From the NCBI GenBank assembly GCA_949987705.1, contig OX465281.1:198697112-198761111 (forward strand): 64,000 nucleotides of DNA, written 5' to 3'. This stretch comes from Thereva unica. Its lineage: Eukaryota; Arthropoda; Insecta; Diptera; Therevidae. Made by a program: the position numbers and the translations under genes. Below, piece by piece: positions 1 to 64,000 of this stretch (position 1 is the stretch's first letter; each line of letters begins with the position of its first letter). The notes beneath the pieces are model-generated. The model made no database searches. It had not been told where the DNA came from and saw only the letters and a list, made by a program, of their open reading frames with translations.

Positions 1-759
1 ATGCAATACTTATGCTCACCCACCGTACTAAACAACCTGGAAACCAATTCCAATTGCGTCGTTGATGCGGTAATTCGTCGAGAAGCAAAGAAGGCATGTG
101 AATTTAGTCAAGTGATCTTGCCAAAAAACAGTTGGAAACGCCTCATAAAATCAAACACTTGGCTCTTCCTCTTAGATACTCCGGTGGTAGCATCCATACG
201 ATGCAACCGTACACGGGAGGAGACTACACTTCAAGGGGTAGGCATAATCAACATCGATCGTGGATGCACACTGCAAACAAAGACAATCTCACTTAAATCA
301 AACCTAGACGAAGTCATTCCAGTTGAAGCAACCCATCATTATCCCGTAAATTATTCGATTCCAGAACTTAAACCTTTCACCGTAGGTCCAAAAAATACCA
401 TGGACGAAGAGCCGGTGTTAAGGCCGGTAGATTCTCTTGAAGATATATCAAAACTGGAAATCCCTCTGTATACTGGAACAACAGTTGGCCACCACGCAAT
501 TTCAATCAGCGTTGCAGTGGTCTGCGCGTTATTAATTAGCTTCGCAATTTACAGACGAAAGGCCTACTGCAAATGGTGGCCCAACCGTCTGACAAGATCC
601 AGAGGAACAGATTCCAATGCATCAGACAAACAAGAGGCGCAAGAAGGATATGCTACCATCTCTTCAGCTCGAGCTCCACAAGGATCAGGGAAGCTTCCCC
701 TCTCTACCATGGAACGCAAATGGACGCAGAAGACTGGCGATAATTCCCAGTCAGAATAA
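1..759 (+). CDS. Env-like glycoprotein, C-terminal part (5' cut by window edge)
   Basis: This is the C-terminal 252 residues of a retroelement envelope-like protein; the frame is open to the first base, so the real start lies upstream. Several cysteines (residues 5, 19, 33, 68, 89) precede a stretch with the pattern NTWLF, then SIRC, then a GVGIINIDRGC segment, which resembles the ectodomain of insect gypsy or baculovirus F-like Env proteins. A single hydrophobic segment (about residues 165-183) is followed by a basic YRRKAYCKWW stretch and a hydrophilic tail of about 65 residues, i.e. a type I membrane protein with a cytoplasmic tail. No frameshift is visible in this part. The Env identity is by pattern only; the exact clade is not determined. 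Confidence 0.6.
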   Translation: MQYLCSPTVLNNLETNSNCVVDAVIRREAKKACEFSQVILPKNSWKRLIKSNTWLFLLDTPVVASIRCNRTREETTLQGVGIINIDRGCTLQTKTISLKSNLDEVIPVEATHHYPVNYSIPELKPFTVGPKNTMDEEPVLRPVDSLEDISKLEIPLYTGTTVGHHAISISVAVVCALLISFAIYRRKAYCKWWPNRLTRSRGTDSNASDKQEAQEGYATISSARAPQGSGKLPLSTMERKWTQKTGDNSQSE

Positions 760-1440
760 ACAGTCAACTTTCCAACTAACCTAGACCTAAGCACAAAACG
801 AAACCTCTCCCTTTATCCACAAATTTCAATCCTCTCTTAATCCAAACCATTCCTACATTTCGGAAGGCGAGTAGGTGCGCCATAAAACACCCAGTTCCAG
901 AGTCAACCAACTGTGTGCTTGGAGGAAATGCCGCCATGGTACGGTTGACTACTAACCTATATTTCCAGAAACACGATTTGTCCTTGCTTGGCCCGGGAGC
1001 ATGTTCGGAGAACAAGGGTGAACACGCAAAAAATGGAACAACGACCGCACGTCGCAATCGATAATACTTATCAGCACGCGGCGATCGTTCACCTGGTATG
1101 TCAACGTCTAAAAACGCTGACGATCAGCTGGGTCAAAGCAGTTCAACGGCGCCTCTGGCCCAAATCTGCTGACGGTGCAACAGGGGTCATCGCCACCACC
1201 TGCAGGGGACACGACCTGGGCTCATCGATGCGACCAGACCGAGAGTTGGAAAACCGTCACCGACAAGAGTACACCACCGCCGCGAATTAACTAAACTATT
1301 AACTTAACGAATAATTAATGTAACTGTGAGATAAAATAAAATATTGTAAGTGTTCAAGTTTCTAGTGTTTTCATATTGAAGATTTTTTAGCTATCAAAAC
1401 ACTTGGAATTACCCGCAAAATTTAGTACTTATTGAGTAAA
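1..1440 (+). mobile_element. 3' end of an LTR retroelement with env-like gene
   Basis: The window opens inside an env-like reading frame (1-759) followed by about 680 bp of non-coding sequence. That stretch has a polyadenylation-like run (AATAAAATA near 1334), as expected for the 3' untranslated region and LTR of an insect Ty3/gypsy (errantivirus-like) or BEL element. I could not fix the LTR borders because the 5' LTR is outside the window. The 100-codon open frame at 988-1290 lies in this non-coding part and looks incidental. A LINE tail begins by about 1640, so the right limit is approximate. Confidence 0.55.
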
Positions 1441-1639
1441 AAAAATATGTCGATCGGCCTGGTCAAATCTGGCGCTAATGTCTCGGCAGACCACTTTTTT
1501 GTTGTTCTTTTGGGACCACAACAAAATAAAATTAAAGCTTAAGCATTTTTATACTAGAAAACAAAGGTCTGCCGGTATTGTGCCGGTGCCAAGTGTCTTG
1601 TTTCTCCTCCAAAATAAACGCCCTCCTGCCTCTACGGCA

Positions 1640-1850
1640 GCCTTATACCCACAACACAAGATTAGCCCAATTATCTCACTCCTACTACTTGCAGCCTGTC
1701 CGTTCGCGCACTCAACAAGATAGAAATTCATTTATCAATAGAACAACTCGACTGTGGAATAATCTCTCCTAGTCAGTATTTCCGAGCTCAGGGTTCATTA
1801 CAACCTTCTTCAATACCCCGTACCTTCATAACCCTTGAGCTTAAGTGACC
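1640..1850 (+). mobile_element. CR1/Jockey-type LINE, 3' fragment
   Basis: The frame 1578-1772 ends with the pattern NTRLAQLSHSYYLQPVRSRT...RTTRLWNNLS, typical of the last residues of CR1/Jockey-type LINE ORF2. The same ending recurs at 33760-34120 and 54080-54470, so this is one repeated family. Only the 3' end is present and there is no intact gene. Confidence 0.6.
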
Positions 1851-1879
1851 CTTTAATTGACGGGGTCACCCCTGACACA

Positions 1880-2215
1880 AAAAGTGCCGGGTTTTACCCT
1901 ACTCATGGGACATAGCGGAAACATCCAGCGAACTCTATTTTGTGCGACAGCTCTCAACTCCGACCAGGATCTTACAGTTGTTGTTGCCTCTGCTAATAGG
2001 GTTCTCCTCCACGTTGTTCTAGGTCTTCCGGCTCGACGGGATTCTTGCGGATTCCAGCCAAGGGCCTGTTTGGCTAGATTCTCGTTTTCGCGTCGCGTCA
2101 ACCGCCCATGCCCATCCCTATATATAAAACAGTAACAAACGACGGATCGGGGTGTTCTTTGGAGAGGATCCTGCATAGTCTGGTAAAATCTACTATACTC
2201 TCGACAGATTGGCAA
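1880..2215 (-). mobile_element. RTE-like LINE, 3' terminal fragment
   Basis: The minus-strand frame contains NLAKQALGWNPQ followed by [15 protein letters not shown] and an [13 protein letters not shown] ending. This is the conserved C-terminal tail of an RTE-like LINE ORF2. The same tail is present at 56083-56295 (attached to its reverse transcriptase) and twice near 63060-63420, so it is a dispersed 3'-truncated family. Confidence 0.65.
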
Positions 2216-2325
2216 TAGCCCGGCTAAGTATCTCTCTTGGCTGAGTCAAAGGTCTAGTCTGCTCCGCCTTACTGGGCAGGATACTTATACGCAGTGGGAT
2301 ATCCTTTTTGAAAGTGTTGACCCTA

Positions 2326-2343
2326 GGTTAGGTTAGGTTAGAT
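2326..2343 (-). repeat. Short CCTAA/TTAGG pentamer run at LINE 3' end
   Basis: About three and a half copies of TTAGG on the + strand (CCTAA on the LINE sense strand). The run lies where the 3' tail of the minus-strand LINE would be. TTAGG is also the ancestral insect telomere repeat. A second short run is at 11235-11256. Confidence 0.5.
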
Positions 2344-3830
2344 ATGGCTGAGCTGTTGGTTTGAGCTCATATACTTAGGCCAAAGGGATAGGCCCATTGT
2401 GATGCCCGTATTGATCCCACTTTAAACCTGATGTTAAAGTGTCGCTTCTTCGCTAAACCATCTTGAGGAAGTAATAAATTTTCTAAGTTGAGGGATCCCA
2501 ATCTTCGCGATCTCTGCAAGCGTGCTTAGAAAGGGCTCACCTAAGTTAGTCTCCTTCTGCTTAGGCAGTGACAGAAAGATGTAGTACACTTTCCTCCTCG
2601 TCCGGATTCTTACAGCTTCTGCAAAAATCGTAGGTCTCAAGACCTAAGCTGGTCGCATATACGTCCCTACCAGACAGTGTCTGCCGAGGCTAAGCAGTGA
2701 GGTGGTCCGCCTGAGATCATAAGAGGGCCAGGGTGCATTCATTAAGGTCTCTCCAATGCTTTTCTGCTTGTTGCATTGTGTGCTGTTTGCATCGGAGTTT
2801 AAAAGTGGCCCAAGGCATACCAACTCCGTCCTTTTCTGGAAGGAGAGTAGCGGTGCCTTTCCTAGCCAGTTCGTCAGCTTACAATTTCCCTCTATATTTC
2901 GGTGGCCAAGCACCCAAATGAGAAGGGTCCTGAACTGTCCGATTCCTGTCGCCTTGCCGGTTGATTTGTAGAACAGCTTCTTGTATAGCTAGAACCTCCG
3001 CTTGGTATACACTACAGTGATCGGGTAGTCGGAAGGAGACTTCAATCCCAAGCTCTGGGGAAAAACTTCTCCTCCTGCTCGACCTTCAAGTCCGTTTTTA
3101 TGGGGATGGTAACAGAGTTCAGCACCTTGGTTTGTCCTCCCCTGATTCCGACCAGATTCTTTTATTCTAAAGGTTGTGATGGTTGCGCTTTCGTTAGCCA
3201 CAAGTTTTAAAGGCGGGAGGAATATCATATCATTTAAGGCATCCGTAGGAGTGGAGCGAAGTGCCCCTGTTATGCATAACTCCGCACATCTTTGTACTTT
3301 CTGTATTTTGTTTAGCACGGTGGTTTACTCAAGATTGGCCACCATACTAAGACCCCGTAAAGGAAAATTGGGTGGACAATCGCTGTGTAGATCCATCTTA
3401 CTATGTTAGGAGAGAAGCCCCATTTCTTCTCAATGGATTTTTTACAGGCGAAAAGCGCTATGTTCGCTTTCTTAATGCGCTCTTCTGTATTTTCATTCAA
3501 GAGGAGTTTCTTCTCCAGGATTACTCCCAGGTATTTGGCACTGCTGCTAAATTTGAGCTTTACATTGTTAAGCCTGGGGGGGTGTTGAAGGTTATACCTT
3601 CTTGTGAAGAGGACCAGTTCCGCTTTTATTGGGTTAACGCTGAGTCCGCGTCCTGTCAGTAAGCATTTCGGGGATGAGAGACACCAACTTCTGTTCTGCC
3701 AAGGCCAAGGTAATGGCGTCCGGAAGTACGTTGTGAAACGCTCCCTCACGTGGGAGTGTTTTTCTGCCTTAGGTATAAAAACCACTCTCACCTCTTTCCA
3801 ACTAGAGGAAATGCAATTATTCTAAAGGCA
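2326..3830 (-). mobile_element. Degenerate R1/I-type LINE with RT C-terminus and RNase H
   Basis: Read on the minus strand, 3791-3312 gives the end of a reverse transcriptase (NPIKAELVLFTRRY, then LGVILEKKLLLNENTEERI, then IYTAIVHPIFLYGVLVWW). Frames 3318-2989 and 2913-2434 give RT-linker and RNase H pieces (LGHRNIEGN, then the PFLSTLAEIAKIGIPQL end). The reading frame shifts several times, so it is a pseudogene. It is related to, but distinct from, the better preserved copy at 6703-9420. The element appears to end at low coordinates in a run of CCTAA pentamers (2326-2343, minus strand). Confidence 0.7.
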
Positions 3831-3959
3831 CCCAACAAACATGGTCTGCAGCCATGGCATTATGTAACGAAGGGTAAGCTGCAGTTGGGCTGGCACTATG
3901 CCGTCAGGACCTTATAGGGCTGGAAAGTGTTTTCAGCCCATTCAATTATTGCTCTATTC

Positions 3960-5215
3960 ATGATAGAATGGACCAGCTGTGGTCAACTAATGTAATAACT
4001 ACTGACAACTACTGACAATTTAGCTACTATTGTTAATACAGGTGGGAGTTATGTTAGTAGGGATCTGAGTAATTTCTTATAGGACTCCTTGTTAATTGAC
4101 GGGGAGAAACAGGAGCTATGACTATTACAGACCATACAACATCTGTTGACGAGCTCGTTCCTAGCATAATCGGTGCAATGTAGGCGTTCCCTAAGTAATT
4201 TAGTATGACGTGTGTGTCGGACTTCATTATTGAATTTTATCTTGTCCCTCAGAAACTACATTTTAAGTTTTCCATTAGGACAGGCAACGGCAACGCAAGA
4301 TACGAACAGTTTTCTCGTGCTAGATAATGGCATAAGATCAAGCACTTTGAGCCTGTCCATATAGTGTGTTGGGCTTGGTAGTCATATGGGTCGTTGAGAT
4401 TTCTCAGGGCAAAAAGGGCAAATCTCTCCTGAACTAATTCAATCCTGCTGCTGCTTACTTGGAATATAGGATCCCAGATGGGACACGAATATTCCAGGAT
4501 AGGGCGGACTATGGAACAGAAGAGTGGTTTTGTGACCCATACATTACTGAATTCTTTGGCTCTCTTCTTGATGAAACCAAAAAGTTTGTTCGCTCTGGCA
4601 GTAATATTGTCGTAGTCCAGATTGAAATTAAGTTGTTTTGTCCAGAACTACACCTAGATCTACGATATGATCAACCTGATTCAACATCATTCCGTTAAGA
4701 TACTAGTACTGCTTCTGTGTGTTTTTTCCACGGGAGAAGTTAATTACATGGCATTTGCAGGTGTTAAGTTGCAGTTTGTTCGTGGTGCACCAGTCTTGTA
4801 GAGGGCATTGAGTTTCGTCCGCATGAAGTAAGCATCAGCTTGGGTCTTTGTAACATTATAAATTTTGAGATTTATAGATAGGCGTTAGGTAGGAATGTGG
4901 AAAAATTTCTTAACGTTAAAGATTTGTTCAAGATGAGATAAAGAGGAAATGCGATATGATTTGAGCAGTTTTGCAAGAAAATAGGAGTGAGATTGACAGA
5001 GCCATTACCTTTATTAATGTCAAGATTATTCAGACTCGTCATAATCTCGTCAACAGGAAGGGATATATCGTTTATAAGAAGAGTTCGAATCAGTTAGATC
5101 GTGTGTTGCACTGGACCAGCGGCTATAAATTTCACCAAACCTATCGGTGAACAAGACACAAATTCCTTGGAGTGTGTTTAACCATTCGTCATTGTTGTTG
5201 GGTAGCCCGAGGTCT
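3960..5215 (-). mobile_element. Degenerate CR1/Jockey-type LINE (RT C-terminal half)
   Basis: The minus strand between about 4700 and 4330 reads as KLFGFIKKRAKEF, then KPLFCSIVRPILEYSCPIWD, then RIELVQERFALFALRNL. This is the conserved block after the reverse transcriptase palm in CR1/Jockey LINEs. Similar but broken frames extend towards 5200 (RT start and endonuclease linker) and 3960. Stops and frameshifts are frequent. No intact gene is present. Confidence 0.55.
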
Positions 5216-5224
5216 TCCGTTTAA

Positions 5225-5525
5225 TATTAACGTAATGAAGGAATTTTTTTTCCGACCTAGATAACTTTCCTTCTTTCTTCGCTTGCCTTTTTACAAAAAA
5301 TGCTCTTCCTTTTCGTCATCGTCTTTAAGCATAATAAGCGAGGAAGCCATCTCCTGAGCTCCGAAGTCAGCTTCTTTCGCGATAGTATTGGAGGAATAAA
5401 ACCGCGTGTTGGCGTTGTCAGTTCTTTCACTCTGTCTTGTACTTTTCGACTAGAGCTAGCTTGCTACATTGCATTCAATGATAGAACCGTCGACAGTACA
5501 TAAATGATAGAACCGTCGACAGTCA
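5225..5525 (+). mobile_element. tRNA-headed SINE family, partial copy
   Basis: The sequence matches the body of the full SINE at 48888-49365: ACTTTCCTTCTTTCTTC-type stretch, the CAGTTCTTTCACTCTGTCTT block, CGACTAGAGCTAG, and the terminal GTCGACAGTA motif. The tRNA-related head is missing. A 21-bp piece (AATGATAGAACCGTCGACAGT) is directly duplicated at 5478 and 5505. Confidence 0.55.
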
Positions 5526-6360
5526 TTACTGCTGACGCTAGCCTATCAGATAAAACAAATCAAAACTTAGCGAAGCTCAAAACACTGGTTGTCTTAACGA
5601 AAGTGAACGTCTTTCTATTTATCAATTCATTTCGGGTTTTTTCAGTTATAGTATTTTTTGTCAGAAGAGATCAGAATCAATAATTTTTCTACCCAAATGA
5701 TTCGCAAAAACCCTTTTTACAATGTTGGCTGTAATCGTTATCTCTTTTCAAGTTCGATATGAAGCTGCACAGGTTTTTTCACAAGTACACTTTTCCGACG
5801 AACTATATAAATTAAAGTTTATTAACCTGCTAAAGTTTATTAATCTGCTAATTTTCTTCCTTGTCTTAGGAAAAGGTAATTTTAGCAAAAACGCTGAATC
5901 TTTCAAGAAGTTTTCATATAACTTTTTTTAGTTGGTCATGGTTCGTATAGAAAACACCCTATCTCAAGTAAATCTACTCCACACGAAATTTGTTCCCTCA
6001 CTGAGTGTTTTTACTGCGCTTTAACGCTGATTAAGATAACATTTCATATCACACCCAATTTCTACGTAATGTTAGTCATAATTTTTGATATGTTTTCAAG
6101 ATATACCGATTTTCGATTGTTATCATTGCACAATAAAATGAACAAGCTTGCACTTTTGTAAACAAAATTTTACGATTGCGCGTGTCTTCAATAAAGTAAA
6201 TTTACTTTTCATTTATCAACTTAATTATTAATTTATATATATTTTGAAGATATAAAGTTCAGATTTTTATCTTTTCGCAAAAACTGAAGTAAATTCTTAC
6301 ACTTATGCATCTCTTTACTTTTACCTTTTTTATGGGAAAGTTTAAGCTTATGGGTCAGTG
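5526..6360. other. AT-rich non-coding stretch, nothing recognised
   Basis: No coding frame or repeat boundary was recognised. The sequence is AT-rich and could hold regulatory sequence or the missing first VPS13 exon(s), but I could not identify the conserved chorein N-terminus here. Confidence 0.3.
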
Positions 6361-6452
6361 TTACCCTTCATACTACCAGTCCGTCATGTCGTTCCCGTCA
6401 TAGTGCAATGTCTATTAATAAGTTTAGCTCGAAGGATAGGAAAAGAATGAGA

Positions 6453-6700
6453 TAGGTTACCTAAACTCCAAGCTATTGGTATGGACTTCGTTCTAATTAA
6501 CTGGATTAAGAACTTCCTTTCTGGCCGTTCAATCAAGATCGTATTGGATGGCGTTGAATCCGACCCCCACACCATCTCCGCAGGTGTTCTCCAGGGCTCA
6601 ATTCTATCACCAGCTCTCTTCCTAGTTATTATAAATGACCTGCTCTCAAACCTCTCCAACTCACTCAGTCACTCCACAGCTTTGCCGACGTCCGACGACA
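6453..6700 (+). mobile_element. CR1/Jockey-type LINE fragment (RT palm)
   Basis: The frame 6481-6726 reads [20 protein letters not shown] then [21 protein letters not shown], i.e. reverse transcriptase motifs just upstream of the catalytic YADD box. It stops where the A-tail of the minus-strand LINE begins (about 6703), so that later LINE probably inserted into it. The family is the same as at 10340-10806 and 52420-54470. Confidence 0.7.
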
Positions 6701-6780
6701 GTTTTTTTTCCTGTGTGAGGTATTAGGTCCAAAGGTAATGCGGCCATTAACTTGGCCTATTGTACTACAACCCCTACACC

Positions 6781-7626
6781 TCATATTTGTAGGCCAGACC
6801 GCCTGAAAAAGTTCAGCAGTCTGCCTAGTGGTTTGTCGCTTAGACTTGAGTGTTCGAGCAGGGACTTCTCGAACAGAGAGACCCTGCTCCTTGCTATTGC
6901 AGGGCACTCACAGAGAACATGAAGGGCAGACTCATCCTCTTCTAGGCAAAGCCTACATGTAGGGTCCTCCGCCCTTCCTATCTTCCATAAGTGATAATTT
7001 AGGGCACAGTGTCCGGTAATTAAGCCAACAAGTGTCCTAACATCACTCCTACTACGCCGTAATAATTCCTTGGCCGTCTTAGGGGACGGCACTGGAAGGA
7101 ACCGCTTAGAGTTGGCCAGTCCAGGAGCGGATCTCCAGCGTTCAATATGTTTCATCAAAGTACGATCGGCCAGGGCCCTTTGCAGCAAGCTGGACGGTGC
7201 CCCAATAGCCGGCTCTGGACCAATGAATTCTAAATCAGAGCCCTGTTTAGCCAGGGCATCCGCACTTTCATTGCCTTCGAAGCCCCGGTGACCCGGGACC
7301 CAGACAAGTGTAATTTGATTGAGAGCGCCCAACTCATGAAGAGCACGTTGGCAGTCCCAAACTAATTTCGACTTGGTCCTACGGGACCTTATCGCTCTAA
7401 TTGCCGCTTGGCTATCAGAGAAGATAAAAATCCGTTTATTTTGGTAGGCCCTTCTTAAGTTCTCATGAGTGCATGCCAGAATAGCGTACACCTCTGCTTG
7501 AAAGACAGTTGCCAGAGTGCCTAGACTTATAGCCTTGCTGAATCTGGGACTTTCACTCCAGATTCCGGCGCCTACACCTGTCTCCGTTTTAGAGCCATCC
7601 GTGTACCATACTAGCCCGCCCGGCAA
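6781..7626 (-). pseudogene. LINE ORF2 RNase H domain and C-terminal zinc-knuckle
   Basis: This 281-residue frame is the C-terminal part of LINE ORF2. It has RNase H motifs: WYTDGSKT (Asp10), QAEVYAI (Glu45), FSDSQAA (Asp71) and a WVPGHRGFEGNESADALAK block carrying the last catalytic residues. Downstream is the TGHCALNYHLWKIG segment and a CRLCLEEDE...HVLCECP zinc-finger-like motif, common after RNase H in R1/I/Jockey-superfamily LINEs. RNase H would degrade the RNA template during reverse transcription. The domain itself is open. It is cut off from its RT by a stop codon near 7687, so the protein would not be made as a unit. Confidence 0.8.
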
Positions 7627-7686
7627 AGCTTTAGGAAAAGTCCAGGTAAGCCTTTCCTGTATATGTACAGAAGGTTGCTTAAATTT

Positions 7687-8874
7687 TTAGATTTTATAGG
7701 GCATGCCGTCCGATAGCATCTCCGCTTCTGGAATCTCTTCTATGATGTTGATTATTATAGAATGTCCTCGCCCAAGACCAGCGCCCAAGTAACCATTCGC
7801 TTTCAGCCGCAGCGCCGCGTTTATGGCGGACTTCTCTACCTCAAGGTGGAGGGGTACCAAATTGAGGAGAGTCTCCAGCGCTGCCGTTGGGGAAGTGCGG
7901 ATGGCCCCAGTGATGGAGAGGCAAGCCATTCTTTGAATTTTGCTTAAAATGGTTATGGAACCCTTAAGCTTCGTTCTGTGCCACCAAACTAAAGCTCCAT
8001 AAGTTACCATGGGTCTTATGATGGTGGTGTATATCCAGTACATGGTTTTCGGTTGCAAACCCCAGGTGGAATCACAAGCTCTGCGGCAAGCCCACAGGGA
8101 TCTGCGCGTTCTACACATCAGAGTGTCCATATGCTGTTTCCAGTTGAGCTTGGCATCTAGCGTCACTCCTAAATATTTGGCTTGTTGTGAAAAGCCTATA
8201 GTTCTGCCCGCGAATGTAGGTTCCCAAATTCCCGGTAGTGATCGTTTCCTGGTGAAAGGAACTAGAATCGTTTTGTCGGGATTCACTTTTAAACCTACGC
8301 TCTCGCACCAGCTAGAGACCAGATCAAGTGCCTGCTGCAGGCGCCTTGACATGGCGCCTTCAGATTCACCTGTAATTACTATGACGACATCGTCAGCGTA
8401 ACCTTGGGCGAAAATGTTTCGACCGTTGAGCAGCTCGAGGAGTTCATCTACAACAAGGCACCAGAGAAGTGGAGATAAAACTCCTCCCTGCGGGCAGCCT
8501 GTTGCTATAGTGCCCTCCAGAGACCCCTCAACATGAGAAACAATTAGTTTGCGAGTTCTCAGCATAGAGTCAATCCAGTTGCAGAAAGTGCTACTTAGAC
8601 TGTGTCTACTTAGAGCCCTAGCTATAGTGTCAAAGGATGTGTTGTCAAAGGCTCCCTCGATATCGAGGAAGGCCGTCAGCGCAACTCCTTTGTTTAGAGC
8701 TGCATGTTCAAGCCTGAGCACCAGATTGTGCAGTGCTGTCTCAGTAGACTTGCCCGCCTGGTACGCATGCTGATAGGAGCTTAGTGGTTGGCTTTGAAGA
8801 TAAGTTTCCCTTATCGCCCGGTCGACAATTTTCTCCATTGTCTTCAAGCCTATCGGCCTGAAAGATTTAGTCAA
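7687..8874 (-). pseudogene. LINE ORF2 reverse transcriptase domain
   Basis: The 395-residue frame carries the RT core: FRPIGL (residues 5-10), DIEGAFD (71-77, first catalytic Asp), CPQGGVLSP (127-135), GYADDVVI (158-165, catalytic YADD) and AKYLGVTLD. It ends with the thumb-like VTYGALVWW region. Its N-terminal RT segment (SFKPYKSPGADGI at 9132-8941) is in the same frame but behind a stop, and the RNase H follows in frame behind another stop. The enzyme would copy LINE RNA at a nicked target. Only two nonsense codons spoil the RT-RNase H stretch. Confidence 0.85.
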
Positions 8875-9646
8875 GGTGTAATCCGAACGCCCTGGCTTAG
8901 GTATAAATGTTATGTTGACGTTCCTCCAGGCGGATGGGAATTAGCCATGTGCGAAGGAAGCCTTAAATAATTTGCATAATAAGGGAGTGACTAGGTCGCA
9001 GCCCTCCTGTAGCAGAATGGGATAGATTCCGTCTGCTCCAGGGGACTTGTATGGTTTGAACGATCTAATCGCCTCCCTAATAGCTTCATGGTTGAACAAG
9101 GTATTTGCTTCTGTCCAGGCGGCTTTGGACACTTTACAAAGTTGGCCTGTTCGCTGCCCAGCAGAAGTTGTGTTCTCTTTTGAATAAATGGTTGTGCCTG
9201 GAGCAATATTATCAAAGTTTCTTCCCTAGACTGTGTGAAAGAGCCATCGGTTCTCCTGATGGATCCAAGATCTACCGATAAGCCCTTTGATAAAGCTTTA
9301 TAGATTTGTGCTGAGTCTCGAATGTCTTCGACACTCTTGCAGAAATTCCTCCAGCTATTTCTTTTTGCTCGTCTGATCGCCCTGTTATGGTTAGCGAGCT
9401 TTTATAACTCTCGCAGTTGCCGCTCTTCTTAGCTGCGTTGAACAGTTAAACAAGTAAGTGTACCATCCGCTAGCTGAAAACCCCACCTACGCGGATCTTT
9501 GGTCCCTATTATTAACCGGTTTAGCCGGCGGGATGCCTTATTAGAGCTACCCTATATCTTGCAATAAAATAAATTTATTTGTTCGCATCATCTTAATTAT
9601 TTATTTCAATTTAAATCATTTATCAAAAATATTTCGTATACTTTAG

Positions 9647-10258
9647 GTGACGTGGTTCTACAGAATTTGACTGTACGAGAGAATGCATTGGACGACTTTG
9701 ATTTGCCAATTCAACTGGTTTATGGCTTTATAGGTAAATTCCACAAAATTGAATAATTACTACATAACCTAACAATATTATTAAAGGTAAACTCGTCTTA
9801 AAAATACCATGGAAGAATCTCTACAGTCAACCTGTTGTTGCACAAATCGAAGATTTATATGTCCTTATTTCATCAAAACAATCAGTTATATATGATCCGG
9901 AGAAAGAAGCTCGATATGAAATGGAAGCAAAACAGGCTGCTCTTCAAAAGTTAGAAGATTCAAAAACCATTCAGCGGGAACTAAGTAAGATATTGTACAT
10001 GAAAATATCAAGAAGATTTTATTACTTTATATTTTAGGTAAAACAAAGGAGGATACACCCTTTACGGAGAAGTTAACTGCACAAATTGTTAATAATTTGC
10101 AAGTAAAAATTGCAAATATTCACTTACGTTATGAAGATTCGCATACAACAGGGACACCATTTGCTACAGGAATCACTTTGCATGGACTTGAATTCTTTAC
10201 CACGGATAGTAACTGGAGAAAATTCTATATGACAGAGCAATTGAGTAAAGTATACAAG
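9647..10258 (+). CDS. Vps13: VPS13 exon cluster 1 (chorein-N region)
   Basis: Three exons (9647-9733, 9787-9984, 10038-10258) separated by introns of about 53 bp. They encode [39 protein letters not shown], a Glu/Lys-rich helix ([15 protein letters not shown]), then [20 protein letters not shown] and HLRYEDS. This is the conserved chorein N-terminal domain of VPS13, which forms the end of the lipid-transfer groove facing the ER. The first exon starts at codon phase 1, so about 30 residues (MVFE-type start, GIWGG) must lie in an upstream exon that I could not find in 1-9646. Confidence 0.95.
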
Positions 10259-13200
10259 GTAAATTTTAAGCTGGTTATCGTATTTGGGGAAACAAAGTTT
10301 GATTTTGAGTTTAAAGTTTATAAAAAAAAATATTGAATGAATTCAATGTCCATGTTAAGAGAGTTGGACATGAGCTCTCGGTCTGAGGGACAAGGTCTGG
10401 CGGTTGCTTGTCTTATGTTGTGCAAGGGGTAGGATCCTTGGGAAACACCGGCCGAGATGGAGTGAAGGTTGCATTCGACGCCATCCAATACTACTTTGAT
10501 TGAACGACCAGAATGAAGACTATCAATCCAGTTCCTTAGTACTAAATTGATACCAATAGCTTGGAGTTTAGACAGCAGAGCGGGGTGCCGTACTCTGTCG
10601 AAAGCCAGAGCAACCAGACCAGAGTCACCGAAGCTATGGATGCTTTGGTTGAGATGCTCGGTCAGACAGACTAGAAGGTAACCAAAAGACCTTTTTGGAC
10701 TAACCGCTGTTTTTGGAATGGGCTGAACATGAGCTAGTTTCCAGGAGTTTGGGTAAACTTCAGAGAAGTATGACAGGGCGAAAATTGTGTGCAGAGTTTT
10801 AGCCAACGGTGAGGCACATTGCAGGCATATGTTTAATCGGTGTAATGTCTTCTCGGTTGGAGGATATTCAGGAAGTCTTCTCAGATTATTTGAACGGAGA
10901 TAGTACGTGGGTCCTACCTCTGACTGACCATATACTAGCGTTTGATCAGTTCATTTGGATGCGTGCTGATTTTAGCAATTCTTTTTTGCATGAAAGTATT
11001 GAGGTATTGTATGATCGGGGTAACTTTCGCTTTCTCGTAAAAGAATTAGTTTGAATACCATTTTTTATCTGTTTTATGTATAACAAAGTGCAATGCCTTA
11101 AAATTTTCCTTTCGAGCCCCGAATTTCCTTTGCTGCCGTTTTATATTCAGTAAGCCCTCAACTGCGCGGTAGATATGTTCTACAAAAACAGCGCTCAAAC
11201 TGAAACCGCGCACTCTGAATCCTGCTATGTATGAATTATGAGGTTAGGTTAGGGTTAGGATCAAATGCAAAAAAGCGCTCTTGTTTTAACTTTTCTACCA
11301 ACGAATAATGGCAAAATTTGCCGGGTTGCTTTCGAAAGAACGTTCTTTACTTTTACCAAAAAAAAAAATCGCACTACGCATTACTGTTTTCTTCTTTGCA
11401 TGCTGCATTTCCCTATTAAACATTTAATAGTCCGGGAGGTAGCCTTGCATTTTGGTTGGTCATTTCTGATCACTTACTTCTTTTTGTAAATGATAGTTTA
11501 TATAAAGCTGATAATAGAACCAAGAGTCAGACACCACGAACATTGTGCGTGTCGTGGGGAGAAACTATTCATATTGCCCCGACCAGCCTCATCACTACTC
11601 ACGCTGCTAACGTTTAGATCATCAACTTGCCATCCGAAAAAAATAATTCCCAAAAGGAATCAATCGGGGGCGTTCCACAATTCGAGTGGAATAAAATCGA
11701 ATAGGAATTCAATTTCACTCGAATTAAATATATGTTACATAGGAATTGATCGAAATGTGGAATATCTAAGTTCGATTTCGAGTATACACTAGGGAGCACT
11801 TGATTACCCTCACATGAAATTTCGATGTAAAACTTGCTGCAGCAAGCCTATTCCTGCGAAATTTTTGTTAAATATTTCTGGTCCGTTATTTCAAAATTCC
11901 TAATAATCAAAATAATTCAAAGAACTAAAAGTAACGGGAAATTACAATTTTTGAATATTATGTGTTTTGCAAAAGGAGCACTTGATTACCCTCATCAGTT
12001 TCTTTCTGTTATTATTAGCATAAAAGTGCAGTGAAACTAAGAAATTTGTATTTAATTAAACTTTTACTTCTTTCAAATAGTGTTTTTAAGTGTTTTGCGT
12101 GTCAGTTTGAAAATATGGGTCGCGGGAAAACTCTATCCCAACAAGAAATGGGCAAAATTCTTGCATTCAAGCAAGAGAATTATTCAAACAGGAAAAATCG
12201 CGAGGAAAATTGGACGAAATTCGTGGACTATTAACAACTTTTTGAAAGACCCCGAAAATCCAGATTAAATTTTTTCTCGTCCGAAAAAGTCACGTGTTCC
12301 CACTCACTCCTCCAACTTAGATAATTTCTACAAAACCTTAATCTGGCATCCCTATGACGTTCAAGCAAGAGCGGTTTTTTTGTAGTTTTTTGCGGCGAAT
12401 ATTTGGGGATTGCTTAATTACCCTCCGAACCGTCCAAACACTCGCTGAAACTCCGGCTTTTTACTTTATCTTTCGAGCGGTTGACGTGGAGTTTGACGCT
12501 TCACGTAAAATTGACCTACGCTCCCGCTCGCTTGTCGCCGTTGCTGTGCGGCCTTTTCTATTTTGCCCATAATTTTTGGGGTCTTTCAAAAAGTTGTTAA
12601 TAGTCCACGAATTTCGTCCAATTTTCCTCGCGATTTTCCCTGTTTGAATAATTCTCTTGCTTGAATGCAAGAATTTTGCCCATTTCTTGTTGGGATAGAG
12701 TTTTCCCGCGACCCATATTTTCAAACTGACACGCAAAACACTTAAAAACACTATTTGAAAGAAGTAAAAGTTTAATTAAATACAAATTTCTTAGTTTCAC
12801 TGCACTTTTATGCTAATAATAACAGAAAGAAACTGATGAGGGTAATCAAGTGCTCCTTTTGCAAAACACATAATATTCAAAAATTGTAATTTCCCGTTAC
12901 TTTTAGTTCTTTGAATTATTTTGATTATTAGGAATTTTGAAATAACGGACCAGAAATATTTAACAAAAATTTCGCAGGAATAGGCTTGCTGCAGCAAGTT
13001 TTACATCGAAATTTCATGTGAGGGTAATCAAGTGCTCCCTAGTGTATATTCGATAGAAATCGAATTGTGGAACACCGCCGAATGGATATGAAATGACCAG
13101 GACATTTACAACGCTTATTCCGGGACCACTTTTGTATTCCTTCTAATATTTACAAGACATGCGTCATCTCATTAATATGTCGTTGAACGAATCCATCAAC

Positions 13201-16200
13201 TACTTCAACCATTTCATGTTATTTTTATGACATCTGGGGTCTGCAAGTATTTTATCGACTCGTCGCTTTCGCTTTAACGACTTGTTTACGAGCTTGCTAA
13301 AAACTTTGTTTCGACTTGTCACTTTAATGTTTCTCTTGAGTAGCCAAAAGCTTGCAATTAATAATGAGCTCTTCGATTTAAAGTCGCTACTAGGAGTCGT
13401 CATGGGGTATCGATTTGCTATAGCGTTCCGTTTTTGTCCTTTAAAAATCGATTTCGTGGCCCATTTTCGATTCGATCTCGTCCCGTAATGTTTGCAGGCC
13501 GTCTACTATATACTTGCTACCAATAGACTTTTAGTCCCTTGAGTCTTAAAACCTACTAACTACGCATTATGTTAAGTTATTGCGTTGTAAGCTATATAAG
13601 TCATGTAATGTCGTCGAAATTACTTTAATAATGCGTAGTTAGTAGACGCATTGAAGATGTTTGTGTGTGAGAAGCCGTAGACGAAAATATTGAAGAGCTT
13701 GGGTCCGAGAATAGAGCCCTGCGTTACTTCAGAGTTTATTGAGAATGGATCGGACGAGATCTTACCAAGCTGAATAGAAGCGGTTCTATTTATGAGAAAA
13801 GTATATATCATTTGGAGATGCTGAAGGGGCAGTCCAGGAAATAAAATTTAATAATGTTCTCCTAAAGGTAAAGCAGCGCGTGCTTTTTAGAGTACTGTCG
13901 TTCAAATCCAAATGTCTCATATACTAAGAAGAAATTCAGCAACGAAGCTCCCCTCGGAAAGTCAGAGTGTCTGTAGCTATGATGTTCATCCTTAGAAAGG
14001 CGGAGCCGTGAAACCTAGAGATCTAGCACGGTTGTTTTCTATTCGCGTTGGTGCTTTGCTTGGGTCATATAACGCGGAATAATACCATGTTCTTTTAGCC
14101 TATTGAAAAGAATTCGTAAATGCTCTTTTTGTTCGGTCGTGATTTAATACCGATCAGTATATTAACATAACCGAAAACGAAATTCGTTAAATCGTTGATA
14201 AAGCTTTGAAGAGTTTGAGCACCGTTGCAGTCTTATAAATATTATCTGGCGCTATCCGTAGGCTCGAACAAGGTAGATTTTAGCAAAGATAGGTCAATCA
14301 TGTAACCGTGTAGTGAAATCTTGAATATTTAGCAGTGGGTATTTATCAAATTCTGTGACATTATTCAACTGACGGTAGTCGACGTATTCGCGTCAGGTGG
14401 TCCCCTTTTCGCAACCATGTGTAAAGGCGAGGGAATATAGAATGATGAAAGAATGGGAGCAAATGCCTAGTCTAACCACCCTGTTTCGAGTTCGAAAAAG
14501 TAAAAAATATCTGTCTCAATCACCAATAATCTTCTTCATCATAAATTAAAAAAAATTAAAATTAAATTAGTAACAATACAAATTTACACATCAATAAAAG
14601 TTTTTACATTATTTCAGATTGCAGATTTGGATAGTTTATCAATGTACATGAATTGCCACGCCAAAATATTTGCTTTCTATGATTTAGCAGAATTTGGCAG
14701 GCTCTTTAAGGATAATATCGCCAGCCAGGACCACACACCTGCTAACTATAGTTATGGTAGGATAAATAATTGCATATTGTTTAACAAATAATACTTTTAA
14801 CTCCAAAAATTTCAGTTCTGGGTCCAATATCTTTAATAAGTAAACTTCAACTTAACATGAATCCCGAGTATGATGATCCCCCTTTTGTCATACCAAAAGT
14901 TGATTTACTTCTTGAGATGAAAGTGTTAAACATTGGGCTGTCTAGAGCACAATTTCAAGTAATTTCTTTCTTTAATATAATATATTTGATATGGTAAAAA
15001 CTATTATTTTATTTTTAGAGCATATTAAAAGTGGGCGATGCAATGAATCGTATGCAAGTTGGTGCACCATTTAGAAAATATCGACCATATAATATTCGTA
15101 AGTAATGATAGTTATTTATTAAATAAATAAACTAATAGTATTTTAAAATATCTAGCTTATAAGGGTCACTATAGACAATGGTGGATATTTGCTGTTACTT
15201 GCGTACTTGAAGAGGATGTCAGGCGAAGGCGAAGAAATTGGTCTTGGACCCATATAAAGAAACATAGGAAATTGCTAAAAATTTATGCGCAGGTCTAATT
15301 CAATTTTAATTGCGTTATAACATATAATACAAAACTTAATTTTCAGGCTTATAAGGAAAAATTATTGGCCAAGAAAACTAATGCAAACTTAAACGAAACG
15401 CTTAATTTGTGTGAGAAGAAATTGGATTTATTCAATCTTTCACTTGTTCGAAATCGTGTTCATTTAGAGGTTTGTAGTATAAAATATTTATGTGATATTG
15501 TTTTCTTATAATTGTTTAAAAATAATCGTATGAAATTTAACATCCCCAAAACCTGGACAAAAGTACCAAAACGAAAGTTTATATTTAGGGACTTTTTTCA
15601 CGTGAGTTAGGTATAGTGCTGATGGCTAAGTACAAACTTCCACCGACTTCCACTATAAAATAGGCATGTAATTGTTTATTAATCATCTCTGCAAAACATA
15701 AAAAATCAGCTTCTCCTGCTTGCTCCATGTTATTTTATCCACCACGGTATACTACATATTTGCCATATGACATATGACTCCGAACACCCATTATTACATA
15801 ATTTCATTCAATTCAATTAATTAGGAACAAGGTTGGTCGCCATGTTGTATGCGCCATTTTGTTTTTTTTTTAAATCTGATAACGGATTCTTATTCAGTGT
15901 CCCTGAAAAACCCCATATACCGATTTTCATCAAATTTGCTTAATTTGTCATAAAGTTGCTCGCCATGTTGGATCCGCCATTTTCTTTTTGTAAAATCTGA
16001 TAACGAATTCTTAGGCTGGCTCCACACCGAAGCAAGCAAAGAGCTTTTGCTTTAGCAATCAAACATCTCTGCTCGCTATCAACCCACACTGGAGAAAGAA
16101 AAAGAGTGGCAAAGCAAGGACCCGACTAACATCACGAAGCACAGTTTTTTGTGATTGCAAAGAGAATTTGTTTTCTTTCTCTGGTGTGGGCTTCTCCATT

Positions 16201-19200
16201 TAAAATATATGCAATGAAGTACATACGGTTATCTTCGTAAACACAAAGCAAAGCACATCATTTTTGCTTGCATTTGGTGTGGGTAACACCGTATACTTCC
16301 TGCGTATCTAGTTCACAAAGCAAAATTTCTTTGCTTCTCTTTGTTAGCTTTTTCTCTGCTTGCTGGAGTGTGGGCTCTCTCACATTTATTACACATATTT
16401 TATATCACAGAGCAGAAAAAAGCACTTTTCTGTGTTTTGCTTGTTTCGGTGTGGAGCCAGCCTTACTCAGCGACGGCGAAAACCCCCATATACCGATTTT
16501 CATAAAAAAAAAATTTTTTCTTACGGTAGTAAATTAATTTTGTCCAGGTTTTGGGGATTTCAGACCACTGTACGACGCAGAAATGCTGTGGAAAAGAGAG
16601 AGTTGGTGCGAGAACAGCAATTCAACGTAAAACTGCCGTATTGCCACAGTCCTTAAAACGTGTAAAATTATAATTTGGGACGAATGCAACATGGCCGAAT
16701 CGCTCGAAGCACTTGATAGGGTTTTGCGAAATTTCTGAGGAAAACCCGACTGGAGGCGCTCTGACACTACTTGCAGGGGATTTTCGCTCAACTTTGCCTG
16801 TTATATCTCGATCAACGCCTGCAAATGGGCTTTACGCATGCTTGAAGCATCATATCTATGGAACAGTTTGAAAAAAAGCAACGAATATGCGTCTGCATTT
16901 GCTACAAGGTGCCTCTGCTCAAACATTTTCAAAACAATTTTTGGATGTTGGAAATGGCGAAATTTCAGTCCATAGCAGAACAATTTATTGTTTTATTTTT
17001 CGAAATCAAAAATGTCAGGTTGATAGGCGTGGCAGTGAGACCATTGAATTGAGATATGATTTCGTTTAACGTAGTGATACTTTTCTTTTCGAATGAACTT
17101 TCGTGGTAGGATTTAGGACTCTCACTGACCATGAAAAAAGCGATTTTGAAATTCCCAATTGTTTTGGCGCACGCCATACTATGCAACACTTCAGCGAGGC
17201 GAATGTTGCTTTTGCCTGGCCGGTGCGGCTGTGAACGTCGGCCGTCGATGTCACTTTCGTTTCCTCCAACCAATGGTATTTGAACAACGGAACCTGTTCG
17301 AATTGGGTTCCATCGAGATTAACACTGACTCTCGATCCGACCGTTGTGAGCACTTTGGTCTTTTCCACATTGATTTTTAACCCGTATGACCGGGCGATTC
17401 GGGAAATGTCGTATAAGATGTCCGTTGCCTGGGCATCCGTGTCGGCGAAGACGTGCTAAGTCGATTACGAAGTTGTTGTCGTCGTATCGAATTCCGAATC
17501 GTCCATAGAATACTTCACGCATAATCGCATCGATTAAAACATTGAAGAGAAGTGGCGAAGCGACGCACAGTGGCGAGATATTTGATATTCCACCCAAATT
17601 ACTCTAGAGGTTGTAATTTTTAAGTTATTGATAAATTTTTTTTTTAAATGTTCATCTTGAATTTACCTATCGATCCCTCTAGCCGGATTTTGAAATTTCA
17701 TTTTCGTTTTTTTTTTAATTTTTAACAAAAAGTCTAATTTTTTCAAAAAAATACTATTTTTTCTATTCAATTTATTCTAACGGGCCGAAAATTTGTGTTT
17801 CCGTACTCATGTTTTTTTTTAAAATGTTCGTCTTTTAGTTAGCTATTAATCTGTCTAGATGAATTTTTGATATAGTTTTTGAAAACTGTTAAAATTACTG
17901 TCAAATATCAAATCATTCAGTTTGAAATTTTTTGGTAGAGGTTTACATATCACCCTGTATTTTTGTAACCCTATGAGAGATTTTCTTGAATAAGGCCCCA
18001 ATCTACGCAGAATACTCCCGCCTATGTGAAACGGTAAAAGTTAAGGTTTCAACCCACCAACTTCCAGAGTTATGTGTCGTCAAAGTGTCGTTTTCTTCAC
18101 TAAAATTTCAACTTCAACCACCTTTTTCGCCAAAAAAAAGGTAGCTAATTGATATTTTTTAATTACAGAATTGGAATGCTTGGACAATTTCCTATGAATA
18201 ATGTTCAACAACTTTTATGCTACGGCCTATAGTTTTGAAGCTATAAGCAATTTTAATGGTAAAAATGGCCTTATTTGGTTCTTTTAGACATAACCTCAGG
18301 TTGTAAGGAACTGAAAAAGTACGTGCATCGTTTAAATAAAAAAACGGTTCAGCCGAATTTTATAAAAACCTTTTCAGATTATATACTCATTAATACCCGT
18401 TGATCGCTGAACGGTATCATATTTGGTTGGAGCGATATTGTATTATTTGATTACAGTGTTGAATTCGACTTGCCTATGCTATGTACATATATTAACTCTA
18501 TGACTACATACAGTGCAAACTACAAAAACAGATATCAAAACAAGTTGCCTGACAGGTAAAATGAATACGTTTCGTTTCTTTCAGTATTTTTTAGACACAT
18601 TTTAAAAAAAATTGTCAATCTCGAAAATCTCGGTTTTATGAAATGTAATCTTCGGGATCCCAGGATCGAATCCTCTACTAGCGATGTATTCCCGGTGGTT
18701 CTGGTTTACTTCCTCAATTTCGGATCTACAGTCCTAGGATATACAGTGACTAGGTAGTGTTTCGAGCGACAGCACGCCCTCTCATTGTTCTTGCAACCAG
18801 TACTACACTTTGGCCCCTCTTATCTCAATTAGGATATCTTACGAATATATTTGCGCAGATAACATTGCTGAACTTAGTACCATTGAGCTAAAGCTAGCGA
18901 GATCGACCAATATAGTACCATTGTCATTGGCATCGTTTTGAAGACTATGGTTTCTTATGACTCCTGTGAACCCCATCGTCTTTTCCTATTTTTGCGTTTT
19001 TATCTCCAAGAACTATTTTAATATTGTTTGAGGGCATTAACCTGATAGCATTTGTTAACTCTTGGTAGAATTCCTTTTTCTTCTTATTGTGCATATTCTA
19101 TTACTTATGGGCTTCAAGTTCAAAATCTGTGAGTTAATTTACTTTTCCACAATGAATTCTATTTCAAACCCTCTTTTCCCGTTCAGAGACCCACTGAAGA

Positions 19201-22200
19201 GTAGAGAATACCGAATATAATGGGTTCTGAGATCCATTATGCCACTGTGAGACCATTTGGTTTCGTAAATTTAGCAGACCAAACAATAATTTTTTTTTGA
19301 ATGATAAATGATAAAATTTCAATTTTCTTAGGTAGACAAAATTAAGCAAGTTGAGGAGAAGATTGCAAAGAAATCTTCATGGTTTGGCGGATGGTGGGGT
19401 GGCGCTAATACTACTGATACGGATTCATCTGATTTCGGTTAGACATTAATACATAAACTCAATTTTATTTAATACATTTAAATATATTCAAAATTTTAAC
19501 TATAGTTAAGAAAGTCGAAGCAGTAATGACGCCTGAAGAAAAGGCAAAACTTTATAAAGCTATTGGTTATAAAGAAACTGCAGGACAGTTGGTATTACCA
19601 GAAGCATTCGAGGCAATTAAATTATGTTTCAAGTTAAATACAATGGAAATTGGAATTTTTGATGAAGTGCAAAAGGAAGGGTTAAAGGAATTACACTCAA
19701 TATTGCATCTAAAATTCTCTTTGGTAACTTGTGATATACATCAAAGGCCGTCAGCTAATGCTATCAAGTAAATTATACCGTAATGCATATAATGTAAAAA
19801 GTATATATAAAATATCTGCATTACAGAGTAAAAGTTGAGGTGTCTGAAATGTGCTTAACTGGTTACAAAACCGAAAATATTGTACCTGTTATGATTGAAT
19901 CTGTAGTACCTGATCGAGAATTTTTAATTCAAGTAATTTTTGAAACAAATCCCCTTGATAAGGTAAGAGCAACTATATAAATTAATAATATACATAATTT
20001 AAATAAACTACTTTTAAACAATTAGCGATGTAATCAAAGATTGAAAGCATTCGCGAGACCACTTGAAATAGTCTACGATGCAGCTACTGTGATCCAATTA
20101 ACTCAAGTATTTACCGTTGAATCGGATGTTAATTTATCAACGTTAGTAACTTTATTTTTGTTATTTTGGAAATCAATTTAATAAGTAATTTATAGATTGG
20201 AAGATGCAGCAGCAACTCACATGTCAAATTTCAAGGAGAGATCTGCTACCGGTATGGAATATATGCTTGAATTACATAATGTACTTGAGGTGGATATTCA
20301 CTTTATGCCTAATATTCTAATTATTCCGCAGAACGGATTTTATGTTCGGTAAGTAATTATTTATTGATTCATTAATTCATTTATTTATATAGAAACTGGG
20401 TGGTTTTTAGGTTAAGCCTAATTTTTCTTAGGTGCGCTTACAGTTTAAGGATTTGTTTAACCAATTAGTTTATTAATTGCAGCATTAATTTTAGGATTAA
20501 TATTTTGGTATCGTTTCTTGATTGACTCTTAAAGTATTTTTCGTATCATCTAAAATTATCACAGAAAGCTTAAGCGCGGCATTTAAGGGAGCAGAATCCA
20601 CCGAAACTTGCGATCAGAGCTAAGTGCATAAATATTGAAATTTTCAAATTGACAGCCAGCGAACTATACAACTTCTTCTCCCTTACTTCTGGGATGTCTG
20701 CTTCATCTACGTTTACTGCAGACTGGCTGTCCATTTTTCCATTCTGAGGGAACAGGGTCTGTCCTATGTCTTACAGCATTATGGAGCAGATAATGGTTGG
20801 GGAACGCTTGCCCTTAATCGACGACATCACTACCCACTACCTCATCGTGTTTCTATCCGCTTCCGTGCACAGCGTATTTTTAAGCCCTCTACTCACCTAT
20901 TTGTATTACATCAAAAATTCCTCGAATTCTGGCCGTTGTCACCTTCGCTGGTAGCGCCTTCTTTCCTTTAGGCAAACCCTTCGAAGCTTCTCGTTTTCAT
21001 CGCTCCACCAGGTGGACGTCTTCTGGGTTTTGGGCGTTGTGGTAGTGGTATGAGGGCATCATACGCCCGTTTCATAGCCGTGGTGATGCTTGCGACCCTT
21101 TTATTTGCGCATCTTGTCTACCCAGTATTCTCCTGCAGGGAGAAGTCTTTGAATAACTCTTCATCGAGATTATTCTGGGTTCCGGTGCTTTTGGCGTGGT
21201 TTAGCTGCCCCCATTCTGTTCTTCTTCCAGTGCGGAAAGTTATGGGGGATGGTCACTGTATGTATACAACTCGCTCAGCTACTATTGGTGGTTTCTGACC
21301 ATCGAATTACTGATGAGAGTGATTTCTACTATAGATCCTCTTTCACCATTTTGGAAGGTGTTTTGACCGCCGGTGTTTGCCAACACTCCATTTGAGTCTT
21401 CCACTAAAATGCGCCCCCTTGAATTCGTATGACGACTGCCCCAGTCCACAGCCGATGCGTTAATATCACCAGCTATTATTTTGGCGAGCCGTTGAATTGT
21501 CTAGACTGAAGCCACACTGGTAATGGACTATGTTGTGTAGCTCGAGTTCTGTACAGAGTTCGAACATTTCATAAGAAAATTCGTAAATCATTTTGCATTT
21601 TTCGTTGCCGTTTATTCGTTGTCGTCATTTATATCAGTATTCGAGGCATGTTGCTCGTTCCGTAACAATTCTTTTTTCTTTTTCCGAGTGAGGTTATTAG
21701 CCTCACGCCAACCTTACTTGGAAGGGACTAGCCCGATCATATTAGCCTATCCTCGCCCATAGGATAGTTACCAGTGGCCACCGCTAGGAGGTTATGATTG
21801 TACTTCCATAAGTCCGAAATAGTTGCGATGTTCCTACACTAGGACGATGTCCCTACACTTACTTACTCTAAAGCAGTTTAATACATTTCAGAATTCAACT
21901 TGTAAAAATATTCTTCAGTGGTATGTTTGTTTTTAATTTCTTGTTATTTTGGCATTACAATAGCACCTCACGTAATTTGAAGTATGAGATTGTACAGGCT
22001 CAAAAGTGAAAAGAGGCACCTCTTACAAACTCATTTTATATTCGTGTCCTACTCAACACTACTTGTTACTGCTCGTGTCGTGGGCATTATTGCTGCTCCT
22101 CCTTCCTGTCATAACAGGTATTTAGGACTCCCGGTCCAGTCTCTGGCGATATGCCCCCTTTCTCCGCACTTTAGGCATAGCTCCTTCTTGTCCTTGGTGC

Positions 22201-25200
22201 TGGCGTAGCTCTGTGCTGTACTTCCAGTACTTGTAGCATCTCCTTGGCATATTTATGGTGGCCATCTGGGTGTCACCATATGATTTCCTCAGTCCGATGC
22301 TGCGATCCTGCACTTGCAGCAGTTCTAGCTAATTCTGCAATGCCCCGCACACCTCCTCTTTGGAAATACTTACTCTTACCTGCGCTGTCTCTCCTAGCGA
22401 GCATTTAATCTTTTGCCGGAGATCCACCGTTTTTTCTTCTCCCTTCCTCAATTCCACTAAAAGGTCTCCCTTTTGTGTCCTCCTGATGTGCATGACCTCT
22501 TTTCGTTTTACCTTAGTCCAACCAGACCTTTCTTTCCGGGTTTTTACAGGTCGCCCTCATTCTTGTAACCATCACCTAAGACTGTGTGGGCGATGTTATT
22601 CCGTCCATTCAGTTCGTCCTTGAGTTCTTTTATTTGGACCCCTTGAGTTCTTTTTCTGGAAAGCGTTTTCCTGCTTCCTTAGCGCGTCCCTGCACTGAAT
22701 GTACTGGGGGTATTACTTACCCTACTCGATCTGGTGCTGCTAGACCGTACCTTTTTAATTATATGGTCTTCCGTGGGTTTTATGTGAGGCGACCTTGTCC
22801 CCTTCGCGTATCTTCCATACGTTGCCTGTAGTGTAGGTATAAAATTAAATACCCCCTAGTTGTGGGGGTGGTTTTCGATACGATTCGAATAGTGATATAG
22901 TTTATAAAAATAGTCTTATATTTAGTAGGTGTATGTTCTTTCTATGTGGACTTAGTGCTTAAAATTAAGCCTGAATTAATTCTATTAAACTCTCTTTCCG
23001 ACTTTAAAATGAGCTGCAGCTAAATTACGAAGAAACTCGGACAAATGTGTTATTTAAAGCCGTTGGTCGGTGCGCTACCTTGTCTTCCTCACAAGATTTT
23101 AACCTTTTGGTTCTAGCCTCTTAGTAATATAGGTGTTTCACATAATTTACAATTACGATTAATAAATAAACATTTTTATTATTACTTTCAGAGATTACAG
23201 TTCAGCTATTATTATTTGCTTGGGTATGTTGAAAGTAACTTCAGAGCCCCGATCAGGCTCTCGTGACGTGCAAGCTATGCATGAAGGCGGCGTTGTTAGA
23301 GCAGATATCTTAAAAGAAGTTATGGAGGCTTCATATGATAAGTTTAATATCAAAATAGCGGACATCCAAGTGAGTATTTAAAAATTATATATTTTACATA
23401 TAATTTATGTTTATTTTAATTCTACAAGATATTAGTAGCTAAAGGTCACGAAAAATGGCGTGACATTATGGCTGAAAGTGCTCAAACAGAAATGCACATT
23501 TTAAGTCCAACATCTCTTAGTACAACTGTGGCTTTATGTGTATTCCATGATGATCCACGATTACCAAAAACAAAAGTTGGAAGTACATAACAAAAATAAT
23601 TTTATGAGTAAATAATTTGTTAATCAATATATTTTTTTTAAAGTTCTTTTACCTTCGATAAAATTAAATGTTACGGAGGATAGGGTCTTTGAAGCATTGA
23701 ATGTTGTAACTTCAATACCTTTACCTGAACAACAACGGACAGGGCAACCTTTAACAAAGGTATTTGTTTTTAAAAGTTATCGCACTTAGAATAAAAATAA
23801 TATTTATGTATATTTAGACGCAAAGTTTCGTAGCATCAACATTATCTTTCGTAAAGATGTTAGAAACAGAACGGGAAAACCAATACAATGTAGCACGTAG
23901 GGATAATATTACCGAAGAAATTGTTCAGTATACAAATATGGAGGTTAATTTTGCATTAAAAGGTATAAGATAGAAACAATAGTTTGGTGTTGTTGTTTTT
24001 TTTTTAATTAATAAACTTTACTTTAGAAATGGTCATTACAATGTTAAAAGTGAAAGACAAAGAGGATACTCCTTCAGATCAGTATAGAACGCCAGTTGAG
24101 GAATTTGTTGAAGAAATGTTTATGGACTTTACAGATCCAATACATCATCAACATGAGAGAATTTTAGCATTAAAAGTAATTCAATTGGAGGCTCAAATGG
24201 TTCAGAGGACATACGATATGAGCGTGTCTGTGAAGTAAGTATAATATTTACTACACCGAGAAGAAAAACGACAATTTATTGATAAAGTTTGATGAATGAT
24301 GACGTTGTTAATGATTATGATTATGCTGATTATGATATGCTGCTTGCTTTAGAAATTCATTCAATCACTTTTCTCGTTACTATAAAACATTAGATAGAAA
24401 GAGATTTTTGTTTAAATGCACTGTAAAAATATGCAACTTGATGCTCCCATTTTCACGACAACTTTTTGCATTATTTTGCTTAGCTTAACATAGCATAACA
24501 AAACATAACAAAAATTCATTGCTGCAAAACCAAATAGCACTAAGTAAAAAAAAATTGTGTCGTGTCATCAACACCCGCAATGACAGTGATTGAACGGTCA
24601 GGCTGCATTAGTAATCCCTCTTCCCACATCCCGAATTTGGTACGACCGGCGTCAGAGGCATCAGCAAGACCCATTCCATTTGTGTTTTCTTGTCAAGTCT
24701 ATCAGACAAATTAATTTAATTCGAATTTGGGATGAAAATAGCATCAACACATTTTTTGGTATAAGTATCCTAATCCAGGATACATATACTTTTAGGATCT
24801 ACTGCTATTTTAATTGGTTTTGTACCTATTGTTCGTTGGATTAATACATTTTTAACTTGCTTGGGTGGCAGAGCCGCTTAGAATGCCAAAAGGGCGTGGT
24901 TAATTAAATACCTGAGGTGTTCTTGTTTCAAATTGGATCCCACATCCCCTTTAGTGAGATGTACTGGACCTTTCCCCTTTTTAAAATTACGTATTTTTTA
25001 ACTTGCAACAAATCGACGAATCGTTTATGTGATTGTGAAAATATTTCCTTATATGTTTTTTGGGTCGCTGATTACGAAAATCGATGTCCCGCAGTCCTCA
25101 AATATTTTACCAGGTGCCAATAAAAATAAACTTGAAAATTGTACGTTTAGTTATAGGCATCTTTCTCCCATAATCCGTCTTAAAGCAGTAAATATATACG

Positions 25201-28200
25201 TGAGTGAAATAACATTATACATCCGTATGCCCGCACCAGAGGCAACGTTCCCTTGTCTGCCGCGATGTTAGAACCGCAGAAAATGTCTGCCGTTCTAAAT
25301 ATAGGCTTAGAATATTATTATTAACAATATATATAAATTTCAGCCTTGTTAAAATACCGTAAATTGTTCACTTTTTTGGCGACTTTCAAAAGTGTCTGCC
25401 ACGACCTTGGAACCGCCATAGCTATCTGCCATTGTTATTTCTCAATAATAATAATATAGTATTTTAACATATTCAAACGGCAGCCTTGTTACTATAACGT
25501 AAAATTTGGTCAAATTTTAACACCTTCCACACCTGAGTACGCCCATAGGAACTGCCAGTCAGAAGAAAGAGTCCCCATCTCATGTACGGCAGGTATAAGA
25601 GAATACATGAAGAAAATATGAGGTTTGTTAAAATACCGTAAGTCTGCCGGCCACTGGCTCTTAGACTATACTGTTTACTGTGATTGATATAAATTTGAAG
25701 GCGTTGTTGCTGCTCAAGAATTGTAAAAAAAGGTAAATGAACGAAATGAGGAGAACAAAACTCCTTATGGCGAGAACTCCTCTTTAATTGCTCTTTTTTG
25801 TTCAATAATGTTCAATTCAATCCGTATAAGTGGGTTCACGTTCACGGGCTGGTATGTTCAGTTTATGCTTGAAATTGTAGTTGCTTTTTCGCCGGAAGTA
25901 AGAAAAGCCGAAACCCACTGGAATGATATTCCATTATTCCAGTTGATTACTCTCTTTTGAGCGAGCTTTTACGTTCAATCGCAATTTCATGTTCTGTTGG
26001 GCAAACTCAGGCTTTATTTTTCCTGAGTTCAATGTGTGAAAATGTATGGGAATTCAGGTAAAAATTTAAATTCAGTGCACCACTTTGCTCGAACTTGCGC
26101 AGTTCGGGCGGTAAAGCCGAGTTATTACTGTCTAGAAAACTAATATGGCCAGTTTCACACGTGCCAACCAACAAAAATTGGGTGTAATTGCCAATCCCCT
26201 TTTGGAATTGATGAAGAATCGTATGGGTTTTCACCAGGGATCGTAACTGTTATAACTTATATCGAAAAAATCAGAAAATAATCATTATTTTGAAACTTAT
26301 ATGATATAAAACAACAGTAACAGTTAAATTTTACCAAAAATATTTAAAGTTATTTTTAACTATTATCTTTGACTAGTATTGTTTTAAATCTTTTAAAATT
26401 GTTATTAAAGATTTTTTTTTTTTTGTTCGAAATAATAATTAAAATTGACTTTTATTTTTAAAATCAAAAATAACTGTTAAAAAAGACTTTTATTTTTTTC
26501 GGTCTTGCATAAAAGTCTTTCTAAGATTTTTATTTTTCCAGTTTTTTCTATAAAAGTCTTTGAAGACTTTTATTTTTAAAATATAAAAATAAACGTCTTT
26601 TGCTGAAAACAGATAAATAGTCGATTCAAACCGTTAAGAAAATCGAACCCTAAAGGTTTTTGGGGTCGCTGATCACAAAAATCGGGGTCCTGCGGTCCTA
26701 AAACTTGGGCGTCACCCTTAAAAATGCAAAAAACACCCCTTTTTAGGGGTTTTTCGCGATTATTTCGATAATAATGAAAACTAATGCAATGAAATACACT
26801 TTTTTTAATATTTATTTGCGAAGGTGGTTGATTTGTACTAAATCAACGCGAACTTTATGATAAGGGGTGATCCTAAAGGGTTGAAACCACCCCTAAATCG
26901 GCTACAAATAGAAAAAATTGTAAAAAAAAATTTTCTTCAAGTATATGTTTCAAATACGATTGTGGGCGTACTGTCAGGCAAAACTAAATTATTTTCAACC
27001 CTTTAGGGGTTAAAACTACCCCCACAATTATAAAAATCAACTTTATATAAGAAAAATTAGAAAAATTTTTTGTTTTTTGCTTTTTGCTTGAAATTTGGTT
27101 CAAAAGGTATTATCAGCCATAAATTTATTATTTTAAACCCTTAAGGGGGTGAAACTACCCCTGCATTAAAATTGTAATTGAAAAAAATTGACATTTATTG
27201 TTTTGCATTAAAATTTTATTTTCCATTTTTATTCATTGAAACATTTGGAAAATTTCACTTTAAACCCTTTTTTAAAGGGGTTAAACCACCCCTAAACCGA
27301 AGCAAAATAAAAAATACATGGAGAAATATTTCTTTTCGTGGAATTTTTAAATAAAGTCAAAATGCAGGATAAAAACGACAATCACACAATAATTGGAAAT
27401 ATGTACCCTAATGTATTTGAGTTACTTCTGAATAATGGGGTGTTCCGTTTTTTTACAATGACATTTAGGCAGGTCAGTCTTTTGCTGAAAACAAATAAAA
27501 TAGCTATCGTAGTTCGAAAATTACACTATAAAAACAATTGTGATATTGTGCTTAAAGCCTAGCACGTTGATCAGGCTATAGAAATTCTAACTAAAACTAT
27601 GTAAAAAATGATTTATTAGGTGGATAAATTGGTGCGGCTGATTTTATATTTTTGAATTTTTTGGCTCCCTGTTTAATTTCTACTTAAATTAGTAGTTTGG
27701 TAACCCCATTTCACTCCGTTAGGGGATGAATTTCGAAAAATCGATTCTTAGTGAATGTCCACGTCATTATAGAGATGCACTGTCAAAATTAAAGCCCTTC
27801 AGCTCCAGCGGTTTGGGTTACCCCATTTAACCCCCTTAGGGGATTAATTTCAAAAAATCGCTTCTTAGTGGATGTCCACGTCATTAAAGGGATGCACTGT
27901 CAAAATTTCAGCCCTATAGCTCCAGCGGTTTGGGTAAACCCTATTTCACCCCCTTAGGGGATGAATTTCGAAAAATCGCTTCTTAGTGGATGTCCACATC
28001 ATTATAGGGATGCATTGTCAAAATTTCAACCCTATAGTTCCATCGGTTTGGATAAACTCCATTTCACCCCCTTAGGGGATGAATTTCGAAAAATCGCTTC
28101 TTAGTGGATGTCCACATCATTATAGGGATGCACTGTCAAAATTTCAACCCTATAGTTCCAGCGGTTTGGATAAACCCCATTTCACCCCCTTAGGGGATGA

Positions 28201-31200
28201 ATTTCGAAAAATCGCTTCTTAGTGGATGTCCACGTCATTAAAGGGATGCACTGTCAAAATTTCAGCCCTATAGCTCCAGCGGTTTGGAAAAACCCCATTT
28301 CACCCCTTTAGGGGATGAATTTCGAAAAATCGCTTCTTAGTGGATGTCCACGTCATTAAAGGGATGCACTGTCAAAATTTCAGCCCTATAGCTCCAGCGG
28401 TTTGGAAAAAACCCATTTCACCCCTTTAGGGGATGAATTTCGAAAAATCGCTTCTTAGTGGATGTCCACGTCATTAAAGGGATGCACTGTCAAAATTTCA
28501 GCCTTATAGCTCCAGCGGTTTGGGTAAACCCTATTTCACCCCCTTAGGGGATGAATTTCGAAAAATCGCTTCTTAGTGGATGTCCACATCATTATAGGGA
28601 TGCACTGTCAAAATTTCAACCCTATAGTTCCAGCGGTTTGGATAAACCCCATTTCACCCCCTTAGGGGATGAATTTCGAAAAATCGCTTCTTAGTGGATG
28701 TCCACATCATTATAGGGATGCACTGTCAAAATTTCAACCCTATAGTTCCAGCGGTTTGGATAAACCCCATTTCACCCTCTTAGGGGATGAATTTCGAAAA
28801 ATCGCTTCTTAGTGGATGTCCACGCCATTATAGGGATGCACTGTCAAAATTTCAGCCCTATAGCTCCAGCGGTTTGGGTAAACCCCATTTCACCCCCTTA
28901 GGGGATGAATTTCGAAAAATCGCTTCTTAGTGGATGTCCACATCATTATAGGGATGCACTGTCAAAATTTCAACCCTATAGTTCCAGCGGTTTGGATAAA
29001 CCCCATTTCACCCCCTTAGGGGATGAATTTCGAAAAATCGCTTCTTAGTGGATGTCCACGTCATTAAAGGGATGCACTGTCAAAATTTCAGCCTTATAGC
29101 TCCAGCGGTTTGGGTAAACCCTATTTCACCCCCTTAGGGGATGAATTTCGAAAAATCGCTTCTTAGTGGATGTCCACATCATTATAGGGATGCACTGTCA
29201 AAATTTCAACCCTATAGTTCCAGCGGTTTGGATAAACCCCATTTCACCCCCTTAGGGGATGAATTTCGAAAAATCGCTTCTTAGTGGATGTCCACATCAT
29301 TATAGGGATGCACTGTCAAAATTTCAACCCTATAGTTCCAGCGGTTTGGATAAACCCCATTTCACCCTCTTAGGGGATGAATTTCGAAAAATCGCTTCTT
29401 AGTGGATGTCCACGCCATTATAGGGATGCACTGTCAAAATTTCAGCCCTATAGCTCCAGCGGTTTGGGTAAACCCCATTTCACCCCCTTAGGGGATGAAT
29501 TTCGAAAAATCGCTTCTTAGTGGATGTCCACATCATTATAGGGATGCACTGTCAAAATTTCAACCCTATAGTTCCAGCGGTTTGGATAAACCCCATTTCA
29601 CCCCCTTAGGGGATGAATTTCGAAAAATCGCTTTATAGTGGATGTCCACGCCATTATAGGGCTGCACTGTCAAAATTTCAGCCCTGTAGCTCCAACGGTT
29701 TGGATAAACCCCATTTGAGCCCCTTAGGGGATGAATTTCGAAAAATCGCTTTATAGTGGATGTCCACGTCATTAAAGGGATGCACTGTCAAAATTTCAGC
29801 CCTATAGCTCCAGCGGTTTGGAAAAACCCCATTTCACCCCTTTAGGGGATGAATTTCGAAAAATCGCTTCTTAGTGGATGTCCACGTCATTAAAGGGATG
29901 CACTGTCCAAATTTCAGCCCTATAGCTCCAGCGGTTTGGGTAAACCCTAATTCACCCCCTTAGGTGATGAATTTCGAAAAATCGCTTTATAGTGGATGTC
30001 CACGCCATTATAGGGATGCACTGTCAAAATTTCAGCCCTATAGCTCTAGCGGTTTGGGTAAACCCCATTTCACCCCTTTAGGGGATGAATTTCGAAAAAT
30101 CGCTTCTTAGTGGATGTCCACATCATTATAGGGATGCACTGTCAAAATTTCAACCCTATAGTTCCAGCGGTTTGGATAAACCCCATTTCACCCCCTTAGG
30201 GGATGAATTTCGAAAAATCGCTTCTTAGTGGATGTCCACGTCATTAAAGGGATGCACTGTCAAAATTTCAGCCCTATAGCTCCAGCGGTTTGGAAAAACC
30301 CCATTTCACCCCTTTAGGGGATGAATTTCGAAAAATCGCTTCTTAGTGGATGTCCACGTCATTAAAGGGATGCACTGTCAAAATTTCAGCCCTATAGCTC
30401 CAGCGGTTTGGGTAAACCCTATTTCACCCCCTTAGGGGATGAATTTCGAAAAATCGCTTCTTAGTGGATGTCCACATCATTATAGGGATGCATTGTCAAA
30501 ATTTCAACCCTATAGTTCCATCGGTTTGGATAAACCCCATTTCACCCCCTTAGGGGATGAATTTCGAAAAATCGCTTCTTAGTGGATGTCCACATCATTA
30601 TAGGGATGCACTGTCAAAATTTCAACCCTATAGTTCCAGCGGTTTGGATAAACCCCATTTCACCCCCTTAGGATGAATTTCGAAAAATCGCTTCTTAGTG
30701 GATGTCCACGTCATTAAAGGGATGCACTGTCAAAATTTCAGCCCTATAGCTCCAGCGGTTTGGAAAAACCCCATTTCACCCCTTTAGGGGATGAATTTCG
30801 AAAAATCGCTTCTTAGTGGATGTCCACGTCATTAAAGGGATGCACTGTCAAAATTTCAGCCCTATAGCTCCAGCGGTTTGGAAAAAACCCATTTCACCCC
30901 TTTAGGGGATGAATTTCGAAAAATCGCTTCTTAGTGGATGTCCACGTCATTAAAGGGATGCACTGTCAAAATTTCAGCCTTATAGCTCCAGCGGTTTGGG
31001 TAAACCCTATTTCACCCCCTTAGGGGATGAATTTCGAAAAATCGCTTCTTAGTGGATGTCCACATCATTATAGGGATGCACTGTCAAAATTTCAACCCTA
31101 TAGTTCCAGCGGTTTGGATAAACCCCATTTCACCCCCTTAGGGGATGAATTTCGAAAAATCGCTTCTTAGTGGATGTCCACATCATTATAGGGATGCACT

Positions 31201-34200
31201 GTCAAAATTTCAACCCTATAGTTCCAGCGGTTTGGATAAACCCCATTTCACCCTCTTAGGGGATGAATTTCGAAAAATCGCTTCTTAGTGGATGTCCACA
31301 TCATTATAGGGATGCACTGTCAAAATTTCAACCCTATAGTTCCAGCGGTTTGGATAAACCCCATTTCACCCCCTTAGGGGATGAATTTCGAAAAATCGCT
31401 TTATAGTGGATGTCCACGTCATTAAAGGGATGCACTGTCAAAATTTCAGCCCTATAGCTCCAGCGGTTTGGAAAAACCCCATTTCACCCCTTTAGGGGAT
31501 GAATTTCGAAAAATCGCTTCTTAGTGGATGTCCACGTCATTAAAGGGATGCACTGTCCAAATTTCAGCCCTATAGCTCCAGCGGTTTGGGTAAACCCTAT
31601 TTCACCCCCTTAGGGGATGAATTTCGAAAAATCGCTTTATAGTGGATGTCCACGCCATTATAGGGATGCACTGTCAAAATTTCAGCCCTATAGCTCTAGC
31701 GGTTTGGGTAAACCCCATTTCACCCCCTTAGGGGATGAATTTCGAAAAATCGCTTTAATAGTGGATGTCCACGCCATTATAGGGATGCACTGTCAAAATT
31801 TCAGCCCTATAGCTCCAGCGGTTTGGGTAAACCCCATTTCACCCCCTTAGGGGATGAATTTCGAAAAATCGCTTCTTAGTGGATGTCCACATCATTATAG
31901 GGATGCACTGTCAAAATTTCAACCCTATAGTTCCAGCGGTTTGGATAAACCCCATTTCACCCCCTTAGGGGATGAATTTCGAAAAATCGCTTTATAGTGG
32001 ATGTCCACGCCATTATAGGGCTGCACTGTCAAAATTTCAGCCCTGTAGCTCCAACGGTTTGGATAAACCCCATTTGAGCCCCTTAGGGGATGAATTTCGA
32101 AAAATCGCTTTATAGTGGATGTCCACGCCATTATAGGGCTGCACTGTCAAAATTTCAGCCCTGTAGCTCCAACGGTTTGGATAAAACCCATTTGAGCCCC
32201 TTAGGGGATGAATTTCGAAAAATCGCTTCTAAGTGGATGTCTACGTCATTATAGGGATGCACTGTCAAAATTTCAGCCTTATAGCTCCAGCGGTTTTGAG
32301 TTGACCCTATTTCACCCCCTTGAGTTGATCGTGTGGACCGAAAGGGTCGAACCCACATCCCAACTAGTTTCTATTTGTAGCCGATTTAGGGGTGGTTTCA
32401 ACCCTTTAGGATCACCCCTTATCATAAAGTTCTCGTTGATTTAGTACAAATCAACCACCTTCGCAAATAAATATTAAAAAAAGTGTATTTCATTGCATTA
32501 GTTTTCATTATTATCGAAATAATCGCGAAAAACCCCTAAAAAGGGGTGTTTTTTGCATTTTTAAGGGTGACGCCCATGTTTTAGGACCGCAGGACCCGCA
32601 GGAGTGATCAGCGACCCCAAAAACCTTTAGGGTTCGATTTTCTTAACGGTTTGAATGGACTATTTATCTGTTTTCAGCAAAAGACTTTTATTTTTATATT
32701 TTAAAAATAAAAGTCTTCAAAGACTTTTATAGAAAAAACTGGAAAAATAAAAATCTTAGAAAGACTTTTATGCAAGACAGTCTTTTTTAACAGTTATTTT
32801 TGATTTTAAAAATAAAAGTCTTCCCATAAGAGTTTTGGAAGACTTTAAAAATAAAAAACAAAAATAAGAGTTTTTAATGACCTAAAACTTTTTTAGTTAA
32901 ATATAACTGTTATTGTTTATTTAAAAAATTTAAATTAATTTTAACTATTAAACTTGACTTTTATAATAAAAGTCTTCAATTTAAAAGTAACCCCACCACC
33001 GCGTAGAACTCGCTACTCTGAGTATCCAGTATAAATTTTATGCAGATCAGACAACATTTACTATTTGATTTTTTAAGTCAAAAATACAAATATAACAGTT
33101 ATTTACGATCCCTGGTTTTCACAAAAGCCAAATTTTCCAACAAACTCAAGAATTCTTTAGATTGTTGTTGCCGCTTTTAATATTAATTCTCCCTTCTGCC
33201 ATTCCTTTTCTTTTGTTTAAGGGAGACAAAAAACAACAACTATACAGCTGTCAAAAAGTTGATTCAAAAATTCCGTGAATTCAGAGGTTCAAAAAATCTG
33301 CCTGCCCCATCGTTCTCACTTACTCTCTTCTCTGCAAACGACGTTTTCCCCGACTCCTGGAAACTGGCCCATGTTCAACCTATACCGACGTAACGTTAGT
33401 GACCATGCTAATTACCGCCCAATAGCAGCAATTACTAATTTTTATAAATGACCGGCTCGTAATTCCCTCTGACCCCTGTGCTAATAGTCGTAATTTTACT
33501 GAAACGAGAAATTCTTCAACTCAAACGACTTGTCACGCCACCCGACTCTCAGCACACCAACAAAAAAACGAGACGACATCGACATCTACATGCTACTGCC
33601 ATATGACTCGACAAACAAACACCACAGAGCCTGAAATTCCTGAAAAGGTGCAAATTCCCCTTCAGCCGTCGGCCAGGGATATAATAAAGCCTCGAATACA
33701 ACTCGTATATCTGGGCCGAGTCCCCGATAGCCTGGTTGGACAAGGTGCAAAGCCGCGCTCTCAAACTTATTGGTGATAGCGCCATTTGTTCTTCAATTGA
33801 CTTATTAAGCCACCGCAGGAATGTAGCAGCTCTTGCAAAATGTTACCGCTTTTATCACAATGACTGCTCCACATCTGCTTTTATCACAATGATTGATTTG
33901 CCCGCTCGGTTCACTCTCACAGTTTACAGTCCTTATCTTTGCACACACTCCGGTTTAGAAATTCGTTTATAACAAGAATAACTCGACTGTGGAACAATCT
34001 TCCACAGACAGTATTCCCGAACTCATACAGGACCCAAGAGCTCACTTCAAGGTTCGTCGCTATCTCTTCCAAATCCCCCGACTCCCTCGAATATATCCTT
34101 CTTCCTCTCTATCTTTCGAGCTAAGCTTACTACAAAATATTCCACAATGACGCGTACGACATGACGAACTGGAAGTGAAACCTGAGCTTAGACAACCTCA

Positions 34201-37200
34201 CAAAAAAGCGTAAATGCCGTATAATCATAGCCCTGAATCCTATTTTTTTTGTAAATGCAATGTATTAATCGGTAAAATTGATGCGATAATTATAAATATT
34301 TTTAAAATTTAAGGTTACGAATGAATTATTTATTATCTTCTTTTAGACTGGGTGCAATTAATTTTAATCAGTTTGAAAAAATTGATGGACATGAACACGT
34401 TCAAACAATTATTGATACACCAAGATTTGCGACTGATTTGCAGTATTTGTTGTCAGTTTCATACATACAAGTAAAAATTTAAAAAATAAACAACAACAAA
34501 AATTATGTATTATATATTCTCTTTAGGCTAATAAAAGGGCACCGGAATTCACGACTAAATACAGTTCAACTGAGCAATTTGTCACAGCTGATTTTTCTAC
34601 ATTGGAGCTTACATTACATCAAGAATGTTTATCTAATTTGCTAGAGGTGAAAGAGAGTGTTGTTGAAAAAAAGGACTTAATCAATTCTACTTTTATGTTA
34701 TTTAGATTTCAGTAAATTTACAAAAGAGGCTCGAGATGGTGACCAATCGTGCCGAAAAAGATCGGTATGCCAGTGCTGCAGATGAAGGAATAATAGCTAA
34801 ACTAACAACAATTCAAGAAGAGGATGACGGTGTACCAACTACCAAAGCAATCGAAAAACGTACTTCCGTTGGTATTGTTAATATTGTATTTTTATTAATT
34901 GTAATTTCTTTTCAGGTCGTCGAAAAAAACGAGTGGTTGATAGTATAAAATTAAAAGTTGAAGCGAATTTAGAACAAGTCGCTGTTAAAATAACATGTAG
35001 AAAACGACCAATTGCAAATTTAACTATAAGTCAATTGGACGCCGGTGTTGTGATGAAATCTTCTTACACGGAAATGTCATTAAAACTTAAAGATATAATA
35101 GTTTCTGATTTAAATCCGTTAACAATACATTCAACGGTAAGTAATAATTGTGGTATTACAGTATTTATCCAAATTTTATATCATCTCGTAAGAATTGATT
35201 ATTGTGTTCGTACCAAGTCGCAGCTATAGCTAAGCTAAACATGATATACTAAACATAATTAACCTTTTTGTATCATTATCACTGAAGCAAACATTCCACT
35301 GAAGCAAATTTATTTATTTGGCTTTATGGTAGACCGACGGGCTGCTAACAGCGTTATCGCATTCCCACCGATATCCGTGCGTTTGGCGATTATAACCATC
35401 GGTGGAACGATCAAAACCCATATCGTATCCGTTTATGCGCCAACCGAGACCAGCACGGACGCGAACAAGAACGAATTTTACGATCAGCTTTAACAGACGC
35501 TGGATATGATACCTCGAACCGAATTAATAATACTCGCGGAGACTTCAATGCGCAGGAGAAGATGAAACCGGTTGGGAAGGAACCATGGGCAAATTCGGAC
35601 ACGGAATAATTAACGACAACGGCTTTCGCCTGCTTTCATTCGCATCGTCAAACAATTTGATCATTTGCAATAGCATTTTCCGCCATCCACTAAAACACCA
35701 ACTCACCTGGCGAAATCCATTTGGCAAAGGCAGGATTCCGATCGACGTTAAAAGACGTACGTGCAATGCGTGGGCCCGATTGTGGATCGGACCACTATCT
35801 TGTTCGAGCGAAATTACAGATGCAATTACAAAGAGCGAAGAAAACGGCACCTCCACCAGCCAAGAAGAATTGGACGTGCCTACGGAACCCGGCCATCGGG
35901 CGAGAGTTTCAAATGGCATTATCCAACAAATTCGCGGCGCTCGCAATACCGGAAGATATCGATGTAGAAGAAAGGCAATTGTCGGAGTCTATTGTAAAGT
36001 GTGCAATGGAGTAGTGTAAAAACGGACGGAGCCATGGATCTCGGACAGATGTCTGGACCTCATCAGTAGGTAGGGGGTCGGTTGAGCCTGGGAACCAGGT
36101 CAAGGTCACTGCCCATTGAATCTGGGTCAAGGTCAACCACCTGTTGGTGGCCATGGATCTAGGTCACGGGGTCTACGACCGTGGGACTGGTTTGCTTGGG
36201 CGGGACCTGGGTCAGGGTCGGTCGGTGGCTTGGGACTCGGTGGGGCCGGGCTCGGCTTGGGCCGGGGCTCGGCTTGGGGCTCGGCTTGGGCCGGGCTCGG
36301 CTAGGGACTCGGTGGGGCCGGGCTGGGCTGGGGGCTCGGCTGGGGACCCGGTGGGGGCTGGTAGGTACTTGTTTATGCTGTGGCGGAAGCTATCGTCCGA
36401 CACGGCGGCCTCTAGTTTGGTTTGCAGGTGCGGCGAGGGACTCGGCAGGGGCTTGGTTTGTCTGTGGGGGACTCGACAGGTGTGGAGTGGAAGAAAAAGC
36501 GAGAGTGGAAAGTGCGCATGACTGCAAAGCTGACGCGTGGTCATTTACCTCTACGCACTAATGGGCCGTTGTGGTGGAACTTTCACTCTGCAAGCATGCA
36601 AGCATTGGTTCCTATAGGAGCTCGAAGCGAAACCTGAAAAACGACTAGGGAGTGATCATAATAAAAACAATATGGTACTTGTTAAACATTTTTATTTTAC
36701 TCTCTAAAACCGGATTTATTATTACACTCAGTTGTGAAATTCTGTTTTTAAACCTAAATGTATCTACTGCATACTGCTCCCATGATCCTTTCCTACTTTG
36801 TCTGTATGCGAAACTCCATACTACCGTATATTTAACTTGTGGGTCTTCATTGAAACTTATTTTCTTTCTCATATCTGCTCATGGAAATAATAATGAATTG
36901 CTAGAACGAATAAAATACCGGCTAAAAATTTCAAAGTGTTAAATGTACAAAGTATCATTTTTGATTTAGGTTGTTCTGTAAGTGGTGCTAGCTGATCTTT
37001 GAATCGTCCGCATTCGTCTTTCCTATTAACATAGATACAGTGTGGTGAACGATGTCTATGATCAAAATCTACATCCGATGCGCAACTCATAGCATTTATC
37101 TGCAGAGAACAAAAGTAACATTGAACACGGTCTTTGATGTTTGTGTAAAAAAATCCACTTTTCGCTAGCTGGTCTGCTGTATCTAAGTCTATTGCAAGAT

Positions 37201-40200
37201 TATCGAATGTTTTCAAACGATCGTATTCTTGTTTCAAGTTTAACATTTTGAATGAGTGTAACAGGTTTTATATCACGTCTTTTATATCAATCCAAGTATT
37301 GTGTTTTGATGGAAAACCAAGCCACTTCACTAGAACCTGATTACCGCGTCTTTTTATAACCTTTTCTACTAAATAGACATCAGGGTTTTTCACAGGAGCT
37401 ATTTCTGGTTCATAAAATCTGCCTTGAATTATATTTCCCTGGTAATCTTCCAGAATATATGTTGTTGGGTAAACAGATTTAACTTCTTTTATTTTAAAGA
37501 TCTCTGTGGACCAATTAGGTGTATAACCTTTTTCGAATACATGTTTATGTCTACTTATACGAACAAAATCACCTGCTTTGTATTTAGACTTTGATTTTAT
37601 TTTGGGGTAATTATACACAGATAATAAACGTTTTTCGTTACGCGGTCGAACATCTACTGGTCTCATCTTAATCGTACGATGTTTTGTTGTATTGTAGTCA
37701 TCTGTCAGCTTGGTCAACATGCTAATCCAGTGATAATTGCCATTCATGCTGAATTCTTTCCACATTATATTTTTCAATGTTCTGTTAAATCTTTCTACAA
37801 TTGAGGCTTTCAGAGTACTGTAGCTGGAATAATGGTTTATTTCGTAATCTTTCATCAGTTGACGAAACGGTTTATTAAAAAACTCTTTTCCATCATCGGT
37901 TTGTAAATTTCTTGGAATCCGTCCTGTATTAAAAATCGACTGCAATGCTTTTACAACTTCTGATGCCTTTTTAGATTTTAAAGGCAGTGTCCATGCATAC
38001 TTTGAAAAGGTATCAATTACAGAGAGAAGAAAACGAAACCCCTGATTTTCTGATGAGTAAGAACCCATCTCGACCAGGTCTGCCTGCCACAAATCATCTA
38101 TACCTTTGGTAGTGACATGTCGACGTTTAAAATTTTTTCGCACTGGTTTATGCAGTTCGTTGATTATCTGTCTTCTGCTCATTGTGCAGAATGTATAAAT
38201 ACCTGCAGTTGAATGACCAGTTTATATACAAAGCAAAAATGATCAAGTTTAATCACCCATTTACAATGATGGTTGCGGGGCCTTCGGGATGCGGCAAAAC
38301 AACATTTATAAAAAATCTTCTTAATACTAATAAGGTATTTATACAACCGCAAATTAGAAAAATTATATGGTGTAATGCAGAACACGGTGCACTACCTACG
38401 GATATCAAACTGCAAAACATCGAATATTTAAATGCTATACCAGAGGAGTTTGTAAATCATGAAAACGAGCCAACATTGATTGTTATAGATGACATGATGT
38501 TAAATGGATTTAGTAAACAAGTTTGTGAACTCTTTACTAAGGGGTCTCATCATCGTAATTTCTCAGTAATTCTTGTGACACAAAACGTATTCCATCAAGG
38601 AAAATTCAGTCGTGATATATCGCTCAATTGTAAATATCTTGTTGTATTTAAAAACCCCCGGGATAAAAGTCAATTTACACATCTAGCCCGACAAATTTAC
38701 CCAGAAAATAGTTATGAACTCGTGAGAATATATAAAGAGATAGCTCAAATACCTTACGGGTATTTGCTTATTGATTTAACTCAAGACATTAACGACATCT
38801 TAAGATTTCGAACTGACATATTTAATAAACACTTTGTAACCTGTTTTTGTCCGCAAAATTCTTTAAATGGTAAGAATGGTGTCACGAATGAAACGATTAA
38901 GGGACAACAAGCATATGCTATATGTGCTTAAAAAGGCTAAACCAAATCTAAGAAAGTCCATCATACAAAATGCTGACCCTGAGGTAATAAAAACTCTTTG
39001 TGAAATTACGCTCAACACCTTAAAAGGTAATCATATGCCGCATGGAAATATCTATAACTCACTGTGTAAGTATAAAAAGGACATGCGTAAATTGATTTGT
39101 GCAAAGAGATCTGTTGCTAAACAGCGTAAAATACTAGTGCAACGAGGAGGTTTTTTACCAATTTTATTAGGAAGTGTACTATCAGGAGTTATTGGCTCAT
39201 TAATTGAAAAATATGCATAGAAATAATGGACTTAACAAGATGCTACTTCTGTCGCCAGAAGTTTACAACAGGCTTAAAGATGAAATTGAAATGAACGCAA
39301 ATCAGTCCATTTTTGATAGAGCAATGAATAAAATACTGCAGAATAAAGACATGAATGATTCAGAAAAATGGTATAGCTATCGAAATCAACTAATTTCATT
39401 TTTAAATCACAATCGGAAATCCAAACGAACGTTGGATAAAGAAACAAATTTATACTTGCCACGTGAACATAATGTCAGACAAAAAAGTTTAAGAGATAGT
39501 ACCACACAAACGAAAATTATTTTTAAAGATGATGTGTTAACACAGACTTCACCACCACCAGCAAAGGATTTCCTAGCTGAAGAAGAAGAAGTCTTTGAAG
39601 AAGCACATAACATAACCCCACCAAGAAGATCTTTATCACCAGCCGCTAAAAGACGATTATCAGCTAGCGGAATAGCAAAAACTCTAAGACCACCACCAAA
39701 ATTACTAAGAACAACAGCTCCACCTAATGCACGTGAAAAGGATTATAAAATAATCACTGCTGAGGATGGTGTAACTCAGTATACTGTACCTGCGGCTATG
39801 AGTCCCGATGAAGCTAGCGAACATATAGATGAATTAGAACAAAGTGAAAAACAAAAAGCAGCCCAGAAACAGTCTATATTAATACCCTCTCAGCTAGAAT
39901 CTGGTCAATATATGCTTTCATTTCCTTTACGCAAGCTCGGTACTAGACAGAGTGAGCGTTTGAAGACTAAAAAGGATAGACCTGCAAGTACTTCTGACAT
40001 TCCTTGGGAAAGACTGTAAACAATGCCGGTGGAAATAAAAGAAAATGATTTTTATGTATGCCTTTTGAGTAATAACTCTATGCAATTTTACCCGGAAAAT
40101 ACGCTATCGGCTTTTACAAATGCGCTTGCGAAACCATGCAAGTTTCATGGAAACTGGTGTGTTGGAATAACTGAAATTGCATTACCAAATTTTGAAATAA

Positions 40201-43200
40201 CAAAACGTGCAATCTCCAACAACGGGGGAAATGTGCGTAAACGAGTGAGGCGTGAATATGACCAGTTAAAGGAAACTAGAAAGCAGCATCAAAAGGATTT
40301 TAAAATACTTAGCATCAAAATAAATGAAAATGTAAAACTTGAATGGACACCAGAAAATCTTGAACAAGTTAGTTACAGACCTGGACAAATAAACCTTTCA
40401 GCATTTTTATTAACATTTTATAATGCAGTTACACCTTCATGGTATACCATGTACTTGAATGATGTTAAATCGAAAATGTGGAAGCGCTTAGAAGAAGACC
40501 ACTTTAATGAAGTTATCCCTGAAATAAACTATAAGCAAGAGCCAAATGAATACATATTGCACATATATCAAGGAAAAAAGACTTCAGAAAACGTTGTTTT
40601 AAAATATAAGAACTATGAATCAATTGAAGATTTTGTTGATGATGTATTTGGTCAAGTTCCTAGGAAGAATAGAAAACATCCTGTTTTGAAGAATACAATA
40701 GACAATTATACACATCCAACGGCTAGCATAAAAACAGCTGAAAATAAAGAGAAAAAAGGTAGTGAAAAGAAGCATGATGTATTCGAACTCCGTTTAGAGG
40801 AGTTGGGTGTTACGATAAAAATAAAAAAACCACTACCCTCACACTTGAATGTTAAAGATCTCATGACATTGCTTTTAGCTAATTTACACTTTGACGATAA
40901 ACAACTTAGCGAAGAAGAAAAACATAAGCGAATTATTGAAATTAAAAATACAATTTTTGAAATATTGAATAGACTAAAGAAAGATTCACTCAAAGCAAAG
41001 GCACCCGAGCAACGGAAAATAACTAAAAACAGTGATATTTTGCAGGTCCCATATGAAAAACAAAGCTCGGGCGAATTTTTATCTACACCAGTACCTATTA
41101 ATACAAACATAGATAATCTGTCAAACTTCATCACAGATGTATTTCTCCAAACACCTGAAAACAAACGCAATCCTGATGCCTTGTTGACAGAAATAAAAGA
41201 GTCATTTGACACTGCGGGCTTACGCCAAGAGCACATGTCAATAATGGAAAAAATTAATTCTCTTGATACAACAATTAAAGAATTGATGTTGCGATTACCA
41301 AGAAGTACACCGGAAACTGTAAAAGATTGCCCTGAGAAAAATATAATACATATATACACTGATATTATACAACCTAGAGCTATAGGCGACAAGCTAGTAA
41401 GATATCTACGAATAATACCGATTCAAGGGTGTGGTACTATATTAAGATTTGAGCATGTAGAATACTGTCCTATTGAAAAAACTTTTATTGAAAGTATTTC
41501 TATAAAAATAACTGATCATCAAGGGGAGTTAGTAGACTTTAAAACAAATTATATTCCTACATATGTAATGCTTCATTTTAAGAGACAATAAAAACTATAA
41601 ATATTTGCACAACAGGCTGTTCTTGCATAGTATAAATAGAATTACGAGATGGATTCCTATTATATACGTTATTATTTAATACAAAGCGGCGGTGGTCTGT
41701 CAGATATTGGAGAACTATATCGTGGTCCACTTATTTATCAACGTGGAAGAGGAATCGGTAGTTTCTTCAGTGCATTATTTCGACACTTAAAACCTCTAGC
41801 TACATCAGGATTAAAAACATTAGCACAACAGGCTGTAAAAACAGGACAAGCTATAATACAAGATAAAAACATCAACAACAAATCAGTTAAAGATATTTTA
41901 AAGGAACAAGGTCGAGTTGCTGTTCAAGATTTAGCTCAGAAAGGTATAAATAAACTGTTTGACGGTATGAGCGGTGCAGGTATAAAAAGACCCAATCCGT
42001 TTACAACTTTACATTTAAAACCAGCTGTTAAACGCAAGAGACGTGGAAAAACACCTAAACGGTCGAGAAATTGTAAAGCTAAAAATCAAAGAAAAGGAAT
42101 AAAAGCAGGAGTTTTGAAAACAAAACGAAAGATACGTAAACGTATACTGGACATATTTGATAAATAATGTCGTACAAAGAATGCATGAAATCAGAGCTGG
42201 ATCTTTTTTCCACACCACCAGTTCAAAGCAATATTTTGAAAACAGAAGAAGTAGCATATAAGCCAATAGCCTCACTCGACAACTCCTCCGTTCTAGAGTT
42301 TGTAACTTTGGGTCATGGAGACACATACCGTGATTTATCTAGCATCTATCTTCGTTTAAAATTGCAATTAATTAAAATAAAAGATGGAAAAGAAGAACTT
42401 TATACGAATGATGGCGATGCTCCAGGTCTAATAAACAACATTTTACACTCCATATTTCGTCAGTGCACCGTATATTTGAATGGAAAACCAATTGCTCAAA
42501 CCGACCATAATTACAATTATCGCGCTTATATTGAAAATTTGTTAAATTATGGTAGAGATGCCGCATCTACCCATTTGGAGTCGGTCGGCTGGTATCTTGA
42601 CAAAGATGACACGGAAATTGCAGATATCGATAAACCCGTCGCTGAATTACATCAAGGCTATCTAGATCGTCAAAAACTCTTCAATAAAAGTAATGTAGTT
42701 GAATTGATGGGGAAAATCCATACTGATTTGCTTAATCAGGATAAGTTGCTATTAAACGGTGTCGATTTACGGGTAGTTTTATCGCTTGAAAAACCAGAAT
42801 TTTATATTCTATCCAAGGACGGAACCGACTCACCACAATTAAAAATCTTAGATGCAACAATGTACATGAACCACGTAACCGTCAACCCGAATATTTTATT
42901 AGCACATGAGACAGTTCTACAGCGTTCAAATGCCTTATACCCATACAAGCGAGTTGAAGTTAAAAGCTACACTATTCCCGCAAGCACATTCACACTTTCA
43001 CTGGATAATATTGTCATTGGACAGTTACCGAACTTAATAATATTTGGTATGGTGGACAATGATGCTTACACTGGCAGAAGAACAAAGAACCCTTTCAACT
43101 TTAAACATAACAACATTACCAGATTCAATTTATCCGTGAATGGCGTACAGATACCAAACCAACCTCTCGAATTTGACTACTCAAAGGAAAATCCGATTAG

Positions 43201-46200
43201 TACACGCGGATACAATACGTTATTCAGAGGAACAGGTATTCATTACTTCGATAAAGGTCATCAAATATCCAAGACATTATTTGACAAGGGATGTTTTCTT
43301 CTCGCTTTTGATTTAACAACAGACAATTCATATAACGCGACTTGCGGCAATTTACTAAATCAAGGGACGGTACGAGTTGAAGGAAAATTTAGAGACGCTT
43401 TAAAAAATAGTGTGACATGTATTGTATATGCTGAGTACGATGGAAGCATTGAAATTGACAAGGATCGAAATGTTTACACCAACTTTTAAATCTATATAAG
43501 ACGGATACTTTCAACAAACTGTTAGTTGACAAATTGCTTTACTATAGTAACAATGAGCTGTTTAATTAACGCGGAATACTTTTGCGGAGGTGAATTTACC
43601 TTCTTTAAAAAAGTCTCTTTAGCTGGATTCACTGTACAAAATAAAACATTTACAAAGGAAATAATTTTTAAATATCCAACATCTAGTTTGGAATGCAGTG
43701 AACAACAATCAAGTAAATTTGGTAATCTTGAACTAAAACGTATGGATGAAGACCTTATAAAAACTCTAGCGAAATTTAAGACAATCTTTGTTCGTGGTAC
43801 ATCAACTAAGGAGTTTATAAATAACTATGTTACATCTCTTACCGAGGTCATTGACTTAGAAGCAGCATTTACCTGTGAACAAGAATGAACACGATCGAAC
43901 TTGCAACTGCATTGACAAATAATCGCCTAACAAACAAGTTTTTTAGAGGAGTCTTCCCCTGCAACCATCTACCACAAAAAATAAAAAAACCCGCATGCGT
44001 CATAGCTAATACGGATCCATCACATAAAGACGGAACTCACTGGGTTGCATTTTATTTCCCGAAACAAGGTCCTGCAGAGTACTTTGACTCATTTGGAAGA
44101 TATCCCACCAATAAGTTTTTTCAAAGATTTCTTTTAAATAATTCAAAGACTTTTTTAAATAATAAAAAACGTTTGCAGGGACAATTTTCATCGACATGTG
44201 GACATTATTGTTGTGTATTTCTATATTCTCGGTGTAGAGGAAAGAGCCTAAAGAATTTTTTAACACAATTCTCTTCGAGCGATTTCAGTTTAAATGATAA
44301 TAAAATAGTTAATTTATACTTGAAGAATTTTACACAAAGTGGTGGAGACTTTTGTAACCAATCATGTAAAGCCGAGATCAGCACTATAAAAACACTGAAC
44401 AAAAGCTGTTAATATTTAATGTTAAAGTTTAATTTGAGTAACATGGAGCCATCACGTAAAAGACAGAGGACCACTGGTGCTAAAGGAAAAAAGAAGCTGT
44501 CCAAATGCGAAGCAGAAGTTGTCGGTGAAAATCTCTTATTAAATTACACGTACCATTTGGACGACTGCCATAACTGGAAGATAATACTCGGCTTTGACCC
44601 AACATCGTTCGAGGCGAAAATAGTATTTCAGCGTTATGGGCTCATCCCAATATCAGCATCCTATCCCGAATGGACATCTATTTACAACTATCTTGGTGCT
44701 TTAAAAACGAAAATGGAAAATTCATCTTCAGCAAATCAGACGAAGGAGTACAAAATCCCCATTGGCAGTGGCAGCATCACTCTAAGGCAAGCGGAACTTT
44801 GTAAATTATTTGAAATGCTGAAATTTTTAAACATCGTTATGTATCACAATAACAATGCTTCAGAGAGCGTGAAAGAATATTATAAGAAGTACATTGAAAA
44901 ATGTAAAGAAAAAAATGTATTAACATTAGCATGTGAAGATTTTTTTATTCCAAGTCGAACATCTTATGTACACTTAAATTATTCTCGACTTTTTTATGAA
45001 ATACCTTTGTATTGTATTGCAAATCTTGTTTTTGATACGATAAATTTTGACTGCAAATAAATAAATAAATAAAATACAACTAAAAAATTCTTTTATTTAA
45101 AACATTTATTCACTAGCATGTACAAATAAATATTAAAACAATTTTGTACGGCACATCTTAGACTAGGTGATTTTCCATGTATAGTGCAGAAAGCTCCAAA
45201 ATTTTCCAAGTTGGCTAGTTTTGGTATTTCCAATTGGTTTATTTTCGCTTCCGGAAGGTATTTCTGAATAAATTTCTCCTTTTCTAGTCCTTTCACGTAA
45301 ATTGTTGCATTTGAATAATTCGACAGTATCTTGGGTAATTCGTTGTAATTAATAATGCCGCCGTTCCATCTTAATCCATTTATTTTTCTAAAGTTGAAAT
45401 CATTTTGCGAACGAGCTTTTGACGGTAGTTCATTATACGGGTATGGAGGCATAAAATAGTATAAACTTGGTATAAGCGACCCGTGATGCAAGACGGACAG
45501 CTCCTTAGCAAATAGCTGTCCGTTAATTCCACTGACAAATTGTACATCTAAAACAACTCTATCGGAACTCATAACTTTAACTACTCAAAGGAAAATATGT
45601 ATCAAACTATTTAAATTTATTTATTTTAAAGCTTTATATATGCTACTCGCTGCCTTGAGGCAAATGGACTGATGTTACTTCCAAACAAAATGTGTCAGTG
45701 CTTGCTCCTTCTGAATTGCTCTGGAAGATTTTCGCAATCATTTCCCAGATGTCACTAGTTTTTACATCAGATGCCAACTTATAATTTATCCATCCAGGGC
45801 CTCTTTCCCTAAAGCTGGCACCGCAAAAAGTAATACCAACATAGTCATTTGGTTGGATCGCCGTCATCACATGTTGAATAATGTCTTCAATGCTGCTCTT
45901 AAACCATGTTAAAGGTTCTACATTCCTTGGCGTGTCATTGATTTTAAATTCAATTTTGCGACCCCTCACATTGAAACGTTTGTTGTGGGTTATTATATCT
46001 CTAATGATGCTAAATTTAGCCATTTTTCAACAATGTTTTCTAAGCTATGCCAAGCACGCACGTTGCATATTGCTTTTGTTTCTCTGTTTATATAGGAGCT
46101 CGAAGGCACAATAATTAATTTAATGATTAATAAAAATCTGATATTACAAAATCCATTTAATTTTCCCGCATTTAAATGAAAAACGTATCATGTGCAATTC

Positions 46201-49200
46201 TTCTCTCTTTCACACTTTGTTTTGCATTTAATCTTACCCCGCGCTGAATCTCAGCTAGCAAAAAGTGTATTTTTTACCCGTCCCGATATTTATGAATGTA
46301 TCAAGTTCATTCATTCACCCGGTTTCATAATTTCAGATAGTAACAACAACACCATGCAATACTCGCCGAGAATCATCGGCATCGAAAGTATCCACAGTCA
46401 CCTGTCATGTACCCTGCAAACATTACAAGTTGAGATCGAGGTTTTTAAATATTGGCGATGGAAATTTAACTAAAAAATCATATAAAACATTAATTTTATT
46501 AATTTAACATAGTTTTAATAATTTAAAATATTAAAGACTAGTTGATAAAATGTTTTGCAAGGTAGTTATGTGATAAATCCACGGGTCTTGCATTTGTTTA
46601 CCTTCATCATCCACAGTATCTGTCTGTTCAGGTTATAACAAAAACAACAACCATGCAATAGTTGCACTGCAGCGCAACCGCTGTTTTTGCCGCTCAAGCT
46701 GCTGCTGCAGTTTTTGTTTTTGTTTCGCTTGGTCTTTCTTTTTCATATTCGCGGGCTCTTGCAGTTGTGATCACGATCATGTCCACGTTATTTTCATCGG
46801 CTCACTGGGCCGCAAGATCTAAAAATAGAATTTCACAACTGCATATGTACAGAAATAATCCAACTCCATCCAACTGTCGTCTTGGTCAAGTTGTCTAAGG
46901 CGTTGGTTTTTCTGTTCGCGATTTCCGTGGCGCTGGCGCTGGTTCGATTCCCAAGCAATGTGGGATTTTTTTGTGGAATAACTTTATTTATTTATTATTA
47001 TTTATTAAGTACACATCTTTTAGAGTAAGAAAAAAAGCATTGACGGGTATAGACTTGTTGTACAGAGTGTAAGATCCAAGGCACAATAATGAATAATTAA
47101 TTTAATGATTAATAAAAATCTGATATTACAAAATCCATTTAATTTTCCCGCATTTAAATGAAAAACGTATCATGTGCAATTCTTCTCTCTTTCACACTTT
47201 GTTTTGCATTTAATCTTACCCCGCGCTGAATCTCAGCTAGCAAAAAGTGTATTTTTTACCCGTCCCGATATTTATGAATGTATCAAGTTCATTCATTCAC
47301 CCGGTTTCATAATTTCAGATAGTAACAACAACACCATGCAATACTCGCCGAGAATCATCGGCATCGAAAGTATCCACAGTGTCTCAAGCTGCTGCTGCAG
47401 TTTTTGTTTTTGTTTCGCTTGGTCTTTCTTTTTCATATTCGCGGGCTCTTGCAGTTGTGATCACGATCATGTCCACGTTATTTTCATCGGCTCACTGGGC
47501 CGCAAGATCTAAAAATAGAATTTCACAACTGCATATGTACAGAAATAATCCAACTCCATCCAACTGTCGTCTTGGTCAAGTTGGCTAAGGCGTTGGTTTT
47601 TCTGTTCGCGATTTGCGTGGCACTAGTTCGATTCCCAAGCGATGGGTGATTGAATGACTTTATTTATTAATTTAATACAGAGTAAGAGAGAGTAACAAAA
47701 AAATATACAAAAATTGACAGGGAGGGTATATACTTATTGTACGTACAGAGTGTAAGACCGGTGCTCTGCAGAGGCCAGGGCACTTACAAAATCGATCAAT
47801 AACAGGTTCCGTCGCGGCTCTGACGATAGCTTCCGCCACAGCATAAACAAGTACCTACCAGCCCCCACCGGGTCCCCAGCCGAGCCCCCAGCCCAGCCCG
47901 GCCCCACCGAGTCCCTAGCCGAGCCCGGCCCAAGCCGAGCCCCAAGCCGAGCCCCGGCCCAAGCCGAGCCCGGCCCCACCGAGTCCCAAGCCACCGACCG
48001 ACCCTGACCCAGGTCCCGCCCAAGCAAACCAGTCCCACGGTCGTAGACCCCGTGACCTAGATCCATGGCCACCAACAGGTGATTGATTGATGGCCTTGAC
48101 CCAGATTCAATGGGCGGTGACCTTGACCTGGTTCCCAGGCTCAACCGACCCCCTACCTACTCTCATCGATCAGCGGAAGCGAATAAAACACGTCAACTTT
48201 GAGCAATACCGACGATTGAACAAAGAAGTTCGACAGAAAATGAATTCAGAACGCCAAGCGTACTGAAATAACGTTGTGGCCGACATGGAAGAAGCGGCGT
48301 CGAGGCATGAGTACCGGACGCTGTACCAGACAATCCGCTGGTTAGGCGGCAAGACAACATCAACAAACGACAACATAAAAAAATCGGGTGGAATTTTTGT
48401 GACTTCTCCCCATGAACGTCTGCAGCGGTGGAGAGAATTCTTCCACCAGCTGTACAACCACGATTCGCCGCAAGGTTTAGCACCCGAACCGCCGATTATC
48501 GAACAGCCGACGAATCAGTTTCTCGATACCGAACCGACAATTATCGAGGTGAAGATGGCAATAAAATCGCTGAAAAATGGAAAAGCGCCGGGAATATATC
48601 AAGTAACCGCTGAGATGATCAAAGCCGGAGGTGATGTCTTATCACAACGACTTCAAGTATGGCATTCAGAAAGAAACGGCGTGAAAGAAAGCGATCGTTG
48701 TCCCAATTTTAAAGAAAGGCGGCAGTCGGGAATGCAAGAACTATCGCGGTATTAGCCTTCTTTCGATCGTCGGCAAAGTATTTACGGTAATCATATAATC
48801 GAGGCTACAGAAACATCGAGAGCAAACGAGCCGGAAAGAACAAGCTGGATTTAGATCACATCGAGGATGTATTCGCCAACATTCGTACTGTGGGCCTCGG
48901 TAGTCTAGGGGTAAGGTGCCTGACTACTATCTCCAGAGGTCCCGGGTTCGATTCCCGGCGGTGCCACGGTCCTAGCCTTTCCCAATTTCCCGCCTACATA
49001 ACTTTCCTTCTTTCTTCTTCCCTCTTTGCATTCCTGATTCCTCCTGTCATAGCCTTCACTAGTTCTCTTCCCCGCTCCACCAAGCGCATGTCATCGGTTG
49101 GTTGATGAGATTCAACTCGTTTCAGGAGGCATAACACTCCAGCGAGTTGTTCTCGATGCCCCGATGTCAGAGTCGCGAAATGGTTGGGAGTAGGTGAAAT

Positions 49201-52200
49201 AAAAATACCGCAGCTAAGGTTGTGACAGTTCTTTCCTTCACTTCTCTCTCTATCTTCCGACTAGAGCTGCTGTTCGACATTTCAAAAAAAAAAAAAAAAA
49301 TACATGGTCGACAGTACAAAGGGGCCTTCCCTAAGTCTCTAGTGTGTCACATAAAAAAAAAAAAAACACGGATGCCAAAGCAACGGATATCTTATCATTT
49401 CCATCATCGCTCAGTCATACGGGTTAAAAATCAATGCGGGAAAGACCAAAGTGATCACAACAGACAGATCGAGAACCAGTGTTCACTTCGATGGAACCCA
49501 AATCGAACAGGTTCCGAGATTCAAATATTTGGGATCAATGATTGAAGAAACGAAAGTAGCATCGACGTTCACAGCCGCATCGGCCAGGCAACAGCAACAT
49601 TCGCCTCGCTCAAGTGGTGCATATTGAAACGAACAAATATTTCCATCAAAACGAAAGTACGCCTTTACCGAAAGTTGATCCTTCCGATTCTTCTTTATGG
49701 ATCTGAAACGTGGACACCGCTCAAACCGGACGTTAAGAGACTTGAGGTGTTCCAAATGCTATGCTTGAGGCAGATCCTTGGTGTCTCACCACGCGATCGC
49801 CTTCGAAACGAGACGGTCAGACAAAGATGCGATCAGCAGACACTGATCGAAGAAGAAATGCAAAAACATCGACTATGTTGGTTTGGACATGTTTGTCGAA
49901 TGGATGATAACCGCTTGCCACGTAAACTTCTCTGGTGAGACCGGCTCGCAGGCTGGAGAATCCAGCGATCGGCACCGACGAAAACCGACGAATGTCGAGG
50001 GTGACCTAAAGAATCAACGGTTATCAGTTACCGAGCCTTGAGACGTCGCCAAAATAATCGGCAAGAATGGAAACGAATCGTGAATAGAGTTGGAGATCCA
50101 GCGGCACCGACAGCAGCGTATCCGTTGCCGGCACGTCCCGCTCGGATCGCCAGCTAACGGATCATAGAAGAAGAAGAAGTCTGCACAATGAGGTTGCCAA
50201 TATACTCCAGTCTCATTGTTGGTCAAGATCCTAGTTGTTGGAGGTAGTAGTTTGTTATTCTGTATTGCCCTTGCCAGTAGTTTCTTCAATTCTCTCTAGG
50301 CTACCTAGGGCGTCTTGTGAAAAGTTTACTACTTGTTAATAAATTTTAATTTGAATAATAAACCGTTACATTAAAACCCCAAGAAACCTTACTGACGAAG
50401 TCGTTATTTTTATCATATCAGTAATCAGTACATTTGTTTACATTTGCCAATTTTTGTTTTTTTAGGTACTATCAATAATTGGAGATAATGCTCTTAACTG
50501 CCGGATTGTTTTATTTGATTTAACACAAACTTCCAATTACAATTCCGATGACATGAAAATTGATGTTACAATGGGCTGTGCTAAAATTATATTTTTAAAT
50601 TGGTTTGTTACATCATGCCTGGTAAATATAATCTGTAATAGAAATCAAATTTTTTTTAACAAAAAAATAAATATTACAGACATTTTTAAGCAACTTCCAA
50701 ATGGCTCAAGAGGCCATAGTATCTGCTGGTGCAGCTGCTGCAGAATCCGCTAAACAAAACGTCGTTAACGTTTATGAGAAAGCAACAAGATTGAAATTTA
50801 ATATTAAAATTAAAGCACCTATTATTATCGTCCCTATAGATTCACAAAGTAATAATGGAATCTCACTCGATCTGGGTTTCCTTAGTATCACAAATGTATG
50901 CAGTGAAATAGATGTTGATGTAAGTGAAACAGCTTAATAAAAAACAGCTTAAATTATCAAAAATTTATTAAAGCATGACCAAAGTCCGGCTGTGCTTGAT
51001 GATATAAAACTAGAATTGAAGGATATGAAATTATCTAAAGTCACATTATCACCATATGTTTCTGATTATTCGCCCGACCGTTTACCTTCAGGTTTTAAAA
51101 ATCATTTAATAAATTCATAGCTTTATAAATTATGTAAACAATTTACAGCTTCCGATTTGTATGGCTTGGAGTCAAATGTAAACATCTTTGATCCTATAAG
51201 CTTCAATTTAAATGTGACTAGAAAATTAACCAAGTGGTACAAGGACAGACCAGATTTAGATGTATCGGGTCGTCTGAAATCAATGGAGGTATTTTTCTTT
51301 TGTTCAACAAACCAAGGGTATATATATTACTAAAGTTTTTCTTAGCTAAATCTAAATATAACTGATTATGCACTACTGATGCTTATAGCTGCAAAAAATC
51401 TTACAGAAGGACAAAATGAATTTCCAAGGGTTGCTGCAGTAACCCATAACGTAGAAGGTTTGTTAACGAATTAAACATAAAGAATTAATTTTGCTGCTAA
51501 ACGCTAGTTGTTATGTTCAAAAATTCTTTACTTCTTTTTTATATTTTATATATCTTTTAAATATTTTTATAATGCTCAGACAATCAGGAATCAACTGCTG
51601 TTAATGTTGAGGTTCATCAGGATAATGCTGATAAAGGTAATTATAACATAAATGTAGGATATTTGTATAAGTTGAATAGTGTTTAGGACATTGGTATGAA
51701 AAAAAAAATCAGTTTTATTTGTCAATGATGACAAATATTTAATGATGTTATCGGTTCGATTAGGCATGAATATAGTGAAAGATGTTCTAAAAGTGCACAA
51801 AAATTTTCAATTAGTTTTGTTCACCACTCATTCTCAAATCAAAAAAATTTGAATATAAATATTTCTCTAAAAGAAAAAAAATTGGTTAAATTGGTTAGCA
51901 TTTCTCTTGACAAAAGATTGGCCTATTTTTTATGTTTTACTCGAAGCCTACGTACGACGTTAGCATCAAATTAAAACGTTTTTAGTAGAGGAGACAAACC
52001 TCTTAGCTCCGTCCAGGATTTTACAGTTGTTGATTATTTACTTACTTACTTATGCTCCTTCAATCACTCATAGACGTAATTTCGGGAAATATCCCTGCCA
52101 CTTAAATAATTCCAAATCGCCAATCTTCGCACTTAGTGAAACCCAAATATCTCCCGATACTGACTTGGTCATTACCAGGTGTCGGAGTACACTTTAGTGC

Positions 52201-55200
52201 ACATCTCCCCCCGCAAAGGGGTATTGTTATCTATGTTAGCGATGACGTGGCTTATTATAAATATATTTAAGCACGACTTGAGGTTTCAACTATCTTTGGA
52301 TTAAAATCATTTTCCAAAGCCGCGTCATATTTTTCCGCTTCCTATACAGAAGTCCTAAGCTAAGTAATGAAGCCTCCACTTCATCATTGACAATATTTCC
52401 GAACGAATCTCGGGATTTTTGTCGTCCAATCCTGAGTGTGAAATCATCGTTGCTGGTGATTTCAATGTTCACAATGTAAAATGGCTGACTTACTTAAATG
52501 GCACCAGTGTTTCTGGCAAAGACGTCGCGCTCTTTGCAGACACCCATAACGTGTATCAAATTGTGGATCATCCCACAAGAGTCAATGATGTTGCTGATAA
52601 GGGAACCTATCTCCTTGATCTTTTTCTTACTTCTCATCCGGCGCGTTACTCAATCGAAGTTGATTCATTATGGGAAGGCCAATTGGCTGGGGCTTATAAA
52701 TTTTTCCAATATACTGACTGAGCCCTTTGTTTCCGAAATAAAAACGTCAACTCTGCCGCTATCGGTATCACCAGCATCATACAGGCAGGAATGCATTTGT
52801 TCATTCCCCCTTCTACAAAATCTGTGAAGCCTAGGCCCAAAATATGGTTTAATCGGGAGTGCATAAATGCAATTAAAACTAAAGAAGCTGCCTTCCGAGC
52901 ATACAAGAGTTGCCCGAGTGAATCGCTCCGTTTAGAATACATACAACAAAGAAATTTCTGTAAAGCCACCATTAAGAAAGTTAAAACCTTATTTGACAAC
53001 AAATTGAGAAGTAAACTCCTTAATGCAACCTCCGGTAACAAAAACTTCTGGTCCTTGGTAAGTTCCACCAAGAAGAATTTCACTACAAGTTCAATCCCTT
53101 CCTTTATCCACGGTGAGAAGGCGATAACCGACAGCAAATCCAAGGCCGATTTATTAGCATCTCTGTTTGCTTCAAATTCTTCTTTAGCCGAAACTGATGC
53201 GTTACCTCCTGTTTCCGGACATAACGCCCATTCAATGGACAGGCTTTTCTTCAGGACTCGGTGACTCCAGCCTTCCCTCCAAATACCGCCCATTAGCAAT
53301 TACTCTCCAAAATCATGGAGACGATAATCAACAAAAAGCTTATGGGATATCTAGAATCCAACCTACTCATAAACGAAAGACAATATGGCTTCCGACAAAA
53401 AAGATCCATTGGCGATCTTTTAGTTTGTCTTACAGAACACCTCGGCCGAAGTCTGCATGGATCTGTTGAGTCTAATCTGGTTGCTCTGGATATCTACAAG
53501 GCTTTCGATAGAGTTTGTCACTCAGCCTTGTTAGCTAAACTCAAATCTATTATTCTACAGAAGTGGATTGAGAGTTTCCTTTCCGGCCGTTCAATCAAAG
53601 TAGAATTGGTTGGCGTCAAATCCGCATCCCACCCGACTCTCTGCGGAGGTTCCCCAGGGGTCAATTTTATCACCGGCCCTATTTCTTATCTTTATAAATG
53701 ACCTACTTTCACTCCCCTCCAACCCACTTCTCAGCTTCGCTGATGACTTAACTCTGCGCACCCACCCTGCACATCTTAGGCGTGTCATTAGCCAAAGACT
53801 TTTATTTTTGTGACACACTAGAGGTTTAGGGAAAGCCCCTCCCTTTGTACTGTCCACAATATATTTTTTCATATAGAGTGCAATGTCGAATGTCGAAGTT
53901 GGAAGATAGAGAGAAGAGATAGAGAAGACCACATATTCCAAATCGCCAAACAAGCATACCAGTGCTTTGGATTTCTTAAGAGGTGCAAGTTCCTCCTCCA
54001 GCCATCCAGCTGTTAGTTATAAATCCTACATTCGGCCTCTTCTCGAATACAACTCCCTCATTTGGGACGGCGCTTCGATAACCACCTTGGCATGATTAGA
54101 TAAGATGCAAAAAGGGCACTTAAATTAATTGATGATGACACCGTCGACCCCTTGAGCCACCGTAGAAATGTAGCAGCACTGACAAAATTTCACGGCAATA
54201 TTATACCCGCAACACCAGATTAGCGCACTCGTCTCATTCCCTCTACCTACAACTCTCCCTTTCACGCACTCAACAAGATAGGAATTCGTTTGTAAATAGA
54301 ACAACTTGACTGTGGAATAACCTCTCGCAGTCAGTATTCCCGAGCTCCTACAACATCCAAGAGTCCAAATGCAGGGTTCATCGCTACCTTCTTCAACACC
54401 CCTTCGAACCCTCATAACCCTTAACCTATTCCGCCCCCTGCTAAGCTTGCTGCTAGACATTGCACCATGACGTGACGAACGACATGACACTGGTGGTACA
54501 AAGGGTGAACTTTTAATCATATTAATAATGTACCTGATACATTTATAATAAAGTAAGTTTTATTATCATTTTATTATTGCTACTATTAAAATATTTAATC
54601 GCTTCTAGCAAGTTCTTCTTTTGAGTATTGTATTTTTTTCTAAATGGCAATAAATTCATACATAATTATTTTCAGAAGTACCAAAATTCCATCGCCGTTC
54701 GGCGTTAAGACATGAAAATTCATTCGCAGATAGAAGATTTGCCGGTTTAAGACCACCCAGTAATTGGTTTTAAGTTTTTAATTGTTTTTACCTTTATTGA
54801 TTTCCCTTTTTTACATGTTTCAAATTATTGTATTATTTTCGTTTTAAATTTGCATCAAATTCATAAAAATTCATTTTCAGTTGATAGATCTATTCAAGAT
54901 AAAAAGGCAATTCAACGAGCAACGTATAAAATAAAACAAACTCTTGAAATCAAACATGTAAAATCCCGTATTACTCTTGGTAACTGCATTTGTTTCTTTA
55001 TTTACTTTTCTAAAATTATCTATATTTTTTTGCATTTTTTTATTATTGCCTATTTCCATGTTTCTTTTTTTTCCTACGTGCAAAAGATAGCTGCAGATGC
55101 GGCAAATTCTCTAGGTGTGAAAAAACAAGACCTCCGAAAACCCCGACTTTTAATGTACAAAATATTACGCCGAAATTTCAATATGTACAGTCAGTGACTA

Positions 55201-58200
55201 AATTGTGAGGACACTTGTAAAAATTTAAATCAGCAAAAGTAAATCTTCTTTTTCTTAAAATATATATAAATGTAAGTAAAAAAGAAATTTCTGATAATTT
55301 TCAATTTTCGGGTTACCCTGTTTGGGCGCTAGATTTACTTTTGCTGATCCAATGCAAGTGTCCTCTCAATTAAGTCACTGACTGTATAATTTTAAAATAT
55401 GTACTCCTATCTGGAATATTTTTTTAAAATATTATCATTGTAAAAGTTTTATCGTTCATATTGCATAATTTTTTTTTATATTTATTGTAGCTAGAGCAAT
55501 GATGAAGAAGTCAGAGCAGCAAGATGTAGTTCAAGGAGCTGTGAAAATCGAAGAACAGTTGAAATTTAGTTTTCAATTTGATGGAGTTGTTGTTAATCTT
55601 ATCAAAGGTAATTGCATAAAGAATTTATATAAAAATAAGTAAACATACAAAATCAGAGTGGCCACTTTCTGGGAAACCTGGAAAGTCAGGGCATCTAATC
55701 CGTATGGAAAATTAAGGGAAAAAAGTCAAGGAATTTTCATTCATATCCTGGGAATTTTCTATTCATAATATTCAAATTATTTTCTGATGAAATATGTAAT
55801 AGATCGATCTGTATGGAATTCATCTGACTGGCATGTGAATAGATGCACAGAATGTGGGTACCTACACTAGTATTCCTTTAGGAGCAGCAGAACCAGTTTT
55901 ACAATTTAATCTAGGTCTACACTGGTATTTTTTCATCGCTTGTAGACGAGGTAGGCTTGGGGAAAAATATGATTGGGGCCCCTATGTGTCTAGACCCACT
56001 ATCATTTGGACCCCTTATGGATTGCCCTATACAGCCCACGCAGAGCGTCTAACTCCTCCATTCATTTCATCATTGCGCTCCTTTAATCCCTCATGGGACA
56101 TAGGGCGGAAACAGTTGCCCTCCAGCGGACTCTGTTTTGCGCGACAGCTCTCAGCTCCGACCAGGATCTCCCAGTTGTTGCGGCTTCTGCTAGTAGGGTT
56201 CTCCTCCACGTTGTTCTAGGTCGTCCTACTCGACGGGATCCTTGCGGATTCCAGTCAAGGGCCTGTTTGGCTAGATTTTCGTTTTCGCGTCGCAAGGTGT
56301 GGCCAACCCAATTCCATTTCCTTCGCCTGATTTGGTCGTCTATCCTTTCTTGGCCGGCACGGCGCCATAGTTCTTCGTTTGAAATTCTATCTTGCCAGCG
56401 GATTTTTAGGATACGACGAAGGCATCTGTTGATGAAGACTTGTAGGCGCCCTGTGATGAATTGGGTGACTCCATGTTTCGCAACCGTACAAAAGTACTGC
56501 CTTCATGTTGGAGTTGAACAGCCGTAATTTGGTGTTAGTTGAGATCTCCGTTGATCTCCATATGCGGAACAGGCATGCATATGCGCCTCGTGCTTTATTT
56601 ATTCTGGAACTGACATCTTCTTCTGCACCGCCATTTTCGGTAATAATACTACCGAGGTAGCAGAATTTATCGACCAGTTCCACGACACGGTTATTCAGCG
56701 CAGTCCGTTCAATGGTGTTTGCATTTATCCTCATTTCTTTGCTGGACTACTTTCTGTTGCCAACTTGTTAATCATGTTTTTGAGGTCCTGGTGTCTGTGG
56801 GCCAGCAAACAGATATCATCTGCGTAGTCGAGATCCTTAAGGCGGTCTAACAAACCCCATTGTATGCCGCCTGTTCTACTATCTAGAGCGCCGACAAGGA
56901 TGTCATTTATTACTATAACAAATAGTAAAGGCGAGAGTAGGCATCCTTGCCTAACTCCTTGCCTCAGATCATAAAGAATTCCCACCCCACTTAGCCACCG
57001 TGAGATTACTACCCGCACCGAACCGGAGTGGAATGAAGAGGCCAATCAAGAATTTTGGCGTGAATATGTAAGTAATTGTCTCGATTCCCAGATCCGGCGG
57101 AGCGGAAGTGAGTGCGGATTTGACATTTTGCGACTCTCAAATCCGCAGCCGTGGATTTGTTTAATCAAAAAATCTGGAGTGAAGACTCACGCGATTATGA
57201 AATTAGCGATGTCGGATTATCTTAGGCGCATCTGTCGTTCAAATCCGCAGAAAATTTGTTGCGGATCACACTTTTACAGGGCGGAAAATGTTTAAAAGAA
57301 ATTTGCGGTTGCGGATTTGAGAATCGCAAAGTGTCAAATCCGCACTCACTTCCGACCCGCCGGATCTGGGAATCGAGGCGTATATCTGCGCCGTGTAATA
57401 ACTAACTTAGACATGAAGATGGAATAGAACCATCCATCTTCTTCTGGATCTACCTACTGGTTTATTTCCTGGAATTTCTGCCACCATAAGCCGTTTTTCG
57501 GTTATCGACCATCCTGATTACGTGGCCGGCTAGTCTTAGTCTGTTGATTTTTATAAACGTTGAGAGTTCTGGGTCGTCAAATATGCATCTGAGAACTTTC
57601 CTCTCAAACCATAGCATAGTACTGATCGTATTACTGTTTTGTAGAGCGAAAGTTTCGTTTTCCTGTGCACAAATCTTGAGTGCAGGATTTGTTTTTGAGC
57701 ATAAAAAGCTCTATTAGCCAGTAGTATTCGTCCGGTTATTTCTTCTTTTCCTTCGTCGATGGTTATATTTCTTCCCATTCTAAACTTTCCAGCTCTGGAT
57801 TGTTGCATCACCTTTGTTTTCTCTTCATTGATGTTCAGCATAGACTTCTTTTGCTGCCAAGAGGGACCCTCCCACGATGTTCACGTCATCCGCATATCCC
57901 AGTATGTGTTGCTATGGACACACTTCTCTGTACTGACGTTTTTCTTATCACCCATTCTAGGGCCAAGTTGAAAAGCATGGGGGCTAGTCCATCTCCTTGT
58001 CCAAGGCCTTGTCGCACTTCCAACTCTTCTGTTACTGCAATTTGCGGAGCTATTCGCTGCAGATTTTATCAGTCGTACTAGCTTGGAGGGGACTTTTAAT
58101 TCCAATAGGATCCTGTACAGCCTCTCTCTGTTTATCGAGTCATATGGCTGTTGAAAGTCGAGAAATATCTAGTATATATGTATATTCCTTTCCCAGGTTT

Positions 58201-61020: not shown

Positions 61021-61129
61021 GTAAGTGTAATTGTGTAATAATAACTTCAACTTTAATTCATAACAAATTAAATATATTACATTATTAGACGTGTTAGATA
61101 GACAAAATATTAAATAATTTATTATGCTT

Positions 61130-62460
61130 CATCAGCGCTCGTCCTAGCTCTTGTTGAGGATAGAGTGAGATTGTCTTTCGGCGCTCTTTGGTCCACGCTT
61201 TCATTTCACATAAATTGTTTTTCCAGTTGTCATAGATAACGCTTATTTCGAGCACTGCCTGCCTGCCATTTCCTTATGGGATTATATTTCCCCTTTTGCA
61301 AGCCTTCATGGGCTGGGGGCCCCATAAGGATTTCGATGGTGATTTTAGGGTCACGGCAATAGAGGAAGCATGTCTTCTCAGAGTTGCTTCCCCGACGTTT
61401 CGTCTACAGCACCACCTTCTTTGGAGGCTATTTGGTTGTTTGTATTGCATGGTTGGGCATTAGGGCTTGCCCCAGCCTGTAAGGTTGAGATAGTGGACAG
61501 AGTCCCTTCTCGTTGAAAGAAGCTTCTCCTACCGTCACCCCAAAATTCCAGTGTTCACCATCCTGACAACGTCATCTCTGTGAACTTTATGCGGTGCACT
61601 TTGTGGAGTATTCTCCACTCCTACACCCTTAGGGCCTTCTTTTGGACCTCTATTATTTTCAGCATAATGCATAATGGGGTCTTCTGTTGCTGCCGGTAAG
61701 TACCTGATTACAAAAAGGCTGCGCGGCACAGCAACAATGCTTCTTCCAGGGCTAAGACGACCCAGCATATGGGCCGCACCGACCCCTAGGGATCTGAGCT
61801 GTTCTGAGCCATGAGCCAATTCGGCTATCGCCTCCAGAAGGCTTCCTTGCACGATAACTAGTTGTTTCGTGATCAGGAGAGTCTCTACTATTTGATAGAA
61901 GGTCGGCTTTGGAGTCGTTCTAGACTTCTTAATGTGCGTCCGACTTTCCTGAAAGCGTTTCAAACCGTATGGCCACAGCCTTCGCCCTTTTCGAGGATCT
62001 AACCCTATTTTTATTTAAAAAATCGGTATTCCTTTCTTCCTCGGGGGCCACGCAGACCCTACCAGCCTCTACACGGGAGTAGCCAGCTTCCAGATATCGC
62101 GTAAAACGTTTTCGAGCTGCGCCACCCCGTCTTCTGAAAGCGGTCGTTTTTTCGAGTCACCCCTCGGATCCGTCCTTACTTCCGCAGGAGATCTCCCAAT
62201 GAAGGGGTGATCTCAACGTACTCCATTCCTGGGTGTACGGGCTCAGATTGCCCTCCCTGAAGAGGAGTCCCGAAAACTCTCCTTCACTAGGACCACATCT
62301 AACACCTTGATGTGTGAATCCAAAAATATCTGACTGGCCTTGTAGGTCGTCCTTTTGCGATCTGTGGGAACCCCAGAAAAGTTTGGAGCCTTAAGAAGTG
62401 TTCCATCGTTAGTAGTACCATTCATAACTTCAGCACGATTGCTTACACATTAGGATTCCA
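61130..62460 (-). mobile_element. Probable LINE ORF1 (gag-like) remnant
   Basis: The minus-strand frame 61963-61535 reads FYQIVETLLITKQLVIVQGS, LLEAIAELAHGSEQLRSLGV, MLGRLSPGRSIVAVPRSLFV. The upstream piece 62425-62243 reads FSGVPTDRKRTTYKASQIFL. The style fits ORF1 of an R1/Jockey-type LINE, but no zinc knuckle is clear. Identity uncertain; broken frames. Confidence 0.4.
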
Positions 62461-62764
62461 GTTTTTATCGAGTTTAGATCCGCCGTATTTAGTCTTCTCT
62501 GGACCTCGAGCAGTTTCGTTTTTAAAGGTCCCAATAGCATTTTAAGCAAAAAATTGAGAAGTATGTGTGTGCGTATGTGGTCATTTTTTCCTGCACAATA
62601 TCCATAAAAGATATCGATTTCCTTGCGGCGTCGATCGAATCGTATTAACGGAAATATTATTTGACACGATTTTCATAAAATTCAGCTTAGCCGTTTTTTG
62701 CTTAAACGACTTATGTGATTTTTGTATCTGCACGAACCAACAATGATACCGACTTTTTTTTTTT

Positions 62765-62880
62765 TACGTGACAAACTAGAGGCTTAGGGAAAGTCCCTTT
62801 ATACTGTCGACAATCTATTTTTTCGTATAGAGTGAATGTCGGACAGCAGCTCTAGCCGGAAGATAGAGAGAAGAGAAGGA
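62765..62880 (-). mobile_element. SINE 3' fragment
   Basis: Reverse complement of the SINE tail: GTGACAAACTAGAGGCTTAG, GGAAAGTCCCTTTATACTGT, CGACAATCTATTTTTTCGTA, CAGCTCTAGCCGGAAGATAG. Confidence 0.65.
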
Positions 62881-63061
62881 AATGCCGATCGTACCCTATT
62901 AAGGAAGATATAATTTAAAAAGAATTTAGTCAAGTGGTTTTTTGGTTTAAAAGACGTACATCGGCGGACCCCAAAATCGATATCGACTTCGTTGGCTTAC
63001 AAATTAGATACAAAAAATACGTAATTACATTAACGTAAAAGGAACATTGTGAGTATTTAAG

Positions 63062-63190
63062 TATTCTTATTTCCCTTTAATCCTTGATGGGACATAGGGC
63101 GGAAACAGTTGCCTTCCAGCGGACTCTGTTTTGTGCGGCAGCTCTCAGCTCCGACCAAGATCTAGTTATTGCTGCCTCTGCTACGAGGGT
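63062..63190 (-). mobile_element. RTE-like LINE tail, minus orientation
   Basis: Matches the 3' end of the LINE at 56080-57062: TGATGGGACATAGGGCGGAA, ACAGTTGCCTTCCAGCGGAC and CAGCTCTCAGCTCCGACCAA. It is directly followed by the same tail in the opposite orientation. Confidence 0.65.
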
Positions 63191-63760
63191 TCTACTCCAC
63201 ATTGTTCCAAATCAGGCGAAGGAAACGGAATTGGGTTGACCACACCTTGTAACGCGAAAACGAAAATCTAGTTAAACAGGCCCTTGACTGGAATCCGCAA
63301 GGTGTGGCCAAACGACCTAGAACAACGCAGTCGAAAGACCTAGAACTACTTGGAACAGGACCCTACTAGCAGAGGACGCAACAACGGAGATCCTGATCAG
63401 AGCTGAGAGCTGTTCGCGCAAAACAACATTCCCGATTCCTCCTGTCACAGCCTTCTCTAGTCCTTCCACGCTCCACCAAGTGCCTGTCATCGGTTAGTTG
63501 ATGAGATTCAACTCGTTTCAGGAGGCATAACACTCCAGCGAATTGTTCGCTATGCCCCAATTTCAAAATCGCGATAGTAATGGTTGGAGCAGGTGAAATA
63601 AAATATCGCGGTTAGATTGTGACAGTTCCTTCCTTCAGCTTCTCTTTCTCTTCTGTTTAGTCTATCACATCAAAAAAACAGAGTCCGCTGGAGGGCAACT
63701 GTTTCCGCCCTATGTCCCATGAGGGATTAAAGGAGCATAATAAGAAAAAAGGCCAGATTA
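63190..63760 (+). mobile_element. RTE-like LINE tail, plus orientation, split by a SINE
   Basis: The + strand reads [16 protein letters not shown] with a broken continuation (63255-63425). It resumes after the SINE at 63680 with CAGAGTCCGCTGGAGGGCAA and CTGTTTCCGCCCTATGTCCC. Together with 63062-63190 it forms an inverted pair. Confidence 0.6.
63426..63678 (+). mobile_element. SINE, 5'-truncated copy
   Basis: Body and tail of the SINE (CATTCCCGATTCCTCCTGTC, GATTCAACTCGTTTCAGGAG, GTGACAGTTCCTTCCTTCAG, then CTATCACATC and an A run), inserted into the LINE tail. The tRNA head is missing. Confidence 0.75.
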
Positions 63761-63924
63761 AAATTTGAATTGCAAGTGAGAAAATTAAGAGCTATGGCGC
63801 TGTGGGGATTCCAAGCATGGACCTATGGGATCGTAGTCAGGCGCCTTAGCCCTTTAGGTTATGAATAAATATTGGTAATTACCGTTTGATCTGACAAATC
63901 TGTTCATTCATCTTTTATAGTGTG

Positions 63925-64000
63925 CTGATAAGGCACCTATCTTCTTGATCTTTTCCTTATTTCTCATCCAGCGCGTTACTTCATTGAAGTTGATTCACCT
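63925..64000 (+). mobile_element. CR1/Jockey-type LINE endonuclease fragment (cut by window end)
   Basis: GCACCTATCTTCTTGATCTT then TTCTCATCCAGCGCGTTACT matches 52605-52665 ([15 protein letters not shown] in the endonuclease). Confidence 0.6.

What the first reader, a model, noticed from the sequence alone, without database searches (positions are those of the whole stretch)
36065..48161. Complete Polinton with intact capsid module but no DNA polymerase B
Both ends, both inverted repeats and the 6-bp duplication are present, so nothing is missing because of the window. All morphogenesis genes (ATPase, MCP, penton-like, pX-like, protease) and the integrase are open. Polintons are by definition self-synthesising, with a protein-primed PolB of roughly 1,000 residues; none fits in this 12.1 kb. 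Open frames and near-identical ends argue for recent movement, so a polymerase must be borrowed or another replication mode used. A polymerase-less but capsid-competent Polinton would be a satellite-like form.
Basis: partly seen in the sequence, partly recalled or inferred. Interest (0 to 1): 0.9.

Follow-up and report, generated by a model that had tools for sequence, protein, structure and literature searches.

The report
Polymerase-less Polinton family with own primer
In an insect (probably fly) genome, a virus-like transposon that keeps its capsid genes, integrase and the small protein thought to prime DNA copying, but has lost the polymerase itself, has spread to many places, which suggests that it borrows the polymerase of its complete relatives.

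Summary
The 12,097-bp element has near-identical terminal repeats, a 6-bp duplication, and open integrase, ATPase, double-jelly-roll capsid and protease genes. Of twelve PolB frames from the same genome, eleven match the window, and only through their N-terminal ~124 residues, which here form a stand-alone 126-aa gene, 45643-46023(-). It is very probably the terminal protein (TP), the protein primer. So vOTU, exonuclease and palm are deleted; the primer is kept. This is not private: 126 scored genome matches are 90-100% identical, all in frames of 171 aa or less; the nearest listed PolB-fused TP is 73% identical. Of 96 scored capsid genes (those most like the window's), 48 have a stand-alone TP downstream, 29 a listed PolB, none both, 19 neither. 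Four copies have four different 6-bp duplications. Two nested deletion classes exist. Best reading: a satellite-like Polinton family replicated in trans by PolB-bearing Polintons with similar ends. Helper dependence is inferred; selection on TP after the loss was not detected.

The parts
36065..36400 (+). left terminal inverted repeat (336 bp, starts 5'-AGTAGG)
   Evidence: 333 identities over 336 aligned, one 7-bp gap
47819..48161 (-). right terminal inverted repeat (343 bp)
36059..36064 (.). 6-bp target-site duplication CTCATC, left copy
48162..48167 (.). 6-bp target-site duplication CTCATC, right copy
36645..36872 (-). 75-aa protein with PP1-binding core of the GADD34/PPP1R15 type
   Evidence: PF10488 E 1.1e-05, 25.7 bits, just under the curated cut-off of 26.1; DP71L 3.6e-06, PPP1R15A 1.8e-05
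36869..37246 (-). 125-aa BIR-domain protein with a hydrophobic C-terminus
   Evidence: (PF00653 E 7e-13); tail read by eye
37268..38182 (-). integrase (rve + chromodomain), 304 aa
38182..38931 (+). packaging ATPase, 249 aa (frame open from 38164)
   Evidence: Pox_A32 E 2.7e-08
38867..39220 (+). 117-aa protein, unknown
39204..40019 (+). 271-aa protein, unknown
40023..41591 (+). 522-aa protein, unknown
41649..42167 (+). 172-aa basic, glycine-rich protein, pX-like by eye only
42167..43489 (+). major capsid protein, 440 aa, double jelly-roll
43526..43888 (+). 120-aa protein, unknown
43885..44412 (+). adenovirus-type maturation protease, 175 aa
   Evidence: PF00770 E 2.3e-07
44419..45060 (+). 213-aa protein, unknown
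45093..45572 (-). 159-aa protein, unknown; lies next to PolB in PolB-bearing relatives
45642..45650 (-). deletion junction: PolB homology stops at 45649-45652 and homology to the region upstream of the 159-aa gene resumes at about 45641/45642
45643..46023 (-). stand-alone terminal-protein gene, 126 aa = N-terminal domain of Polinton PolB
   Evidence: 54-73% identity over about 124 residues; fold; TATA-like box, stop and AATAAA by eye
46110..47624 (.). right arm without a recognised gene, with two direct duplications (289 bp 100%, 242 bp 99%)

Best explanation
This is one copy of a multi-copy, satellite-like Polinton family. It keeps the ends, integrase, capsid module and protease, and a stand-alone terminal protein (the protein primer), but has lost the vOTU, exonuclease and palm domains of PolB through an internal deletion (about 3.6 kb against locus L009) that starts at the end of the TP domain. 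Steps shown: the structure; the collinearity of the 126-aa protein with PolB N-termini; at least 126 stand-alone TP matches in the genome; four copies with four different target duplications; PolB frames without stops between similar terminal repeats in the same genome. Steps inferred: that the domain acts as primer; that PolB from a complete Polinton copies the element from its shared ends, primed by the element's own TP or the helper's; that the copies are packaged and/or integrated by its own integrase and capsid.
Confidence: 0.7

Rival explanations
1. Passive non-autonomous transposon: an internal-deletion derivative mobilised by helper proteins alone, like any deletion derivative of a DNA transposon. 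Its TP and capsid genes are open only because the copies are young.
For: No sign of constraint on TP after the loss. TP of the copies read first is 99-100% identical, so frames would be open anyway. Some copies lack integrase/ATPase parts or MCP at the expected place.
Against: The cut leaves a complete TP domain with its own stop, and two nested deletion classes both keep it. 113 of 126 TP matches are full-length and open. An MCP match lies near a stand-alone TP at 48 of 96 scored places.
Confidence: 0.2
2. The element replicates by another route, such as host polymerases, or copies itself only when the chromosome is repaired or replicated.
For: No polymerase found in the element; multiplication without PolB cannot be excluded from sequence.
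Against: Ends, TP and right-hand gene order are those of PolB-bearing Polintons, and PolB frames without stops are plentiful in the genome.
Confidence: 0.06
3. Private deletion in this copy, or an assembly error.
For: None found beyond the single window.
Against: 11 of 11 junctions read at different places lack PolB; 126 stand-alone TP matches; different target duplications.
Confidence: 0.01

Closest known systems
Polinton/Maverick (adintovirus-like) elements of insects, e.g. the PolB-bearing Polintons of the same genome
   Same: terminal repeats, 6-bp duplication, rve integrase with chromodomain, ATPase, double jelly-roll MCP, adenovirus-type protease; order of the right-hand genes
   Different: no vOTU-exonuclease-palm part; TP is a separate gene; 11.3-13.2 kb in the four PolB-less copies with both ends read against 16.8-21.7 kb in six PolB-bearing pairs
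Drosophila-associated adintoviruses 1-3 (PMC8363768, passages)
   Same: insect Polinton-type gene set of similar length, 13.3-14.6 kb
   Different: a DNA PolB is reported in them
Adenovirids and the Stylophora pistillata polinton with a separate TP gene (PMC11071308, passages)
   Same: TP encoded apart from the polymerase
   Different: those still encode pPolB; here it is gone
Satellite viruses with their own capsid (virophage-like life style; recalled, apart from passages of PMC11071308)
   Same: capsid-competent element that needs replication enzymes from another element (inferred)
   Different: mavirus has a pPolB of its own (passage); here the presumed helper is a Polinton resident in the same genome
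Non-autonomous deletion derivatives of DNA transposons (recalled)
   Same: internal deletion, ends kept, amplified in trans (inferred)
   Different: keeps integrase, protease and capsid genes and the polymerase's own primer domain
GADD34/PPP1R15 and viral DP71L-type PP1-binding proteins; BIR proteins of IAP type
   Same: PP1-binding core and BIR domain by profile and sequence match
   Different: found here in Polintons, in PolB-less and PolB-bearing copies

Membership tests
Polinton/Maverick (self-synthesising) | terminal inverted repeats of hundreds of bp and 6-bp target duplication | tested here: met
   other copies
Polinton/Maverick (self-synthesising) | retroviral-type integrase | tested here: met
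Polinton/Maverick (self-synthesising) | packaging ATPase, protease and double jelly-roll MCP | tested here: met
Polinton/Maverick (self-synthesising) | penton (minor capsid) protein | not tested
   the 522-, 271- and 120-aa proteins were compared with Pfam only, and the 522-aa one with PDB sequences (no match); no fold was predicted
Polinton/Maverick (self-synthesising) | protein-primed PolB (exonuclease and palm) | tested here: not met
Stand-alone terminal protein of pPolB type (D1 domain) | homology to the N-terminal domain of Polinton PolB | tested here: met
Stand-alone terminal protein of pPolB type (D1 domain) | LF/PAD-like fold with a loop between second helix and last strand holding Ser or Tyr | tested here: met
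   (Ser in residues 102-111); middling Z, best 8.4, weak Foldseek E-values
Stand-alone terminal protein of pPolB type (D1 domain) | covalent nucleotide priming | not testable with these tools
   needs biochemistry
Satellite virus / satellite element | own capsid gene | tested here: met
Satellite virus / satellite element | replication depends on a helper | not testable with these tools
   helper candidates exist; dependence inferred

The most novel reading that the evidence does not exclude
A satellite form of Polinton that has specialised by keeping only the primer end of the polymerase protein. It marks its own ends with its own terminal protein, recruits the polymerase of resident complete Polintons, and swaps capsid genes with them; it sits beside half (48 of 96) of the capsid genes scored in this genome, a sample chosen by likeness to its own capsid.
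Probability: 0.5. Interest if true: 0.92.

Novelty: new variant of a known kind. Interest (0 to 1): 0.82.

Why it matters
Polintons are defined by making their own DNA. A family that dropped the polymerase yet amplified suggests that Polinton replication can be supplied in trans, and it places the loss at the boundary of the domain only recently proposed to be the protein primer. That gives a natural test of the TP assignment: primer and polymerase as separate genes of separate elements. It also offers a genomic model of how capsid-bearing satellites arise from, and live with, their helpers inside one genome.

Tried and rejected
Rejected: private deletion or assembly error. Rejected: polymerase in another frame of the element or elsewhere in the window (no match of the PolB frames outside the TP gene at E 1 or better). 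Rejected as explanation for copy number: duplication of one chromosomal stretch; of seven 1,500-base stretches compared, the five that are true outer flanks show no match to each other, and the only match is L023/L033, both inside the element; the four target duplications differ.

Led nowhere: relatives in IMG/VR and in prokaryote contigs, none confirmed; the BIR protein found no candidate in the protein search. Weak Pfam hits (E about 0.002-0.2) to unrelated families were taken as chance. The BFVD fold search gave no match at E 0.001 or better; its best row was a protein of Drosophila-associated adintovirus 2, E 3e-3. Foldseek against PDB likewise had none; its first four rows are not polymerases (Cascade-TniQ, a lipoprotein, an RNA entry), Y-family polymerases follow from row 5. 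A genome search with the BIR protein did not complete. Selection test on TP: no constraint seen, biased sample.

Papers: no report of a PolB-less, capsid-bearing Polinton with a separate TP was listed, nor of BIR/IAP or GADD34 genes in Polintons; one search looked for fly Polintons. The library holds open-licence PMC papers only, and most listed papers were seen as listings only. Passages were seen of PMC8363768, PMC11071296, PMC6431247 and PMC11071308, of the last also section 7 whole. A separate TP with PolB kept is in print (PMC11071308). PMC11071296 mentions genomes with adenovirus-class virion proteins that lack recognisable PolB and integrase.

Full report
What is there. The element spans 36065-48161 (12,097 bp). 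Its ends are inverted repeats of 336 and 343 bp with 333 identities, 3 mismatches and one 7-bp gap, flanked by CTCATC on both sides. Pfam finds an integrase with chromodomain, a packaging ATPase and an adenovirus-type protease, all in open frames. The 440-aa protein at 42167-43489 has 444 relatives in the protein search, the best named one from Hermetia illucens at 77% identity. Its model (mean pLDDT 82) matches double jelly-roll capsid proteins, with Sputnik first. The penton-like label was not tested. The host is thus probably a fly (inference); the assembly is 910 Mb in 930 contigs, and no name is given.

No polymerase, but its first domain is left. Of 78 open frames of 50 aa or more, none was assigned to a PolB family among the 25 best of 51 families shown. 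The better test used the genome's own PolB. Twelve PolB loci, picked to represent different frame lengths, were cut from the same genome. All 12 match the window's 126-aa gene 45643-46023(-) at 54-73% identity, at or near the start of the PolB frame or, in L011, in a separate small frame just before it. Searched against the whole window, 11 of the 12 PolB frames match, and only at 45649-46023; the twelfth, from L011, was given without its N-terminus and gave no match. As control, the same frames match the PolB locus L014 over 1,123-1,286 residues.

How it was lost. DNA homology between the window and most of the PolB-bearing loci compared runs from the capsid genes to 45641/45642, between the TP stop and the 159-aa gene, and ends there (L009, L013, L015, L018, L019, L020; in L010 and L016 to about 45597). 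In L009 the missing part is about 3.6 kb (coordinates). A second class of stand-alone TP (frame 138) carries a longer tail resembling the start of the linker of the 1270-frame PolB class; the window's class lacks about 49 further bases. So the lineage went through at least two forms after the loss, both now multi-copy: 51 open frames of length 127 and 48 of 138 among the 126 matches.

Not a private event. The TP search of the genome scored 150 of 395 candidates. 126 are 90-100% identical and all lie in frames of 114-171; 6 of them hold a stop; 113 are full-length and open. The other 24 are at most 73% identical, 22 of them in frames of 493 or more. Nothing between 73% and 90% was listed, so the PolB-bearing parent of this TP was not found among what was scored. 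The MCP search scored 96 of 472 candidates, ranked by likeness to the window's MCP: 48 have a stand-alone TP downstream within 12 kb (44 of them at 2.08-2.22 kb, the other four at 2.9, 3.6, 5.8 and 11.2 kb), 29 a listed PolB or fused TP, none both, 19 neither in the capped lists. All 11 junctions read, window included, run from TP to the 159-aa gene without PolB (four of the copies were chosen by their terminal repeats, six from the stand-alone TP list). MCP was found at the expected place in 8 of 10 further copies. Copies with both ends read have different 6-bp duplications: window CTCATC, C1:69.09 Mb CAGAGT, C1:161.57 Mb CGCCTC and C775 GATTCC; a fifth copy's other end was not found in the stretch fetched. 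These look like separate integrations of an already PolB-less DNA.

Helpers. Six elements with paired repeats 82-97% identical to the window's hold a PF03175 place between them (C2:33.36, C1:130.38, C5:53.50, C3:72.16, C1:188.56, C2:54.97 Mb). The nearest fused TP (73%) belongs to the 1270-frame class. Which class, if any, serves as helper is open.

Mosaic. Against nine of the twelve PolB-bearing loci (L011, L012 and L017 were left out; seven to nine gave a match per gene) synonymous divergence rises along the element: capsid end 0.05-0.27, protease 0.06-0.71, 213-aa gene 0.52-0.99, 159-aa gene 0.76-1.30, TP 1.89 to beyond estimate. Capsid genes have thus been shared with PolB-bearing elements more recently than the replication end, most simply by recombination.

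Limits. Trans replication is inferred. The TP copies give no sign of purifying selection after the loss, in a sample of 31 copies biased to low protein identity. Genome counts are lower bounds from capped, likeness-ranked samples. Left-end genes: a BIR protein and a PP1-binding, GADD34/DP71L-like protein lie next to the integrase; 17 of 30 terminal-repeat loci match the BIR protein, five of them ends of PolB-bearing pairs. They look like host-response genes and are described only.

Verdict. A satellite-like, PolB-less Polinton family that keeps its protein primer: a new variant of a known kind, well supported as structure and as a family, moderately supported as mechanism.

Noticed in passing
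36645-37246 (-): Two adjacent genes at the left end: a BIR-domain protein with hydrophobic tail and a 75-aa PP1-binding protein of GADD34/DP71L type. They occur in both PolB-less and PolB-bearing copies.
   Followed up: partly
46110-47624: The right arm holds two direct duplications (289 bp identical, 242 bp 99%); they are found in other PolB-less copies too.
   Followed up: partly
L011, L012; proteins P0131, P0132: After the conserved SNSEG of the TP domain the frame is interrupted by extra sequence or a stop, which looks like an intron.
   Followed up: no
42167-46023 against L009-L020: Steep gradient of synonymous divergence from capsid (from 0.05) to TP (beyond estimate): recent capsid sharing between PolB-less and PolB-bearing elements.
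   Followed up: yes
window 6781-8940 (-): Two adjacent open frames of 301 and 417 aa outside the element, not examined.
   Followed up: no
protein P0130: A 130-aa protein, 60% identical to the stand-alone TP over its whole length, on a 1.4-kb contig: perhaps a stand-alone TP in another organism; the contig may also simply cut it.
   Followed up: partly
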